64,000 nucleotides of DNA from Pseudomonas sp. FP453. Lineage in GTDB: Bacteria; Pseudomonadota; Gammaproteobacteria; Pseudomonadales; Pseudomonadaceae. Made by a program: the position numbers and the translations under genes. The notes beneath the pieces were generated by a model. The model made no database searches. It was not told the DNA's origin and was given only the letters and a program-made list of their open reading frames with translations. The stretch's first letter is position 1. The number at the start of each line of letters is the position of its first letter. Of the stretch, positions 1 to 64,000 are shown one piece after another. Where the stretch lies: the NCBI RefSeq assembly GCF_030687495.1, contig NZ_CP117435.1, positions 3,104,501 to 3,168,500 on the forward strand, given 5' to 3'.

Positions 1-1537
1 GAGCGCGCGCTTTGCAGTGGCGGCGCTGTGCATGGTGTTTGTACCGACGCTGCTGTTGGGCGCGGCGTTTCCCCTGGCGCTGCGCCTGAGTGTCGGCCAC
101 CGCCACGTGGGCCGTGATGTGGGTGCCGTCGTGGCCTTCAACACCCTGGGCGGGATCGTCGGGGTGATGCTCTGCGGCTTTGTGCTGATCCCCTGGCTGG
201 GCTTGGTGCGCACCCTGGGGGGGCTGGCGGTGATCGCTGCCGGTGTGGGTTACCTGGCCGTGCGCCGGGGCCATGGCGTGAAAAAGGGCCGGCGCCAGGC
301 GGTGGTTGCGCTGGGCCTGGTGTCACTGGCCGTGGCGCTGTTGACGCCAGTGGATCGCCTGGCGAAATTGCTGCCCGGGGCGCGTAATGCCAGCCTGGCG
401 TTTTATCAGGAAGGCCGTGGCGCGACGGTCGCGGTGGTCAGCCAAGGCCAGGGTGCGCGGGCGTTTCAGCGCCTGTATATCCAGGGTGTGTCCAATACCG
501 GTGACGCCATGCCGTCCCTGCGTTACATGCGGGTGCAGGCGTTGCTGCCGCTGTTGATCCACAACCGCGAACCCACGGCGGCGCTGGTGATCGGCTTCGG
601 CACCGGGATTACCGCAGGCGCGCTGCTGCGTTATCCCGGCCTGGAACAGCGTGTGGTCGCCGAACTGCTGCCCGCAGTGATCGACGCGGCGCCGTTGTTC
701 AAGGGTAATTTCAATGCGGCCACTGACCCCGGCATCGACCTGCGCCTGCGCGATGGTCGCCAGGAGTTGCTGCGCAATACGCAGGCCTATGACCTGATCA
801 CCCTGGAACCGCCGCCGCCCTCCGCTGCGGGCGTGGTGAACCTGTATTCCCAGGACTTCTACCAATTGGCCGCGTCGCGCCTGGAGAAAAACGGCCTGCT
901 GGCCCAGTGGCTGCCGCTGCCCACGCAAAACATCGACGACTCCCGTGCGCTGGTGCGCAGTTTCCTGAATGTGTTCCCGTATGCCTCGCTGTGGACGAGC
1001 GAATTCCACGAGATGCTGCTGGTGGGTTCCCGTGAGCCCATCGAGTTGGACGCGGCGCGCATCCGCCAGCGTTTCGCCCAGCCGGGCGTCAGCAGCGCGT
1101 TGGCCGAGGTGGGCATCGATTCGGCCGCTACCTTGCTGGCGACCTGGGTCACCGATCGCCAGGGCCTGGAACGCTTCGCCGCGGCTGCATTGCCGGTCAC
1201 CGATGACCAGCCGCGCATCGAATATGCGCCGTGGGTGCGCAGCAAAGAGATCACCCGTGTCTTGCCGGCCCTGCTTGACCTGCGCGTGCCCGCGCCGCTG
1301 CTCAATGCCGACGCCGCCTTCACCCGCACCCTCGCCGCCGAACAGCAGCGCCTGATGCAGTTCTACCGGGCCAGTTTGCATGCCTATGACGGTGATCGCG
1401 ATGCCTGGGGACGGGACATCCGGGAGGTGTTGCAGCAGGACAGTGCCAACCCGTACTACCGCTGGTTTTGCGCAGCCCCTTGTGGGAGCGGGCTTGCCCG
1501 CGAAGGCGGAGTGTCAGCCAATACTTCAGGTGACTGA
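1..1537 (+). CDS. Fused MFS/spermidine synthase-like membrane protein, 5' truncated by the window
   Basis: The frame is open to the left window edge (first full codon at base 2), so only the C-terminal about 510 residues are seen. The first part has hydrophobic helices (VPTLLLGAAFPLAL, then a GGIVGVMLCGF segment). The second part is a spermidine-synthase-like Rossmann domain with a GFGTGITAG nucleotide-binding loop and a DLITLEPPPP segment followed by NLYSQDFYQLA, typical of the fused family. True polyamine synthase activity is not shown; most fused proteins of this kind have no proven substrate. The last about 18 codons lie inside a REPIN (1481-1570), so the natural stop was probably replaced. 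The call is confident at family level only. Confidence 0.75.
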   Translation, partial: SARFAVAALCMVFVPTLLLGAAFPLALRLSVGHRHVGRDVGAVVAFNTLGGIVGVMLCGFVLIPWLGLVRTLGGLAVIAAGVGYLAVRRGHGVKKGRRQAVVALGLVSLAVALLTPVDRLAKLLPGARNASLAFYQEGRGATVAVVSQGQGARAFQRLYIQGVSNTGDAMPSLRYMRVQALLPLLIHNREPTAALVIGFGTGITAGALLRYPGLEQRVVAELLPAVIDAAPLFKGNFNAATDPGIDLRLRDGRQELLRNTQAYDLITLEPPPPSAAGVVNLYSQDFYQLAASRLEKNGLLAQWLPLPTQNIDDSRALVRSFLNVFPYASLWTSEFHEMLLVGSREPIELDAARIRQRFAQPGVSSALAEVGIDSAATLLATWVTDRQGLERFAAAALPVTDDQPRIEYAPWVRSKEITRVLPALLDLRVPAPLLNADAAFTRTLAAEQQRLMQFYRASLHAYDGDRDAWGRDIREVLQQDSANPYYRWFCAAPCGSGLAREGGVSANTSGD

Positions 1538-1570
1538 ACGGGCGCTATCGCGGGCAAGCCCGCTCCCACA
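1481..1570. repeat. REPIN (paired inverted REP elements)
   Basis: TGTGGGAGCGGGCTTGCCCG at the left is mirrored by its reverse complement ending in CCCGCTCCCACA at 1570, with a short variable spacer. This is the common REP type of the P. fluorescens group. It overlaps the 3' end of the preceding coding region and supplies its stop codon. Confidence 0.9.
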
Positions 1571-1615
1571 GGGGATTGGATTTACACGCCAGATCAGGTT
1601 GGCACCGCTCAAATA

Positions 1616-1704
1616 TGTGGGAGCTGGCTTGCCTGCGATGGCGGTGGGTCTGCTGCATCGGTGTTAGCTGGCAGGCCGCTATCGCGGGCAAGCCCGCTCC
1701 CACA
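1616..1704. repeat. Second REPIN of the TGTGGGAGC type
   Basis: TGTGGGAGCTGGCTTGCCTG at 1616 pairs imperfectly with the right arm GGGCAAGCCCGCTCCCACA ending at 1704. The two arms belong to different subtypes (CTGGCTTGCC against CGGGCTTGCC). It lies only 45 bp from the first REPIN, so together they form a small cluster between two convergent genes. Confidence 0.85.
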
Positions 1705-1726
1705 TTGGTTTTGTGGTGTTGCGGGT

Positions 1727-2401
1727 TTAGTGTTTTTTCAGCTTTACATAGGACTGGTGCAAGTCCGACGCCCAGCCGTCGATAACGCTTTTCACATCGT
1801 CGGCCTTCATCACTTGGGCTTCATTGGCCAGCGGCTTGCCGGTGCCTTTGCGCACCACCTGGGCGATCACCTTGCCACTGGCACCGTCGAGGAATTGCGC
1901 CTCGGTGCCCAGGGTGGTTTCCTGGTCACGGTGGCCGGACGCGGTACTGGCGGCGGCCACGACCAGCGCGACGGGGATGTATTCGTAGGGTGCGAGGGCT
2001 TCGGTCTTGCTGCTCACGGCGGTGATCGCCGCACGCACCACAATCACCCCGGGGCCAGGCGCGTTGGCCAGTGGCAGGGATTTCTCCAGCTCACGCTTGA
2101 GCGCCTGGTTGTAGTAGGTGTTGATACCGTTGAGGGTGCTTTCCGGGATCTTCGCGGTGGCCTGGGGCTTGGGATAGAACTGGGTCGGCTCGACGTAGAC
2201 GGCGGTGTAGCGGCTCAGGTCAAGTTTGGGATCGACCCAGCGCATCACCTCGGCACCGGACGGAGACTTGGCTTGCTTGAGGTGGCTGTAGTCCGAGAGA
2301 AAGCCGGAATACTCGTCCGGTTGGGTGACTTTGCTGGCACAGCCTGCCATTCCGAGCGAGGCGACACACAGCGTGCTGATCACTAGCCTTAGTTTCATCA
2401 T
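1727..2401 (-). CDS. DUF3313-type lipoprotein
   Basis: A 224-residue protein with a lipoprotein signal: a hydrophobic stretch then the lipobox M-A-G-C with Cys at residue 21, so it should be lipidated. The remainder (SGFLSDYSHL near the N-terminus, YTAVYVEPTQFYP, VIVVRAAITAV, AQFLDGASGKVIAQVVRKG) matches my memory of DUF3313 lipoproteins, whose function is unknown. Two adjacent ATGs (2401 and 2398) follow a GGGAG Shine-Dalgarno; the second gives the better spacing. It is transcribed towards the REPIN cluster and divergently from the multiheme cytochrome gene. Confidence 0.75.
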   Translation of the reverse strand: MMKLRLVISTLCVASLGMAGCASKVTQPDEYSGFLSDYSHLKQAKSPSGAEVMRWVDPKLDLSRYTAVYVEPTQFYPKPQATAKIPESTLNGINTYYNQALKRELEKSLPLANAPGPGVIVVRAAITAVSSKTEALAPYEYIPVALVVAAASTASGHRDQETTLGTEAQFLDGASGKVIAQVVRKGTGKPLANEAQVMKADDVKSVIDGWASDLHQSYVKLKKH

Positions 2402-2571
2402 TGAACTCCCTGGCGGTCATCACTGAAACATTGAGCTGTAGGTATAGCCAACTCTGGGGAAATAGCGGTTATTTCATGCCCCGGGTTTGACAGACCTGTG
2501 ACCTGCGTCAAAGCTGCACACAGCTTAAGCGCGCCGTAGAGCGTCCACGCATCAAGACAGCGGAAGTCGGA

Positions 2572-4758
2572 ATGCCAGAGCCCAAAAAAGCCGTACCCCA
2601 CCGTGATCCATCCCGTCGTTTCCTCTACCCCATATTGATTGTGTTGCTGTTGTTGGCCATGGCCGCGATCTGGTTTTTCCTGCAAGCGGGTACGCCTCGG
2701 TTGCCAGCGCCTATCGTCGCCGCCAAACCCGCGGTGATTGCCCCGGCGCAGATGGTCGATGAGCAACAATGCCAAGGCTGCCACCAGGCCCAGGCCAAGG
2801 ACTGGCAAGGTTCCCACCACCAATTGGCGATGCAGGTGGCGACGGCGCAAACGGTGCCGGCCGATTTCAATGACGTCACGTTCAGCGCCGAAGGCGAGAC
2901 CACACGGTTTTATCAACGGGGCGCCGAGTTCTGGGTCAATACGCCGGGTCGCGATGGCCAGGCGGGCGATTTCAAGGTGGCGTACACCTTTGGCATCGCG
3001 CCGTTGCAGCAATACTTGATCGAGGTCGGCGATGGTCGCCTGCAAGCCCTTGGCGTGGCGTGGGATATGCAGCAGAACCGCTGGTTTCACCTGTACCCGG
3101 GCCAGGGCGTGAACTTCAAGAACCCGCTGCACTGGAGCAAGCCCAGCCAGAACGCCAACTTCATGTGTGTGGAATGCCATACCACCGGCTACAAACGTAA
3201 TTTCGACGCGGTGAAAAACACCCTCGACAGCCAGTGGAACAGCCTGGGCGTGGGTTGCCAGGCATGCCACGGCCCGGCGTCCAACCACCTGCAATGGGCG
3301 GCGAAAAAAGGCGACCTGCTGCACATGGGCTTCGCCGTGGACCTGAAGGACAAGGACGCCACCGTCGAACTCGAAACCTGCGCCCGCTGCCACGCGCGCC
3401 GCGCGCCATTGGGGGATGGGTTTACCGTTGGCAAACGGCTGATGGACGACTACCTGCCCAGCGTACTGACCCGCGAGCTGTATGCCCTGGACGGCAAGAT
3501 CAAGGACGAAGTGTTCGAACACGGCTCCTTCGCCCAAAGCAAGATGGCCGACAAAGGTGTGCGCTGCAGCAACTGCCACAACCCCCACAGCGCTGAACTC
3601 AAGGCGCCGGGCAATGGGGTGTGCCTGCAATGCCACAACACCGCCGGCAAGACCCCCATCGCCACGGTGGATGGGCGCGGCTTGCAGGCCAAGGACTACG
3701 ACTCCGCCCAGCACATGGGCAAGGCCGGCGCGTTCTGTGTGGACTGCCATATGCCCGGCAAGGTCTACATGGGCAATGATCTGCGCCATGACCACAGTTT
3801 CAGCATCCCGCCCGGCGCCCGTGATGTACTCAGGGCGCCGGGCTATGCCGAGAGCATGGCGTTGATACGAGGCGGCCAACCGGGCGCCGCCCAGGCGCTG
3901 TATGAGCAACTGGCCCGTGGCAACCTGCCGGCAATCCAGCGCGCAACGTTGCTGGTCGAACTGCCCAATTACCCCAGTGAACAGGCATTGAAACTCGCCA
4001 CCCTGGACCTTGGCCACCCGGCGCCGCAGGTGCGTGAAAGCGCCGTGCGTGCCGTCAGCGCCCTGCTCCCGCCCCAGGAGCGTGTCGCCCTCTATGGGCC
4101 GTTGCTGCGTGATCCGGTGCGCGCTGTGCGCATCCTCGCCGCGCGGGACCTGCTCGGTGTTCCAGGCCAGGGCCTGGCGTGGAACAACGCCATCGTCGAA
4201 TACGAACAGGTACAACTGAGCCTGCTGGAACGCGCTGAAGCCAACCTCAACCTGGCGATGCTCTACCAGGCCAGTGGCCGTGGCGACAAAGTCGAAGCGC
4301 AGTTGCGCAGTGCCCTGCTGCGCGACCCGGATTTCTTCCCGGCGCTGGTGACCCTCGCGCAGTGGCTGGAGGCCAATGGTCGTGGGTCGCAAGCGCAAGG
4401 CCTGATCGCGGACCAGCTGGCGCAGCACCCGGACGCGGCGCTGTTGCAACACACCCGAGGCTTGATGGCGATTCGCGCAGGTGAGCCGGCGAGCGCCATG
4501 ACGTATTTGCGCAACGCCGTGCGCCTCGATCCGGCCAGCGCCCAATACGCCTTTGTCCTCGCGGTGGCGTTGCATGACAGTGGCAAGGTCGAGCAAGCCT
4601 GCGAACAACTCGAAAACTTGCTCCAGCGCCAGCCGTACAACCGCAATGCACGGCTGTCGCTGATCCAGTACTACCTGGAAAACGGCCAGGAGCCGAAAGC
4701 GCAGGTGGTCATGCAGAGTTGGAAAAAGCTCAACCCCGGCGACCCTGCGCTGAAGTGA
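2572..4758 (+). CDS. Membrane-anchored seven-heme cytochrome c with HEAT/TPR C-terminal half
   Basis: 728 residues. A single N-terminal membrane segment (FLYPILIVLLLLAMAAIWFF, about residues 17-37) is followed by seven CXXCH heme c motifs: CQGCH, CVECH, CQACH, CARCH, CSNCH, CLQCH and CVDCH, the last followed by MPG. The second half has no heme sites and looks like alpha-helical repeats, HEAT-like (about 420-530) then TPR-like (about 530-720, e.g. ALLQHTRGLMAIRAGEPASAM). It should be exported by Sec and sit on the periplasmic face. The electron donor and acceptor are unknown. The nearby nitrite/sulfite-reductase-like gene and orphan ccoN suggest a respiratory or detoxification setting, but this is only context. 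Confidence 0.8.
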   Translation: MPEPKKAVPHRDPSRRFLYPILIVLLLLAMAAIWFFLQAGTPRLPAPIVAAKPAVIAPAQMVDEQQCQGCHQAQAKDWQGSHHQLAMQVATAQTVPADFNDVTFSAEGETTRFYQRGAEFWVNTPGRDGQAGDFKVAYTFGIAPLQQYLIEVGDGRLQALGVAWDMQQNRWFHLYPGQGVNFKNPLHWSKPSQNANFMCVECHTTGYKRNFDAVKNTLDSQWNSLGVGCQACHGPASNHLQWAAKKGDLLHMGFAVDLKDKDATVELETCARCHARRAPLGDGFTVGKRLMDDYLPSVLTRELYALDGKIKDEVFEHGSFAQSKMADKGVRCSNCHNPHSAELKAPGNGVCLQCHNTAGKTPIATVDGRGLQAKDYDSAQHMGKAGAFCVDCHMPGKVYMGNDLRHDHSFSIPPGARDVLRAPGYAESMALIRGGQPGAAQALYEQLARGNLPAIQRATLLVELPNYPSEQALKLATLDLGHPAPQVRESAVRAVSALLPPQERVALYGPLLRDPVRAVRILAARDLLGVPGQGLAWNNAIVEYEQVQLSLLERAEANLNLAMLYQASGRGDKVEAQLRSALLRDPDFFPALVTLAQWLEANGRGSQAQGLIADQLAQHPDAALLQHTRGLMAIRAGEPASAMTYLRNAVRLDPASAQYAFVLAVALHDSGKVEQACEQLENLLQRQPYNRNARLSLIQYYLENGQEPKAQVVMQSWKKLNPGDPALK

Positions 4759-5253
4759 TCAGCCGCGTTCGCGTGGGATCAGGCTCTGCAACTGCGACGC
4801 CAGGAAGTTCGCGTCAAAACCAAAGGTGTCCGGGTCCTTGAGGCCATTGGTCTTCTTCCACAGCCAGTCGTTCTTGTCCGCCGGCAGCACGAGCGACACG
4901 CTGCCGTGGCGGGCGGCGGTCAGGCCCATTACCGACACCGAGATCAGCCCGCCTGCGCCCATCACTTCGGGCACAAACTCGACGGTCTTGCCGGTGATGT
5001 GCACGTTGAGCTTCTCGGTCTTGAAGGTCGAGGTCTCCAGCGGCACGCTGGGGCCGCTGGCGACGTAGGCTTCACGGTGCACCTCCAGCAAACCCACCTG
5101 CTTGACCGGCTCCAGCCACAGCTCGATCTGGCCGAACAACTCGCCGAGCTTTTGCGCCCAACGGGCGGATTGCACGTCGAATTGCTGCTTTTTGTGCGCT
5201 TCGCTGTCGGCGTAATGACGAAGCATCTCGCCCAGTTGTTGTACGTCGTCCAT
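4759..5253 (-). CDS. Conserved hypothetical protein, 164 aa
   Basis: The start is set at the ATG at 5253 because GGAGGAAAT lies just upstream; the longer frame to 5436 has no such support. The protein begins MDDVQQLGEMLRHYADSE. It has a helical N-terminal half rich in Gln/Lys and a C-terminal part with VFVPEVMGAGG-like strands. No signal peptide, membrane segment or metal motif is evident, and I do not recognise the family. It lies 76 bp downstream of the CysI-like gene on the same strand, so it may be co-transcribed with it. Its stop abuts the stop of the convergent cytochrome gene. Confidence 0.6.
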   Translation of the reverse strand: MDDVQQLGEMLRHYADSEAHKKQQFDVQSARWAQKLGELFGQIELWLEPVKQVGLLEVHREAYVASGPSVPLETSTFKTEKLNVHITGKTVEFVPEVMGAGGLISVSVMGLTAARHGSVSLVLPADKNDWLWKKTNGLKDPDTFGFDANFLASQLQSLIPRERG

Positions 5254-5329
5254 TGCGGATTTCCTCCGGTGAGCCAGGTTGCGAAGGCCGATCATGGCAG
5301 ATGCAACACTGCCGCGTATGACTAACGCC

Positions 5330-7001
5330 TCACGCGTCCACCAACCGCCCCGCGTAGACCCGCTCCTTGAACGGTTCCAGGCCGATGCGCTGCACGGTGT
5401 CGACAAAGCGCTCTTCACTCTCGCGGTAGCGCACAAAGGTGTGGATCACCCGTGCGATCACATCGGGAATCTCGGCGGCGCTGAACGACGGGCCGATCAC
5501 CTTGCCCAGGGCGCTGTGATTGCCCTGGGCGCCGCCCAGGGTGACCTGGAACCACTCGCTGCCATTTTTATCCACGCCGAGGATGCCGATATTGCCGATG
5601 TGGTGATGGCCGCAGGCATTGATACAGCCGGAGATGTTCAGGCTGATCTCGCCCAGGTCATGCAGGTAGTCCAGGTGGTCGAAACGCTGCTGGATCGCCT
5701 GGGCAATGGGGATGGATCTGGCGTTGGCCAGGGCGCAGAAGTCGCCGCCCGGGCAGGCGATGATATCGGTCAGCAGGCCGACGTTTGCCGCCCCCAGGCC
5801 GTGGGCGCAGGCCAGTGTCCACAGTGCATGCAGGTGCTCCTTGGGCACATCCGGCAGCACGATGTTCTGTTCATGGGCGATGCGGATTTCGCCAAAGCCG
5901 AAGCGTTCCGACCATTGCGCCACCGCGTCCATTTGCTCGGCCGTGACGTCACCGGGCGGTGCGCTGATCTCCCGGTTTGGTGGACAGCACCACGCTGGTG
6001 TAGCCCGCGACTTTGTGCGGCATCACATTGCGGCTGACCCAGCGGGCAAACGCGGGACTTTCCGTCAGCGCAGTGCCGTAGGCCAGGCTGGTACCCGGCA
6101 GGTTTGCATAGGTGGGCGGGACGAAAGCCGCGGCCACACGCGCGTACTCGGCGTCGGTCAATTGTGCCGGGCCGTCGCGCAGGTACTGCCACTCCTCCTC
6201 CACCTCGCGGGCAAACGCCTCGATGCCCAGGGCCTTGACCAGGATCTTGATGCGCGCCTTGTATTTGTTGTCCCGTCGGCCATGGCGGTTGTACACCCGC
6301 AGCACCGCCTCGACATAGGACAACAGGTGCTGCCACGGCAAGCCTTCGCGGATCTGCACCCCGAGGATCGGCGTGCGCCCCAGGCCGCCACCCACCATCA
6401 TGCGCAGCAGCTTGTTGCCCTGGCGGTCGTGGTAAAGGTACAGGCCGATGTCATGCATCATGATCGCGGCGCGGTCGTCACGGGCCGAACAGATGGCGAT
6501 CTTGAACTTGCGCGGCAGGAACAGGAATTCCGGGTTGATGGTCGACCATTGGCGCAGGATCTCCGCCAGTGGGCGTGGGTCCAGCAGTTCGTCGGCGGCC
6601 ACCCCGGCAAAGGCTTCGGTGGTGATGTTGCGCACGCAGTTGCCGGAGGTCTGGATGGCATGCATGTTGACGTGGGCCAGGCGTTCGAGGATGTCGGGCA
6701 CCTGGTGCAATTCGATCCAGTTGAATTGCAGGTTCTGCCGCGTGGTGAAGTGGCCGTAACCCCGGTCGTAATCCCGCGCGATGCTGGCCAGGGTGCGCAG
6801 TTGTTCGGCGCTCAGGGTGCCGTAGGGAATCGCCACCCGCAGCATGTAGGCATGCTTTTGCAGGTACAGGCCGTTTTGCAGGCGCAGTGGCAAAAACTCC
6901 GCGTCGCTCAAGTCCCCCGCGATATAGCGCCGGACCTGGTCACGAAACTGCGCCACGCGCTCGAACACCAGCGCCCGGTCGTATGCGTCGTATTGGTACA
7001 T
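5330..7001 (-). pseudogene. CysI-like nitrite/sulfite reductase, broken by a frameshift
   Basis: Read on the minus strand, 7001-5949 encodes the N-terminal 350 residues (siroheme reductase repeat, with RLQNGLYLQ, TRQNLQFNW and TSGNCVRNITT). The frame then ends in a stop. The rest (5932-5330) continues in another frame with CPGGDFCALA and SGCINACGHHH, the four cysteines that hold the 4Fe-4S/siroheme centre. Removing one G from the GGG run (plus-strand CCC at 5971-5973) joins the two into about 556 residues with sensible KPEISAPPGDVTAEQ sequence across the join. The intact enzyme would reduce sulfite or nitrite with six electrons. Either a recent inactivation or a sequencing error is possible. 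Divergent from ccoN. Confidence 0.8.
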
Positions 7002-7092
7002 ATCACGGCCTCATCAAATGATGGGGGCGACTATGCACCTACGGCGCAGCGCATTGAAGATGCAGGTGCAGTGTTAAAAAGCAGATCAGATC

Positions 7093-7115
7093 GCCTGAAA
7101 GCCGCGATTTCAGGC
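7093..7115. promoter_or_regulatory. Inverted repeat between the CysI-like gene and ccoN
   Basis: GCCTGAAA and TTTCAGGC form perfect 8-bp arms around a 7-bp spacer, in the only intergenic space shared by two divergent genes and about 100 bp from each start. This fits an operator for a dimeric regulator. No regulator gene is adjacent and the cognate protein is unknown. Confidence 0.4.
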
Positions 7116-7215
7116 ATAAACAACTGATCCGCAGGAATGAGCATTTTCTGAGCCTGTTTTGTTTTGCCCGCCCTTCCTACAGTGCCCGCCACTTGGAACC
7201 GTGGGAGGACTGAGC

Positions 7216-8643
7216 ATGAGCACAGCAACAATCGGGCAGGCCTATAACTATAAAGTCGTCCGTCAATTTGTAATTGCAACCATCGTTTGGGGCGTGGTCG
7301 GCATGGCCATGGGCGTGTGGATCGCCTCGCAACTGGTGTGGCCCGAGATGAACCTGGACCTGCCCTGGACCACCTTTGGCCGCCTGCGCCCTTTGCATAC
7401 CAGCCTGGTGATCTTTGGTTTTGCCGGCAGCGCCCAGTTTGCCGCCAGCTACTACGCGGTACAGCGCACCTGCCAGGTGCGCCTGTTTTCCGATCGCCTG
7501 GCTGCGTTTACGTTCTGGGGTTGGCAGTCGGTGATCGTGATCATGCTGGTCAGCCTGCCGCTGGGCTACACCACCACCAAGGAATACGCCGAGATCGAGT
7601 TCTCCGGCGCGGTGTGGATGGCGGTGGTCTGGGTGGCGTACGCGGTGGTGTTCTTCACTACCGTAGTGCGGCGCAAGGCCAGGCACATCTACGTGGGCAA
7701 CTGGTTTTTTGGCGCGTTCATCCTGGTGATCGCCATGTTGCACGTGGTCAATCACTTGGCGATTCCGGTGGATTGGTTCAAGTCCTACCCGGTGTATGCC
7801 GGGGCGACCGATGCGATGGTGCAGTGGTGGTATGGGCACAACGCCGTGGGGTTTTTCCTGACGACGGGCTTTTTGGGGATGATGTACTACTTCGTGCCGA
7901 AACAAGTCGGGCGGCCGGTGTATTCCTATCGCCTGTCCATCGTGCATTTTTGGGCGCTGATTACCTTGTATATCTGGGCCGGCCCGCACCATCTGCACTA
8001 CACCGCACTGCCGGATTGGGCGCAGTCACTGGGCATGGCGATGTCGCTGATCCTGCTGGCCCCCAGCTGGGGCGGGATGATCAACGGCATGATGACCTTG
8101 TCCGGTGGCTGGCATCAGTTGCGCACCGACCCGATCCTGCGCTTTCTGGTGCTGTCATTGGCGTTCTATGGCATGTCCACCTTTGAAGGCCCGATGATGG
8201 CGATCAAGACCGTCAACGCCCTCTCCCACTACACCGACTGGACCATCGGCCACGTCCATGCCGGCGCGCTGGGCTGGGTGGCGATGATCACGTTCGGCGC
8301 GCTGTACCACATGATCCCCAAGGTGTTCGGCCGCGAGCAGATGCACAGCGTGCCGCTGATCAACCTGCACTTCTGGCTGGCCACCATTGGCACGGTGCTG
8401 TACATCGCGTCGATGTGGGTCAACGGTATTACCCAGGGCCTGATGTGGCGGGCGGTGAACGATGACGGCACCCTCACCTACTCGTTTGTCGAGGCGTTGC
8501 AGGCCAGTCATCCGGGGTTTGTGGTGCGTTTCGCCGGCGGCGTATTTTTCCTCACGGGCATGCTGCTGATGGCCTACAACACCTGGCGAACAGTGCGTGT
8601 GGCGGATGTGCGCATGGCGCAACTCGACGCGCGGATCGCCTGA
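7216..8643 (+). CDS. ccoN: Orphan cbb3-type cytochrome c oxidase subunit I (CcoN)
   Basis: 475 residues, started at the ATG at 7216 behind GGGAGGA. A polytopic protein with all the expected ligands of the CcoN family: [10 protein letters not shown] for low-spin heme, [10 protein letters not shown] for Cu[10 protein letters not shown] with two CuB histidines, and [11 protein letters not shown] for the two hemes. It would carry the O2-reducing heme b3-CuB centre. No ccoO, ccoQ or ccoP follows, so it is an orphan subunit that presumably assembles with CcoO/CcoP encoded elsewhere. From memory, P. aeruginosa orphan CcoN subunits of this sort are linked to cyanide or nitrite tolerance, and one lies beside a nitrite/sulfite-reductase-like gene as here. 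Confidence 0.9.
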
Positions 8644-8852
8644 TGTGGGGCTGGCTGATGCTGCTGTGCCTGTATGGCGCCGTGGAGTACTGCTTGCGCG
8701 GGCAATCCGAAAAGAGCCTGGATGACGCCAGCCTGATCCCCTTCGCCGACGACCCGGACGTGGCGCGGCGGGTGGAACAGGCCACCGGCAAACAGGTCAA
8801 TGCCGTCTCGCCGGAGCAGGCCAAGCCGGGTTGGATCAACCTGGATATGTAA
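8643..8852 (+). CDS. Small membrane-anchored protein coupled to ccoN
   Basis: 69 residues whose ATG overlaps the ccoN TGA in TGATG, so it is translationally coupled. One N-terminal hydrophobic helix ([18 protein letters not shown]) is followed by a soluble acidic tail ending PGWINLDM. Size and placement suggest an accessory factor of the oxidase, loosely like CcoQ, though I see no sequence match to CcoQ. Probably conserved with orphan ccoN genes in pseudomonads. Confidence 0.65.
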   Translation: MWGWLMLLCLYGAVEYCLRGQSEKSLDDASLIPFADDPDVARRVEQATGKQVNAVSPEQAKPGWINLDM

Positions 8853-8941
8853 ACTGCTCCGGTGATTTGGCCGGCAACTGCGTATGACTATTCGGCGGCC
8901 GATGGGTAAGGTGATGCGACTTTCCGTGTAAGGAGCATCGC

Positions 8942-9634
8942 ATGCGCACCATCGGCCTGATCGGCGGCATGAGCTGGGAATCCAGCGCCGAGTATTACCG
9001 CATCATCAACCAGCGCGTACGCGACCAGTTGGGCCCGCTGCGCTCGGCGCAACTGTTGATGTACAGCGTGGACTTCGGCCCGGTGGAACAAGCCCAGCAC
9101 GCCGGGCGCTGGGACGACACCGCGCTGATCCTCGAAGATGCCGCGCGTCGCCTGCAAGCCGGCGGCGCCGACTGTGTGGTGCTGTGTACCAACACCATGC
9201 ACCTGGTGGCGCCGCGTATCGAAGCGGCGGTGTCGATTCCGTTCCTGCATATTGCCGATGCCGCCGGGTTGGCGGCGGTGGCAGCCGGTACGTTGACGGT
9301 CGGCCTGCTGGGCACGGCGTTCACCATGGAGCAGGACTTTCTCAAATCGCGCCTGGCTGGGCATGGTATGACCGTGTTGGTGCCTGAAGCGGACGAGCGC
9401 CAGGCCGTGCACCGGATCATTTACGAGGAGTTGTGTGTCGGCGTGATCAGCGACGCGTCGCGCCAGGTCTACCAGCGGGTGATCGAGTCCCTGGCCGCAC
9501 GTGGCGCCCAGGCGATCATTCTGGGTTGTACGGAAATCGGCCTGCTGATCAAACCAGAGCACAGCGACCTGCCGCTGTTGGACACCACCGAGCTGCATGC
9601 GCAGGCTGCGGTGGCGTTTGCGTTGCAGGACTAA
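8942..9634 (+). CDS. Aspartate/glutamate racemase family protein (YgeA-like)
   Basis: 230 residues starting MRTIGLIGGMSWESSAEYY, a typical opening of this family. The two catalytic cysteines are visible in LCTNTMH (Cys82) and ILGCTEIGLL (about Cys195), as expected for PLP-independent racemases that use a two-cysteine proton relay. The cytosolic product would interconvert L- and D-amino acids; YgeA-like members have broad specificity, so the substrate is not fixed by sequence. An AAGGAG lies just before the ATG. It ends 4 bp inside the convergent GNAT gene. Confidence 0.85.
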   Translation: MRTIGLIGGMSWESSAEYYRIINQRVRDQLGPLRSAQLLMYSVDFGPVEQAQHAGRWDDTALILEDAARRLQAGGADCVVLCTNTMHLVAPRIEAAVSIPFLHIADAAGLAAVAAGTLTVGLLGTAFTMEQDFLKSRLAGHGMTVLVPEADERQAVHRIIYEELCVGVISDASRQVYQRVIESLAARGAQAIILGCTEIGLLIKPEHSDLPLLDTTELHAQAAVAFALQD

Positions 9635-10143
9635 GCCGATTGGCGCAGGCGCGCCATGCTCACGGTATCGACGAACACGCCGTCGCGCAGGGCGAAATCG
9701 CGCATGCGGCCTTCAACCTCGAAGCCGAATTTGCGATACAGCTGCTGCGCGGCTTCGTTGTCGGCGTACACCGTCAGTTCCACGCGGCGCAGGTTCATCC
9801 AGTTGTCGGCCACGTCCAGCGCGGCCGCCAGCAGGCGCGAGCCCACACCCTTGCCCTGCCAGGCCGGCGCCACGCCCATGCCGAACGAGCCGACATGGCT
9901 GCGACGCACGCGCAGCAGCTGTTCCAGGCCCAGTTGGCCGATCACCTCGCCGCCATGCACCGCCACCAGTTGCAGGCGCCGCTCGTTGTCCAGCTCCAGC
10001 TTGTTGCGCCACGCCTGCACCGACTGGAAAGGCATCTGCAGCACCTGTCGGCACACCGCCGGTTCGTTATAGAGCGCGGCGACGCCCTCAAGATGGGCCT
10101 CGGTAAAGCGCTGGATGACGATATGGGCTTCAGGCGTGTGCAT
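9631..10143 (-). CDS. GNAT family N-acetyltransferase
   Basis: 170 residues. The acetyl-CoA binding motif A is clear (VAPAWQGKGVGSRLLAAAL, about residues 91-109), followed by VELTVYADNEAAQQLYRKFGF, the usual motif B with the conserved N, Y and GF. The substrate cannot be told from sequence; the spread of residues resembles YhhY-like amino-acid acetyltransferases. Single gene with its 3' end overlapping the racemase 3' end by 4 bp. Confidence 0.85.
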   Translation of the reverse strand: MHTPEAHIVIQRFTEAHLEGVAALYNEPAVCRQVLQMPFQSVQAWRNKLELDNERRLQLVAVHGGEVIGQLGLEQLLRVRRSHVGSFGMGVAPAWQGKGVGSRLLAAALDVADNWMNLRRVELTVYADNEAAQQLYRKFGFEVEGRMRDFALRDGVFVDTVSMARLRQSA

Positions 10144-10204
10144 GGTGTTTCATCCTTTGAAAGACACGTGGCCGACCAGTGTAGAGGCCGCGCCTGCCCG
10201 ATGG

Positions 10205-11269
10205 CTAGGGGGCCGGAACCGTGGACCACAACGACGGCCAATCCCCGTAGAAAACGCCCGTGCAGCGCGGCATCATGTGGAACTCACTGAGCCGGAACGA
10301 CCTGCCGTCGAATACCCAGACGCCGCCAGCGCCACAATCACCAATCCCACGCTGCTTATAGAAATAACTCAGGGTGCCGGTGGCTTCGTCATACCCGGCC
10401 GAGCCTTGTAGCGCTGCGCCGTCCATGGGCAACGGTTCGAGGTCAAGCAGGGTTTCGGTGTAGGGCGCTTGCCGCTGCCGGCTGCTGACGGCGTACTCGC
10501 AGTTGTAGGCCGCACAGTCATGACGCACCACTGTCATCGCCTGCTCCGCCGTCAGGGCGCCAGCGTTGGCCTCGGGCTCACCCTCTTCCGGAGTGACTGC
10601 CCTCAAGGCGGCGGCTACCAGCCCGGCCAGTTCTTGTGCGGTCAGCGGCGGTGCCTGGGTGAACTTACGCAATAGCGGTGTCGGCAAACGCGGCGGCACT
10701 TCACTAGCGGCGCCCTTGCCCGGTCGGGCGAGCGCGGTGACGTTATCGACCCGCCCCTGCACGGCATCCATCAACAGCAACGACGCACTTAGCCCGCTCA
10801 GTGAAACGTGCGCCTGTTCATCGCCTGGCAACTGTAAGCGCTGGCCATTACGCAGCCGCTGTAACCAGCGCCGTGCCGCCGCCTCGTCGATCACCGCGAA
10901 GGACTGCGCTTCGGGGTCATTGCCTTGATCGTCCAACTCAAGCTGCAAATCGCGCGTCAGCTCCAGCCCTAGAGGCTGACCGTCCAGCTGCAAAGTAGAA
11001 AGGTCTACGCCTTCGCCACGGTGATCGAAGCGCAAGCGCAGAAAACCCTCGGGACCCGCTTGGTGCCAGATATGCAGGGTCAGCGAGCTGTAGTCCTCTT
11101 CATCCACGCCACTGGGGGCGCTGAGGGCATGGCAATTGCGCAGGTTGTCGCAACCGACAACCCACTGCTTGATTTCACGCAGCAATGGCACGGTTTCAGC
11201 GGGGGGTTGAGCGAAGGCTTGGGAGGTGGCGCTGGAAAGCAATAGGGCCAGGTATGCGGGGCGCAGCAT
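10205..11269 (-). CDS. DUF1176 domain protein, secreted
   Basis: 354 residues from the ATG at 11269, preferred over longer frames because GGAGAG precedes it and it begins a signal peptide (MLRPAYLALLLSSATSQAFA, cleaved after AFA). The mature protein begins with VVGCDNLRNCHAL, a cysteine pair typical of DUF1176, and continues with WHQAGPEGFLRLRFD and late GDCGAGGVWVFDG. Periplasmic protein of unknown function. It stands alone downstream of the Septu-type pair on the same strand. Confidence 0.7.
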   Translation of the reverse strand: MLRPAYLALLLSSATSQAFAQPPAETVPLLREIKQWVVGCDNLRNCHALSAPSGVDEEDYSSLTLHIWHQAGPEGFLRLRFDHRGEGVDLSTLQLDGQPLGLELTRDLQLELDDQGNDPEAQSFAVIDEAAARRWLQRLRNGQRLQLPGDEQAHVSLSGLSASLLLMDAVQGRVDNVTALARPGKGAASEVPPRLPTPLLRKFTQAPPLTAQELAGLVAAALRAVTPEEGEPEANAGALTAEQAMTVVRHDCAAYNCEYAVSSRQRQAPYTETLLDLEPLPMDGAALQGSAGYDEATGTLSYFYKQRGIGDCGAGGVWVFDGRSFRLSEFHMMPRCTGVFYGDWPSLWSTVPAP

Positions 11270-11333
11270 GGGGACTCTCCGTGTCGAAAAATGGCGCGGA
11301 TTGTCCCATGTCTGTGGTTTTTGAGGGTAGCCG

Positions 11334-12053
11334 TTACGGTCGGGCTTGGCCGCGTACGCGCGCAGCACGCTTTTCCAGTTGCTGCGCATGACGTTCTGCC
11401 CCTTGCTTGAGTGCCTGGCAGTATTCGGGGAGGCAGTGCTGGGCGTCTGGCGTGTCGACTTCATTAGCCAGACGTCGGGCGGTAGCGGCAGAGATGGGCG
11501 TGCCGCGGGGTTTCAGTCGGCCTTTGATGACGGCCGCACGATCGTTGACCAGTGTTGGGTGATTGAGTTTGAGCACTTCGACAGTCGCAATGGCTTCGGG
11601 GGTCAACCCTTCCACACGGCCGTCGCTGAAGTATCGAAAAAAGCGTTCGACATTGGCGGTCAGCGGAGAAACGAACGGCTGCTTGGCTGAATCGTAGTCA
11701 TCTTTTTCCACGGCGCCATAACCGCATGCGACCTTGGCTTGGCTGGAGGGGTAGCACGCGACAAGGTTGGTGTAGGCAATGCTTTCGGGCTTGTGGTGTT
11801 TTTGTGGAAGGACATGCTCAATGTGGCAACTGAGTTGCGTGCCCCGATCCTTTGCCCGACATTCAGCCGTTGTCGGTAATCGGCGCAGGGTATAGGCACA
11901 TAAATGAAACTGCTCCTTCAAGAGCGCCTGACGCACCTCTTCACTTGGAAAGCTGCTGCCCTTACCGTAATACAGGTTTTGCGGCGTATCGCGGTTTTCC
12001 CTGCGCCATTCAATCAAGGCGCGTGGCTCGGCTCCCTTTTTGATCGACCTCAC
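11334..12053 (-). CDS. ptuB: PtuB-like HNH endonuclease of a Septu-type defence system
   Basis: 239 residues with a GTG start that overlaps the stop of the ATPase gene in GTGA. The start MRSIKKGAEPRALIEW, the segment HLCAYTLRRL and the HNH core CHIEHVLPQ...YTNLVACYPSSQA match the TIGR02646/PtuB family, a predicted metal-dependent nuclease in which the His pair and downstream Asn form the active site. In Septu systems PtuB cuts nucleic acid under control of PtuA. Frame overlap with the upstream ATPase and the pairing itself are the strongest evidence. Retron-associated versions also exist, but no reverse transcriptase is next to it. Confidence 0.8.
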   Translation of the reverse strand: MRSIKKGAEPRALIEWRRENRDTPQNLYYGKGSSFPSEEVRQALLKEQFHLCAYTLRRLPTTAECRAKDRGTQLSCHIEHVLPQKHHKPESIAYTNLVACYPSSQAKVACGYGAVEKDDYDSAKQPFVSPLTANVERFFRYFSDGRVEGLTPEAIATVEVLKLNHPTLVNDRAAVIKGRLKPRGTPISAATARRLANEVDTPDAQHCLPEYCQALKQGAERHAQQLEKRAARVRGQARP

Positions 12054-13333
12054 GCCTCGCCCTCTTCCAGTAACCTCAAAGAGTCGATGCTGGCTTGGGC
12101 CTCCAAGACATCAGGGATTTTCCCGACCCGCTCCCGCAATTGCACGAGGTTGGCTTGGGCGGATTCAAGATCATCGTCGTCCAGGTCGCGATAGATTTTT
12201 CTGAGTTGCAGGCTGACGTCTTGGTTTTGGGCATACCCGCCCATCAGCTCTTCGATCACTTCGCCGCTGCGCAGGCCCAGCGAGCGTTCTGGATGGCCTA
12301 GATACTGACCATCTTTCAAAAGAATGATGGACTCGGCTGGCAGTTCACCCAGGATCTGTGGGGAATGGGTGGTGATGATGAATTGGCAGTTGGGGAAGGT
12401 TTTTTCCAGGTTGGCGACAACGGTGCGTTGCCAGCCTGGGTGGAGGTGGAGGTCGAGTTCGTCGATGAGGACAACGCCCTTTCCTTTCAGCGGGTCAGGT
12501 ACTCCACGATTAAGTAATGTGAGCCTGCGCGCCAGATCACCGACCATTGCCAGCAGGCACTTTTCACCGTCCGAAAGCTGCAAGACGTTGAATTCAAGCT
12601 CGCCCTTTAGAATGGTCATTCTCAATGCGGGTTTACGACGCACCCGAACATCTCTGAATCCGGTAAAAGTCTCAATTGCTTTGCGCACAGCGGACAGTTC
12701 AGGGTCTCGATAGCCCGGAGTATCCCGGCGGTTTTCGTTTTCGAGGTCTTCTTGATTTCGGAACCATATGAAGAATCGCTTGAAGTCTGCACCGCCATGG
12801 CCAAGTGCTTCGTCATAGCCCTCTGCAATGGCATTCACCAGATTTTCGCGAACGCGTAGAGGGACATCCAACACAGCACGGTGTACATCGTAGTAAACCG
12901 CTAGAGGCAGTGCTATGCCGATATCAAATCCTGATTCGTAATGCCGGATTCCATACTCAAGTTCGTCAGCCTTGAAGTTCAACGCCAAAAGATCGCTGCT
13001 ACGCTCTGCTGGGTGCTTCCCTGCCTTTTTGTTCAAGGCAATTGCCCAGCGCAAATCCTCAGTGCCTGGCTGATTTAGCAAGCTCGTAGTGATTTCTAAC
13101 CTTGTGTAATCAGAGGTCGCACGAATGTCATCTTTTGATAACGCTCTGGACTTTGAAGCCTTGCCCACGACCCGTGAAGTCAAATTCGACAACGTAATCG
13201 CCAACGCATCCAGAATCGAAGACTTGCCCACCCCATTGACGCCCACCAAAGCGACAGTCTGCTTACCCTCGAAATCGAGCTCCATCTTCTCGATGCCGCG
13301 GAAATTGACGAGGGTAAAACGCTTGATCTGCAT
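12050..13333 (-). CDS. ptuA: PtuA-like AAA/SMC-type ATPase of a Septu-type defence system
   Basis: 427 residues from the ATG at 13333 (GGAAG upstream). It opens MQIKRFTLVNFRGIEKMELD, then has Walker A GVNGVGKSSILDAL, an ABC-like signature LQLSDGEKCLLAMVG, Walker B GVVLIDELDLHLHPGWQ and the switch ITTHSPQILGELP. This is the OLD/RecF-like ATPase arrangement seen in PtuA. It should hold the PtuB nuclease and sense ATP or phage-induced change. Base composition is visibly less GC-rich than the flanking genes, in line with acquired defence genes. About 100 bp separate it from the glycerate kinase gene. Confidence 0.8.
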   Translation of the reverse strand: MQIKRFTLVNFRGIEKMELDFEGKQTVALVGVNGVGKSSILDALAITLSNLTSRVVGKASKSRALSKDDIRATSDYTRLEITTSLLNQPGTEDLRWAIALNKKAGKHPAERSSDLLALNFKADELEYGIRHYESGFDIGIALPLAVYYDVHRAVLDVPLRVRENLVNAIAEGYDEALGHGGADFKRFFIWFRNQEDLENENRRDTPGYRDPELSAVRKAIETFTGFRDVRVRRKPALRMTILKGELEFNVLQLSDGEKCLLAMVGDLARRLTLLNRGVPDPLKGKGVVLIDELDLHLHPGWQRTVVANLEKTFPNCQFIITTHSPQILGELPAESIILLKDGQYLGHPERSLGLRSGEVIEELMGGYAQNQDVSLQLRKIYRDLDDDDLESAQANLVQLRERVGKIPDVLEAQASIDSLRLLEEGEA

Positions 13334-13435
13334 GATCGGCTTCCAACGTGCCTGGCCAGGTCGGCCAGTCTTCAAAGTAAGCACGGATCATAGTAATTAT
13401 CGACAGATCTGTCACGGCACTGACGGTTACCTCTA

Positions 13436-14575
13436 TCAGCCCCTCGCGGCCACCCGCCACACCCGCGCAATATCCGCCGCCCGCTCGCGCAGCAACCTCG
13501 GTGCCTCGCTGCACGCCTGCTCCAGGCTCATCGGCCCGGAGGGCAAGGCGAACGCCGCGTCCACGCCGTGGGCGTACATCTGCTCATAGCCGTCGCCCAG
13601 GGTCCCAGCGATGACGATCACGGGCACGCCGTGCTGCTTCGCGATGCGTGCCACGCCAAAGGGGGTTTTGCCGCGCAGGGTCTGAGCATCGAAACGGCCT
13701 TCGCCGGTAATCACCAGGTCGGCGCCTTGCACGGCGGCATCCAGGCCAACCAGGTCGGCGACGACTTCCACACCGGCGCGAAACTGCGCGCCAAGAAAGG
13801 CTTTGGCTGCAAACCCAAGGCCACCGGCCGCGCCGCTGCCGGGTTCGTCGCGCACGTCTTTGCCCAGGGCGCGCGCGCAGTGATCGGCGAAGTGGCCGAG
13901 GGCGGCGTCCAGCAGTTGCACTTGCGCGGGGTTGGCGCCTTTTTGCGGGCCGAAGATCGCCGAGGCACCGTGCGGGCCGCAGAGTGGGTTGTTGACGTCG
14001 GCGGCGATCTCAAAACGCACGTCGGCCAGGCGCGGGTCCAAGTGTTCAAGATCAATCCGGGCCAGGCGCGACAAGGCCAGGCCGCCCGGTGGCAAGGCGT
14101 GTTCCTCGGCGTCGAACAACTGCACGCCGAGCGCTCGCATCGCACCGGCACCGCCATCGTTGGTGGCACTGCCGCCAATCGCCAGGATGATGCGCTGGGC
14201 GCCGAGGTCGAGGGCGGCGCGGATCAGTTGCCCGGTGCCAAACGTGGTGCTGGAACAGGCGTCGCGCTGCCCAGGCGCAACCAGTTGCAGGCCGCTGGCT
14301 TCGGCCATCTCGATAATTGCCGTGTGGCTGTCGGCCAGCCAACCCCAATGGGCTTCGACCGTGCCGCCCAGCGGGCCTTGCACGGTTTGGCCGCGCAATT
14401 CGCCGTTGCACGCCGCGAGCACCGACTCAACCGTGCCTTCACCACCGTCCGCCATGGGGCACTGCACCAACTGCGCATCCGGCCAAACCTCGGCCAAGCC
14501 TGCCGCAATGGCTTGGGCCACGCCTTCTGCACTCAGGCTGTCCTTGAACGAGTCGGGGGCGATGATGATTTTCAT
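13436..14575 (-). CDS. Glycerate 2-kinase (GlxK/GarK family)
   Basis: 379 residues from the ATG at 14575 behind GGAGAAAG; the family start MKIIIAPDSFKDSLSA is exact. Other hallmarks are CPMADGGEGTVE, LAIGGSATNDGGAGA, GPQKGA and ITGEGRFDAQTLRGK. The enzyme phosphorylates D-glycerate with ATP to 2-phosphoglycerate in the cytosol, at the end of glucarate/galactarate or glyoxylate routes. It lies just downstream of the CdaR-type activator on the same strand and close to a sugar-acid transporter, so the three make a functional unit. Confidence 0.9.
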   Translation of the reverse strand: MKIIIAPDSFKDSLSAEGVAQAIAAGLAEVWPDAQLVQCPMADGGEGTVESVLAACNGELRGQTVQGPLGGTVEAHWGWLADSHTAIIEMAEASGLQLVAPGQRDACSSTTFGTGQLIRAALDLGAQRIILAIGGSATNDGGAGAMRALGVQLFDAEEHALPPGGLALSRLARIDLEHLDPRLADVRFEIAADVNNPLCGPHGASAIFGPQKGANPAQVQLLDAALGHFADHCARALGKDVRDEPGSGAAGGLGFAAKAFLGAQFRAGVEVVADLVGLDAAVQGADLVITGEGRFDAQTLRGKTPFGVARIAKQHGVPVIVIAGTLGDGYEQMYAHGVDAAFALPSGPMSLEQACSEAPRLLRERAADIARVWRVAARG

Positions 14576-14672
14576 GGGCTTTCTCCGGTTTTTATAACGC
14601 CCATGCTGCCAGTTGGCAGCAGCAATGACGCCGGTCAGATGCACAAGTACGCTTTGGCTTTGTTGTTCATTC

Positions 14673-15773
14673 CTACAAAGCCTGGGGCAAGAGTTGCACG
14701 CCGAGATAGAGGGCGAGCATGCCATCCAGGGTCAGCGGGTCGACGCCACTGAGTTCGGCGATACGCTCCATGCGATAGCGCAGGCTGTTGCGGTGGATGC
14801 CCAAGGCGTCGGCGCAGGCCTGGCTTTGCCCGTCGTGTTCACACCAGCTGCGCAGGGTCGCTTGCAATTGGCCGTTGCTGTCCTTGGCCAGCACTTTGCG
14901 CAGAGGGTTGAGCAACTCGTCCAGGGCGTCATCGTTGCGATGACGCCAGAGCATCACCGGCAGGCGAAAGCGGTTGAGGGTGAGCAGGCGTGAGTGCGGC
15001 AGTACATCGCGACCGTAGGCCAGCAAGTCGCCGACCCGACGGTAGCAACGGCGCAGGCCGGCCAGGCCATCGGCCTGCCCGCCGACGGCGACGCGCAGGA
15101 TGTTCCAGCCTGCGCCTTCGAGCTTTTCCAGCAACCGCAGGTTGTCCACCTGCGCCGCCGCGGGCCGGCACCAGAGCAGGGAAAACTGCGCCGAGCTGAC
15201 ACACCAGCTGTCTGGGTAGCGCGATGTGAGCCAGGCATTCAGGGCTTCTGCCGAGTGCCCCGGGCCCAGTTCAAACAGGTACGGCGTGCGCGCCAGCTGT
15301 GGCTTGAGCCCCAGTTGCCGGGCTTCGTCCACCAGGCGCGGGGAGTCACCGGTTTCGGCCAGGAGCAACGCCAGCAGGTCATCACAACGCTGGCGTCGCC
15401 ATTGTTGTTCGACTTGCTGGTGGCGGTGGCTGACAAGCATTTCAGCGGTCATGCGCACCAGTTCGGCGTAGGTGCGCAGCCCTTCCGGCTCACCGGTGAT
15501 GCCCAGCACGCCGATCAGGCGTTGGTCGTGCAGCAGCGGCAGGTTGATGCCCGGCTGCACGCCCTTGAGGTGCTTGGCGGTCTGGCCGTCGATCTCCACC
15601 ACGCGTCCATTGGCCAGCACCAGTTGCGCGCCTTCGTGGCGGGTATTGATGCGCTCCGGCTCGCCGCTGCCGAGAATCAGCCCCTGACTGTCCATGACAT
15701 TGACGTTATAGGGCAGGATGGCCATGGTGCGATCGACAATATCCTGCGCCAAGTCATGATCGAGCTCGAACAT
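14673..15773 (-). CDS. cdaR: CdaR-type sugar diacid regulator
   Basis: 366 residues. N-terminal diacid-recognition domain (ELDHDLAQDIVDRTMAILPY, LGITGEPEGLRTYAELVRM, about 1-135), a central GGDEF-like/linker part, and a C-terminal PucR-type helix-turn-helix (CADALGIHRNSLRYRMERI, about 320-345). In E. coli CdaR activates genes for glucarate, galactarate and glycerate use. Here it is divergent from the transporter at 15932 and upstream of glycerate kinase, which supports control of both by glycerate or an aldarate. Confidence 0.9.
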   Translation of the reverse strand: MFELDHDLAQDIVDRTMAILPYNVNVMDSQGLILGSGEPERINTRHEGAQLVLANGRVVEIDGQTAKHLKGVQPGINLPLLHDQRLIGVLGITGEPEGLRTYAELVRMTAEMLVSHRHQQVEQQWRRQRCDDLLALLLAETGDSPRLVDEARQLGLKPQLARTPYLFELGPGHSAEALNAWLTSRYPDSWCVSSAQFSLLWCRPAAAQVDNLRLLEKLEGAGWNILRVAVGGQADGLAGLRRCYRRVGDLLAYGRDVLPHSRLLTLNRFRLPVMLWRHRNDDALDELLNPLRKVLAKDSNGQLQATLRSWCEHDGQSQACADALGIHRNSLRYRMERIAELSGVDPLTLDGMLALYLGVQLLPQAL

Positions 15774-15931
15774 GGGGCTAACTTCCTGAAAGATGGTTGT
15801 TCACTGGCACAGCGCAAAGGGTGCTTCACTGTGCGTGGGCACAAAGACAGTACCCCGTCACGTCGCCGAGACTGTTTGGGCGATCAACGTTACCCTCGCA
15901 TCGCGAAAAATCATAATAAAGAGAGACTGCC

Positions 15932-17242
15932 ATGTCACAGAGCGCCACTGCCGTACTGGCCACCGATGACGATAAAAACGCCATCTACAAGCGCATCACC
16001 CTGCGCCTGATCCCCTTCATCTTTATCTGCTATCTGTTCAATTACCTCGACCGGGTAAACGTTGGCTTTGCCAAGTTGCAGATGCTCGATGCGTTGAAGT
16101 TCAGCGAAACCGTGTACGGCCTGGGGGCCGGGATCTTCTTTATCGGCTACGTGCTGTGCGGCGTGCCGAGCAACCTGGCGCTGACCAAATTCGGCCCACG
16201 GCGCTGGATTGCGCTGATGATGATCGTGTGGGGGACGTTGTCCACGTGCCTGCTGTTCGTCACCACGCCGACGCATTTCTATACCTTGCGCCTGTTTACC
16301 GGGGCCGCCGAAGCGGGCTTCTTCCCCGGTGTGGTGCTGTACCTCTCGCAGTGGTTCCCCACCTTCCGCCGTGGGCGGATCATGGCGCTGTTCATGTCGG
16401 CGATCCCGGTGTCCGGCTTGCTGGGCAGCCCGTTCTCCGGCTGGATCCTCAACCACTTCGCCGCCGGCCAAGGTGGCCTCGCGGGCTGGCAGTGGATGTT
16501 CCTGTTGCAAGGTGTGCCCACCGTCATTCTCGGCGCCCTCGCGTACTTCCTGCTCAGCGACAGCTTCGCCAACGCCAAATGGCTCAAGCCCCACGAGCGT
16601 GCCGTGCTGGAAGCCGACCAGGCGACCGACCTGGCCAACAAACCGAAAACCACCACCGACTCCCTCGCCGAAGTGTTCAAGAACCCGGCGATCTGGGCGT
16701 TCGGCCTGATCTACTTCTGTATCCAGAGCGGTGTATACGCGATCAACTTCTGGCTGCCGTCGATCATCAAGAACATGGGTTTCAGCGATAACCTGGTGAT
16801 CGGCTGGCTGAGTGCAATCCCGTACCTGCTGGCGGCGGTGTTCATGTTGCTGGTGGGCCGCTCGGCGGACTTGCGCAAGGAGCGGCGCTGGCACTTGGTG
16901 GTGCCGATGCTGATGGGCGCCGTGGGCCTGTTGATCGCGGTGAATTTCGCCACTACACCGGCCATTGCCATTCTGGGCCTGACCATCGCGACGATGGGCG
17001 CCCTGACCGGCCTGCCGATGTTCTGGCCGGTGCCCACCGCGATGCTTAGCGCAGGCGCGGCGGCCGGTGGCTTGGCGTTGATCAATTCGATGGGGCAGAT
17101 GGCGGGGTTCCTCAGCCCGTATATCGTCGGGTTTGTGAAGGATGCGACGGGGTCTACGGATTTGGCGTTGTACTTGCTGGCAGCGGTGATCGTTGCCGGC
17201 AGTGTGCTGGCGCTCCGAATGACCCGCACCCTCAAGGCCTGA
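15932..17242 (+). CDS. MFS transporter, anion:cation symporter (glucarate/glycerate-type)
   Basis: 436 residues, 12 predicted membrane helices. The opening RLIPFIFICYLFNYLDRVNVGFA and the RLFTGAAEAGFFPGVVLYLSQWFP signature are typical of the ACS family (GudP, TtuB and relatives). The acidic cytoplasmic loop follows helix 6. It would import a sugar acid with protons across the inner membrane; from its CdaR and glycerate kinase neighbours the substrate is probably an aldarate or glycerate. AAAGAGAG precedes the ATG. A REPIN lies directly after the stop. Confidence 0.85.
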   Translation: MSQSATAVLATDDDKNAIYKRITLRLIPFIFICYLFNYLDRVNVGFAKLQMLDALKFSETVYGLGAGIFFIGYVLCGVPSNLALTKFGPRRWIALMMIVWGTLSTCLLFVTTPTHFYTLRLFTGAAEAGFFPGVVLYLSQWFPTFRRGRIMALFMSAIPVSGLLGSPFSGWILNHFAAGQGGLAGWQWMFLLQGVPTVILGALAYFLLSDSFANAKWLKPHERAVLEADQATDLANKPKTTTDSLAEVFKNPAIWAFGLIYFCIQSGVYAINFWLPSIIKNMGFSDNLVIGWLSAIPYLLAAVFMLLVGRSADLRKERRWHLVVPMLMGAVGLLIAVNFATTPAIAILGLTIATMGALTGLPMFWPVPTAMLSAGAAAGGLALINSMGQMAGFLSPYIVGFVKDATGSTDLALYLLAAVIVAGSVLALRMTRTLKA

Positions 17243-17251
17243 TGCGGTCAA

Positions 17252-17339
17252 TGTGGGAGCTGGCTTGCCTGCGATAGCTCTGGTGAATTCAACACCGCTA
17301 TCGCAGGCAAGCCAGCTCCCACACAAGCCAGCTCCCACA
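17252..17339. repeat. REPIN with a duplicated right arm
   Basis: TGTGGGAGCTGGCTTGCCTG at 17252 is mirrored by GCAGGCAAGCCAGCTCCCACA ending at 17323 (20+ bp arms). The last 15 bases, AAGCCAGCTCCCACA, are then repeated once more at 17325-17339. It sits between the transporter and the convergent SDR gene, whose stop is only 2 bp further. Confidence 0.9.
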
Positions 17340-17340
17340 G

Positions 17341-18045
17341 TTACAGCAGGCCGCCGCCGTCGATGTCGATGACGGCGCCGGTCATGAAGCCATTCTCCAT
17401 GGCCAGCACATAACCTGCCGCCACTTCCTCTGCCCGCCCGACCCGCCCAACCGGCAACGCGCCGCCCGCCTTGGCGAACATCGCCAGCCGCTGCTCCTCA
17501 GCCAACCCCGCATACGCCGGCGTATCGATCACCCCCGGGCTGATCACATTAACCCGACGCGGTGCCAGCTCCTTGGCCAATTGCTTGCCCAGTGCTTCGG
17601 TGGCGGCGTTGATACCGACCTTGATGAACTGTCCCGGTACGAGCTTGCGGCCCAGTTGCCCCGAGGTCAGGCTGATACTGCCGTGTGCGTCGAGGTGAGG
17701 CAGCGCCAGTTGGATCGCCCGCAACGCGCCCCAGAGTTTCACGTTGAAGTTGTCCTGGGCTTCGTCCAGGTCGGTCTCGGCCAGGTTTTTTGCGCGCACA
17801 CTCGGGCCCGAGGTGTAGACCAGATGATCAAAGCGCCCGACGCTGGCGAACAGGCGTTGCAGCGAAGCGGCGTCGGTGACGTCTACCGGCTCGCTGCGCA
17901 GGCCGTTTTCGCCACCGGACGTCAGGCGCCGCCCGGCCAATACCACCTGTGCACCCCGAGCCGCAGCCGCCTTGGCCACGGCGGCACCAATGCCGCTGCT
18001 GCCGCCGATGACGATGACGGTTTTGCCGTTGAGGGAAGAAGTCAT
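17341..18045 (-). CDS. Short-chain dehydrogenase/reductase lacking the usual YxxxK
   Basis: 234 residues. The NAD(P) loop VIGGSSGIGAAVA, the VDVT motif and ISPGVIDTPAY are classic SDR. The usual catalytic Tyr-x-x-x-Lys is missing: after SLTSGQLGRKL the equivalent stretch reads KVGINAATEAL, so Tyr is Lys and Lys is Asn. A subgroup of SDRs shares this loss. It may bind nucleotide without standard carbonyl-reductase chemistry. The C-terminus GAVIDIDGGGLL is intact. Divergent from a LysR regulator, which probably controls it. Confidence 0.8.
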   Translation of the reverse strand: MTSSLNGKTVIVIGGSSGIGAAVAKAAAARGAQVVLAGRRLTSGGENGLRSEPVDVTDAASLQRLFASVGRFDHLVYTSGPSVRAKNLAETDLDEAQDNFNVKLWGALRAIQLALPHLDAHGSISLTSGQLGRKLVPGQFIKVGINAATEALGKQLAKELAPRRVNVISPGVIDTPAYAGLAEEQRLAMFAKAGGALPVGRVGRAEEVAAGYVLAMENGFMTGAVIDIDGGGLL

Positions 18046-18145
18046 GGAGAAATATCCTGGTTGAAAAGTGAGCGTTCATCTTCCCAACTTGGCAATCGGC
18101 GAAAAATCCCGGTAAAACGACAAGATCTTTAAAGGAATTTTACAA

Positions 18146-19048
18146 GTGAGCTCGATTCTCGACCTTGAAGTCTTCGTGCGCACCGCGGATTCGGGCAGCC
18201 TGTCTGCCGCCGCCCGCGGCCTTGGCCTCACCCCGGCGGCGGCCAGCATTGCCTTGAAACGCCTGGAAACCCGCTTGGGCATGCGCCTGTTGGCCCGCTC
18301 CACGCGCAGCATGCGCCTGACCGAAGAAGGCCGGCGCTACCTCGACAGCGTGCGCGTGGCGTTGGCGGCCTTGGCCGAAGGTGAGCTGGCGCTCAAGCAA
18401 CAAAGCCAGGGCTTGAGCGGCTTGCTGCAACTGGCGGCGCCGTCGGATTTCGGACGCAATGTGCTGCTGGGCTGGCTGGATGCGTTCAAGGCCGAGCACC
18501 CGCATATCCGCCTGCAATTGCTGCTCAACGACAGCAACGCCGACCTGTTCCGCGAAACCGTGGACATCGCCCTGCGTTTTGGCGTGCCCCAGGACTCCAG
18601 CCTGGTGGCGCTGCCCATCGCCACCGAGCACTGTCGCGTCGCCTGCGCCAGCCCGGCTTACCTTGCACGACACGGCACGCCGCTTGAGCCCATGGACCTG
18701 GCCCGGTACAGCGCGCTGCGCTACATGCGCCAGGGCCAGGTGAGCAAGTCCTGGCGCTTTCAGCGGGGCACGCAGGTGCAGGAGGTCGAGGTGAGCGGGG
18801 ATTTTCTCAGCGACGACGGTGAGGTCGTGCGCCGCTGGGCCCTGGCCGGGCACGGCATTGCCTACAAGGCCCAGCTGGATGTGGTCGGCGATATCGCCGC
18901 TGGCCGGCTGGTGCCGTTGTTCGCGGACTGGCAGGGAGAACCGGCGCCCTTCAACCTGATGTGCCCCCATCGGCTACAGGTGTCGGAGCGTGTGAAAGTG
19001 TTGCAGCGGTTTTTACAGGAACGCTGCCAGGCCTTGCTGAGCGCATGA
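18146..19048 (+). CDS. LysR family transcriptional regulator
   Basis: 300 residues with a GTG start (AAAGGA upstream). N-terminal winged HTH (LEVFVRTADSGSLSAAARGLGLTP... RLETRLGMRLLAR, residues 6-55) and a LysR substrate-binding domain with GLSGLLQLAAPSDFGRNVLL. It resembles the CrgA/DsdC-like group that often controls a divergent oxidoreductase. About 100 bp separate it from the SDR gene, the expected space for the shared operator. Inducer unknown. Confidence 0.9.
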   Translation: MSSILDLEVFVRTADSGSLSAAARGLGLTPAAASIALKRLETRLGMRLLARSTRSMRLTEEGRRYLDSVRVALAALAEGELALKQQSQGLSGLLQLAAPSDFGRNVLLGWLDAFKAEHPHIRLQLLLNDSNADLFRETVDIALRFGVPQDSSLVALPIATEHCRVACASPAYLARHGTPLEPMDLARYSALRYMRQGQVSKSWRFQRGTQVQEVEVSGDFLSDDGEVVRRWALAGHGIAYKAQLDVVGDIAAGRLVPLFADWQGEPAPFNLMCPHRLQVSERVKVLQRFLQERCQALLSA

Positions 19049-19129
19049 AGAAACGCGTGCAGGGCTTGTTCCAGAGCGCTTGAGTCTGGTATTGCATGAC
19101 TCACGTTTGACGACCAGGAGGAGTTATCC

Positions 19130-20140
19130 ATGATTTATCGCACGTTGGGCCAGTCCGGGTTGAAGGTCAGTGCCTTGACCCTGGGCACCATGATGTTTGG
19201 CGAACAGACCAGCACCGAGGACTCGCTGCGCATCATCGGCAAGGCCTGGGACCAGGGCATCAATTTTATCGACACCGCGGACGTCTACACCGCTGGGCGC
19301 TCCGAGGAACTGGTGGGCGAAGCCATTGCCCGCCATCGCCAGGATTGGGTGGTGGCGTCCAAAGTCGGCTTTGGCCCGGCGGATGGCCTGCCCAACCGCA
19401 GCGGTTTGAGCCGCAAGCGTATTTTCAATGCGCTGGAGGCCAGCCTCACCCGTCTCGACACGGACTACCTGGACATCTACTACCTGCACCGCGAAGACCA
19501 CGACACGCCGCTGGACGTCACGGTGTCGGCGATTGGCGATCTGATCCGCCAGGGCAAGATCCGCTATTGGGGGCTGTCCAACTACCGTGGCTGGCGCATC
19601 GCCGAAGTGATTCGCGTGGCCGAGCGCCTGGGGGTCGACAAACCGGTGATCAGCCAGCCGCTGTACAACATCGTCAACCGTCAGGCCGAGGTCGAGCAGA
19701 TCACGGCGGCGGCGGCCTACGGTTTGGGCGTGGTGCCTTACAGCCCGTTGGCCAGGGGTGTGCTCAGTGGCAAATATGCGCCGGATGTCACGCCCGAGGC
19801 CGGCAGCCGAGCCGCGCGCCAGGACAAACGCATCCTCGAAACCGAGTGGCGCGTGGAGTCACTGCGCATTGCCCAGCAAATCCAGGCGTACACCCAGGCG
19901 CGCGGCGTGGGGATTGTCGAATTTGCGATTGCCTGGGTGCTGAACAACGCGGCGGTGAGTTCGGCGATTGTCGGGCCGCGCACCGAGGCGCAGTGGGATG
20001 CCTACACCGGTGCGCTGGATGTGCAGATCACGGCTGAGGATGAAGCCTTCATTGATACGTTGGTCACACCGGGGCATTCGTCTACACCGGGGTTCAATGA
20101 TGTCAGCCATTTCGTTTCGGGCCGCACCGCCCGCCCATAA
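19130..20140 (+). CDS. Aldo/keto reductase
   Basis: 336 residues. The catalytic tetrad of the family is visible: Asp and Tyr in FIDTADVYTAGRSEE, Lys in VVASKVGFG and His in YYLHREDHD. The beta-barrel pattern ends with the NADPH-binding VSSAIVGPRTEAQW. A cytosolic enzyme that reduces aldehydes or ketones with NADPH; it resembles YghZ/Tas-like reductases but the substrate is not fixed. AGGAGGAG precedes the ATG. It follows the LysR gene by 82 bp and may share its control. Confidence 0.9.
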   Translation: MIYRTLGQSGLKVSALTLGTMMFGEQTSTEDSLRIIGKAWDQGINFIDTADVYTAGRSEELVGEAIARHRQDWVVASKVGFGPADGLPNRSGLSRKRIFNALEASLTRLDTDYLDIYYLHREDHDTPLDVTVSAIGDLIRQGKIRYWGLSNYRGWRIAEVIRVAERLGVDKPVISQPLYNIVNRQAEVEQITAAAAYGLGVVPYSPLARGVLSGKYAPDVTPEAGSRAARQDKRILETEWRVESLRIAQQIQAYTQARGVGIVEFAIAWVLNNAAVSSAIVGPRTEAQWDAYTGALDVQITAEDEAFIDTLVTPGHSSTPGFNDVSHFVSGRTARP

Positions 20141-20151
20141 CCCGACCCACC

Positions 20152-20243
20152 GTGGCGAGGGAGCTTGCTCCCGCCGGGCTGCGTAGCGGCCCCTGAATCT
20201 TGGGAGCGCTGCGCACTCCAGCGGGAGCAAGCTCCCTCGCCAC
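20152..20243. repeat. REPIN of the GTGGCGAGGGAGC type
   Basis: GTGGCGAGGGAGCTTGCTCC at 20152 pairs with GGAGCAAGCTCCCTCGCCAC ending at 20243. This is a second REP family, distinct from the TGTGGGAGC elements in the same window. It lies between the aldo/keto reductase and rarD. Confidence 0.9.
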
Positions 20244-20379
20244 GACCACCTCCTTGCCACAGCAACAGGGCGGCGTGAGAAATTTTCCTGAAAAGCGCCC
20301 CAAAACAGCGCAACCCTCTCACGCCAAAAGCTCCATAATCCCCTCCTCTCTTGTATCAATCGGTTTTCGCGAGGACTGC

Positions 20380-21261
20380 GTGTCTAAAGGTGTGGTGTTA
20401 TCGGTTTTGGCCTCGGTGTTGTTTGCCGTGATGTATTACTTCACATCACTGCTCACGCCCTTGAGCGGCCTGGAAATTTTCGGCTGGCGCATGCTGCTGA
20501 CCGTGCCGTGCATGACGGTGTTCATGGTTGTCAGCGGCGAATGGCGACGGGTGTGGGAACTGCTGCAGGTGCTGGCGGCCACGCCGAAGCTGATTGCGGG
20601 CGTGCTGGTGTCTTCAGCCTTGCTGGGGGTGCAGTTGTGGTTGTTCATGTGGGCACCGCTAAACGGTCGCAGCCTGGATGTGTCGGTGGGGTACTTCCTG
20701 TTGCCGCTGACGATGGTGCTGACCGGGCGCCTGGTATGGGGTGAGCGACTGTCACGCCTGCAACAGGTGGCGGTGTTTTTTGCCGGCCTTGGGGTGCTGA
20801 ACGAGTTGTACCAGGCCGGTGGTTTTTCCTGGGCAACGCTGGTGGTGATCATCGGTTACCCGGTGTATTTCGTGGTGCGCAAATACCTCAAGACGGACCA
20901 CTTGGGCGGGCTCTGGCTGGACATGGCGCTGATGTTGCCGGTGGCGTGGTGGTTTGTGCAAAGCGGCGAGCAGGGGTTTGCCGTGCTGGATACCCATCCC
21001 AAGCTGTATGCCTTGATTCCAACGCTGGGGGTTATCAGTGCGTCGGCGCTGGTGAGCTACATCATTGCCAGTCGTTTGCTGGCGTTCAGCTTGTTCGGCT
21101 TGCTCAGTTATGTCGAACCGGTGCTGTTGCTGGGGGTGGCACTGTTGTTGGGTGAAGGGATCAAAGCTGGCGAATGGCTGACCTATATCCCGATCTGGCT
21201 GGCGGTGATGGTGTTGGTGTATGAGGGTTTCAAGCATCTGGTGCGTCAGCGCAGGACTTGA
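20380..21261 (+). CDS. rarD: RarD-like EamA family permease
   Basis: 293 residues from the GTG at 20380, chosen because GAGGA stands just before it and VSKGVVLSVLASVLFAVMYY matches the usual RarD start; an upstream frame would run back into the REPIN. Ten membrane helices, with family segments LSGLEIFGWRML, LNGRSLDVSVGYFLLPL and GYPVYFVVRK. Inner-membrane drug/metabolite transporter; the RarD substrate is not established (E. coli RarD was named for chloramphenicol sensitivity). Confidence 0.85.
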   Translation: MSKGVVLSVLASVLFAVMYYFTSLLTPLSGLEIFGWRMLLTVPCMTVFMVVSGEWRRVWELLQVLAATPKLIAGVLVSSALLGVQLWLFMWAPLNGRSLDVSVGYFLLPLTMVLTGRLVWGERLSRLQQVAVFFAGLGVLNELYQAGGFSWATLVVIIGYPVYFVVRKYLKTDHLGGLWLDMALMLPVAWWFVQSGEQGFAVLDTHPKLYALIPTLGVISASALVSYIIASRLLAFSLFGLLSYVEPVLLLGVALLLGEGIKAGEWLTYIPIWLAVMVLVYEGFKHLVRQRRT

Positions 21262-21300
21262 TGGGCGTTGAAACGGGGCGTCCGTACCCCTTTTACAGGT

Positions 21301-22506
21301 TTACTCAGTCACTTTGGTATCGGTGTCAGGGGCAGGTGGGCCATGTTTTTCCAGGATGTCTGCGAATGTGTCCAGATTGTCCCTGACAGTACCGTACCGG
21401 GGGATCCGGCTTTGGATTTCACCGCCGACCTTTTCAAGCCACTTGTCCATCGCTTCCTTGCCTACGCCAAAAAGCTTGCCCAGTCGGTTGTCATGGTTCA
21501 ATTGCAGTAACGTGCCTTTGGCCGGATTCTTGACGATTTCTTCAATGGAGTGGGCAATGTCCGAAGGCACGCCGAACACGATCAATGCGGTTGCCAGCCC
21601 TTCCCCGGGGTTTCGTAGCTGCCTGATGAACTCGTGAAACATCCCCGCCAGATTATTGGCCCCGACATTGTCCATAGATTGACCTTGGATCCGGCGGACC
21701 CACTGTTTCAGCGTCATCGGCACGAGTGGAGCATCACTGTTGTTCAGCCCGTTTCGTACAAAATAAAACCTGTTTTTGCCGCTGCTTCCAAGCAGGTTTC
21801 CGCACGGGTCGTACTTGTAGACCACTTCTGTCCCATCCTTCAAATACCCTTTGTAGGTTGGCTGCCCCCGCTCGTCGAACGCCTTGAGAGATGTATTGCG
21901 CACCCCCCTGACGGGCACAGGCGGCACGGTGATGTCTTTATTCAAGCGGGTGAAAATGTCGCCTTTTTCATATCCGTAGCTTCCGACCACGGCGTTGATA
22001 TCGTTAGCTGCAAACTGAGCCAGGGTCTCCTTGACCCTGGGTCTGCTCTGCTGCGCGAAATGGGCTGCAAACTTTTCCTGCTTCTCGGGATCATCGGCTT
22101 GTTCCTTGACCCAGGCGGTCATCTCTTCACGCGTGTTGAATTCGTGAAAGGATGGCCCTGGTTCCTCGGGTACATACAATAAGAAGTTCGTACCTTCGGC
22201 GCTGGGTGGTACGCGCTTGATCACCGCGATGTCTTTGGCCTGCAAACCGTCCACCGCAAAAGTCGAAACCTGCATGCCAGGCGTGCCTTGAGCGTTGCGC
22301 GTCAATGACCCATCGGCCAGTTCTCGCCCTTTGGCACTCAAAGTGCCATCCCGAAATTCCGATTGAATCGTGTCCATGAATGTATTGCGCGCGTTGTTGG
22401 CGGACTGCCAACCCTTGGTAAACACGATAGTGCCTTTTGGGCGGATGGGCTCACTGTGCACTTGTGGGCCAAACGAAGAGGTTGGTGCGGAGGTGATTGT
22501 GTTCAT
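21301..22506 (-). CDS. Hypothetical protein resembling the DUF6543 dermonecrotic-toxin N-terminal region
   Basis: 401 residues, no signal peptide or membrane helix. The order TFMDTIQSEFRDGTL, STFAVDGLQAKDIAVIKRV, FLLYVPEEPGPSFHEF and EKFAAHFAQQSRP recalls the DUF6543 domain of large Pseudomonas dermonecrotic-toxin-like proteins (toxin stress gene, then a lLYiPgdP-like strand, then an FFxxF helix). Here it stands alone rather than in a 1000+ residue toxin. Less GC-rich than its neighbours. It could be a small effector, a toxin remnant or an unrelated protein; the assignment is tentative and rests on my memory of the family. Confidence 0.5.
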   Translation of the reverse strand: MNTITSAPTSSFGPQVHSEPIRPKGTIVFTKGWQSANNARNTFMDTIQSEFRDGTLSAKGRELADGSLTRNAQGTPGMQVSTFAVDGLQAKDIAVIKRVPPSAEGTNFLLYVPEEPGPSFHEFNTREEMTAWVKEQADDPEKQEKFAAHFAQQSRPRVKETLAQFAANDINAVVGSYGYEKGDIFTRLNKDITVPPVPVRGVRNTSLKAFDERGQPTYKGYLKDGTEVVYKYDPCGNLLGSSGKNRFYFVRNGLNNSDAPLVPMTLKQWVRRIQGQSMDNVGANNLAGMFHEFIRQLRNPGEGLATALIVFGVPSDIAHSIEEIVKNPAKGTLLQLNHDNRLGKLFGVGKEAMDKWLEKVGGEIQSRIPRYGTVRDNLDTFADILEKHGPPAPDTDTKVTE

Positions 22507-22600
22507 AACGAAGATCTCTTGTCAGCGGGGCAGGTTGATTCCTGCTGCCCTGCCATCTTTGTGATCAGCAATCTCGCCACCGTTCCATCCCGGAAAGCAG

Positions 22601-22636
22601 AAAGCCCGGCAGAGGGTGTCCTCTACCGGGCTTTTT
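22601..22636 (-). terminator. Rho-independent terminator, probably of hppD
   Basis: AAAGCCCGGCAGAGG pairs with CCTCTACCGGGCTTT (one mismatch), with T-rich DNA on both sides. It lies 16 bp beyond the hppD stop, so the minus-strand reading is its terminator; it could also act on the plus strand. Confidence 0.75.
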
Positions 22637-22651
22637 CATCGTTGAAAACCG

Positions 22652-23728
22652 TCAGTCAGCCGTCAACACACCACGACGCACCTGGTCACGCTCGATGGAC
22701 TCGAACAACGCCTTGAAGTTGCCCTCGCCAAACCCATCGTCGCCCTTGCGCTGGATGAATTCGAAGAACACCGGGCCCATGAGGGTTTCCGAGAAGATCT
22801 GCAACAGCAGGCGCTTGTCACCTTCGATGGACGAACCGTCCAGCAAGATGCCGCGTGCCTGCAGCTGGTCAACCGGCTCGCCGTGGTCTGGCAGGCGGCC
22901 TTCGAGCATTTCGTAGTAAGTGTCTGGCGGCGCGGTCATGAAGCGCATGCCGATCTTCTTCAGCGCGTCCCAGGTCTTGACCAGGTCTTCGGTGAGGAAC
23001 GCCACGTGCTGGATGCCCTCCCCGTTGAACTGCATCAGGAACTCTTCGATCTGGCCCGCGCCCTTGGACGATTCTTCGTTGAGCGGGATGCGGATCATGC
23101 CGTCCGGCGCGCTCATGGCCTTGGAGGTCAGGCCGGTGTATTCGCCCTTGATGTCGAAGTAGCGCGCTTCACGGAAGTTGAACAGTTTTTCGTAGAAGTT
23201 GGCCCAGTAGGCCATGCGCCCGCGGTACACGTTGTGGGTCAGGTGGTCGATGACCTTGAGGCCGGCGCCTTGCGGGTTGCGGTCCACGCCTTCGATGAAC
23301 ACGAAGTCGATGTCATAGATCGAGCTGCCTTCGCCGAAACGGTCGATCAGGTACAGCGGCGCGCCGCCGATGCCCTTGATGGCGGGCAGGTTCAGTTCCA
23401 TCGGCCCGGTTTCGATATGGATCGGCTGGGCGCCCAGCTCGAGCGCGCGGTTGTAGGCCTGTTGCGAGTCCTTGACGCGGAACGCCATGCCGCACACCGA
23501 TGGGCCATGCTCGGCCGCAAAGTAGGAGGCGATGCTGTTGGGTTCGTTGTTGAGGATCAGGTTGATCTCGCCCTGGCGGAACAGGTGGACGTTCTTGGAA
23601 CGGTGGGTCGCGACTTTGGTGAAGCCCATGATCTCGAAGATCGGCTCCAGGGTACCTGGCGTCGGCGAGGCGAACTCGATGAATTCAAAGCCCATCAGGC
23701 CCATTGGGTTTTCGTATAGATCTGCCAC
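22652..23728 (-). CDS. hppD: 4-hydroxyphenylpyruvate dioxygenase
   Basis: 358 residues, the usual bacterial length. Converts 4-hydroxyphenylpyruvate to homogentisate with O2 and Fe(II) in tyrosine breakdown. The two vicinal-oxygen-chelate domains are present, with iron ligands His in [10 protein letters not shown], His in [10 protein letters not shown] and Glu in [10 protein letters not shown] near the C-terminus. [17 protein letters not shown] is typical of the Pseudomonas enzyme. No other homogentisate genes are adjacent. The 245 bp upstream hold its promoter, with no site I can name. Confidence 0.95.
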
Positions 23729-23973
23729 GGTGGCACCTCATCATTCTTGTAATAAACACAGGGTTAATTGCGAGCAAGGATGAGGTCGGATGGCGGCGCA
23801 CAGGAAAGGCCTCGCACAGTGCGGGCGAGGAAGTCACCAAAGATGAGGGGGGAGCCCAGTAGCTTCATGATTGCATCAGTCTCTGACGGCCGAGGCTTGC
23901 GTGAGCGCAAGTCCATATTCTTGTATGCGTAAATCGATTCTACACAGCGTAACCGTATTTGTCCGTACTCTTA

Positions 23974-24897
23974 TCAAATCCCCATCGGCCTGGCCTGCGC
24001 AAGGGGTTTATTGCACAGGTAGATACCGAGCAGGATCACCGCACCGCCGCCGAGCATCGGCCAGGTCAGCGGCTCACCCAGCAACAACGCACCGCAGACC
24101 ACTGCGGTCAGCGGGTTCAGTGCGATGAACACGCCGGCGCGGGTGGCACCGATACGACGCAGCCCATCGTAGTAACCGATATACGCCAGGGCCGAGCCCA
24201 GCACACCGAGGTACAGCAGGCTGAACACCTGGGGCGAATGAATCGCACTGAGCCCTTCCACGGTCAAGCGCCCCGTGGCCAGCGTGGTGAACACCAGCAT
24301 GGCCGTGCCCAGCAGAATCGACCACGTCACTGTCTGCAGAGGCCCCAGGCTGTGGTTCAGCCCTCGTGAAAACAGCGAGTACACGCCCCACCCCACCACG
24401 CAGCCGAAAATCAACAGATCACCCCGCCAGGCCTGCGCGCTGCCTTGCAGCAATTGCGGGTTGCGACTGACGATCACAGTCGCAGCGCCGCCCAGGCACA
24501 GAGCAATGCCCAGCCACTTGGCCCGGCTGAAACGCTCCTTGAACAGCAGCCAGGATGCCAGCCCGATCACGGCGGGATTCAACGCGACAATCAGCGACGC
24601 CCGCGACGCATTGATGGACTGCAAGCCATAGAAAAAACACAGGTTGTAGCCATAGATCCCACAGAAGCCCAACAACGCCAGCCGCAACAGTTGCGCCGGG
24701 GTCGGGCACACCAGGGGGATGCGCGCAAAACCCATGAACAACACCAACGCCAGGCTGGCCGCGACAAAGCGCAGGCTGGCCGCCAGCAGCGGATCGACAC
24801 TCGCCGCCAGCTAACGACCGGCGACAAAAGTGCCGCCCCAGATCATCGTCACGGCCGCGAGCTTCCAATAGGTGCGGCGGTCTGCGGACAATTTCAT
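23974..24897 (-). pseudogene. EamA family permease interrupted by an in-frame amber codon
   Basis: From the ATG at 24897 the frame reads MKLSADRRTYWKLAAVTMIWGGTFVAGR then TAG (plus-strand CTA at 24811-24813), then goes on in the same frame as LAASVDPLLAASLRFVAASLALVLFMGFAR and a complete EamA protein of about 307 codons. The family expects a residue such as Tyr here (AGRYLA), one base from TAG. So translation stops after 28 residues, unless suppressed or re-initiated at the ATG at 24747, which would miss the first helices. Otherwise intact: ten helices, ends NKPLAQARPMGI. Divergent from a LysR gene. Confidence 0.8.
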
Positions 24898-24973
24898 CAA
24901 TAAATGCTCGGGTGATGGGGGACTGGCGTATTCTTCGACTAATACCAAATCATCGTAAAATGAGTAATTGCTC

Positions 24974-25855
24974 ATGACCCTGACCCAACTTGAAATCTTT
25001 TCCCTGGTGGCCGAGTTGCAAGGTTTTACCAGTGCGGCCCATCGCCTGGGGATCGGCCAATCGGCGGTCTCCCACGCCATCAAGGCGCTGGAACAGGAAT
25101 GGGGGGTGGAAGTGTTCCGCCGTCACCAGTCCCAGGTAGAACTCAGTGACATCGGCCAGCAACTGCTGCTGCGCGCCCGGGCCATACTAGGCCTGGCCAA
25201 CGCCCTGCAACAGGAGGCCGCCGATGCCCGCGGGATGAAACGCGGCACGTTGCGCATCGGCTCCTTCGGGCCCACGTCGTCCAATCGGTTGCTGCCACCG
25301 GTCCTGGCACGTTTTCGCCTGGCGTATCCGGGGATCGAGGTGCATATCGATGAGGGCCCGGATCGCCAGGTGATGCAATGGCTGGACGAGCGGCGCATCG
25401 ACGTCGGGTTTGTGGTGCTGGAGCAGGAGCGTTTCGACACGTTTGCGCTGTTCGAGGATCAGTTGGTGGCGCTGTTGCCTGCCGATCATCCGCTGGCATC
25501 TCGCCCGGCCATTGCCCTGGACGCGTTGTGCGACGACCCTTTTATCCTGACCGAAGCCGGCTCGGCCGAACTGGTGGTTCGGGTGTTCAACAACGCACGG
25601 CTGGTGCCGAAAGTGCGTTTTCGCTGTGCTCAGTTGTTGAGTACCCTTGAAGCGGTGAGCCGGGGCGACGGTGTGAGTCTGGTGGCCGAGGGGTCGTTGC
25701 CTGAACTGGCGGACCCACGCTACGTGTCCCGCCCTCTGGCCCCGGCAATCGTCCGCCCCATCGGGCTGGCGGTACTGGACCGGCGTCAGTCATCACCGGC
25801 GACCCTGGCGTTTATCGAAGTGGCGCAGCGTGTTCACAGCCGCTGCTTGTCGTGA
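24974..25855 (+). CDS. LysR family transcriptional regulator
   Basis: 293 residues from the ATG at 24974 (a TTG two codons earlier is possible; no strong Shine-Dalgarno is visible for either). The N-terminal HTH reads LTQLEIFSLVAELQGFTSAAHRLGIGQSAVSHAIKALE, then a substrate-binding domain with GTLRIGSFGPTSSNRLLPPVL. It faces the interrupted EamA gene across 76 bp, the normal arrangement for a regulator of an exporter. If the exporter is dead the regulator may have lost that target. Confidence 0.9.
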   Translation: MTLTQLEIFSLVAELQGFTSAAHRLGIGQSAVSHAIKALEQEWGVEVFRRHQSQVELSDIGQQLLLRARAILGLANALQQEAADARGMKRGTLRIGSFGPTSSNRLLPPVLARFRLAYPGIEVHIDEGPDRQVMQWLDERRIDVGFVVLEQERFDTFALFEDQLVALLPADHPLASRPAIALDALCDDPFILTEAGSAELVVRVFNNARLVPKVRFRCAQLLSTLEAVSRGDGVSLVAEGSLPELADPRYVSRPLAPAIVRPIGLAVLDRRQSSPATLAFIEVAQRVHSRCLS

Positions 25856-25998
25856 AAGGTAGGGTTAGGCGTCAGGTAACTATTCTGACGGCGCCTACTG
25901 ACCGAACGGCTAGGTAGGGCAAGCTAATTCCAGCCCGGCCAACTATCATCGAATCAAGCTGATTTGCCCTCCGGCGTTTTTTCATACTGCAACAGGCC

Positions 25999-27549
25999 GT
26001 GCCCCCCATGCCCCTGACTCTCAACGGCCCGCGAAACCGCGCCAGCCGCTACCTGATCACATCCCTCAGTGCCGTGTTGCCAATCGCCCTGGGCGTGGTG
26101 ATCTTGTACTGGCAAGCCGAACGCAGCCTCACACAAAGCACCGCACAAACCGCCCAGGAAGCCGTACGCCAATTCGACCTGATGCTCGACAACACGGCCC
26201 TCGCCGCCCAGGCCCTGCTGCCACTGGCGGGCCAGCCGTGTGACAGTGCTGCGCAACTGGCACTGCGCGAACAGGTCACGCGCCGGCCATTTGTGCGCGC
26301 AACCACCTTGTCCTGGCAGAAGAACATCTATTGCAGCTCACTGTTTGGTGATGCCTACGAATCGAAGGTCAACCCGGAGGACTACGTGGATGGCCGCCTG
26401 TGGCTGATGAATGGCAACCCGGTCACGCCCGATACCGCATTGCTGGTTTATCGGCTGGTCGAGGGTGATAAAGCGGCATTTGCCTCGATTGACGGCTACC
26501 ACCTGACCAACGCCCTGCGCCTGATCAGCCGCTACGCGCAGTTGGTCTTGCAAGTAGGCCCGCACTGGCTGGGGGCTGATGGCAAGGTACAGGACACCAC
26601 CGTGCCGAAGTTTGCCGTGGCCCATCAGCACTTGGCCTCGACGCGCTACGATTACAGCGTGGAAGCCGGTATGCCGGCAGGCGAAGTATGGCGTTACATG
26701 GAGGCCCGATACCCGGGTTTCTTCAGCCTGCTGGTGTTCTTCGGCGTACTCGCCGGCCTGCTCGCGCACTGGCTGCAAAAGCGCTCTTCGGCGCCGACCC
26801 ATGAACTGCAACGGGCCTTGGCCGCGAACGAATTCATTCCCTATTTCCAGCCGGTCGTGCGGGGCGACACCCGCGAATGGGCCGGCTGTGAAGTCTTGAT
26901 GCGCTGGCAACATCCAAAGGAAGGCCTCGTACGCCCGGACTTGTTTATTCCTTTGGCCGAGCATTCCGGCCTGATCGTCCCCATGACCCGCTCGTTGCTG
27001 CGCCAGACCGCTGCGCAACTGGCGCCCCACGCCGCGCGCTTCTGCCCGGGGTTCCACATCGGCGTGAACATCACCGCACGCCATTGCCAGGACTTGGACC
27101 TGGTGCAGGATTGCCGTGAGTTTCTCGCCGCCTTCGCGCCTGGCCAGGTCACGTTGGTGCTGGAGTTGACCGAACGCGAATTGATCACGCCGACCGATAT
27201 CACCCGCCAGCTGTTCGATGCCCTGCACCAATTAGGGGTGTTGATCGCCATTGATGACTTCGGCACCGGCCATTCAAGCTTGGGTTACTTGCGCAACTTC
27301 AATGTCGATTACTTGAAAATCGATCAAAGCTTTGTCGCCATGATCGGTGTCGATGCACTCTCGCGGCATATTCTGGACAGCATCATCGAATTATCCGGCA
27401 AGCTCGACCTGGGCATAGTCGCAGAAGGCGTGGAAACAGTGGAGCAGTGCGAGTACCTGGCAGCACAAGGCGTGGATTTCCTACAGGGCTATCTGTTCGG
27501 CCGGCCGTTACCTTGCAATGAGTTCACTGCGTCCCTGGCGAGCCATTGA
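25999..27549 (+). CDS. CSS-motif EAL-domain c-di-GMP phosphodiesterase
   Basis: About 515 residues. An N-terminal membrane helix (about 20-40), a periplasmic CSS-motif sensor domain with YCSSLFG, a second helix (FFSLLVFFGVLAGLLAHWL, about 235-255), then a cytoplasmic EAL domain. Catalytic residues are all present: EVLMRW, NITARH, LELTERE, IDDFGTGHSS, YLKIDQSF, VAEGVET and QGYLFGRPLP. It should hydrolyse c-di-GMP to pGpG. In E. coli, CSS-domain enzymes sense redox through the disulfide of the CSS cysteine. The start is either the GTG at 25999 or the ATG at 26008. Confidence 0.9.
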   Translation: MPPMPLTLNGPRNRASRYLITSLSAVLPIALGVVILYWQAERSLTQSTAQTAQEAVRQFDLMLDNTALAAQALLPLAGQPCDSAAQLALREQVTRRPFVRATTLSWQKNIYCSSLFGDAYESKVNPEDYVDGRLWLMNGNPVTPDTALLVYRLVEGDKAAFASIDGYHLTNALRLISRYAQLVLQVGPHWLGADGKVQDTTVPKFAVAHQHLASTRYDYSVEAGMPAGEVWRYMEARYPGFFSLLVFFGVLAGLLAHWLQKRSSAPTHELQRALAANEFIPYFQPVVRGDTREWAGCEVLMRWQHPKEGLVRPDLFIPLAEHSGLIVPMTRSLLRQTAAQLAPHAARFCPGFHIGVNITARHCQDLDLVQDCREFLAAFAPGQVTLVLELTERELITPTDITRQLFDALHQLGVLIAIDDFGTGHSSLGYLRNFNVDYLKIDQSFVAMIGVDALSRHILDSIIELSGKLDLGIVAEGVETVEQCEYLAAQGVDFLQGYLFGRPLPCNEFTASLASH

Positions 27550-27745
27550 ATAGCCACGGACTAACATCATGAAATAATCTTGTTCAGACAAAGACGTTAT
27601 TTACTCTCGGCGGATTAACTACTACAATTTTTTCTGCCGGTGCAAAACACGCAGAAAGGCCTCTTTTTTTGAGCCGCCTTAAAGCTTTGGCTTATAGCTT
27701 TGCCTGCAGTTGATATCAGCCAACTACATAATTGGAGTACAGAAC

Positions 27746-28111
27746 TTGTCCAGACTCGCCGAATTTCGCGCAGCAGAAAAAGCCCTTCAAGAGCAGCTGG
27801 CTCAGCTGGAAACCTTGAAGAATGATGCCGGCCTGAAGAAAGAAATCGAATTTGAAGAAAAGCTTCAAGGGCTGATGAAAAGCTACGGCAAAAGCCTGCG
27901 TGACATCATCTCCATCCTTGATCCGAACCCAGGCAAGGCCGGTGCAGCTGTTGCCGCTGCCCCCAAACAGCGCCGCGCCCGTGTGGTCAAGGTTTACCAC
28001 AACCCGCACACCGGTGAGCTGATCGAGACCAAGGGCGGCAACCACCGCGGCCTTAAAGCCTGGAAAGAACAGTATGGCGCAGCCACTGTAGATTCTTGGC
28101 TGCGCGGCTGA
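27746..28111 (+). CDS. mvaV: MvaT/MvaU family H-NS-like xenogeneic silencer (MvaV-type)
   Basis: 121 residues starting at a TTG at 27746 behind TTGGAG. The start MSRLAEFRAAEKALQEQLAQ is the canonical opening of the MvaU/MvaV branch; in-frame starts further upstream would add an unlike leader. N-terminal coiled-coil oligomerisation region (1-60), then a linker (PNPGKAGAAVAAAPK), then the AT-hook-like DNA-binding part with ETKGGNHRGLKAWKEQYG. It binds AT-rich DNA and silences acquired genes. A strong terminator follows and an AT-rich 200-bp spacer precedes it. Confidence 0.9.
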   Translation: MSRLAEFRAAEKALQEQLAQLETLKNDAGLKKEIEFEEKLQGLMKSYGKSLRDIISILDPNPGKAGAAVAAAPKQRRARVVKVYHNPHTGELIETKGGNHRGLKAWKEQYGAATVDSWLRG

Positions 28112-28130
28112 TCAGACCGCACCCACAAAG

Positions 28131-28157
28131 AGCCCCGCACATGCGGGGCTTTTTTTT
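28131..28157 (+). terminator. Rho-independent terminator of the MvaV-type gene
   Basis: AGCCCCGC-ACAT-GCGGGGCT followed by eight T residues, 20 bp after the stop codon. Confidence 0.95.
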
Positions 28158-28220
28158 GCAGGTTCGATAACGAACTTAACTAACAGTTCAGTTTGTTCAA
28201 AATCGCCCCCGGCAACGCCC

Positions 28221-28757
28221 TCAAAGTTTCAGGCTGTCGCGCACCGAAGTGACTTCTTCCTTGCTGGTCTCATAGGCTTGCGCCTGCCCGGCATAAGAAA
28301 AAACATAGGCCTTTTCGATATCAACTGCGCCCACCAATGTTTGCGAAAGCACATGCCGCCCGTTCTCGGTAATCACGCAAGTAGTTTCCAGCGCATCAAG
28401 ACCGCTCAATGTGGTTGGGTGCATTTTGCTACACGCACTTTGATAGCCGCCCTGGGCAAACTCTTTCTGGATGGATTTGCGCATCTCCAGCAATACGCCT
28501 TGAAGATTAACTTTGTGCCCGGGTTCAATCGGAGTAGCGGTCAACTCCATGACCATCAAGGTCGTGCCATTTTCATCGTTCTTGATCGCGCGCTGGCGTG
28601 ATACCACAGCGGGCTTTGCCGGTGACTCGCCGTCAGGCACCACTTCCTCGACCTGCCAGCCACTGGGCCAATGAACTTGCGGGTCGGCCGCCAGCACCCA
28701 CGGACTTGCCAGCAGCGCACACAAAGCGCTCAACAACGGTTTACGAAATTCGATCAT
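28221..28757 (-). CDS. DUF4946-type secreted protein
   Basis: 178 residues from the ATG at 28757, where a signal peptide begins (MIEFRKPLLSALCALLASPWVLA, cleavage after VLA). The mature protein has VHWPSGWQVEE, the KVNLQGVLLEMRKSIQKEF helix and one Cys pair (QSACSKMH, ETTCVIT), agreeing with my memory of DUF4946, found in pseudomonads. Periplasmic, function unknown. Divergent from gloA with 179 bp between. Confidence 0.7.
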   Translation of the reverse strand: MIEFRKPLLSALCALLASPWVLAADPQVHWPSGWQVEEVVPDGESPAKPAVVSRQRAIKNDENGTTLMVMELTATPIEPGHKVNLQGVLLEMRKSIQKEFAQGGYQSACSKMHPTTLSGLDALETTCVITENGRHVLSQTLVGAVDIEKAYVFSYAGQAQAYETSKEEVTSVRDSLKL

Positions 28758-28936
28758 TGCGACAAACACCCAAGGTTCCAGCGCCAAAGTTTGAGCCCCG
28801 CCCCCCATGCGCCGCAAGGCCGGCGTGACCTTTTTCATTTGGCGCACTGGCCAGGCCTTGCGTATCATGACCCGGCTGCACGGATGCTTGCCGCAAGCCA
28901 AGGGACCGCTTTGCCCCCATTTTTTCTGGAGGGCCC

Positions 28937-29455
28937 ATGAGCCTGCACGAACTGAACACTTTCCCGGGCGTTACCGCCCAACCGGACACCGCCACCTCGA
29001 ACTTCGTGTTCAACCACACCATGTTGCGGGTCAAGGACATCACCAAGTCGCTGGACTTCTACACCCGCGTGCTGGGTTTCTCCCTGGTTGAAAAGCGCGA
29101 TTTCCCGGAAGCGGAATTCAGCCTGTACTTCCTGGCACTGGTGGACAAGTCCCAGATCCCGGCCGATGCGGCCGAGCGCACGTGGATGAAGTCGATCCCC
29201 GGCATCCTGGAACTGACCCACAACCACGGCACCGAAAACGACGCCAGCTTTGCCTACCACAACGGCAACACCGACCCGCGTGGTTTTGGCCATATCTGCA
29301 TTTCCGTGCCGGACATCGTTGCCGCTTGCGAGCGTTTCGAAGCCCTGGGCTGTGATTTCCAGAAACGCCTGAGCGATGGCCGCATGAAGAGCCTGGCGTT
29401 TATCAAGGACCCGGATGCGTACTGGGTCGAGATCATCCAGCCAGCGCCCATGTAA
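28937..29455 (+). CDS. gloA: Lactoylglutathione lyase (glyoxalase I)
   Basis: 172 residues, matching the longer Zn-type glyoxalase I. Metal ligands are visible: His in [11 protein letters not shown], Glu in [10 protein letters not shown], His in FGHICISV and Glu in [10 protein letters not shown]. Isomerises the methylglyoxal-glutathione hemithioacetal to S-lactoylglutathione in the cytosol. CTGGAGG precedes the ATG. Single gene, ending at a shared terminator with ahpF. Confidence 0.95.
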
Positions 29456-29464
29456 GTAGGTGGC

Positions 29465-29514
29465 GTGACGCTGAGCGTCACTGGATGCATTCCCACGCAG
29501 AGCGTAGGAACGAG
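29465..29514. repeat. Short double-hairpin repetitive element
   Basis: GTGACGCTGAGCGTCAC is a palindrome and is followed by ATGCATTCCCACGCAGAGCG with a second stem (TTCCCACGC / GCGTAGGAA, one mismatch). I recognise this two-hairpin form as a widely repeated intergenic element in the P. fluorescens group, different from the REP families above. Only this one copy was noticed here. Confidence 0.65.
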
Positions 29515-29523
29515 CAGGAATAA

Positions 29524-29553
29524 AAAAACCCCATGATCACTCATGGGGTTTTT
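29524..29553. terminator. Bidirectional terminator between gloA and ahpF
   Basis: AAAAACCCCATGA-TCAC-TCATGGGGTTTTT, a perfect 13-bp stem with A and T tracts on each side, placed between two convergent genes. Confidence 0.95.
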
Positions 29554-29570
29554 CATTTCAGCGGGGCAAC

Positions 29571-31127
29571 TTACGAGGTGCGGATCAAGTGATCAAAGGC
29601 ACTCAGGGAAGCCTTGGCGCCCTCGCCCACTGCAATCACGATCTGCTTGTACGGCACCGTGGTGACGTCACCGGCGGCGAATACGCCGGGCAGTGAAGTC
29701 TCGCCACGGGCATCGACGATGATCTCGCCGCGAGGCGACAGCTCGACGGTACCTTTGAGCCAGTCAGTGTTTGGCAACAGGCCGATCTGCACGAAGATGC
29801 CTTCCAGATCGACAGTCTTGAACTCACCGCTGTCGCGATCCTTGTACGCCAGGCCGGTGACTTTCTGGCCATCACCTTTGACTTCGCTGGTCAGCGCGCT
29901 GGTGATCACGTCAACGTTCGGCAGGCTGAACAGCTTGCGCTGCAACACCGCATCGGCACGCAGCTTGCTGTCAAACTCCAGCAAGGTGACATGGCTGACA
30001 ATGCCGGCCAGGTCGATGGCCGCTTCAACGCCGGAGTTACCGCCGCCGATCACCGCTACACGCTTGCCCTTGAACAACGGACCGTCGCAGTGCGGGCAGA
30101 AGCACACGCCCTTGGCCTTGTATTCCTGCTCGCCCGGCACGCCCATTTCACGCCAGCGCGCACCGGTGGCCAGGATCACGGTCTTGGACTTGAGGGTCGC
30201 ACCGCTTTCGAAGCGAATTTCATGCAGCTCGCCTGGGTTCTTGGCCGGAATCAACGCACTGGCACGCTGCAGGTTCATGATGTCCACGTCGTATTGGCGC
30301 ACGTGGGCCTCAAGGGCGCTGGCCAGTTTCGGCCCTTCGGTTTCCTGCACCGAGATGAAGTTCTCGATGGACATGGTGTCCAGCACTTGCCCACCAAAAC
30401 GCTCTGCGGCGACGCCGGTACGGATACCTTTACGTGCGGCGTAGATAGCGGCTGCCGAGCCGGCCGGGCCACCACCGACGACAAGCACATCGAACGCGTC
30501 TTTGGCGCTGATTTTCTCGGCGGCTTTTTCGATGCCGCTGGTGTCGAGCTTGGCGAGGATTTCTTCCAGGCCCATGCGGCCCTGGCCGAAGTTCACACCG
30601 TTGAGGTAGACACTGGGCACCGCCATGATCTGGCGTTCATCCACTTCCGCCTGGAACAACGCGCCGTCGATGGCGACGTGGCGGATGTTCGGGTTGAGCA
30701 CGGCCATCAGGTTCAATGCCTGGACCACGTCCGGGCAGTTCTGGCAGGACAGCGAGAAGTACGTCTCGAAGCTGAACTCGCCTTTCAGGGCGCGGATCTG
30801 TTCAATCACGTCGACACTGGCCTTCGACGGGTGGCCACCGACTTGCAGCAGGGCCAGCACCAGCGAAGTGAATTCATGGCCCATCGGGATGCCGGCAAAA
30901 CGCAGGCTGATCTCGGCACCCGGGCGGTTGATGGAGAACGATGGCTTGCGCGCATCATGGCCATCGGTTTTCAGGGTAATCAGCGTGGTGAGGCTGACAA
31001 CGTCCTGCAACAGGGCAAGCATTTCCTGGGATTTCGCACCGTCGTCGAGGGAGGCGACGATCTCGATCGGCTGGGTGACCCGTTCCAGGTATGACTTCAA
31101 CTGAGCTTTAAGATTGGCGTCCAACAT
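29571..31127 (-). CDS. ahpF: Alkyl hydroperoxide reductase subunit F
   Basis: 518 residues. N-terminal thioredoxin-like pair of folds with the redox centre [12 protein letters not shown], then FAD binding ([16 protein letters not shown]), the disulfide centre [11 protein letters not shown] and NADH binding [17 protein letters not shown]. AhpF takes electrons from NADH and reduces AhpC. It lies downstream of ahpC on the same strand, with a terminator-like hairpin between them (31154-31189), so it may have its own promoter or depend on partial read-through. Confidence 0.97.
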
Positions 31128-31153
31128 ACGGGCGATTCCTTTTAATTCGGTAA

Positions 31154-31189
31154 AAAAAACGCCCGAGCGAATATCGCCCGGGCGTTTTT
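31154..31189 (-). terminator. Hairpin terminator after ahpC
   Basis: AACGCCCGAGCGA-ATA-TCGCCCGGGCGTT with an A tract upstream on the plus strand, i.e. a T tract on the minus strand, in the ahpC-ahpF gap. It should cut transcription from ahpC into ahpF, at least in part, giving more AhpC than AhpF. Confidence 0.85.
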
Positions 31190-31248
31190 GAGGGCGGATG
31201 CAGCTTACTTAAGGTGCGGTGTAGTCCGCCCTGAGGTGCTTCACAGAC

Positions 31249-31812
31249 TTAGATCTTGCCAACCAGGTCCAGGGACGGAGCCAGGGTAGCCTCGCCTTCT
31301 TTCCACTTGGCTGGGCACACTTCGCCTGGGTGGGCGGCAACGTATTGAGCGGCCTTGATTTTACGCAGCAGCTCGGATGCGTCACGGCCAACACCGCCGT
31401 CGTTCAGTTCAACGATCTTGATCTGACCTTCTGGGTTGATCACGAAGGTGCCACGGTCTGCCAGGCCAGCTTCTTCGATCAGCACGTCGAAGTTGCGGGA
31501 GATGGTCAGGGTTGGGTCGCCGATCATGGTGTACTGGATTTTGCCGATGGCTGGCGAAGTGTTGTGCCAGGCTGCGTGGGCAAAATGGGTGTCGGTGGAA
31601 ACGCTGTAGATCTCGACGCCCAGTTTCTGGAATTCGGCGTAGTTGTCGGCCAGGTCTTCCAGCTCGGTTGGGCAAACGAAGGTGAAGTCGGCTGGGTAGA
31701 AGAACACCACGGACCACTTGCCTTTCAGGTCGGCGTCAGACACATCTACGAAGTTGCCGTTTTTGTATGCGGTAGCTTTGAACGGTTTTACTTGGCTGTT
31801 GATGATAGGCAT
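31249..31812 (-). CDS. ahpC: Alkyl hydroperoxide reductase subunit C (peroxiredoxin)
   Basis: 187 residues, standard length. The peroxidatic Cys is in [12 protein letters not shown] (about residue 47) and the resolving Cys in GEVCPAKW (about 166). Reduces H2O2, organic peroxides and peroxynitrite in the cytosol, recycled by AhpF. GGAGAG precedes the ATG. A possible OxyR site lies 69-105 bp upstream. Confidence 0.97.
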
Positions 31813-31880
31813 CGTTGACTCTCCGTCAGGGTTAAGAAGTTGATGAAGTGAATCCTACGCACTCTCTGTGCCGATGGCTC

Positions 31881-31917
31881 ATTGGCAAACCTGATGCTCG
31901 CGATTGGTTTTCTCTAT
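31881..31917. promoter_or_regulatory. Possible OxyR binding site upstream of ahpC
   Basis: Four tetramers spaced by 7 bp read ATTG, TGAT, ATTG, CTAT against the OxyR pattern ATAG, CTAT, ATAG, CTAT: 12 of 16 positions fit, with the last one exact. The position relative to ahpC suits activation. The match is moderate and no oxyR gene is in the window. Confidence 0.4.
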
Positions 31918-31944
31918 CAGCAAGCACTATTAATAGAAGAAATC

Positions 31945-32877
31945 TTAAAGCAGCGGTTGCGTCGCCAACGTCATGCCGAGAAAAGGCGTCGCTTCAACAT
32001 AGCGCATGGCGGATTTCATGTCGCTCCAGCCGACGTAACTCATCAGCGACTTGAGATCCCAGCCGCTGCGGTGGGCCCAGGTCGCAAAGCCCCGACGCAG
32101 CGAGTGGCTGGTGTAGAGGTCGGCGGCGATACCGGCGCGCTCCAGCGCCTGGCGCAACAGCGGGATCACGCTGTTGGGGTGCAACCCCTCCTCCCCCAGG
32201 TTGCCCCAGCGATCAACCCCACGGAACACCGGGCCGCGCACCAGCGCCGAGGCGCTGAGCCATTCGCTGTAGGCCTGCACCGGACACAGGCGCAGCAGCG
32301 CGGGGGTCTGGTAGGTCTTGCCGAGGTTGTCGCGGTCGCTTTTGCTGCGCGGCAGGTACAGGCTGATGCCGGCGCCGGGCGTGGCTTGCACATGCTCGAT
32401 CTGCAGCCGGCACAACTCGTCGCTGCGAAAGCCGCGCCAGAAGCCCAGCAAGATCAACGCGGTGTCGCGCTTCGCCCGCAGCAAGCGCGCCTGGTCATGG
32501 GCGTGGGTGGCTTCTTGCACCTCAGTCGCCAGTGAAGCCACCACCCGCTCCAGGTGCTTGAGTTGCAATGGCTCGGCTTGTTTTTCCTGTGCCGGGTGCA
32601 CGGCACGTATCCCTTTGAGCACCTTGCGCACCACCGGCGCTTTCGTCGGGTCGGGAAAGCCTTGGCTGGTGTGCCACTGCGCCAACGCCGAGAGCCGCAG
32701 CTTCAAGGTGTTGACCGCCAGCACGCCGGCATGGGCCACCAGGTAGCGCGCCACGCTGTCGCTGGTGGCCGGCAGAAACCCACCCCAACTCACTTCGAAG
32801 TGTTCGATGGCCGCGCGATAGCTGCGCCGCGTGTTGTCGCGGGTGGCGGCATTGAGATAACGGTCCAGATCGCTCAT
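31945..32877 (-). CDS. Tyrosine recombinase / site-specific integrase
   Basis: 310 residues. N-terminal SAM-like DNA-binding part (TRRSYRAAIEHFEVSW, about 15-90) and a catalytic domain with Arg in GFWRGFRSDELCRL, the LYLPRSKSDRDN beta hairpin Lys, HSLRRGFATWAH with the His-x-x-Arg, and Tyr in MKSAMRYVEATPF. All catalytic residues are present. There are no phage, relaxase or transposon genes beside it; its steady partner is the divergent KfrA-like gene. Function may be as a resident recombinase of the chromosome rather than a mobile element. Confidence 0.85.
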   Translation of the reverse strand: MSDLDRYLNAATRDNTRRSYRAAIEHFEVSWGGFLPATSDSVARYLVAHAGVLAVNTLKLRLSALAQWHTSQGFPDPTKAPVVRKVLKGIRAVHPAQEKQAEPLQLKHLERVVASLATEVQEATHAHDQARLLRAKRDTALILLGFWRGFRSDELCRLQIEHVQATPGAGISLYLPRSKSDRDNLGKTYQTPALLRLCPVQAYSEWLSASALVRGPVFRGVDRWGNLGEEGLHPNSVIPLLRQALERAGIAADLYTSHSLRRGFATWAHRSGWDLKSLMSYVGWSDMKSAMRYVEATPFLGMTLATQPLL

Positions 32878-32931
32878 GGGAGGCCTATTCGTACTGCTTG
32901 CGGGTGTTCACGCGGTTAAAACGCCAATCAC

Positions 32932-33032
32932 ACGGGATAATACGCCAATATCCCATCTGTTAAATCATGATTTTAAACGAATTTATATTCGTGTTAGAGT
33001 ATGTATCTACATACTACGTACCACAGTACTAA
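32932..33032. promoter_or_regulatory. Palindrome-rich spacer between recombinase and KfrA-like genes
   Basis: Four to five inverted repeats in 100 bp: GGGATA/TATCCC (32934-32954), AAATCATGATTT (32962-32973), CGAAT-TTAT-ATTCG (32978-32991), AGTATGTA-TC-TACATACT (32998-33015) and GTAC-CACA-GTAC (33018-33029). The spacer is AT-rich. Probably operators for the KfrA-like protein and/or a recombination site for the integrase. Confidence 0.5.
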
Positions 33033-33047
33033 ATCAACGGAGACCCC

Positions 33048-34055
33048 ATGGCACGTGGCGGCATAAACAAAGCAGTCGTTCAAACGGCACGCCTGGCGAT
33101 CCTTGCTCGCGGCGAGAACCCGAGCATTGATGCTGTACGCATCGAAATGGGCAATACCGGCTCAAAGACTACGATTCACCGCTATTTGAAGGAGTTGGAC
33201 GACAGTGAGTCGCGCCTCACCATCACCCAGGCACCGCTCGACGATGAGCTGGGCGAACTGGTCGCACGACTGGCGCAACGCCTGAAAGAGAAAGCCCAGG
33301 AGCCCATCGACCAAGCCCTGGCGCAATTCGAGCAACAGAAAAGCGCCCTGCTCGCCCAGGTAGAAACCCTGGAAGCCGCCCACGGCCAGCTCAAGCAGCA
33401 ATTTGATATCCAGGCCGCGGCCCTGACCGAAGAAAGCGCTGCCTTGCAAACCGCCAGCACCAGCCTGCAGACCGAGCAAACCCGTAACGCCGGCCTCAGC
33501 CAGGCCTGCAGCGATTACGAGCTGCGTATCAATGACAAGGACGAACAGATCCGTTCGCTGGAAGACAAGCACCTGCACGCCCGCGATGCCCTTGAGCATT
33601 ACCGCAATGCCATCAAGGAGCAGCGTGAGCAGGAACAGCGCCGCCATGAAGGCCAACTGCAACAGGTGCAGGCGGAGCTACGCCAGGCCCAGCAGAGCGC
33701 CATGGTGCGCCAGGATGAAATCACCCAGCTGCATCGTGATAACGAGCGGCTGCTGATCGAGCACCGGGTCACCACAAAAGAGCTGGCGACCGCGCAGGAG
33801 CAGGCTCGCAAGGACCAGGCCCAGCAGCTCAAGTTGTACGAACAGATGAATCAGATAGACGGCGAACGCAGCCTGCTTCAGGAGCGCTTGCGCGTGGCCG
33901 TGCTGGAATGCCAGTCACGCCAGGAGGCACTGGCCGAACACCAGCAGGTGAACAAGACGCTGGAACTGGACCTGATCAAGGCCCAGGCCAGCATCGAGGC
34001 ATTGCGCCTGGCCGCCGTCGTTGCAACGGCAGCAGAGGCAACGCCAGACGCCTGA
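33048..34055 (+). CDS. KfrA-like DNA-binding coiled-coil protein
   Basis: 335 residues. The first about 55 residues (GINKAVVQTARLAILARGENPSIDAVRIEMGNTGSKTTIHRYL) match the KfrA N-terminal DNA-binding domain known from plasmid regulators. Residues 60-320 are a long Gln/Glu/Leu-rich coiled coil, with a short Ala-rich end. Plasmid KfrA represses its own promoter and helps stable inheritance; here the gene is chromosomal. The palindromes just upstream are likely its operators. Stop abuts gorA. Confidence 0.8.
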   Translation: MARGGINKAVVQTARLAILARGENPSIDAVRIEMGNTGSKTTIHRYLKELDDSESRLTITQAPLDDELGELVARLAQRLKEKAQEPIDQALAQFEQQKSALLAQVETLEAAHGQLKQQFDIQAAALTEESAALQTASTSLQTEQTRNAGLSQACSDYELRINDKDEQIRSLEDKHLHARDALEHYRNAIKEQREQEQRRHEGQLQQVQAELRQAQQSAMVRQDEITQLHRDNERLLIEHRVTTKELATAQEQARKDQAQQLKLYEQMNQIDGERSLLQERLRVAVLECQSRQEALAEHQQVNKTLELDLIKAQASIEALRLAAVVATAAEATPDA

Positions 34056-35414
34056 TCAGCCCGCCACAGGCGTGCGCATGGTGACGAACTCTTCCGCCGC
34101 CGTAGGATGCACGCCGATCGTTTCATCGAAATGCCGCTTGGTCGCGCCTGCCTTGAGCGCGATCGCCAGGCCCTGGACGATTTCACCGGCATCCGGGCCA
34201 ACCATGTGGCAACCCAACACCTTGTCGGTGTCGGCATCCACCACCAGCTTCATCAGGGTTTTTTCCTGGCACTCGGTCAGGGTCAGCTTCATTGGCCGGA
34301 AGCGGCTTTCGAAGATCTGCACCGTGTGCCCCTTCTCTTTCGCCTCTTCTTCTGTCAGCCCCACGGTGCCGATATTCGGCAGGCTGAACACCGCTGTCGG
34401 AATCATCGCGTAATCCACAGGGCGGTATTGCTCAGGTTTGAACAGGCGGCGCGCCACCGCCATGCCTTCGGCCAGGGCCACCGGCGTCAGCTGTACGCGA
34501 CCGATCACATCACCAATGGCGAGGATCGACGATTCGGCGGTCTGGTACAGGTCGTCCACTTCGACAAAACCGCGCTTGTCGAGTTTGACCCCCGTGTTTT
34601 CCAGGCCCAGGTTATCCAGCATCGGACGCCGGCCAGTGGCGTAGAACACACAGTCCGCCTCCAGCACGCGGCCGTCTTTCAAGGTCGCTTTCAGGCTGCC
34701 ATCGGCTTGTTTGTCGATGCGTTCGAGATCGGCATTGAACTGCAAATCCAGGCCACGCTTGGTCAGCTCTTCCTTGAGATGGGTGCGCACGGCGCCATCG
34801 AAGCCGCGCAGGAACAGGTCGCCGCGATACAGCAACGATGTTTTCGCCCCCAGGCCATGGAAAATCCCTGCGAACTCAACGGCAATATAACCACCGCCCA
34901 CCACCAGCACGCGCTTGGGCAGTTCTTCAAGGAAAAACGCCTCGTTGGAGCCAATAGCATGTTCGCGCCCCGGAATCTCCGGGATCTGCGGCCAGCCGCC
35001 CGTTGCGATGAGGATGTGTTTGGCGGTGAAGCGCTCGCCATTGATTTCCACCTGATGGGCATCAACCAAGCGTGCGTGCCCCTCGTGCAGGGTCACACCA
35101 CTGTTGACCAAGAGGTTGCGATAAATACCGTTGAGGCGATTGATCTCACGGTCCTTGTTGGCGATCAGGGTCGCCCAATCAAAGTTCGCTTCCCCCAGCG
35201 ACCAGCCAAAACCGCTGGCCTGCTCGAAGTCCTCGGCAAAGTGCGCGCCATACACCAGCAGTTTTTTCGGCACGCAGCCAACGTTGACGCAGGTGCCGCC
35301 CAGGTAGCGGCTTTCGGCCACAGCCACCTTGGCACCAAACCCTGCAGCAAAACGCGCTGCGCGAACACCGCCGGAACCGGCGCCAATTACATACAAGTCA
35401 AAATCGTAGGCCAT
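34056..35414 (-). CDS. gorA: Glutathione-disulfide reductase
   Basis: 452 residues. FAD loop [17 protein letters not shown], redox disulfide [21 protein letters not shown]-binding [19 protein letters not shown], and the C-terminal [12 protein letters not shown] with the catalytic His. Reduces GSSG with NADPH in the cytosol. Convergent with the KfrA-like gene (stops adjacent). Supplies reduced glutathione for GloA encoded 5 kb away. Confidence 0.97.
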
Positions 35415-35464
35415 TTCACTCTCCTCGGCAGGACATCAGCATACCGACTTACAGGGTACTGAAA

Positions 35465-35492
35465 AACGAAAAAGCCACCCGAAGGTGGCTTT
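35465..35492 (-). terminator. Terminator of galU
   Basis: AAAGCCACC-CGAA-GGTGGCTTT stem; on the minus strand it is followed by a T-rich run. It lies 29 bp beyond the galU stop. Confidence 0.9.
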
Positions 35493-35520
35493 CACTTAAA
35501 ACCGGTCTGGCTACCGTGAA

Positions 35521-36360
35521 TCAGTAAGCCTTGCCAGTCTTGTAGAAGTGCTCGTAGCAGAAGTTGGTTGCTTCGATGTAGCCTTCAGCGCCACCGCAGT
35601 CGAAACGACGGCCTTTGAACTTGTAGGCAATCACACAACCGTCTTTGGCTTGCTTGAGCAAGGCGTCGGTGATCTGGATTTCGCCGCCCTTGCCTGGCTC
35701 GGTTTCTTCGATCAACTTGAAGATATCCGGGGTCAGGATGTAACGGCCGATGATCGCCAGGTTCGACGGGGCATCTTCCGGCGCTGGTTTTTCAACCATG
35801 TCGCGCACGCGGATCAGGCCATCACCAATGTCGTCGCCGGCGATGACGCCGTATTTGTTGGTTTCTTGAGGATCGACCTCTTGCACGGCAACGATGGTGC
35901 AACGGTATTTCTGGTACAGCTTGACCATCTGGGTCAGTACGCCGTCGCCTTCCAGGTTGACGCACAGGTCGTCCGCCAGTACCACGGCGAACGGTTCGTC
36001 ACCGATCAGCGGGCGACCGGTCAGGATCGCGTGGCCAAGGCCTTTCATCTGGGTCTGACGGGTGTAGGAGAACGAGCACTCGTCCAGCAGCTTGCGGATA
36101 CCAACCAGATATTTTTCCTTGTCGGTGCCCTTGATCTGGTTTTCCAGCTCGTAGCTGATGTCGAAGTGGTCTTCCAGGGCGCGTTTGCCGCGGCCGGTCA
36201 CGATGGAGATTTCGTTCAGGCCGGCATCCAGAGCCTCTTCGACGCCGTACTGAATCAGTGGCTTGTTCACCACCGGCAGCATCTCTTTAGGCATGGCTTT
36301 GGTCGCTGGCAGGAAGCGAGTGCCGTAACCGGCTGCTGGGAACAAGCATTTCTTGATCAT
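35521..36360 (-). CDS. galU: UTP-glucose-1-phosphate uridylyltransferase
   Basis: 279 residues. The nucleotidyltransferase signature AAGYGTRFLPATKAMPKEM is at the N-terminus, with YGVEEALDAG, VVLADDLCVN and EKPAPEDAPSNLAIIGRYIL downstream. Makes UDP-glucose, the precursor for LPS core, exopolysaccharide and trehalose pathways. Single gene with its own terminator. Confidence 0.97.
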   Translation of the reverse strand: MIKKCLFPAAGYGTRFLPATKAMPKEMLPVVNKPLIQYGVEEALDAGLNEISIVTGRGKRALEDHFDISYELENQIKGTDKEKYLVGIRKLLDECSFSYTRQTQMKGLGHAILTGRPLIGDEPFAVVLADDLCVNLEGDGVLTQMVKLYQKYRCTIVAVQEVDPQETNKYGVIAGDDIGDGLIRVRDMVEKPAPEDAPSNLAIIGRYILTPDIFKLIEETEPGKGGEIQITDALLKQAKDGCVIAYKFKGRRFDCGGAEGYIEATNFCYEHFYKTGKAY

Positions 36361-36670
36361 ATAAGTCCTTACAAAGGGCTGTGCGTACGGAATTCGGCGC
36401 AGTCTAATCAGGCCGCAGTCACCTTACAATGGGTCCTGCTGGCGTTGCGATGTCAACATAGAGAAAAAATGTCGGTGTAAGTTCCGCTTATCTTACAGAG
36501 GGCGTCGCCACTGACAGGGCCAAAAAAGTCTAGCCCTCACTGTTTTAAAGGGCTGCAACCTTTTTAGCACGCTTTTCGCGGTTGCACATTGGATTGGAAT
36601 AACTTGCGCGGGGCCGCGACATTTGGCGCTATCATTACCCCCTTGAACTTGACCACGAGATGCTCAATAG
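36361..36670. other. Intergenic region between galU and a small gene
   Basis: About 310 bp between divergent genes. It must hold the promoters of galU and of the small gene at 36671. A TATCATT box near 36632 could be a -10 for the latter, but no convincing -35, operator or RNA gene is seen. Confidence 0.4.
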
Positions 36671-36856
36671 ATGTCAGAACCAAAAGGCGTAAACGGCTAC
36701 CTGATCACCAAGCGTGCAGACGGCTGGCACCTGATCAACTTCCACGGCGACAGCGTTGCCGGGGCTTTTGCGACCGAAAGCCAGGCGGCGGCGGTCGCTG
36801 AAGTGTTTGTGGATGAAGCCGGCCACGCGTCGAGCAAGCGCCCCAAAGGCAAGTAA
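36671..36856 (+). CDS. Small conserved hypothetical protein, 61 aa
   Basis: Begins MSEPKGVNGYLITKRADGWH and ends in basic KRPKGK. Compact alpha/beta with no signal or membrane helix. It is followed 18 bp later by a strong terminator, so it is an independent single-gene unit, which supports it being real. I do not recognise a function. Confidence 0.65.
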   Translation: MSEPKGVNGYLITKRADGWHLINFHGDSVAGAFATESQAAAVAEVFVDEAGHASSKRPKGK

Positions 36857-36873
36857 GCCTCGGCGCCTTGCGC

Positions 36874-36901
36874 AAAAGCCCCGGTCAACGGGGCTTTTTT
36901 G
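36874..36901 (+). terminator. Terminator of the 61-aa gene
   Basis: AAAAGCCCCG-GTCAA-CGGGGCTTTT followed by more T residues. Confidence 0.95.
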
Positions 36902-36999
36902 TGTTTGCCTGTACCTTGGTGGCAGTTCGCTATAGTCTTGCGCAGACGCTCAACGAGTGTATCGGCGCGCCCTCCAACACCCTCTACGACGACCTACCC

Positions 37000-37281
37000 A
37001 TGAACAAAATTCTGGCACTGACTGCGGTACTGGCGCTTGCCGGGTGCACCACCACCTCTGATGTCTATCTGAAAAACGGCGAGCAAGGCCTGACCGTCGA
37101 CTGCTCTGGCGAGGCCAACTCGTGGGCCAGTTGCTACGAAAAAGCCGATGCGTCCTGTGCAGGCACCGGCTATCGCATCGTCGGCACCGAGGGCACGCCG
37201 GCCCTGAGCGAGGGCGACAAGACCCTGGGCAAGGACGTCGGCAATTACAAAAGCCGCAGCGTTGTGGTGGTCTGCAAGTAA
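37000..37281 (+). CDS. Small lipoprotein, 93 aa
   Basis: Start at the ATG at 37000, where a lipoprotein signal begins: MNKILALTAVLALAGCTTTS, lipobox L-A-G-C with Cys at residue 16. The mature part has four further cysteines (VDCSGEAN, ASCYEKAD, ASCAGTG and a final VVCK), probably two disulfides. Envelope protein, function unknown. Confidence 0.65.
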   Translation: MNKILALTAVLALAGCTTTSDVYLKNGEQGLTVDCSGEANSWASCYEKADASCAGTGYRIVGTEGTPALSEGDKTLGKDVGNYKSRSVVVVCK

Positions 37282-37290
37282 CCCTTGGGG

Positions 37291-37521
37291 TTACAGGTGC
37301 ACTTCAGCGAACTTGATACCCAGCCCGCGCAGGGTCTCGGTCAGCGTATCAAGGCTGGCAAAGGATTCGACCTCATCCTGGTCGTCCACCAGGAAAAAGC
37401 TGCGACCGCCGCTTTTCTTGAAAAAGACGATCCATTCGCCGAGGTCGGCGGGATTCTGGATCACATGGGTAGCCGAAATCTGGCCCTCGGCGTGGCGCGC
37501 TTTGACGTGTTCACGTTTCAT
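37291..37521 (-). CDS. Small conserved hypothetical protein, 76 aa
   Basis: Begins MKREHVKARHAEGQISATHV. No signal or membrane segment; mixed strands (EWIVFFKKSGGRSFFLVDD) suggest a small beta-rich fold. It ends 10 bp from the convergent lipoprotein gene. Function not recognised. Confidence 0.55.
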   Translation of the reverse strand: MKREHVKARHAEGQISATHVIQNPADLGEWIVFFKKSGGRSFFLVDDQDEVESFASLDTLTETLRGLGIKFAEVHL

Positions 37522-37542
37522 ATCTGATATTCCGCAACGGCA

Positions 37543-37893
37543 TCAGCCGGAAATGCAATCTTCCCCAGCCTTTTTCACATCACCCGGGCGGATCGGCACA
37601 TTGGACATGCTCTCATAGAGCTTGATGCTGCTGCCGCTGGAGCGGTCTTCGATCTCGAAAATGGCCGAGGGGTCCGCGGAAAATTTCTGCGGGACAATAA
37701 CCTGCACACCGTCTTTATGTGGCTCGATTTGCGACGGGCGACGCGTAGCCGACAGCTTGTGTACCACACAGGCAGCATATTCCTGCGGCTTCTTGCCAGA
37801 GATGACGGCCAGCGTGGGAGGGGTCTGCTTGATATCGGCAACCGAGGCACACCCACCTAGCGCCACGGCCAGAACCAACACACTCCACTTCAT
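37543..37893 (-). CDS. Small lipoprotein, 116 aa
   Basis: MKWSVLVLAVALGGCASVAD gives a lipobox L-G-G-C with Cys at residue 15. The mature region (PPTLAVISGKKPQEYAACVV, AIFEIEDRSSGSSIKLYES, GEDCISG) suggests a beta-rich envelope protein with one disulfide. It precedes the 76-aa gene on the same strand by 21 bp. Function unknown. Confidence 0.65.
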   Translation of the reverse strand: MKWSVLVLAVALGGCASVADIKQTPPTLAVISGKKPQEYAACVVHKLSATRRPSQIEPHKDGVQVIVPQKFSADPSAIFEIEDRSSGSSIKLYESMSNVPIRPGDVKKAGEDCISG

Positions 37894-37992
37894 ACAAAAC
37901 CTCCGATAAAGATCCTACGACAGCCGGGATGGCAAATTTCTCCCGTCAACGTAGGATTTATCCCTGATAACTCGGTAAATAACTGTTTTAAA

Positions 37993-38011
37993 TTGTCGAT
38001 GTCATCGACAA
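37993..38011. promoter_or_regulatory. Perfect palindrome upstream of the DUF1883 gene
   Basis: TTGTCGATG-T-CATCGACAA: perfect 9-bp arms around one base. It lies in the divergent spacer between the lipoprotein gene (37893) and the gene at 38105. Fits an operator; regulator unknown. Confidence 0.45.
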
Positions 38012-38104
38012 CGGCACGATAATAAAAGCGCTGGGGCTGATAAACTCCATCTTAACCTACGTATCGTTCTGATTTTTCAGAAAAAGCCCTTCTGGAGACA
38101 CCCC

Positions 38105-38407
38105 ATGAAATTCATCCACCAGCGCGAGCACCTCAACGAGGGGGACATTGTCGTCATCGAATGCTCGCAGACTTGTAATATTCGTCTGATGAGCGATGCG
38201 AACTTTCGCAGCTTCAAAAATGGCGGCCGCCACACCTACCACGGTGGCGCATTCGACAAGTTTCCCGCCAAGATCACCGCGCCAAGCACCGGCTTCTGGA
38301 ACATTACCCTGGATGTGGTCACCCGCCGCGCGATCAGCGTGACGCGCAAACCCGCCCTGTCCCACAAGATTCGTATCGTTCGTCGCACCAGCACCAAGCT
38401 GAGCTGA
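38105..38407 (+). CDS. DUF1883 domain protein
   Basis: 100 residues. MKFIHQREHLNEGDIVVIEC, RLMSDANFRSFKNGGRHTYHGG and the PSTGFWNITLDVV strand match DUF1883, a small beta-sandwich domain seen alone or fused to TIR domains. Here it is stand-alone. CTGGAG precedes the ATG. It heads a possible operon with the 54-aa gene and alkB. Confidence 0.75.
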   Translation: MKFIHQREHLNEGDIVVIECSQTCNIRLMSDANFRSFKNGGRHTYHGGAFDKFPAKITAPSTGFWNITLDVVTRRAISVTRKPALSHKIRIVRRTSTKLS

Positions 38408-38433
38408 TTCGGACTCGCCACAGGAAATAAGCA

Positions 38434-38598
38434 GTGACTACCACCAAATACGTGATCAAGTACAAACTCAACGGCGAACGCCGCTTCGAGTTCGCCCAAT
38501 TGCACAGCAACAGCGTGGAAGAAGCCAAGCAAGCCCTGGCCAAAATCCATGATGCCAGTGATGAAATCACCGACATCACTGTGAGCAAGGCCCTGTAA
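38434..38598 (+). CDS. Small hypothetical protein, 54 aa, GTG start
   Basis: Opens at GTG with CAGGAAATAA upstream and reads MTTTKYVIKYKLNGERRFEF, ending EITDITVSKAL. A tidy alpha/beta ORF with Pseudomonas codon use, sitting 26 bp after the DUF1883 gene and 4 bp before alkB, so it is probably co-transcribed. Function unknown. Confidence 0.65.
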   Translation: MTTTKYVIKYKLNGERRFEFAQLHSNSVEEAKQALAKIHDASDEITDITVSKAL

Positions 38599-38602
38599 AC
38601 CG

Positions 38603-39262
38603 ATGCCCACCGCCGACCTGTTCGCCGATGACGCCTTGCAACAACCTGCTGGGCGTGAACAAATCGGTGATGAGTCCTACGTGCTAAGGGGTTATGCCCT
38701 GCCCTGGATCGAACGTCTTCTACCATCGCTGCGCCAGGTGCTGGCGCAATCACCGTTTCGGCAGATGGTCACCCCAGGCGGTTTTACGATGTCGGCGGCG
38801 TTGAGCAGTTGCGGTGAGCTAGGCTGGACCACCGACGCCCACGGCTACCGCTACTCCCCGCTGGACCCGCGCAGCCAACTGCCCTGGCCGACCATGCCCG
38901 ACGCATTGCGCGAGTTGGCCGTGCAGGCTGCGGCAGACGCGGGCTTCATCGGGTTCGCCCCCGACGCCTGCCTGATCAACCGCTACGTGCCCGGCGCCAA
39001 AATGTCCCTGCATCAGGACAAGAACGAACGCCGCTACAGCGCACCGGTGGTGTCGGTGTCCCTCGGCTTGCCGGCGATTTTTCTGTTTGGTGGCCACGCG
39101 CGTAGTGACCGGACACAGAAAGTTTCGCTGTTCCATGGCGACGTCGTGGTCTGGGGCGGCGTCGATCGCCTGCGCTTTCACGGCGTGATGCCCGTCAAGG
39201 AAGGCCGGCACCCGGTGATGGGCCCGCAACGCATCAACCTGACGTTTCGCACTGCCGGCTGA
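38603..39262 (+). CDS. alkB: Alpha-ketoglutarate-dependent dioxygenase AlkB
   Basis: 219 residues. Fe(II)/2OG fold with the facial triad His and Asp in MSLHQDKNERR and the distal His in RFHGVMPV, plus the 2OG-binding Arg pair near the end (RINLTFRTAG). Repairs 1-methyladenine and 3-methylcytosine by oxidative demethylation. It is followed by ada after 76 bp, which points to an adaptive alkylation-response unit. Confidence 0.95.
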   Translation: MPTADLFADDALQQPAGREQIGDESYVLRGYALPWIERLLPSLRQVLAQSPFRQMVTPGGFTMSAALSSCGELGWTTDAHGYRYSPLDPRSQLPWPTMPDALRELAVQAAADAGFIGFAPDACLINRYVPGAKMSLHQDKNERRYSAPVVSVSLGLPAIFLFGGHARSDRTQKVSLFHGDVVVWGGVDRLRFHGVMPVKEGRHPVMGPQRINLTFRTAG

Positions 39263-39338
39263 TTTTGACCGCAAGCTTCGGAGTGCCAGGCCGATGCCAC
39301 AGGGTTACTCTGCGCAAGACCCGTCAAGAGTGCCGCCC

Positions 39339-40385
39339 ATGAACACCGAAGAAGATCCGCGCTGGGCCGCCATTGTCGCCCGCGACCCCAAGGCCGATGG
39401 GCTGTTTGTCTACGGCGTAAAAACCACCGGCGTGTATTGCCGTCCCAGCAGCGCCTCGCGATTGCCGCGCCCGGAAAATATCCAGTTCTTCGACACGCCG
39501 GCACACGCCGAGGCCGCCGGTTACCGCGCAAGCAAACGTGCGCGCGGGGACCAGACCGAACTGGCAGCCCAGCATGCGCAACTGGTCGCCGAGGCGTGCC
39601 GCCACATCGAACAGGCCGACACCCCGCCCAGCCTCAACGCACTCGCCCTGCGTGCAGGGCTCAGCCCTTTCCACTTTCATCGGGTGTTCAAAGCCGTCAC
39701 CGGGCTGACGCCCAAGGGCTACGCCAGCGCCGAGCGCACGCGCAAAGTGCGTGAAGGGCTCAAGGGCCAGCATTCGGTCACCGACGCGCTGTATGACGCA
39801 GGTTTCAACTCCAACAGCCGCTTTTATGAGGCAGCCGATCAGTTGCTTGGCATGAAACCCAGTGACTACAAGGCGGGCGGCACCAACAGCGAGATCCTGT
39901 TTGCGGTTGGCCAATGCTCGCTGGGGGCAATTCTGGTAGCGCAAAGCCGCCGTGGCGTGTGCGCCATTCTGCTGGGGGACGACCCGGACGCCTTGGTGCG
40001 CGACCTACAGGATCAGTTTCCCAAGGCTGACCTGGTGGGCGCAGACCTTCACTTCGAACAAACGGTTGCGCAAGTCGTGGGTTTTATCGAGGCGCCCGCC
40101 CTCGGCCTGGACCTGCCACTGGACCTGCGTGGCACCGCCTTTCAACAACGGGTGTGGCAAGCCCTGCGCGATATCCCATTGGGCAGCACCGCCAGTTATG
40201 CGCAGATCGCCGAGCGTATCGGCGCACCCAAGTCATTCCGCGCAGTGGCCCAGGCGTGTGGGGCCAACTGCCTGGCAGTGGCCATCCCGTGCCACCGCGT
40301 GGTGCGCAGCAATGGCGAACTGTCGGGCTACCGCTGGGGTGTGGAGCGCAAGCGGCGCTTGCTGGCACGCGAAAGTGACAGCTGA
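39339..40385 (+). CDS. ada: Ada-type methyltransferase/regulator with altered zinc-site cysteines
   Basis: 348 residues from the ATG at 39339. Three parts: an N-Ada domain (1-75), an AraC-type HTH (about 80-180, LNALALRAGLSPFHFHRVFK) and an O6-methylguanine methyltransferase domain ending IPCHRVVRSNGELSGYRWG with its active Cys. In E. coli Ada four cysteines hold Zn and accept the methyl group. Here only the first survives (GVYCRPSSAS, Cys34); the others align with Ser38, Ser65 and Ala68 (GYRASKRARG). Phosphotriester sensing may therefore work differently or not at all. Confidence 0.9.
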   Translation: MNTEEDPRWAAIVARDPKADGLFVYGVKTTGVYCRPSSASRLPRPENIQFFDTPAHAEAAGYRASKRARGDQTELAAQHAQLVAEACRHIEQADTPPSLNALALRAGLSPFHFHRVFKAVTGLTPKGYASAERTRKVREGLKGQHSVTDALYDAGFNSNSRFYEAADQLLGMKPSDYKAGGTNSEILFAVGQCSLGAILVAQSRRGVCAILLGDDPDALVRDLQDQFPKADLVGADLHFEQTVAQVVGFIEAPALGLDLPLDLRGTAFQQRVWQALRDIPLGSTASYAQIAERIGAPKSFRAVAQACGANCLAVAIPCHRVVRSNGELSGYRWGVERKRRLLARESDS

Positions 40386-40490
40386 CGCGCACGAAAAAGC
40401 GCCGGCGTCCAGTGAATAAAACAGAGTGGCCGGCAGCCAAGGGCCCTGCTAAAACAGCGAAAAATCTTACTAACGCTGGAGACGCATCCC

Positions 40491-41555
40491 ATGAGCACCT
40501 GGCCAGACACCCGCCTGATTGACCTGTTGGGCATCGATACGCCCATCATCCAGGCCCCCATGGCGGTCGGTACCACCACGGCCATGGTCATCGCCGCCAA
40601 CAACGCCGGCGCGCTGGGTTCGCTGCCAGCGGCGGCGCTCAGCCTCCCACAGCTGCGTGAAGCGCTCAGCACGATTCGCCAGGCCAGCACACGGCCCATC
40701 AACGTGAATTTCTTCTGCCACCAGCCACCTGAGCCCGACGCAGCACGCGATCAACACTGGAAAGAATTGTTGAAGCCCTACTACCTCGAATTGGGCGCCG
40801 ACTTTGACGCGCCGACGCCCGTCTCCAACCGCGAACCGTTTAACGACGCCGCCTGCCAGGTGGTTGAAGAATTCCGTCCCGAAGTGGTGAGTTTTCACTT
40901 TGGCCTGCCGGAAAAAGCCCTGCTGGATCGAGTGAAAGCCACCGGGGCCAAAGTGCTTTCGTCGGCAACCACCGTGGAAGAAGCGATCTGGCTGGAACAA
41001 CACGGCTGCGACGCAATCATCGCCATGGGCATTGAGGCCGGTGGGCACCGTGGCTTGTTTCTGAGCAGTGACCTCAACACCCAGATCGGCTTGTTCGCCC
41101 TGCTGCCGCAAATCGTCGATGCCGTCAGCGTGCCGGTGATCGCCGCCGGTGGCATTGGCGACGCACGGGGGATTGTCGCGGCCTTCGCCCTGGGCGCCTC
41201 GGCGGTGCAGATCGGCACCGCCTACCTGTTCACTCCCGAAGCCAATGTCACACCGTCCCATCACCACGCCTTGCGTCATGCCCAGGCCAGTGAAACCGCG
41301 TTGACCAACCTGTTCACCGGCCGCCCGGCACGGGGCATTGTCAACCGGGTCATGCGTGAGTTGGGTGCGATCAACCCGGCGGCGCCGGCATTTCCTACTT
41401 CCGGCGGCGCGCTGATACCGCTCAAGGCGAAGGACGAAGCCGGTTTCAGCAACCTGTGGTCGGGCCAGGCACTGCGCCTTGGCAAAGACATCTCCACCTA
41501 TGACCTGACACGGGAATTGGCCGAACAGGCGTTGGCCAAACTCACGAAAAACTGA
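40491..41555 (+). CDS. Nitronate monooxygenase
   Basis: 354 residues. FMN-binding TIM barrel with PIIQAPMAVGTTTAMVIA at the start, INVNFFCHQP, AIIAMGIEAGGHRG and VPVIAAGGIGDARG with GASAVQIGTAYL. These are the class I nitronate monooxygenase motifs (2-nitropropane dioxygenase-like). Oxidises toxic propionate-3-nitronate-type nitronates. Single gene between ada and modA. Confidence 0.9.
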   Translation: MSTWPDTRLIDLLGIDTPIIQAPMAVGTTTAMVIAANNAGALGSLPAAALSLPQLREALSTIRQASTRPINVNFFCHQPPEPDAARDQHWKELLKPYYLELGADFDAPTPVSNREPFNDAACQVVEEFRPEVVSFHFGLPEKALLDRVKATGAKVLSSATTVEEAIWLEQHGCDAIIAMGIEAGGHRGLFLSSDLNTQIGLFALLPQIVDAVSVPVIAAGGIGDARGIVAAFALGASAVQIGTAYLFTPEANVTPSHHHALRHAQASETALTNLFTGRPARGIVNRVMRELGAINPAAPAFPTSGGALIPLKAKDEAGFSNLWSGQALRLGKDISTYDLTRELAEQALAKLTKN

Positions 41556-41592
41556 CACCTGGGGCAACTTGGCACTGTACCGGCAATGGCTA

Positions 41593-42419
<827 letters not shown>

Positions 42420-43100
42420 ATGCCGCTATCGAGTGCCGATTTTTCCGCTATCTGGTTGACCATCAAGCTGGCGTCACTGACCACCGTGATCCTGCTGGTC
42501 ATCGGCACTCCGATTGCCCTGTGGCTGTCGCGCACCCGATCGTGGTGGCGCGGCCCCATTGGCGCGGTCGTTGCCTTGCCGTTGGTGTTGCCACCGACGG
42601 TGATCGGTTTCTACTTGCTGTTGACCATGGGCCCCAATGGCTACTTCGGCCAGTTCACCCAATGGCTGGGCCTGGGCACCCTCACCTTCAGCTTCGCCGG
42701 GCTGGTGATTGGCTCGGTGATCTATTCCATGCCGTTTGTGGTGCAGCCGTTGCAAAACGCCTTCTCCGCCATCGGCACGCGCCCCCTGGAAGTGGCGGCG
42801 ACCTTGCGCGCCAATCCCTGGGACACGTTTTTCACGGTGATCCTGCCCCTCGCCCGCCCGGGGTTTATCACCGCGTCGATTCTCGGTTTCGCCCACACCG
42901 TCGGTGAGTTCGGCGTGGTGTTGATGATCGGCGGCAATATCCCGGACAAGACCCGCGTGGTCTCGGTGCAGATCTACGACCACGTCGAAGCCATGGAGTA
43001 TGCCCAGGCCCATTGGCTGGCGGGTTCCATGGTGGTGTTCGCGTTCCTCGTGTTGCTGGCGCTCTACTCCAGCCGTAAAACAAAAATGGGCTGGAGCTGA
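42420..43100 (+). CDS. modB: Molybdate ABC transporter permease
   Basis: 226 residues, five or six membrane helices, with the EAA loop [27 protein letters not shown]. Starts at the ATG directly after the modA TAA, so it is coupled. With ModC it moves molybdate inward across the inner membrane. Confidence 0.95.
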
Positions 43101-43105
43101 CCGTG

Positions 43106-44185
43106 ATGATCGATGTGCGCCTGCAACTGAGCTACTCGGGATTTGCCCTCGATGTGGACCTGCAATTACCGGGTCGCGGCGTGACCGCGTTATACGGCCA
43201 CTCCGGCTCCGGCAAAACCACCTGCTTGCGTTGCATCGCCGGGCTGGAGCGCGCCGAACACGGCGTTGTGCAGATCAACGATGAAGTGTGGCAAGACAGC
43301 GCCAAAGGACTGTTCGTGCCCCCGCACAAGCGCGCCCTGGGTTATGTGTTTCAAGAGGCGAGCCTGTTCCCCCATCTGTCGGTGCGGGCCAACCTGGAGT
43401 TCGGCCTCAAGCGTATTGCGCGGCAACAGCGCCGCGTGGACATGGCCCAAGCCACCGAACTGCTGGGGATCGGCCACTTGCTCGATCGCCACCCGCAACA
43501 CTTGTCCGGCGGTGAGCGCCAACGCGTCGGCATCGCCCGCGCACTGCTCACCAGCCCGCAATTATTGTTGATGGATGAACCGCTGGCGGCCCTCGACAGC
43601 AAGCGCAAGGGCGAGATCCTGCCGTACCTCGAACGCCTGCACGATGAACTGGACATCCCCGTGCTGTACGTCAGCCATGCCCAGGACGAAGTGGCGCGCC
43701 TGGCCGATCACATCGTCCTGCTCAATGACGGCAAGGTCCTGGCCAGCGGGCCCATCGGCGAAACCCTGGCGCGGCTGGACCTGCCGATGGCCTCCGGTGA
43801 CGACGCCGGCGTGGTGATCAATGGCACCGTCAGCGCCTATGACGAACACTATCAATTGCTGACCCTGCAACTGCCCGCCAGTGCCTTGCACATGCGTGTG
43901 GCCCATGCGCCGCTGGCGTTGGGCAAGGCGTTGCGGATCAAGGTGCAGGCGCGGGACGTGAGCCTCAGCCTGCAGGCGGAGGAGCACAGCAGCATCCTCA
44001 ATCGCTTGCCGGTGACAGTCATCCAGGAGCTGGGGGCCGACAACAATGCCCACGTCCTCGTGCGCCTGGATGCGGCCGGCACACCGCTGCTGGCACGCAT
44101 CACCCGGTTCTCCCGTGATCAGCTGCAACTGCGCCCCGGCCAGACGCTGTGGGCACAGATCAAGGCGGTGGCGGTACTGGCGTAG
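43106..44185 (+). CDS. modC: Molybdate ABC transporter ATP-binding protein
   Basis: 359 residues. Walker [20 protein letters not shown] signature [16 protein letters not shown], Walker [13 protein letters not shown] and the H-loop VSHAQDE, then a C-terminal TOBE/MOP domain (about 290-355) that binds the oxyanion. GGAG lies 9 bp before the ATG at 43106; the preceding GTG at 43103 is possible. Last gene of modABC. Confidence 0.95.
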
Positions 44186-44262
44186 GCAAACTTTTGGCAC
44201 GACGGCGCAGGGCTGCGGTCAATCAGGCATACCGGCCTGATTGTTGCCAAGGAACCTTCGCC

Positions 44263-45300
44263 ATGCCCGACGCCCCGCTGCCCCGCGACCTGCACTACGT
44301 TGACGACACCCAGCCGGGCATTCGCCGCAAGACCCTGCGCGGCAAATTCCAGTACTTCGACGCCAAGGGTGTGCGGATCAAGGACGCAGCTGAAATCCAG
44401 CGCTTGAACGCCCTGGCCGTGCCGCCGGCCTACACCGACGTGTGGATCTGCGCCGACCCGCGCGGCCATCTGCAAGCCACCGGCCGCGATGCCCGTGGGC
44501 GCAAGCAGTACCGCTATCACCCGCGCTGGCGTGAAGTCCGCGACAGTGACAAGTACTCGCGTCTCCAGGCGTTTGGCGAAGCCTTGCCAAAACTGCGCAA
44601 GAAGCTCGAAGCACAGATCGCCGAGCCAGGTTTTAGCCGGGAAAAGGTATTGGCCACGGTGGTGATGCTGCTTGACGCGACGCTGATCCGCGTCGGCAAT
44701 AGCCAGTACGCGCGTGAGAACAAGTCCTATGGGCTGACCACCCTGCGCAACCGGCATGTCGACATCAAGGGCAGCGAGATCCAGTTCCAGTTTCGCGGCA
44801 AGAGTGGCGTGGAGCACCAGGTCAGCGTACGGGACCGCCGGCTGGCGACGGTGGTCAAGCGCTGCCTGGAGCTGCCGGGGCAAGATCTTTTCCAATACCT
44901 CGACGCGGATGGCGCGCGGCACACGGTCAGTTCCCATGACGTCAACGCCTACTTGCACAGCCTCACCGGCGCCGACTTCACCGCCAAGGACTATCGCACC
45001 TGGGCCGGTACGGCCCTGGCGCTGGCCGTCTTGCGTGAACTGGAGTGGCAACCCGAATCCGATGCCAAACGGCACGTGGTGGCAACGGTCAAGGACGTTG
45101 CCAAGCAACTGGGCAATACCCCGGCGGTGTGCCGCAAGTGTTACATCCACCCCGCTGTATTGGAGCATTTCAGCCTGGGGGAACTGTCCAAACTGCCAAA
45201 GCCGCGGGTGCGCAAGGGGCTCAAGGCGGAAGAGGTGGCGCTGGCGATATTCCTGGAGCAGCTCACGGCGAGCCCACCGGAAAAAGCGCAGCCTTCCTGA
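44263..45300 (+). CDS. DNA topoisomerase IB (poxvirus-like)
   Basis: 345 residues from the ATG at 44263 (AAGGAA upstream). N-terminal domain LRRKTLRGKFQYFDAKG-type, AYTDVWICADPRGHLQATG, then the catalytic domain with SYGLTTLRNRHV, FRGKSGVEHQV, YRTWAGTALAL and the active Tyr in VCRKCYIHP. Relaxes supercoils by 3'-phosphotyrosyl nicking. Bacterial members are scattered but common in pseudomonads. It follows modC by 77 bp and is probably separate. Confidence 0.9.
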   Translation: MPDAPLPRDLHYVDDTQPGIRRKTLRGKFQYFDAKGVRIKDAAEIQRLNALAVPPAYTDVWICADPRGHLQATGRDARGRKQYRYHPRWREVRDSDKYSRLQAFGEALPKLRKKLEAQIAEPGFSREKVLATVVMLLDATLIRVGNSQYARENKSYGLTTLRNRHVDIKGSEIQFQFRGKSGVEHQVSVRDRRLATVVKRCLELPGQDLFQYLDADGARHTVSSHDVNAYLHSLTGADFTAKDYRTWAGTALALAVLRELEWQPESDAKRHVVATVKDVAKQLGNTPAVCRKCYIHPAVLEHFSLGELSKLPKPRVRKGLKAEEVALAIFLEQLTASPPEKAQPS

Positions 45301-45360
45301 CCAACACCGTTAACCGTTGTAGCTGGCTTGTGAGGGAGCCAGGCAACACCTCTACCAGCC

Positions 45361-45820
45361 ATGCCGCCGCCTTCGCAGCCTCGCTAAAGCTCGACAGCTC
45401 CCACAGGGAATTGGCTGTGCCTGGAGGATCCTCAGCCGAACAATGACAGCCCAACAACACCGATCAACTGTGGGAGGTGGCTTGCCTGCGATGGCGGTGG
45501 GTCAGTCAACCCCTCTGCCAGCAATGCCGCCGCCTTCGCAGCCTCGCTAAAGCTCGACAGCTCCCACAGGGAATTGGCTGTGCCTGGAGGATCTCCAGCC
45601 GAACAATGACAGCCCAACAACACCGATCAACTGTGGGAGCTGGCTTGCCTGCGATGGCGGTGGATCAGTCAACCCCTCTGCCACCCATGCCGCCGCCTTC
45701 GCAGCCTCGCTAAAGCTCGACAGCTTCCACAGGGAATTGGTTGTGCCTGGAGGATCTCCAGCCGAGCACTTACTGCCCAGTCACATCGTTCAAAGGTGGG
45801 AGCTGGCTTGCCTGCGATGA
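45361..45820. repeat. Tandem array: about three 163-bp units built on REPINs
   Basis: Units start with ATGCCGCCGCC at 45361, 45524 and 45687 (period exactly 163 bp); the third is cut near 45820. Each holds GCTCGACAGCTCCCACAGG, a TGTGCCTGGAGGATC segment and, at its right end, GTGGGAGCTGGCTTGCCTGC. Units differ by only a few bases. A decayed fourth unit may lie at 45320-45360. The whole gap 45301-45905 otherwise has no gene; short frames seen in it are repeat artefacts. Confidence 0.9.
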
Positions 45821-45905
45821 CATCCGCCCAGATCCAGGTCATTGCGCACACCCGCAAAGCGTCCTACGGTAGTGGCCGAATAATCTTGCCGAGGAGCCCG
45901 GCCCC

Positions 45906-46610
45906 ATGCTGCCGTCGTCCCCCAAGCCTTACGCCAATGCCCTACACGCTCACCGCCAACGCTGGCGTGGCCGGGTCGGTTTGATGCTGGTCGCGTGCCT
46001 GTCGGTGCTGGCCGGCATGACCGATGCCATTGGCTTTATGGCCAGTGGCGATTTTGTCTCGTTCATGAGTGGCAACACCACGCGGTTGGCAGTGGCGATC
46101 AGTGCCGGTGATCTTGGCCTGACCGGGCGGCTGCTGTTGCTGGTGGCCACCTTTGTCGTCGGCAATGCGTTGGGTGTGATGGTCAGCCGTTTCAGTCGCC
46201 GGCATGCCCTGCCCTTGCTGCTGTGCATCGCCGCCCTGCTCTGCACTGGCGCGATGTTGCCCATGGACGATGCCTTGCCCGCCTTGCTCGCGGCGATCAT
46301 TGCGATGGGCATGCTCAATGCGGCAGTGGAAGAGGTCAACGGTTTGCCGGTGGGCCTGACGTACGTGACGGGCGCGCTCTCGCGTTTTGGCCGTGGCCTG
46401 GGGCGTTGGATGCTGGGGGAGCGCCGCAATGGCTGGCGTGTGCAACTGATTCCTTGGGGCGGAATGTTTGTCGGGGCGGTGCTCGGCGCATGGCTGGAGC
46501 AGCGGATGGGCCTGAAGGCGCTGATGGTCAGCGGTGGATTGGCGGCGTTGCTGGGCCTGGTGTCGCTGAAGATTCCACGGCGCTGGCAGTTGGGCTACAT
46601 GCCGCGCTAG
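45906..46610 (+). CDS. YoaK family (DUF1275) membrane protein
   Basis: 234 residues, six membrane helices. The family signature is clear: LSVLAGMTDAIGFMASGDFVSFMSGNTTRLA near the N-terminus and the NGLPVGLTYVTGALSRFG loop. Inner-membrane protein, function unknown. Single gene after the repeat array. Confidence 0.85.
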   Translation: MLPSSPKPYANALHAHRQRWRGRVGLMLVACLSVLAGMTDAIGFMASGDFVSFMSGNTTRLAVAISAGDLGLTGRLLLLVATFVVGNALGVMVSRFSRRHALPLLLCIAALLCTGAMLPMDDALPALLAAIIAMGMLNAAVEEVNGLPVGLTYVTGALSRFGRGLGRWMLGERRNGWRVQLIPWGGMFVGAVLGAWLEQRMGLKALMVSGGLAALLGLVSLKIPRRWQLGYMPR

Positions 46611-46755
46611 AGGAAAAAAGATGCTCGTCCGACGTGTCGGCCTCGACGTCCGTGTACTGGTAAAGAGCCATCACGCCGAACGAGCGGGACGAATGATAAG
46701 CGAATGTCCGGCGGCTGTCCCGCCGGGCATTTCCTAAAACCACTAAGGCAACGGA

Positions 46756-47109
46756 TTACAGGCAAGTCGCGAGTGCCGCCAGGCGGCGCTTGGCGGGCAT
46801 GTTGTCTTCCACGGCGTAGTACTTCACGGTGGCGCCAGCGCCCGCACTTTGTACATCGACAAAGTAATCGCCGCCGGTGGTGTACACGGTGAAACCGCCT
46901 GGCCCGTTGGGTTCCTTGAAGCCGCCCGCATCCACGCCGAATACGCTTTCGTCCTGCCAGCCGAACTGGATGCATTCGGCGACCACCAGGGTGGCCTTAT
47001 CCGAAGCCAGGGTCTTGTAGGGCGTGCCCGCGCGCGCGTCTTTCATCTTCGAACCTGCGCAACCGGCCAGTGCCGCCAGTATCAATGCGCCCATTACCAC
47101 CTTGTGCAT
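46756..47109 (-). CDS. Small lipoprotein, 117 aa
   Basis: From the ATG at 47109 the signal reads MHKVVMGALILAALAGCAGS with lipobox L-A-G-C (Cys17). The mature part has KATLVVAECIQFGWQDES, GGFTVYTTGGDYFVDVQS and ends AALATCL, with two cysteines. Envelope lipoprotein of unknown role. Divergent from the 71-aa membrane protein gene. Confidence 0.65.
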   Translation of the reverse strand: MHKVVMGALILAALAGCAGSKMKDARAGTPYKTLASDKATLVVAECIQFGWQDESVFGVDAGGFKEPNGPGGFTVYTTGGDYFVDVQSAGAGATVKYYAVEDNMPAKRRLAALATCL

Positions 47110-47256
47110 GCCATCGCTCCGTCGCAAAAAAAACGCGACTCTACCACTTGCCGGCGACCGAGGGGCCAAAGGTGGCGCCTGCTGATACATGGCATTATGA
47201 TGCCAACGTTGATCTCACTGAGGAGGTCAACGGGATATTCTCTACAAGGAAGCGTC

Positions 47257-47472
47257 ATGAAAGATTTCGTCATCAGCGTCAACAACACTGTGCTCTACAT
47301 CGCCCTGGCCTTCGTTTGGCTGATGGGTTTGGTCACGATGTTCGGTGCAAGTTTCCTGACGGGCCTGGCGGTCCTGATCGGCGGCACGTTGACGTGGTGC
47401 ATCATTTCCGGCTTCTGGTTCGTCCAGTCGGCCACGTATGAAGAACTGCGCAAGCTCAACGCCAAGAGCTGA
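47257..47472 (+). CDS. Small two-helix membrane protein, 71 aa
   Basis: ATG at 47257 behind AAGGAAG. Two hydrophobic stretches (VLYIALAFVWLMGLVTMF and FLTGLAVLIGGTLTWCIISG) and a charged tail ending EELRKLNAKS. Conserved-looking small inner-membrane protein; function unknown. A structured spacer and a terminator follow. Confidence 0.65.
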   Translation: MKDFVISVNNTVLYIALAFVWLMGLVTMFGASFLTGLAVLIGGTLTWCIISGFWFVQSATYEELRKLNAKS

Positions 47473-47560
47473 TGCAATACGGCAGGATGAATTTAGTTTC
47501 ACTGTGAAGGGAGAATGCGCCACCTATAGTGGCCACGCTCATTTTTAGAAGTCTCCCTTC

Positions 47561-47587
47561 AGCCCGCCCTCCCGCGGGCTTTTTTTC
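47561..47587 (+). terminator. Rho-independent terminator
   Basis: AGCCCGC-CCTCCC-GCGGGCT followed by seven T residues, 88 bp after the stop of the 71-aa gene and 10 bp before the azlD stop. A larger inverted repeat (GAAGGGAGA 47506-47514 with TCTCCCTTC 47552-47560) lies just before it. Confidence 0.9.
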
Positions 47588-47596
47588 GCCTGGGCG

Positions 47597-47911
47597 TCAG
47601 AGCAGCCAGCGAAACAGATAGAACAACGCCATGCTCAACAGCACCGTCAGCAGCACGTTGCGCGTCCAGTACATCAGCGCCACCGCGCTGATACCGGCGA
47701 GCAGATAGGGGTTGGTCGGGCTCAGGTTGAGGTGCTGGTGATCGGCCAGGAAGATGATCGGCCCGCAAATCGCGGTGAGCATCCCCGGCACCGCAAACCC
47801 GAGAAACTCCCGCGCCCCCCGGTTGAGGCGTACCGGCAAGCGCGGCTCGATAAACAGGTAGCGGTTGAGAAACACCACCAGGCCCATCGTCACAATCATC
47901 AGGTAGATCAT
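47597..47911 (-). CDS. azlD: AzlD family branched-chain amino acid exporter subunit
   Basis: 104 residues from the ATG at 47911, which overlaps the azlC stop in ATGA. Four hydrophobic helices; LGFAVPGMLTAICGPIIF and the RNVLLTVLLSMALFYL end are typical of AzlD. Works with AzlC to export branched-chain amino acids. Confidence 0.85.
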   Translation of the reverse strand: MIYLMIVTMGLVVFLNRYLFIEPRLPVRLNRGAREFLGFAVPGMLTAICGPIIFLADHQHLNLSPTNPYLLAGISAVALMYWTRNVLLTVLLSMALFYLFRWLL

Positions 47912-48603
47912 CGCAGCCCTACTCCCAGCCGTTTGCACGCATACCCGGCGCTCATCCCCAACACACCCGACACCACCACCGCCGATTCCCAATGCAGGAA
48001 ACTCAGCCACACCGAGAACAGCAACGACACGGCCACACAGACCACGGTCGGCACATCACGCACCACCGGGGTGATCAGCGCAATAAAGGTCGCGGCGATG
48101 GAAAACTCCAGGCCCAACTGGTCCAGGCCGGGAATGCTCTTGCCCAGCACGATGCCGGCAAGGGTGAACAGGTTCCAGGCGATATAGAACGTCAAGCCGA
48201 CGCCGAGGGCGTACCAGCGATTGAACGTCTGACGGTCGTAGTGGCTGACCAGGGCGAAGAATTCGTCGGTGAGCAGAAAACCCAGGCTCATGCGCCAGCG
48301 CGTGTTGAGCGCTGACAATGTAGGACGCATGTGCATGCCGTAGAGCAGATGCTGGGAAGTCAGCAACAAGGTGGTCAACACAATGGAGATCAGGCTCGCG
48401 CCGCTCTTGACCATGCCGATCGCCACCAACTGCGCGGCGCCGGCGAACACAATGGCGGATAAACCCTGGGCTTGCAGCGGGGTGAATTGCGCATCAATGG
48501 CCATGGAGCCGGCCAGCAGCCCCCACGGCGCACAGGCCAGGGACAGCGGGATAACGGCAATGGCGCCGCGTGCGAAGGCGTAATGAGGTAAGGCGGTAGG
48601 CAT
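47908..48603 (-). CDS. azlC: AzlC family branched-chain amino acid exporter
   Basis: 231 residues from the ATG at 48603 (a GTG lies two codons upstream). Multi-helix membrane protein with GAIAVIPLSLACAPWGLLAG, LSAIVFAGAAQLVAIGM and the LTDEFFALVSHYD loop of the AzlC family. Forms the larger half of the exporter with AzlD, with which it is translationally coupled. Confidence 0.9.
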   Translation of the reverse strand: MPTALPHYAFARGAIAVIPLSLACAPWGLLAGSMAIDAQFTPLQAQGLSAIVFAGAAQLVAIGMVKSGASLISIVLTTLLLTSQHLLYGMHMRPTLSALNTRWRMSLGFLLTDEFFALVSHYDRQTFNRWYALGVGLTFYIAWNLFTLAGIVLGKSIPGLDQLGLEFSIAATFIALITPVVRDVPTVVCVAVSLLFSVWLSFLHWESAVVVSGVLGMSAGYACKRLGVGLR

Positions 48604-48674
48604 GGACACGGCTCAACGACGGACAGTCGCCAAGCATGCCAGCGCAATAGAGTGCTTGTCTTGAACGATCTTGC

Positions 48675-48944
48675 TCAGGCGAGCCTGACGGACACCTGCT
48701 CCACCGAATCGCGCGCTTCGCGCAGCTCATAAGCATCCTGGTTCAACCGGTGAATGGTGTTGAGCAAGCGCTGGCGTAGCACTTCATCGCCGAGTTTTTC
48801 CACGGCGCGCATCAGGTCGAACGCCGCAGTTTCGTTATTTTCCGCGACGGAATCGAGGGTCTTGCGCAGGTTGCGAGTGGCACGGGTCACGCGGGTTCTT
48901 CCTTCGTTTGCAATGGCAGGCACTTTAGGACATTCGTGTTTCAT
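48675..48944 (-). CDS. Small hypothetical protein, 89 aa
   Basis: Begins MKHECPKVPAIANEGRTRVT and is then almost wholly helical and charged (RNLRKTLDSVAENNET, DEVLRQRLLNTIHRLNQDAY). No signal or membrane segment. The longer upstream frame would run across the ars promoter and is rejected. Divergent from arsR; whether it is tied to arsenic is unknown. Confidence 0.5.
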   Translation of the reverse strand: MKHECPKVPAIANEGRTRVTRATRNLRKTLDSVAENNETAAFDLMRAVEKLGDEVLRQRLLNTIHRLNQDAYELREARDSVEQVSVRLA

Positions 48945-49015
48945 TTTAATTTCAAACACTTGCGATAGATTCCCAGGCGCTTGATCCAGATCAAGCGAAA
49001 ACCGGTTTGACCGAC

Positions 49016-49051
49016 ACATATGGAAATACGTATATTCGACTTCCCATATGT
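49016..49051. promoter_or_regulatory. ArsR-type operator/promoter of arsRBC
   Basis: ACATATGG (49016-49023) and CCATATGT (49044-49051) are perfect inverted arms 20 bp apart, ending 15 bp before the arsR ATG. ArsR-family sites commonly contain such ATATG palindromes over the promoter. Confidence 0.6.
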
Positions 49052-49065
49052 ATAGGGCGTTGCCC

Positions 49066-49422
49066 ATGTCCGAGTTCATCTCCCCTCCCGAACTGTTCAA
49101 ATGCCTGGCCGATGCCACCCGCACACGCCTGACATTATTGGTGGCACGCGAAGGCGAACTTTGCGTGTGCGAACTGATCCATGCCTTGGAGGACAGCCAG
49201 CCGAAAATCTCCCGTCACCTGGCGCAACTGCGCAATTGCGGGCTGATGCTGGATCGTCGCCAGGGTCAATGGATCTACTACCGCATCAATCCAGCGCTGC
49301 CCGCATGGGTCACCCAAGTGCTGGACATCACCTTGCAAGCCAACCTGCCCTGGTTGCATGCCGACACCCAACGTCTGGATGCAATGGGCAACCGACCACA
49401 ACGGGCCAGCGTCTGCTGCTGA
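49066..49422 (+). CDS. arsR: Arsenic-responsive ArsR repressor
   Basis: 118 residues from the ATG at 49066. Winged-helix ArsR fold: LFKCLADATRTRLTLLVAREGELCVCELIHALEDSQPKISRHLAQL. The ELCVCEL pair on the DNA-recognition helix is the As(III)/Sb(III) sensing site. The C-terminus ends VCC. Heads arsRBC and should repress it from the palindrome just upstream. Confidence 0.93.
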   Translation: MSEFISPPELFKCLADATRTRLTLLVAREGELCVCELIHALEDSQPKISRHLAQLRNCGLMLDRRQGQWIYYRINPALPAWVTQVLDITLQANLPWLHADTQRLDAMGNRPQRASVCC

Positions 49423-49440
49423 GCCCTCGGAGCTTTATCG

Positions 49441-50724
49441 ATGCTTGTCGCCATTGGCATTTTTCTGTTCACCATCATTCTGGTCATCTGGCAGCCCAAG
49501 GGCCTCGGCGTCGGCTGGAGTGCAACGATGGGCGCCATCCTCGCCCTGGCCAGCGGCGTGATCAGCCTGGCGGATATTCCGGTGGTGTGGCACATCATCT
49601 GGAATGCCACCGGCACCTTTGTCGCGCTGATCATCATCAGCCTGTTGCTCGACGAAGCCGGCTTCTTTGCCTGGGCGGCGCTGCATGTCGCACGTTGGGG
49701 CCGTGGGCGCGGGCGGCGCTTGTTTGCCTATATGGTGCTGCTGGGCGCGCTGGTTTCGGCGCTGTTTGCCAACGACGGCGCAGCGCTGATCCTCACGCCC
49801 ATCGTGATGTCGATGCTCCTGGCGTTGCGTTTTTCCCCGGCGGCAACCCTGGCGTTTGTCATGGGCGCAGGGTTTATCGCCGATACCGCGAGCCTGCCGC
49901 TGGTGGTGTCGAACCTGGTGAACATCGTTTCGGCGGACTACTTCAAGATTGGCTTCAACGAATATGCGGCCGTGATGGTGCCGGTGAACCTCGTCAGCGT
50001 CGCGGCCACGCTGGCGGTACTGCTGTGGTTTTTCCGCCGCGATATCCCGCAGGTCTACGACCCCGCTGACCTGGCCGATCCAGCCAGTGCGATCCACGAC
50101 CGCGCCACCTTCCGCGCCGGCTGGTGGGTGCTGGGTATCCTGTTGGTCGGTTGTTTCGCCCTGGAGCCACTGGGCATTCCCATCAGTGCGATTTCCGCCG
50201 TGTGTGCCGTGCTCCTGCTGGTGATCGCCGCCAAGGGCCACAAGATTTCCACGCGCAAGGTGCTGAAGGAAGCACCGTGGCAGATCGTGATTTTCTCCCT
50301 GGGCATGTACCTGGTGGTGTACGGCTTGCGCAACGCCGGCCTCACCACGTACCTCGCAACCTGGCTCGACACCTTCGCCACCTACGGCGTGTGGGGTGCG
50401 GCCATGGGCACCGGCGTGCTGACGGCCTTGCTGTCCTCGGCGATGAACAACCTGCCGACGGTGCTGATCGGCGCGTTGTCCATCGAGTCCAGCCATGCGG
50501 TGGGTGTGATCAAGGACGCGATGATCTACGCCAACGTGATCGGCAGCGACCTCGGCCCGAAAATCACCCCGATTGGCAGCCTGGCCACCTTGCTGTGGCT
50601 GCATATTCTGGCGCGCAAGGGCATCACCATCACTTGGGGCTACTACTTCAAGGTCGGGATTGTGCTGACCTTGCCGGTGCTGTTGATCACCCTCGCCGCC
50701 CTCGCCTTGCGTTTGAGTATCTGA
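49441..50724 (+). CDS. arsB: Arsenite efflux pump ArsB
   Basis: 427 residues, about twelve membrane helices, in the ArsB family: VTIWQPKG-like start, [37 protein letters not shown] and [17 protein letters not shown]. Exports arsenite and antimonite using the membrane potential. Follows arsR by 18 bp. Confidence 0.95.
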
Positions 50725-50725
50725 A

Positions 50726-51196
50726 ATGAAAGTCCTGTTCATGTGCACCGCCAACAGTTGTCGCAGCATTTTGTCTGAAGCGCTGTTCAACCACTTGGCG
50801 CCGGCGGGTTTCGTCGCCATCAGTTCTGGCAGCTTCCCCAAGGGCCAGGTCTTGCCGCGCAGCCTGTCGACGCTGGGGACCGCAGGTATCAGCACGGAAG
50901 GCCTGTACAGCAAAGGCAATGATGCGCTTGCAGGCAGCCCGCCGGATCTGGTGATCACCGTGTGCGACAAGGCCGCCGGTGAAGCCTGCCCGGTGTATTT
51001 CGGGCCGGCGCTGAAGGCGCATTGGGGCCTGGAAGACCCTTCGGAGGTTGACGGCGATGAAGCAATGCTCGACGCCGCCTTTCACGCCACACTGGAAACC
51101 ATCGAAAGCCGCTGCCGGGCGTTTTTCGCACTGCCGTTTGCGCGCCTTGGCGCGGCCGAGTTGAAGGCTGAACTTGAACGTATCGCGCTGTTGTAA
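50726..51196 (+). CDS. arsC: Thioredoxin-dependent arsenate reductase ArsC (LMW-phosphatase type)
   Basis: 156 residues. The P-loop FMCTANSCRSILSEAL has the Cys-x5-Arg nucleophile, and ITVCDKAAGEACPVYFG holds the two further redox cysteines. Reduces arsenate to arsenite for export by ArsB. Starts 1 bp after the arsB stop. No arsH follows, unlike many Pseudomonas ars operons. Confidence 0.93.
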   Translation: MKVLFMCTANSCRSILSEALFNHLAPAGFVAISSGSFPKGQVLPRSLSTLGTAGISTEGLYSKGNDALAGSPPDLVITVCDKAAGEACPVYFGPALKAHWGLEDPSEVDGDEAMLDAAFHATLETIESRCRAFFALPFARLGAAELKAELERIALL

Positions 51197-51263
51197 CTGC
51201 AAAAACTAGAACTGCCCTGCCCAATCTGGCTATGCTCGTGCCCTTTCTCGAAAGGACGCGGGC

Positions 51264-51875
51264 ATGCTGACGATCTTCTTTTACGCACTGGTATTTGGCT
51301 TTGTGTTTTGCCTGTCCCCCGGCGCCGTGCTGGCGGAGACCCTGCGGCGTGGCTTGCTCCAGGGTTTCACCCCGGCGTTGCTGGTGCAAATCGGCTCACT
51401 GGTGGGCGACGCGGTCTGGGCGGTGATCGGCCTCACCGGCATTGCGTTGCTGATCCAGCATGACGCCGTGCGCGTGCCGCTGACCATTGCCTGCGCGCTG
51501 TACCTGGCCTGGCTCGGCGCACGCAGCCTGATGGATGCGTGGCATCTGCCGCAAGCCGACAGCGCGCCGGCCAGCTCGGCGAAGAATGCATTGGCGGTGG
51601 GCGCGACGATTTCCCTGGCCAACCCGAAAAACATTGTCTACTGGGGCGCCCTGGGCAGCGCGCTTTCCGGCATCGTCGGCGCCACGCCCAGCCATGGGCA
51701 GACGCTGATGTTTTTTGCCGGGTTCATGCTGGCATCGGTGCTGTCGTGCTTTCTGATTGCCGGGTTGGTGAACCTGTTGCGCCAGAACGCATCGCCCACT
51801 TGGCAGCGCATCAGTTACGGCGCCTGTGGCGTGGTATTGATCTATTTGGCCGTTCTCGCGGCACAGGGCATTTGA
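51264..51875 (+). CDS. LysE family exporter
   Basis: 203 residues, six membrane helices, with the LysE/RhtB start VFGFVFCLSPGAVLAETLRRG and a middle loop ATISLANPKNIVYWGALG. Exports an amino acid; which one is unknown. It follows arsC by 67 bp, with its own AAAGGA site, and is probably not part of arsenic resistance. Confidence 0.9.
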   Translation: MLTIFFYALVFGFVFCLSPGAVLAETLRRGLLQGFTPALLVQIGSLVGDAVWAVIGLTGIALLIQHDAVRVPLTIACALYLAWLGARSLMDAWHLPQADSAPASSAKNALAVGATISLANPKNIVYWGALGSALSGIVGATPSHGQTLMFFAGFMLASVLSCFLIAGLVNLLRQNASPTWQRISYGACGVVLIYLAVLAAQGI

Positions 51876-51926
51876 AGTTATATATCGAGCAACTTCCAAG
51901 TGCCTCTTGTCTGAATGAACTCTGAA

Positions 51927-51955
51927 CAACGGATAATTTAATTAATCATCCGTTG
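51927..51955. promoter_or_regulatory. Palindrome overlapping the mgtA-leader promoter
   Basis: CAACGGAT and ATCCGTTG form perfect 8-bp arms around AATTTAATTAATC. The right arm covers the first bases of the TTGACA -35 box, so a bound protein would block or help polymerase directly. The regulator is unknown. Confidence 0.5.
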
Positions 51956-51981
51956 ACATTTTGTAACTGCCTGAGTAGATT
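51953..51981 (+). promoter_or_regulatory. Strong sigma70-type promoter
   Basis: TTGACA (51953-51958), a 17-bp spacer and TAGATT (51976-51981). The transcript would start near 51988 and read through two small ORFs into mgtA. Confidence 0.65.
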
Positions 51982-51987
51982 GCCCGT

Positions 51988-52192
51988 GCCCGCAACTGGG
52001 GCCTTTTTTAAACCTCACAAAAGAAGCCAATGGACACAGTATCTAGTCGCTGTCCGAGCACCGCCTTTGCGGGCATCGGGCGCCCAACCCAGAATATGAC
52101 AGGACTCGCTTCCCGGTCCGGTAAGCTGCGCTAGAGCTCGATGCTCCACCGTAACTGCCTCACCGGTCGCCCGTCCGGTCCCGAGGTGTGTT
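51988..52192 (+). other. Structured 5' leader upstream of the 97-aa ORF and mgtA
   Basis: About 200 bp with no long ORF but several hairpin candidates: GGACA/TGTCC (52032-52055), CCGC-CTTT-GCGG (about 52061-52072) and GTCCGG/CCGGTC segments nearer the end. It does not match the Mg2+ M-box pattern as I remember it. It may be an RNA element or part of an attenuation leader. Confidence 0.35.
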
Positions 52193-52486
52193 ATGACCTT
52201 CCAAGCCTTTGTTTTACATGATATTCGCACGCTGGCCGCAGCCCTGCGCGCCAAGCTGTGCCGTGAGCCTGCAGGGTTTTCCCCAATCCGCTCGCCCTTT
52301 GCCACACCCTCCCCCCAAGTGCGCCCGGCTCACCCGCTGGCGCACTGGCGTATCTGCCCAGACAGCGGCCAACTGCTGCAGCACTGGGATCACGCCGACC
52401 CGCAGGACCCACAGAGACCGACCGTTTCCAGCCTGGCACAAGCCGGTCTGCTGCTCGGTTTCTACCTGAGCGCGCGCGCCGCTTAA
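52193..52486 (+). CDS. Small ORF in the mgtA leader, 97 aa
   Basis: Begins at the ATG at 52193 with GAGG 6 bp upstream. Reads MTFQAFVLHDIRTLAAALRA, then a Pro-rich middle (REPAGFSPIRSPFATPSPQV) and ends LLLGFYLSARAA. No recognised domain. Its place between a strong promoter and mgtA, and its proline content, suggest either a co-transcribed accessory protein or a sensing leader ORF. Confidence 0.5.
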   Translation: MTFQAFVLHDIRTLAAALRAKLCREPAGFSPIRSPFATPSPQVRPAHPLAHWRICPDSGQLLQHWDHADPQDPQRPTVSSLAQAGLLLGFYLSARAA

Positions 52487-52532
52487 TCCTGCTGGAAACA
52501 GCAACTATCTGATCAACACCCTGGAGTTCTTT

Positions 52533-52571
52533 ATGAACTATCCCAGTTGTAATTCGCTGCGCGCTATTTAA
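52533..52571 (+). CDS. 12-codon leader peptide ORF before mgtA
   Basis: ATG at 52533 preceded by CTGGAG at proper spacing; reads MNYPSCNSLRAI then TAA. It lies 138 bp before the mgtA start. A strong ribosome site with so short an ORF is typical of regulatory leader peptides; the Salmonella mgtA gene also has one (mgtL), though the sequence differs. Confidence 0.5.
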   Translation: MNYPSCNSLRAI

Positions 52572-52649
52572 CTAACGCTGCCGCAAAAGTTGTCCAGACA
52601 CTTTATTTGAACCGATCGCGAAGTCCGCGGCTCGGCATGCTTTCGCTCG

Positions 52650-52699
52650 CCTGTCAGCAGGTAAGTACCGGGTATGTTTTGTCGAGAATTGGCGACAGG
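52650..52699 (+). promoter_or_regulatory. Possible helix masking the mgtA ribosome site
   Basis: CCTGTC (52650-52655) can pair with GACAGG (52694-52699), which runs into the AGGAG Shine-Dalgarno of mgtA. Such a 6-bp helix could couple translation of mgtA to events in the leader. Inference from pairing only. Confidence 0.3.
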
Positions 52700-52709
52700 A
52701 GTACACACC

Positions 52710-55424
52710 ATGAGCGCCGTAAAAAACACGCCACTGCACAAGAAAACCACCGCCGACGCCGACACCAAACTGTCGATGCGCGCCGCCCGTGAAGCCCACA
52801 ACGGCCTGTCGGCCACCCTCGCCAACGTGCGGGCCACCCAGGACGGCCTGACCGAACTGGACGCCGCTGCACGCCTGCACCGCGAAGGCTACAACGAAGT
52901 TGCCCATGACAAGCCGCCCCACGCCATCGTGCAGTTCCTGCAAGCGCTGAACAACCCGTTCATCTACGTGCTGCTGACCTTGGCCGGCATCAGCTTTGTC
53001 ACCGACTATTGGCTGCCGCTGCAAGCCGGTGAAGAAGTCGACCTGACCAAGGTCATCATCATCATGACCATGGTCCTGCTCAGCAGCCTGCTGCGCTTCT
53101 GGCAGGAACACCGCTCGGCGAAATCCGCCGAAGCCCTGAAAGCCATGGTGCGCACCACCGCCACCGTGCTGCGCCGCGAACAAGTCGGCGCCCAGCCAAC
53201 CCTGCGCGAAGTGCCGATGCGCGACCTGGTGGCCGGCGACATCGTGCAGCTATCGGCCGGCGACATGATCCCGGCGGACATCCGCCTGATCGAATCCCGC
53301 GACCTGTTTATCAGCCAAGCGGTGCTCACCGGTGAAGCCTTGCCGGTGGAAAAGTACGACACCCTCGGCGACGTCACGCAAAAATCCGCCGCGCCCCCGG
53401 CCACCGACCAGGGCAATCTGCTGGACCTGCCGAACATCTGCTTCATGGGCACCAACGTCGTCAGCGGCCGGGCCAAGGCCGTGGTGGTCGCCACCGGGCC
53501 ACGCACCTACTTCGGCTCGCTGGCTAAGGCGATTGTCGGCTCGCGGGTGCAAACCGCGTTCGACCGTGGGGTCAATAGCGTCAGCTGGCTGCTGATCCGC
53601 TTCATGCTGGTGATGGTGCCGATCGTGTTCCTGCTCAACGGGTTCTCCAAGGGTGACTGGGGCGACGCGTTCCTCTTCGCCCTGGCGGTTGCGGTCGGCC
53701 TCACCCCGGAAATGCTGCCGATGATCGTCAGCGCCAACCTGGCCAAGGGCGCCACGGCGATGGCCAAGCGCAAAGTTGTGGTCAAGCGCCTCAATGCGAT
53801 CCAGAACTTCGGTTCGATGGACGTGCTGTGCACCGACAAGACCGGCACCCTGACCCAGGACAAGATCATCCTCGAACATCACGTCAACGCCTTTGGCCAA
53901 CGCGATGACACGGTGCTGTCCCTGGCGTGGCTCAACAGCCATCACCAAAGCGGCATGAAAAACCTGATGGACCAGGCCGTGGTGCAGTTCTCCGAGCAGA
54001 ATCCGAAGTTCCAGGTGCCGTTTGCCTACAGCAAGGTGGATGAATTGCCCTTCGACTTTGTGCGCCGTCGCCTGTCCATCGTGGTCAAGGATGCCGCCGA
54101 TGATCAGTTGCTGGTGTGCAAGGGCGCCGTGGAAGAGATGCTGAGCATTTCCACCCACGTCATGGAAGGCGGCGACGCTGTGCCACTGGACGAGCGCCGT
54201 CGCAACGAGCTGCTGGCATTGGCCAACGACTACAACGAAGACGGTTTCCGCGTGCTGGTGGTGGCCACGCGCAACATTCCCAAGGCCCTGGCCCGCCAGC
54301 AATACACCACCGCCGATGAACGCAACCTGGTGATCCAGGGCTTCCTGACCTTCCTCGACCCACCGAAGGAAACCGCCGGCCCGGCGATTGCTGCGCTGCA
54401 ACAAATCGGTGTAGCGGTCAAAGTGCTGACCGGCGACAACGCCGTGGTCACCAGCAAGATCTGCCGCCAGGTTGGCCTGGAGCCCGGCCAGCCGCTGCTC
54501 GGCGCGGAAATCGAAGCGATGGACGACGCCACCCTGCTGCGCCGCGTGGAAGAACGCACGGTGTTTGCCAAGCTGACGCCGCTGCAAAAATCCCGGGTGC
54601 TCAAGGCCCTGCAAGCCAACGGCCACACCGTGGGCTTCCTCGGTGACGGCATCAACGATGCACCGGCACTGCGCGACGCTGACGTGGGTATCTCGGTGGA
54701 CAGCGGCACCGACATCGCCAAGGAATCGGCCGACATCATCCTCCTGGAAAAGAGCCTGATGGTGCTGGAAGAAGGCGTGCTCAAGGGCCGCGAAACCTTC
54801 GGCAATATCATGAAGTACCTGAACATGACCGCCAGCTCCAACTTCGGCAACGTGTTCTCGGTGCTGGTGGCCAGTGCGTTTATCCCGTTCATGCCGATGC
54901 TGGCGATTCACCTGCTGCTGCAAAACCTCATGTACGACATCTCCCAGCTGGCCCTGCCGTGGGACAAGATGGACAAGGAATACCTGGCCAAGCCACGCAA
55001 GTGGGACGCGAAAAACATCGGGCGCTTCATGATCTGGATCGGGCCGACCTCGTCGATCTTCGACATCACCACCTTTGCCCTGATGTGGTACGTGTTCAGC
55101 GCCAACAGCGTAGAGATGCAGACGCTGTTCCAGTCCGGCTGGTTTATCGAGGGCCTGCTCTCGCAAACCCTGGTGGTGCACATGTTGCGCACCCGCAAGA
55201 TCCCGTTCTTCCAAAGCACCGCCGCGTGGCCGGTATTGATGATGACTTGCGTGGTAATCGCGCTGGGGATCTACGTGCCGTTCTCGCCCCTGGGCACCCT
55301 GGTCGGCTTGCAACCGCTGCCGCTGGCGTACTTCCCCTGGCTGGTGGGCACCCTGCTCAGCTACTGCTGCGTCGCGCAACTGATGAAAACGATCTACATC
55401 CGCCGCTTCAAGCAGTGGTACTGA
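52710..55424 (+). CDS. mgtA: Magnesium-translocating P-type ATPase
   Basis: 904 residues from the ATG at 52710 (AGGAG upstream). Cation P-type ATPase: N-terminal LQALNNPFIYVLLTLAGISF, the SQAVLTGEALPVEK actuator loop, phosphorylation site VLCTDKTGTLTQDKI, KGAVEEML nucleotide site and hinge VGFLGDGINDAPALRDADVG. The P-IIIB (MgtA/MgtB) group is shown by TPEMLPMIVSANLAKGA and the long cytoplasmic tail-less end. Imports Mg2+ down its gradient at ATP cost. Likely induced by low Mg2+ through the leader described above. Confidence 0.95.
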   Translation: MSAVKNTPLHKKTTADADTKLSMRAAREAHNGLSATLANVRATQDGLTELDAAARLHREGYNEVAHDKPPHAIVQFLQALNNPFIYVLLTLAGISFVTDYWLPLQAGEEVDLTKVIIIMTMVLLSSLLRFWQEHRSAKSAEALKAMVRTTATVLRREQVGAQPTLREVPMRDLVAGDIVQLSAGDMIPADIRLIESRDLFISQAVLTGEALPVEKYDTLGDVTQKSAAPPATDQGNLLDLPNICFMGTNVVSGRAKAVVVATGPRTYFGSLAKAIVGSRVQTAFDRGVNSVSWLLIRFMLVMVPIVFLLNGFSKGDWGDAFLFALAVAVGLTPEMLPMIVSANLAKGATAMAKRKVVVKRLNAIQNFGSMDVLCTDKTGTLTQDKIILEHHVNAFGQRDDTVLSLAWLNSHHQSGMKNLMDQAVVQFSEQNPKFQVPFAYSKVDELPFDFVRRRLSIVVKDAADDQLLVCKGAVEEMLSISTHVMEGGDAVPLDERRRNELLALANDYNEDGFRVLVVATRNIPKALARQQYTTADERNLVIQGFLTFLDPPKETAGPAIAALQQIGVAVKVLTGDNAVVTSKICRQVGLEPGQPLLGAEIEAMDDATLLRRVEERTVFAKLTPLQKSRVLKALQANGHTVGFLGDGINDAPALRDADVGISVDSGTDIAKESADIILLEKSLMVLEEGVLKGRETFGNIMKYLNMTASSNFGNVFSVLVASAFIPFMPMLAIHLLLQNLMYDISQLALPWDKMDKEYLAKPRKWDAKNIGRFMIWIGPTSSIFDITTFALMWYVFSANSVEMQTLFQSGWFIEGLLSQTLVVHMLRTRKIPFFQSTAAWPVLMMTCVVIALGIYVPFSPLGTLVGLQPLPLAYFPWLVGTLLSYCCVAQLMKTIYIRRFKQWY

Positions 55425-55487
55425 TCCCCCCGCCGTTCAAACGGTGGCGGTCGCCCGGCTGTCACCGTGCATCACAAGGATTCGAAT

Positions 55488-55835
55488 ATGCGCGTCTTGA
55501 TCTGTGCAGGTCGTCATTACGCCGACACCAAGAAGTCCCGCCAAGTGCTGGACGCTTACCACCGCCTGCGCCCGGTGCAGGTATTGATCCACGGCGGCAA
55601 CCAGTTCCTCGGCAGCGACGTCGAGGAGTGGGCGCGGGAACTGGGTATCGACGTGGTGCGCTACCCGCCCAACTGGCAACGCCACGGCAAGCAGGCGGAA
55701 CGCCAGCGCAACCATTTCATGCTGATCGACAGCCGTCCCGACGTGGTCATCGCCCTGCCGGGTGGTGACGACACGTCGGAGCTGGTCTGCCAGGCCAAAG
55801 CCAGCGGCATTTCGGTGCTGACCGTAGAAAGCTGA
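55488..55835 (+). CDS. DUF2493 (SLOG-type) protein
   Basis: 115 residues from the ATG at 55488 (AAGGA upstream). MRVLICAGRHYADTKKSRQV, then VLIHGGNQFLGSDVEEWA and DVVIALPGGDDTSELVCQAK, a Rossmann-like SLOG fold (YspA type) that may bind a nucleotide-derived ligand. Cytosolic, function unknown. Lies 63 bp after mgtA. Confidence 0.75.
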   Translation: MRVLICAGRHYADTKKSRQVLDAYHRLRPVQVLIHGGNQFLGSDVEEWARELGIDVVRYPPNWQRHGKQAERQRNHFMLIDSRPDVVIALPGGDDTSELVCQAKASGISVLTVES

Positions 55836-55853
55836 ATTCACGCGAGGTGCATC

Positions 55854-56663
55854 ATGCACAACCAACACACGCCGCAACGCCCGGATGGGTTTGCCAAATA
55901 CCGTGCGCGTCACTATCGCGGCGCACGTCACACCTTGTTGCTGTTGCCGCCGGCCAAACGCCGCGCACTGCGGCGCAACCTGGTTTTTATCGGTTTGACC
56001 CTGGCCGTGCTGCTGCTCATTGCGCTGCTGTCCAAGGCCCATGCCGCCGGCGGGGCCTACGTAGTCGACGATGGCGCAATCAATGCGCCGGGCACCTGCA
56101 ACGTGGACGCCTGGTTCAGCGCCAACCGCCACGAAGGCCGCAACCACAGCGAAACGCTGTCACCCGCGTGCACCTTCAGTGCCTTGCCCTCGGTGCAATG
56201 GGGCGCGGCGCTGTCGCGGGCGGGCGGCGAAAGCCAGATCAGCCCGCAACTCAAGGCTCAGGTGCTGTCGCGGGAAGACTTGGGGTTGGAGATGGCCGTG
56301 GCTGCCGGCGCGCACGTTGCGCTGGATCGTCGGCACGCCTTCGACGGCGCGGACCTGAACCTGCCATTGACCTGGCAGCCCTTGCAGGCGCTGCGCCTGA
56401 ACCTGAATGCCGGTTGGGCCCATGCCTATGACGACGGTGAACAAAACCACCGCCTGACCTGGGGCAGCGGCGTCGAGTATCAACTGGCGCCCGCCCTCAC
56501 GCTGATCGGTGAGCGCTATGGCCAGCGCGGCGGCGACCAGGCCTGGCAGGCCGGGCCGCGCCTGCACCTTGGCGAATTTGTCTATGTGGACCTGATCGTC
56601 GGGCGCAGCCTGAGCGGTGACCACGATCAATGGCTGACCACCGGCGCCACCGTGCGCTTCTAG
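55854..56663 (+). CDS. Putative secreted/outer-membrane beta-rich protein, 269 aa
   Basis: A basic N-terminus of about 42 residues, a hydrophobic helix (LVFIGLTLAVLLLIALLSKAHA, about 43-64, ending in an AHA-like signal cleavage site), then a domain of alternating strands (QALRLNLNAGWAHAYD, LTWGSGVEYQLAPALTLIGERY) ending with terminal Phe (TTGATVRF). The pattern and terminal F resemble a small outer-membrane beta-barrel. No family recognised. It overlaps the stop of the convergent DUF533 gene by 4 bp. Confidence 0.6.
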   Translation: MHNQHTPQRPDGFAKYRARHYRGARHTLLLLPPAKRRALRRNLVFIGLTLAVLLLIALLSKAHAAGGAYVVDDGAINAPGTCNVDAWFSANRHEGRNHSETLSPACTFSALPSVQWGAALSRAGGESQISPQLKAQVLSREDLGLEMAVAAGAHVALDRRHAFDGADLNLPLTWQPLQALRLNLNAGWAHAYDDGEQNHRLTWGSGVEYQLAPALTLIGERYGQRGGDQAWQAGPRLHLGEFVYVDLIVGRSLSGDHDQWLTTGATVRF

Positions 56664-57352
56664 GCTTTGGCCTGTTGCTCCAGGTGCAGCTGTAACTGCG
56701 GATCGAGTTGCAGCTGCGCCGCCAGGTCGTCGAGGTAATTGCGTTCGGCGTCCTGCTGGTCGTCCACCAGCAGCACACTGGCCAGGTACACCTCGGCAGC
56801 CACGGCCGGGTCGCCGGCAAACTCGGCGAAATCCGTGGCATCCAGGGGCTTGGCGACTTCGGCGTCGAGCCACTGTTGCAACTGCGGGTCGTCGGTGTGC
56901 TGGCGCAGCTCATTGGAAATCATCTGCTGCTCTTTTTCATCAATACGCCCATCGGCCTTGGCGGCCGCGATCAAGGCGCGCAATACCGCATGGCTATGGG
57001 CTTCGGCCTCGGGGCCGTCAAGCTGGTCCGCCGTCTGGAAGGCGGCTTGCGGCTGGCTGGCCTGCTGGCTCTGCCAGGCCTGATACGCCTGGAAGGCCAT
57101 CATGCCCAACGACGCCAGTGCCGCGTAATTCATCCCGCCAGAGCGCCCTTGCGCAGGACGTGCAGCCGCCCCACCGCCCAACAGGCCGCCGAGCCCGCCC
57201 AACAATCCGCCTAAACCACCACCCGCTGAGGCATTGCCGGTGCTGGTGCCTTTCAGCAAGCCGCCGAGCAGCCCGCCGAGGCCACTGCCCGAGGCGCCGC
57301 CGCCCTGTTGCCCGCCGCGCAGGAGTTGTTCCAGGAGATCGCTGGTGTTCAT
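56660..57352 (-). CDS. DUF533 (TerB-like/YebE) protein
   Basis: 230 residues from the ATG at 57352. A long Gly/Leu low-complexity region (GGLLGGLLKG, LLGGLGGLLGGG) precedes one helix (NYAALASLGMMAFQAYQAW) and a TerB-like all-alpha domain (RALIAAAKADGRIDEKEQQM, AAEVYLASVLLVDDQQ). Inner-membrane associated, function unknown. The longer frame has no Shine-Dalgarno. Confidence 0.8.
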   Translation of the reverse strand: MNTSDLLEQLLRGGQQGGGASGSGLGGLLGGLLKGTSTGNASAGGGLGGLLGGLGGLLGGGAAARPAQGRSGGMNYAALASLGMMAFQAYQAWQSQQASQPQAAFQTADQLDGPEAEAHSHAVLRALIAAAKADGRIDEKEQQMISNELRQHTDDPQLQQWLDAEVAKPLDATDFAEFAGDPAVAAEVYLASVLLVDDQQDAERNYLDDLAAQLQLDPQLQLHLEQQAKA

Positions 57353-57477
57353 GGTGTAGCCCTCCGAGGGCGCACTGTTGGCGTCTAACAACCATAGCCC
57401 GTGCCTGCCGGAACACCATGACCGCCGGGCGGGCGCGGCTTATGATGGCGCCACCCCGCTTTCAAGAGAGCCCCCCC

Positions 57478-58005
57478 GTGAACCGGATTGAACACATCAC
57501 GCTGATGGCCGGCTACAACCAGTGGATGAACCAAAAGGTATATGACGCCGCCAGCCACCTCACGGACGCGCAATTGCTGGAAGATCGCCGCGCCTTTTTC
57601 GGCTCGATCCTCGGCACGTTGAACCACCTGGCCCTCGGCGACACGGTGTGGCTCAAGCGCTTCGCCCGGCACCCGGCAGGTTATTTGGCGCTGGCACCGC
57701 TGGACGCTGTCGCCATGCCGGCCGATCTGAAGCAACTCGCCTTCGCCGACCTGCGCGCACTCGCCGCCTACCGCGCCTGGTTGGATCAACTGATCATCGA
57801 CTGGGCCAACACCCTCCAAGCGCCCGAACTAGACCAGCGCTTGCAGTACTACAACATGCGTGGCGTCGCGGCCGACAAGGACTTCGGCAGCCTGTTGCTG
57901 CACTTCTTCAACCACCAGACCCACCATCGTGGCCAAGTGACCACACTGCTGAGCCAGGCCGGTGTGGACGTGGGCGACACCGACCTGCTGGCCTTGATTG
58001 ACTGA
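57478..58005 (+). CDS. DinB family protein
   Basis: 175 residues from a GTG at 57478 with AGAGAG upstream. Four-helix bundle of the DinB/DUF664 type, metal-binding His visible in GTLNHLALGD and FFNHQTHHRGQVTTLL. These proteins bind a divalent metal; some are thiol transferases, and the partner thiol is unknown here. Convergent with the GFA gene, 2 bp apart. Confidence 0.85.
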   Translation: MNRIEHITLMAGYNQWMNQKVYDAASHLTDAQLLEDRRAFFGSILGTLNHLALGDTVWLKRFARHPAGYLALAPLDAVAMPADLKQLAFADLRALAAYRAWLDQLIIDWANTLQAPELDQRLQYYNMRGVAADKDFGSLLLHFFNHQTHHRGQVTTLLSQAGVDVGDTDLLALID

Positions 58006-58007
58006 AC

Positions 58008-58469
58008 TCAGCGCGCATTGAACTCGGCATAAGCCTGCAACAACCGCGGGAACTCCTCCGGCTGCGGCAATTGCGCAAAGCTTTCTACGGCTGGGGTGGA
58101 GACCCAGGCCAGTTTTTCCCGGGTCCAGGTTTCCATGAAAGGCACGTAATCGCTGGCGTTATCCAGCAAGGTTGCGCGCACATTGACGAACTCATCGATG
58201 CCATGGGGGCGGGTAAACAGCCAGCTCATGCAATGGGGGCAAAAATAGTGGCGGTCCACCCCGTGCAAGCCGCCGATCACCGGGCAGCCAGCGGTCACGG
58301 TGAAACCATTGGCCGGGACCAGGGCGCTGAGGGAAAACGCGCTGGAGGACATTTTCTGGCAGCCGGTGCAGTGACACGCCATGGTGATCACCGGGGCCAC
58401 GCTGACACTGAAACGCACGCGATTGCAGCGGCAACCGCCCTCGTGTGGCGGGGTTACAACGCTCATCAT
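58008..58469 (-). CDS. GFA family protein (CENP-V/GFA fold)
   Basis: About 152 residues. Zinc ligands in [21 protein letters not shown] and FCPHCMSW, the standard GFA pattern. Members are named for glutathione-dependent formaldehyde activation but most have unproven function. Two ATGs (58469, 58466) follow AAGGAAGGA; the second has better spacing. Confidence 0.85.
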
Positions 58470-58660
58470 TCCTTCCTTTTCATGATTGGGTGCGTGCCAG
58501 CGTAACGTCAGGGCCCGGGGTTGAACAGGCTTGCAAACAAAAGCGAACGCCGTCGCGCCACAGGGGTCCTAACCATAAGGCGTCGGGGTAACAACCCCGC
58601 CCTGCCCGCGCCCACCGAGTGGTCTCGAGGCGCGGCCCCTTATAAGAAGGAGACGCTTAC

Positions 58661-58942
58661 ATGGTCATTCACTTCAAGGTCGCCGGCCATCTTGCCTGCG
58701 GCCACCACGGCACCAACCTCCCCTCCAGCACCGAGCTGAACCGGGTCAAGTGCCGTACCTGCCGCAACACCGACGCGTACAAAGAAGCGCGCCGCACCCA
58801 ACGCAACGCGGCCCGCCGTAGCGCCCGCCGCGCTAAAACCCACACCGCCGGCGACTGGCGCAGCGCGTGGACCCAACGCCTCACCGATCTGCCCGGCTTG
58901 CAGCGCTTGCCACGGGGCTTCAGTGGGCAGCCATTCGTGTAA
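58661..58942 (+). CDS. Small basic protein with a Cys/His motif, 93 aa
   Basis: ATG at 58661 behind AAGAAGGAGA, a very strong ribosome site. Reads MVIHFKVAGHLACGHHGTNL, then VKCRTCRNTDAYKEARR and an Arg/Ala-rich stretch. Cys, His, Cys-x-x-Cys could bind zinc, and the basic tail could bind nucleic acid. Looks like a small conserved Pseudomonas protein; function unknown. Confidence 0.65.
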   Translation: MVIHFKVAGHLACGHHGTNLPSSTELNRVKCRTCRNTDAYKEARRTQRNAARRSARRAKTHTAGDWRSAWTQRLTDLPGLQRLPRGFSGQPFV

Positions 58943-59084
58943 AGCCAGCACGGCGCCTGCCCGCGCGGGCGCCGCTTCCATTTGCCAGGCAGCGCTTCTG
59001 AACTTCACCAGGAATCCCGTGTAGATCACTGATCTATCGAGCTTTTTCCTGCACGCATGAGCACCATAAAGGTGCTATTCGAAC

Positions 59085-59113
59085 TTGCACCGAAGCGCCT
59101 GGGCCTATATATT
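59085..59113 (+). promoter_or_regulatory. Promoter of tRNA-Leu
   Basis: TTGCAC, a 17-bp spacer and TATATT, ending 25 bp before the mature tRNA 5' end. Good sigma70 spacing. Confidence 0.65.
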
Positions 59114-59138
59114 CCCATCCCTGCTGCACCGCGCTACC

Positions 59139-59225
59139 GCCCGAATGGCGAAACTGGTAGACGCATGGGACTTAAAATCCCCCGCTCGTAAGGGCGTCCC
59201 GGTTCGATTCCGGGTTCGGGCACCA
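59139..59225 (+). tRNA. tRNA-Leu (anticodon TAA), CCA encoded
   Basis: The acceptor arms GCCCGAA and TTCGGGC pair fully and CCA is encoded. The anticodon loop CTTAAAA gives anticodon TAA. The T arm CCGGTTCGATTCCGG is standard and the long variable arm (CGCTCGTAAGGGCG) is of the Leu type. Reads UUA/UUG codons. The DNA to its right is accessory-looking. Confidence 0.95.
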
Positions 59226-59548
59226 TATATATCAAGGGCTTGCGTGATTGACTTCATGCAGGCCCTTAATGTTTCTGCTCCGCCATTTCAGACCTTGCAC
59301 CGCAATCATCCTCCCCACGGCGTCCTGCCGAACGAATACCAGACCCAAATCTGCTACAGCTCGTCGCTTCAAATCGCGCCACGCTCAAACCTCGACTGCT
59401 GTATGCGCACACAGTATTCGGATTTGCCCACAATGAACCTCGACGAAGACACTTGTGAGTGGCTTGGCCTCCCCTCGCCCCTGGAAATGTACCCGAGTTC
59501 GCCGGCTATCTACGCCTGCGCGGTGCTGAGGCGGCAGCGATATAGAAA
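59226..59548. other. Spacer after tRNA-Leu without a supported gene
   Basis: About 320 bp. One plus-strand frame is open here and continues over the immunity-like gene, but it has no ribosome site and no recognisable sequence. I saw no repeat of the tRNA 3' end and no integrase, so no attachment-site pair can be shown. Confidence 0.4.
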
Positions 59549-60013
59549 CTACGCGCGGGCAGCCAGCAGGACGCCCAGCGTCTTGCCCGTAAATTCCGGA
59601 CTTCTTTCATTTATCTTAGTTGCGATATAGGCCACGGCGTCCTTGGCTGGCGTGTCTGACTCGCGCAACGCCCTGACAATGATTTCGCGCGCGGGATCGC
59701 TATTCAGCACTCGCAGCAAAACAATGGATGCCCACTCAGGACTACTTGCCGCGATCGCGGGATAGACAGCAAGCAAATCCGCAACGTACGCATCCAACGG
59801 CGCAGCTTCCGCCGCGTGGATAATGGAAAACATGCATTCTTGATGAGAACAGCCATCATCTAAAAGCGGAAGAAGGAATTTTGCCGCCGAGGGCTCGCCA
59901 ACTTGGCTTAATTCGTAAACGCCCTCGTCCACTATTTTCACCATATCAGCGGGCTGGCTTGAAATTACGCTGCTCAGCCGAGCAATTATTTCTGCAAAGG
60001 CGTTCGACGGCAT
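59549..60013 (-). CDS. Immunity-protein-like HEAT-type protein (Imm30-like)
   Basis: 154 residues from the ATG at 60013 (AAGAGG upstream). All-alpha, with LPLLDDGCSHQECMFSIIHA, SPEWASIVLLRVLNSDPARE and LRESDTPAKDAVAYIATK. The W-x..-R-x-LNS pattern recalls immunity protein family Imm30, which guards against polymorphic toxins. Less GC-rich than flanking genes. No complete toxin gene is next to it, so it would be an orphan immunity gene. The family call is from memory and is tentative. Confidence 0.5.
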   Translation of the reverse strand: MPSNAFAEIIARLSSVISSQPADMVKIVDEGVYELSQVGEPSAAKFLLPLLDDGCSHQECMFSIIHAAEAAPLDAYVADLLAVYPAIAASSPEWASIVLLRVLNSDPAREIIVRALRESDTPAKDAVAYIATKINERSPEFTGKTLGVLLAARA

Positions 60014-60189
60014 CAATCAGGCCTCTTGAATGTTCGTGGATACATGGCTTTATTCTGCCTTATAAGATCTTGTCGCGGGCCCCTTACAAAGCCGTCATGT
60101 TGAATCGCTGCGATTTGAGGCGTCCTTGATGAGACGTCGTATTGTTCATGGGTCAGTTCCTGGTGACGGATGGGATCGAAGCGATTTGC
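60013..60189 (-). pseudogene. Possible C-terminal remnant of a toxin gene
   Basis: A minus-strand frame open for 58 codons stops with TGA that overlaps the immunity-like ATG in TGATG. It reads ANRFDPIRHQELTHEQYDVS near its start and ends YPRTFKRPD. It has no start codon of its own and is preceded by a stop and by the MFS gene. The overlap is the usual toxin-immunity junction, so this may be what is left of the cognate toxin tail. It could also be a chance frame. Confidence 0.3.
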
Positions 60190-60198
60190 TCAATCGGA

Positions 60199-61450
60199 TC
60201 AAAGGTGCAGCGCGGGCTTGGTCTGGCGAACGCCAGGGGCAGAAGGGACGCGAACTCGCAGCGCAATCAGCAGCGCGGCCAGCAACATCAATACGGCCGC
60301 CGCGACGAATACGCCCGCGCTGCCACCGAAGCTGAACACGGCACCGCCAGCGGCGGCGCCTGTCGCGATGGCAGACTGCACAGAGGCCACCACCATGCCG
60401 CCGGCGCTTTCCGCCTGATCGGGTACCGCGCTGGCCACCCAGTTCGACCACGCCACCGGCACCCCGCCAAAGGCCAGGCCCCAGATCGCCAGGGGTATCG
60501 CCTGCCCAGGCAACGACGCCGGCAACAGCACCAACGCCAGGGCGGCAACGCCGACCAGAGCAGGCATCACCACCAGGATGGCCAGTGGGTGACGCTCCAG
60601 CAACCGCCCGGCCAACAGCGTGCCGACGAAGTTGGCTACACCGAACCCCAGCAACATCAGTGACAGCCCTTGCGAGCCAATACCGGTAGTGCCTTCAAGG
60701 AATGGCCGGACATAGGTGAACATCGCGAAGTGCCCGCTGTGCACCAGCACACACCCGAACATGCCCATGGCGATGCCTGGCCGCTGCAACACCTCTAAAA
60801 CAGTGCGCAGCCTCGCCGGCCGACGCGGCGCAAGGCGCGGCAACGTGAACGACTGGAAAGCCAGGGTCACCATGCCGACCGCCGCCGCGGCAAAAAACGC
60901 GCTGCGCCAGCCATACAGCCCGCCCAGATAGCTGCCCAGCGGCACGGCAACGACGGTGCCCGATGGCAATGCCGCTGAAAATGATCGACAGCGCCCGGGG
61001 CAATAACGCACTCGGCACCAACCGCATCGCGACCGCCGCCGCCATGCTCCAGAACCCGCCAAGGGCAATCCCCAGCAAGATGCGCATCAACAACAGCACT
61101 GCGAAGCTGGAAGAAACGGCGACCAACAGATTGGAAGCGACCATCAACGTGGAAAACCCCAGCAACACCAGGCGCCGGTCGATGCCACGGGTCAGGCCTG
61201 GCACCAACAAGCCGGCGAACAGTGCGACGACTGCGGTCACCGTGACCGCCTGGCCAGCCAGCGCTTCGGACACGCCCAGGTCAGTCGCCATCAGCGTCAA
61301 CAAACTGGCCGGCAGGTACTCGGCGGTCAGTAAGCCGAACACCCCCATTGCCAACGAAAAGACGGCCATCCAAGCAGGGGCCGCAGGCTCTACATCCAAG
61401 CCGACGCCAGGATGGCGGTCGGGTATGGCATTACAGACACAATCGGTCAT
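60199..61450 (-). pseudogene. MFS transporter broken by a frameshift
   Basis: The N-terminal part (61450 down to about 60968) encodes AVFSLAMGVFGLLTAEYLPA through LPRALSIIFSGIA, then runs out of frame. The rest (about 60971 down to 60199) continues as LPSGTVVAVPLGSYLGGLYGW to the stop, with all later helices. The join is explained by loss of 5 bp, one copy of a doubled ATTGC (around 60962-60971). Restored length is about 418 residues, a 12-helix drug/arabinose-efflux-type (AraJ/DHA1) permease. Divergent from an AraC-type regulator. Confidence 0.8.
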
Positions 61451-61552
61451 CGTACGGATCTCCCACTCTTCATGACGAACCGAAGTCTAGGCGCCGGGAT
61501 CCGGATGATCTATGATCGAAAATCTCTACTTTTTGACCAAAACACCTGAACG

Positions 61553-62518
61553 ATGCCTGCTGATCAGTTTGCTCTCTCCTCGGACCTCATCAACGAGCTA
61601 TTGCGCGGCATGCGCCTGCGGGGTGTCGAATACCGGCGTATCCAGGCCGGCCCTACCTTCGGTCTGGGCTTCACGGAGAAACCCGGGCACGCCTGGTTCC
61701 ACTTCATCGCCGTGGGCAATGCGGTGCTGCGCATGGACGATGGCACCCCCTACGCACTGTCTGCCGGCAACGCCGTGTTCATCTCCCATGGCGCGGCGCA
61801 CCAGCTGCTTTCACATCCAGACGCGCCTGTGATGGACATCAACCGCCTGGACGGCGCCCCACTCGGCGACACCGTCAGCGCCGTGGCAACCGGCGCCGAT
61901 GCCAGCCCCTCGCCGAGCACTATTGTGTTCAGTGGTTGCATGGAGTTTGAACTGGGCAGCATCCATGGCCTTGGCAGGCTGATGCCGGGCCTGATGCTGA
62001 TTGATGCCGGCGGCCAGCGTTACCCCGGCCTGGTACCGATCCTGACCACCATGGAACGCGAGGTCGGCGCCGCACGTATCGGCTTCGCCGGTATCCTCGC
62101 GCGTTTGGCCGACGTGGTGGCGGCCATGGTGGTTCGCGGCTGGGTGGAGTGCGCCTGCGGCAATGCCTCAGGCCTGGTCGCCGCCTTGCGCGACCCACGC
62201 CTGGCCGGTGCACTGCTTGCGCTCCATCAGCAACCGGGCCGCGACTGGACCGTCGCGCAGCTGGCAGCGCACTGCAATACCTCACGCTCGGTCTTTGCCG
62301 ACCGCTTCCAGGCGACGATTGGCGTGGCCCCGCTGCGCTATGTCACCGAACTGCGCATGCGGCTGGCGAGCCAGTGGCTGACCCTCGAAAGGCTGCCGAT
62401 CGAAGAGGTAGCGCAGCGTTTGGGCTACACGTCGCAGGCCGCCTTCAGTCGTGCGTTCAAGCGCATTACGGGCAAGACACCGGGATTGAGTCGTAAGGTA
62501 AGGCAGCCCGCTGATTAG
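61553..62518 (+). CDS. AraC family regulator with cupin sensor
   Basis: 321 residues. An N-terminal cupin-type domain (GLGFTEKPGHAWFHFIAVG, SAGNAVFISHGAAHQL) and a C-terminal AraC HTH pair (WTVAQLAAHCNTSRSVFADRFQ, EEVAQRLGYTSQAAFSRAFKR). Of the cupin_6/AraC group that often controls a divergent MFS or oxidoreductase gene. Its neighbour MFS gene is frameshifted. Confidence 0.9.
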   Translation: MPADQFALSSDLINELLRGMRLRGVEYRRIQAGPTFGLGFTEKPGHAWFHFIAVGNAVLRMDDGTPYALSAGNAVFISHGAAHQLLSHPDAPVMDINRLDGAPLGDTVSAVATGADASPSPSTIVFSGCMEFELGSIHGLGRLMPGLMLIDAGGQRYPGLVPILTTMEREVGAARIGFAGILARLADVVAAMVVRGWVECACGNASGLVAALRDPRLAGALLALHQQPGRDWTVAQLAAHCNTSRSVFADRFQATIGVAPLRYVTELRMRLASQWLTLERLPIEEVAQRLGYTSQAAFSRAFKRITGKTPGLSRKVRQPAD

Positions 62519-62550
62519 GCTCAAGGTCAATCCAACCACTGGGTACACTC

Positions 62551-63351
62551 ATGCTCTATTTGCATCGCCTCATCTTTTACCCGCTTTTATTGCTGGCTTT
62601 CTTGTGGGGTTTCTTCGCATTGCGGGTCAACCCACTCCCACTGATCTACAACTTTGAGTTTTTTGCATTACTCAAGGCGCTGTACATCGTCGGGTTTACA
62701 GCATCTTTCTGGCCATTGGCATATATACAACTGGTTGACTATATGCATTCACGCGCTGGAAAAAATGGCCGGCAGCACCTTGATTTCTCCAAGTCGTTGC
62801 AAAAGGATCTGATCGTCGCAGGGCTGACCGCCGTGGCGCTGGCCAGCATTTACTGGCAGGACTCAGCGAGCTATGTTTTTTCGGCAATCGACATTGCGTT
62901 CGTTGGTTTTCCCTTCCTGATCAACGCTCTGTACACCCTGATCCAGAGCACGCAAGTCCGTTTCGCCGGGAAGCCTATCCGCAAGCGAGCGCCATTGCTC
63001 ATGTTCTGTGTGGTGCTGGGAGGGACTGCGACCGCGTATGGGTTGCTGGTGAAAAACGCTTCGGGTGAATTGGCTACGGATCAAGCGTTGTTCCTGCAGT
63101 TGACCATTTTGTTCGCCGGCTTCAGCTTCTTTTTAACCAGCAACTTCATGCTGGAGGCGTGGAAACAGGGGCGTTTCGAGAGTTCTGCGTTCATACGTTA
63201 CTTCTTCACTGAGGTCGTCAGATCACAATCGAACCTGTATCGCGACCTGGACAACGTCCTGGAACCGTTCAACAAGCAGATGGCAACACGCAAATCGCAG
63301 CATGCTGCGGCGCTTCGTCGAAAGCACAAGAATCATTCTCGAAAGCGTTGA
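62551..63351 (+). CDS. Multi-helix membrane protein, 266 aa, unrecognised
   Basis: About six membrane helices (YPLLLLAFLWGFFALRV, LLKALYIVGFTASFWPLAYI, IVAGLTAVALASIYW, APLLMFCVVLGGTATAYGLL, LFLQLTILFAGFSFFL) and a basic C-terminal tail (about 215-266) ending HKNHSRKR. I do not know the family. It is followed by a second membrane protein and an ATPase on the same strand, with small gaps and lower GC, which suggests one operon. Confidence 0.6.
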   Translation: MLYLHRLIFYPLLLLAFLWGFFALRVNPLPLIYNFEFFALLKALYIVGFTASFWPLAYIQLVDYMHSRAGKNGRQHLDFSKSLQKDLIVAGLTAVALASIYWQDSASYVFSAIDIAFVGFPFLINALYTLIQSTQVRFAGKPIRKRAPLLMFCVVLGGTATAYGLLVKNASGELATDQALFLQLTILFAGFSFFLTSNFMLEAWKQGRFESSAFIRYFFTEVVRSQSNLYRDLDNVLEPFNKQMATRKSQHAAALRRKHKNHSRKR

Positions 63352-63413
63352 TGATTGACCGCGGATCGGTGAGCATGCCCGGCCGCAATTCGCACGATAA
63401 AGGATAGAGCACA

Positions 63414-63821
63414 GTGTTCAAGGAGCTTATGGATGCCCTCGGCAAGGTCAAATCCCGCCCATTGCTGAACGTATTTCTGGCGTTGGCCTTTTCGACATTC
63501 ATGGAAGGCGGCGGGCCACTGAAAGATCCGTTTTCCGTTGCCAGCCTGCTGTTGCCGGTCTTTTTGATGATTGCCAGTGTGTTGGTGCTCTCCTGGGTGC
63601 TCTGTGTAAACTACCTGAACAGCCGTCTTGCCGACCACGATCACTTCAGTTGGGGACCTTACCTTGGGGGCGTGGTATTGGCGTTCTGCCTGTGCGTGGC
63701 GTTCTGGTATGTGTCGACGTTTCCCGACCCGTTCAACCTGAAAATGCTCGGCAATGTCGAATTTATTCGGATGTTCACCCTGTACCTGTTTGCAATCGAA
63801 ACGATCAACATCAAACGTTGA
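63414..63821 (+). CDS. Membrane protein, 135 aa, unrecognised, GTG start
   Basis: GTG at 63414 with AAGGA 10 bp upstream. Four membrane helices (ASLLLPVFLMIASVLVLSWV and YLGGVVLAFCLCVAFWYV are clearest) and an N-terminal amphipathic start MFKELMDALGKVKSR. It lies 62 bp after the 266-aa gene and 48 bp before the ATPase start. Family unknown. Confidence 0.6.
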   Translation: MFKELMDALGKVKSRPLLNVFLALAFSTFMEGGGPLKDPFSVASLLLPVFLMIASVLVLSWVLCVNYLNSRLADHDHFSWGPYLGGVVLAFCLCVAFWYVSTFPDPFNLKMLGNVEFIRMFTLYLFAIETINIKR

Positions 63822-63869
63822 AAAAACCAACTCTCGTCTTTAAGTGCGACAAATGGACTTGGCAAACAC

Positions 63870-64000
63870 ATGATCAACACCATTATATCCTCACGCAAAA
63901 CATTGACACTGCGTAACAACTCAACAAACCTATTCGATATTGATTCAATCTCTTTGCTCATTGGCCGAAACGGCACCGGCAAGACAAAAACACTGCAAGA
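63870..64000 (+). CDS. P-loop ATPase, N-terminal fragment cut by the window edge
   Basis: From the ATG at 63870 the frame reads MINTIISSRKTLTLRNNSTN, then SISLLIGRNGTGKTKTLQ to the edge. GRNGTGKT is a Walker A, placed early as in SMC/ABC-like and OLD-type ATPases. The DNA is AT-rich. No clear ribosome site is seen; a six-codon frame (63853-63873) overlaps the start in ATGA and could couple translation. Rest of the gene is outside the window. Confidence 0.65.
   Translation, partial: MINTIISSRKTLTLRNNSTNLFDIDSISLLIGRNGTGKTKTLQ

Follow-up and report, generated by a model that had tools for sequence, protein, structure and literature searches.

The best-known leaders that control Mg2+ pumps are the enterobacterial mgtA leader and the M-box. 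The 64,000-nucleotide (nt) stretch of Pseudomonas sp. FP453 DNA analyzed here (the window) carries an mgtA gene behind a leader that a first-pass annotation, made from the sequence alone, had singled out as long and unusual. This raises the question as to whether the leader is a regulatory RNA of an Mg2+ transporter and, if so, how it is built. The leader does exist and is conserved, but it is larger than first described and has a different architecture. It contains two structured RNAs, R1 before a gene for a 97-amino-acid (aa) protein and R2 before mgtA, each of which opens with a small open reading frame (uORF):

About 51988-52192, plus strand: R1, structured leader of the 97-aa gene (conservation and covariation).
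52193-52486, plus strand: gene for the 97-aa conserved small protein (homologue search, alignment).
52487-52709, plus strand: R2, structured RNA between the 97-aa gene and mgtA (conservation and covariation).
52710-55424, plus strand: mgtA, an Mg2+-translocating P-type ATPase of the PRK15122 type (NF011702, 1731 bits against a cutoff of 975).

Sequence comparison reveals conserved uORFs, a conserved stop position, and covarying alternative helices that reach the Shine-Dalgarno sequences (SDs) of both genes. We consider it probable, at roughly 60%, that this one operon leader contains two RNA switches, R1 and R2, each coupled to a uORF.

The promoter region, from which transcription is expected to begin, has these elements:

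51910-51926, plus strand: direct repeat TCTGAA-N5-TCTGAA with an 11-bp period, a possible response-regulator site.
51953-51981, plus strand: promoter TTGACA-N17-TAGATT (sigma-70-like site scan; conserved in relatives).
51988-52002, plus strand: 5' hairpin at the expected transcript 5' end (covariation, 39 R1 sequences).

As first proposed, TTGACA-N17-TAGATT serves as the promoter candidate; it is the sole sigma-70-like site in 51860-52760 (shuffles gave 0.3 +/- 0.6), and both hexamers are well kept in aligned relatives. The palindrome said to overlap it, AACGGATAATTTAATTAATCATCCGTT at 51928-51954, is indeed self-complementary at 22 of 27 positions, but its outer arms, judged by eye in 32 aligned sequences of relatives, are not kept, and this lack of conservation rules it out as an operator. 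The direct repeat lies just upstream; its CTGAA-N6-CTGAA form is kept in the window's clade, related direct repeats are present in some other clades, and we take it to be a candidate PhoP-like response-regulator site. The exact repeat occurs once in the genome, which rules it out as the site of a shared regulon. In the 5' hairpin, three of six pairs changed on both sides and 77.4% of cells are paired (39 R1 sequences). A T6 run (52004-52009) follows, beginning about 16 nt past the expected transcript start; terminator-like sites, as an intrinsic-terminator attenuator would have, numbered zero in 51860-52760.

Conservation of the small ORFs and hairpins among relatives had been set beforehand as the first half of a test of the first-pass annotation, and it was found. 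Of the same-genus genomes whose mgtA is of this type, 82 offered upstream sequence to examine; R1 is present in 79 of these and R2 in 80. A clear R1 is missing in three type-1 genomes (G003, G155, and G299), and G155 and G299 are also without a clear R2. All 11 enterobacterial loci have R1, and 10 of them have the 3' part of R2. In 12 loci with the second type of mgtA, neither R1 nor R2 was found. The enterobacterial R2s have no conserved uORF2 (an ORF of 3 to 7 aa in 4/11, none in 7/11). A strict R1 motif pattern, which diverged copies may escape, matched 1 of 369 genomes in a sample of the class (the window's own), 5 of 148 in a sample of the family (all of the window's genus), and 6 of 295 Enterobacterales genomes. 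Three of these last matches lie before this mgtA; the other three are taken as chance matches, their 3-kb loci containing neither mgtA nor the 97-aa gene. E. coli genomes gave no match to an enterobacterial R1-to-mgtA stretch. Neither the window nor any of 12 relatives gave a leader match in Rfam release 15 at gathering thresholds, and a search of 51880-52760 at E values up to 5 returned only an unrelated sub-threshold match on the minus strand. Elsewhere in the window and relatives, Rfam matches were to tRNA and the ALIL element.

The first-pass annotation had not included uORF1 (52030-52134) or the strong conservation of R1. The 191 R1 matches were reduced to 39 sequences at under 93% identity for covariation and to 127 distinct sequences for the count of stops. 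The elements of R1 in the window are as follows:

52030-52134, plus strand: uORF1, starting MDTVSSRC, 34 aa in the window, where it is frame-shifted.
52052-52081, plus strand: hairpin H1 (94.1% of cells paired; changes on both sides in 4/7 pairs).
52099-52105, plus strand: 5' strand of helix a, partner 52173-52179 (97.4% of cells paired; changes on both sides in 4/6 pairs).
52119-52125, plus strand: strand b5 (anti-anti-SD), in the 3' end of uORF1 (pairing against permuted partners).
52134-52146, plus strand: hairpin c, GAGC/GCTC (paired in 39/39 sequences).
52156-52161, plus strand: anti-SD strand TGCCTC (three-strand pairing test).
52183-52188, plus strand: GAGGTG, the SD of the 97-aa gene and partner of the anti-SD (three-strand pairing test).

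R1 has 41 invariant columns across 39 sequences from two orders, and the first eight codons of uORF1, which begins MDTVS[SR]RC in most pseudomonads, are almost invariant at the nucleotide level. Such strong primary conservation, together with an SD-sequestering expression platform within R1, is what one would expect of a classical riboswitch, in which Mg2+ or a metabolite binds a near-invariant core and sets an anti-SD/SD switch, the open frame being a by-product of conservation. The frame itself argues otherwise. In 30 of 39 non-redundant R1s it stays open as far as a shared stop, giving 34 to 37 aa that end in ARA or AGA, and its third codon position is twice as variable as the others (0.324 versus 0.158 and 0.161 over 38 distinct in-frame pseudomonad 3' ends). 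Among the 127 distinct R1s the frame splits 69/52/6, yet in all 127 the stop falls inside one 30-nt stretch, from -19 to +10 of a CGCYAG element. In the loci examined, R1 moreover accompanied no other type of mgtA, and it has no Rfam match. We regard a classical riboswitch as unlikely, though it is the best placed of the alternatives.

The folding of R1 is likewise supported by comparison. Over the 39 sequences, 91.7% of cells are paired (83.0% in shuffles), 11 pairs have changes on both sides (7.8 in shuffles; 1/500), and double-change cells number 105 against 37.9 +/- 7.7. The covariation score is 0.319, compared with 0.164 in shuffles and at most 0.105 in slid controls, the latter favouring a structure derived from the very sequences tested. 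Shuffles and permutations leave relatedness in place. Further pair types show no excess over shuffles (30 versus 32.0, 465/500; 39 sequences), and hairpin c is near-invariant and so offers no covariation test. Conservation and covariation thus uphold the roughly 200 nt of hairpins originally described, though single-sequence folding energy is unremarkable (z of -1.0 versus shuffles).

Within this structure, one anti-SD strand is contested by b5 and by the SD of the 97-aa gene, and the partners covary. In the three-strand test, 188 of 191 R1s passed extraction (all but L072, L132, and L151) and yielded 82 distinct triples; restriction to core strands left 47 triples with 18 distinct anti-SD strands. 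Pairing of b5 with the anti-SD came to -7.5 kcal/mol versus -5.51 +/- 0.44 with permuted partners (0/5000), and that of the anti-SD with the SD -9.22 versus -7.59 +/- 0.47 kcal/mol (1/5000). The control pairing of b5 with the SD showed no effect relative to permuted partners (3906/5000).

R2 is built from a second uORF and a four-segment switch:

52521-52546, plus strand: hairpin with the SD and start codon of uORF2 (folding; persists in a sequence group that lost the start codon).
52533-52571, plus strand: uORF2, MNYPSCNSLRAI, 12 aa; 41 to 46 aa (such as MDEASRRFA...) in other clades.
52612-52699, plus strand: switch with two mutually exclusive folds, both covarying (23 sequences).
52612-52619, 52627-52635, 52677-52684, and 52692-52699, plus strand: switch segments A, B, C, and D, respectively.
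52636-52640 with 52672-52676, plus strand: helix P4.
52697-52701, plus strand: AGGAG, the mgtA SD (sequence; overlaps segment D).

The 12-codon ORF of the first-pass annotation is real, but as the short form of a uORF with longer versions in other clades; of 122 distinct R2s from pseudomonads, 112 have a uORF2 start. Lengths are 11 to 12 aa in 57 distinct pseudomonad R2s, 41 to 46 aa in 54, and 74 aa in one, with starts such as MDEAS or MNTSS. All 54 long forms, including the non-homologous one of G299, stop 56 to 45 nt before mgtA. Two adjacent acidic residues after the Met, suited to an MgtL-like drop-off, occur in 37 of the 54 long uORF2s and in only 17 of the 57 short ones.

The switch can fold as A-B with C-D or as A-D with B-C, one of which pairs bases of the mgtA SD. 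Of 37 sequences chosen, 23 were aligned; group E (six rows) and the enterobacteria (six rows) were left out because their segments A to C fail to line up, as were G217 and L178 (sequence upstream of mgtA replaced). Fold I, in which two mgtA SD bases are paired, has 95.1% of cells paired (every cell in its A-D helix), 24 double-change cells against 8.4, and a score of 0.393 versus 0.299 in shuffles and at most 0.112 when slid. For fold II the corresponding values are 92.8%, 29 against 9.2, and 0.311 versus 0.215 and at most 0.108. Further pair types show no excess over shuffles for either fold (124/500 and 125/500). The proposed helix masking the mgtA SD accordingly gains covariation support, as does a competing fold. 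Seven distinct similar R2 sequences, outside the set of 37, have neither the uORF2 start nor the C strand, a joint loss that was probably one event.

Could these regions instead be the long untranslated parts of an ordinary operon, affecting mRNA stability only, with a purely transcriptional mgtA response? The strong conserved promoter and upstream direct repeat would suit this, the 5' hairpin could protect the mRNA, and folding energy is unremarkable, single-sequence folding of 52510-52730 being no more stable than shuffles (z of 0.06). The mutually exclusive helices that covary at each of the two SDs do not fit, however, nor do the conserved uORF ends, and we consider this explanation improbable.

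The ORF between the two RNAs had been described as Pro-rich and likened to a leader peptide. It is a real gene for a conserved companion protein: 236 related proteins were found (E up to 1e-3), and membership in a conserved family rules out a Pro-rich leader peptide. Conserved columns contain just two of its 11 prolines, P56 and P73. The protein has no match in Pfam or NCBIfam, and its predicted structure is of low confidence (pLDDT 60, pTM 0.22). The gene stands immediately upstream of mgtA in 63 of 80 genomes, some copies being partial. That both genes are controlled by a protein binding the leader RNAs, either an RsmA/CsrA-like one or the 97-aa product, with minor uORFs, is very improbable. 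GGA-containing SD regions do lie in or beside hairpins, and a conserved small protein is encoded between the RNAs. Its gene is shortened or broken in G240, G268, G303, and G304, however, although these genomes keep R1 and R2, and this tells against the 97-aa product as the binder. The conserved uORF stops do not fit a binding protein of either kind.

If R1 and R2 are uORF-coupled switches, the SD of the gene that follows each of them (for the 97-aa protein or mgtA) would be free or hidden depending on the distance a ribosome travels in a short uORF. In R1, a ribosome running through uORF1 would end over or beside b5 and open helix b, releasing the anti-SD strand, which would then mask the SD of the 97-aa gene (OFF); early failure of the ribosome would let helix b form and leave that SD free (ON). 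R2 would share the general design with its four segments, and either fold may be the ON state. By analogy with enterobacterial MgtL, the signal would be low Mg2+ weakening translation; Mg2+ or stress as the signal had been the original suggestion. We infer that the R1 and R2 helices form in vivo, as well as the direction of switching and the low-Mg2+ signal. A more ambitious reading, which we hold tentatively and find somewhat doubtful, is a two-stage ribosome-position sensor common to Pseudomonas and Enterobacterales, in which each uORF module puts a terminating ribosome over a switch strand and Mg2+-dependent processivity sets first the small protein and then the Mg2+ pump. Many sequences carry stop codons that, under this reading, would catch the terminating ribosome in any frame. 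Since uORF1 is frame-shifted in the window's strain and its 12-aa uORF2 is without the 3' arm of the second uORF2 hairpin, the switch model suits other clades better.

Ribosome-controlled translation switches are leader-peptide attenuators acting on an SD. The present leader resembles them in its conserved upstream ORFs and, as seen by covariation, in mutually exclusive helices that expose or hide an SD; it differs in joining two such modules one after the other, with a separate uORF for each, and in a uORF1 end that stays near the switch strand despite changes of frame. Like mgtL-mgtA of Salmonella and E. coli, it has alternative RNA folds and places a short leader ORF ahead of the gene for an Mg2+ transporter. 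According to the excerpted text of PMC11282234, completion of the mgtL ORF means OFF, as proposed here, with control via Rho access, whereas the covarying switch strands here involve two SDs. Unlike mgtL, this leader has two switches in tandem with a small-protein gene between, a stop position more constant than the peptide, and no Rfam match, and neither uORF1 nor uORF2 contains an early Pro/acidic, EPDP-type peptide. The M-box (ykoK) and metal riboswitches are likewise conserved structured RNAs before Mg2+-transporter genes, but R1 and R2 match no such family model and carry conserved uORFs. The excerpt of PMC11109978 reports the 2024 mgtE motif in Thioalkalivibrio only. In the portion of PMC11218974 available, the Salmonella leader was used as a sensor in P. 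aeruginosa, and insertions in PA4826 were inferred to act on neighbouring genes. The excerpt of PMC8297930 mentions neither PA4824-PA4826 nor magnesium, and that of PMC2864571 neither magnesium nor mgtA; among the literature matches listed, no title or abstract opening describes an R1/R2 mgtA leader.

Taken together, the leader reads as leader-ORF control of an Mg2+ transporter in a new, tandem form. From the initial idea of an undescribed pseudomonad Mg2+-transporter leader, the small ORFs and SD masking survive, while the palindrome, the Pro-rich peptide, and the 12-aa ORF as full form do not. R1 and R2 are a pair of conserved leader RNAs outside all families of Rfam release 15. The constant stop and changing frame lead to a sharp claim, that the site of ribosome exit, more than the peptide, would carry the signal. 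If true, a large genus of bacteria from soil and plants would have a further solution for controlling an Mg2+ pump, one that combines two successive switches with a new companion protein.

Upstream of mgtA, two RNA segments, R1 (a structured leader RNA) and R2, lie on either side of a 97-aa gene, and each contains a small upstream ORF (uORF1 and uORF2, respectively):

51988-52192: R1, 205 nt from the expected transcript start to the 97-aa gene
52030: start of uORF1, which begins MDTVSSRC
52193-52486: 97-aa gene, upstream of mgtA
52487-52709: R2, 223 nt from the 97-aa gene to mgtA
52533: start of uORF2
52710-55424: mgtA, which encodes a P-type ATPase for Mg2+ translocation (PRK15122 type)
55467-55835: SLOG-family (YAcAr) gene, just 3' of mgtA

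An mgtA match of any type is present in 167 of 298 sampled same-genus genomes, and 83 of the 298 carry, among the matches listed, a copy of at least 73% identity (type 1); the next matches listed, at 56-59%, form a second type. Among matches bearing a name, the best was Pseudomonas sp. CBZ-4 (100%), on which basis the window is assigned to Pseudomonas. Conservation of R1 and R2 extends far past close relatives. Nucleotide profiles located R1 in 79/82 type-1 genomes with upstream sequence and in 78/80 mgtA loci (the remaining 2 lack upstream sequence), and R2 in 80/82 and 77/80, many of these matches being the training sequences themselves (62 pseudomonad sequences for R1, 63 for R2). Independent R1 matches came from the 16 loci of group E (L094 and L096-L110; E 1e-25 to 1e-33) and from 11/11 enterobacterial loci (E 1e-21 to 2e-28). 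The latter were drawn from the 80 best mgtA loci and represent Cedecea, Rahnella, Raoultella, Kosakonia, Enterobacter, and further enterobacteria; R2 was found in 10 of the 11, mostly its 3' part. Neither segment was detected in the 12 second-type loci, seven of them from other genera of the family, and neither matched an Rfam family.

The 97-aa gene has a match in 66/298 same-genus genomes, although three of these (E 7e-4 to 9e-4), in genomes outside the 167 with mgtA, are probably due to chance. A profile of the pseudomonad proteins placed the gene 5' of the mgtA relative in 11/11 enterobacterial loci (E 1e-22 to 3e-19, valid for this small search set). Profile searching gave 236 relatives, with those named among the 120 matches listed being hypothetical or uncharacterized; the protein had no match in Pfam or NCBIfam. 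Its family has a conserved core, WR-x-C/S-P-x-T/S-G-x-L. R1 is still present in four genomes where the gene is shortened or broken (G240, G268, G303, and G304).

Within uORF1, the first eight codons are almost invariant across 118 distinct pseudomonad sequences, codons 3-6 being mostly ACA GTA TCT AGT (or AGA); ACA, TCT, and AGA are never used by four window genes (1803 codons in total). The four rare codons in a row at 52036-52047, common to most pseudomonads, may slow the ribosome. Of 39 non-redundant sequences, 30 carry an ORF of 34-37 aa that ends in ARA or AGA. Translation is supported by 38 distinct in-frame pseudomonad sequences, in whose 3' ends third codon positions vary twice as much as the others; this codon pattern indicates some constraint on the peptide as well. 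The window's own uORFs belong to the altered ones: the uORF1 frame is shifted here and in part of the clade, yet its stop (52132-52134, offset +3 from a CGCYAG element) keeps its position. The stop falls between -19 and +10 of this element in 127/127 distinct sequences (-19, n=1; -16, n=6; -7, n=45; +3, n=6; +10, n=69). Counting the frames that have a stop within 13 nt of it gave three frames for 64 sequences, two for 34, one for 24, and none for 5. The termination site is thus more constant than the peptide.

Covariation across 39 sequences backs three elements of R1, namely a hairpin at the 5' end, hairpin H1, and helix a, which is long-range, with 91.7% paired, 105 cells changed on both sides versus 37.9 +/- 7.7 in shuffles, and a score of 0.319 (0.164 in shuffles, no higher than 0.105 in slid controls); further pair types showed no excess (30 versus 32.0 shuffled). 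RNAalifold alone predicted 19 pairs, 7 with double changes. Strand b5, in the last uORF1 codons (GGTAAG in the window; GGGTGAG, GGGCAAG, or GGTC elsewhere), can pair with a strand CUUGCC(UC) that alternatively pairs with the Shine-Dalgarno (SD) of the 97-aa gene (TGCCTC/GAGGCA, ACCTC/GAGGT, and, in enterobacteria, CACCTC/GAGGTG). Among 18 distinct anti-SD strands, matched partners beat permuted ones for both pairings (b5:anti, 0/5000; anti:SD, 1/5000; the permutations leave relatedness among sequences in place), and the control b5:SD was no better matched than permuted. We favor a translational switch, in which the end of uORF1 translation would leave a ribosome over or next to b5, freeing the anti-SD strand and shutting the 97-aa gene; we infer this direction from the geometry and from how much RNA a ribosome usually covers. 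Chief among the doubts about leader-ORF control are the altered uORFs of the window itself and the possibility, unlikely in our view, that R1 binds a ligand.

The 3' part of R2 comprises four segments, A to D, that form mutually exclusive folds: fold I (A-D and B-C) and fold II (A-B and C-D). In 23 sequences, a count that excluded group E and enterobacterial sequences, both folds covary above shuffles and slid controls, further pair types being the exception in each. The first-pass annotation had proposed a helix masking the mgtA SD, and covarying fold I does pair two SD bases in these 23 sequences; in fold II, the C-D stem adjoins the SD. The 12-codon ORF it described before mgtA is likewise borne out, as uORF2 occurs in 112/122 distinct pseudomonad R2s: 57 are short (12 aa in 56 of them, 11 aa in the other), 54 have 41-46 aa, and one has 74 aa. 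Long versions, one of which (G299) is not homologous, mostly begin M[DE][EDSC]AS[SR][RK]F and all stop -56 to -45 before mgtA; measured against mgtA their frames differ, with 35, 12, and 7 falling in each of the three. Many short ones end within a second hairpin, at GTTAGTTAACTAAC, a palindrome rich in stops, or at a related sequence. In the window, where this hairpin lacks its 3' arm, a palindromic stop cassette at 52563-52579 closes the short uORF2; its counterpart in relatives, GTTAGTTAACTAAC, has stops in all three frames. Seven distinct, similar R2s have lost both the uORF2 start codon and strand C, but the hairpin that enclosed the former start is still there. This joint loss, probably one event, suggests that the start and strand C work together. 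The beginnings of the two uORFs (52030-52053 and from 52533 in the window) are similar in other clades (MDTVSSRC for uORF1, MDEASRRF for uORF2), a likeness that may stem from duplication or from convergence; the R1 profile had no match on the R2 strand in the loci listed.

The promoter previously noted before the leader proved strong and conserved; the palindrome overlapping it is peculiar to this strain. Farther upstream, a direct repeat whose period is 11 bp looks like a response-regulator site, possibly for PhoP, a candidate that would fit a low-Mg2+ gene. Directly upstream, 49441-51875 encodes an arsenite pump ArsB, an ArsC-like low-molecular-weight phosphatase, and a LysE-type exporter. 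Within the flanking DNA available, the SLOG gene follows mgtA in 68/80 mgtA loci, enterobacteria included; a Rahnella megaplasmid has the order 97-aa gene, mgtA, Na/Pi cotransporter, SLOG.

As outlined in PMC11282234, control by enterobacterial MgtL is OFF when the leader ORF is completed and ON when ribosomes drop off at low Mg2+. Under the proposed model, the pseudomonad leader would share this OFF/ON logic, but it lacks the EPDP peptide and an Rfam match, and has SD switches in place of a known Rho site. We therefore file the pseudomonad elements, as judged from sequence, as a putative new form of leader-ORF control.
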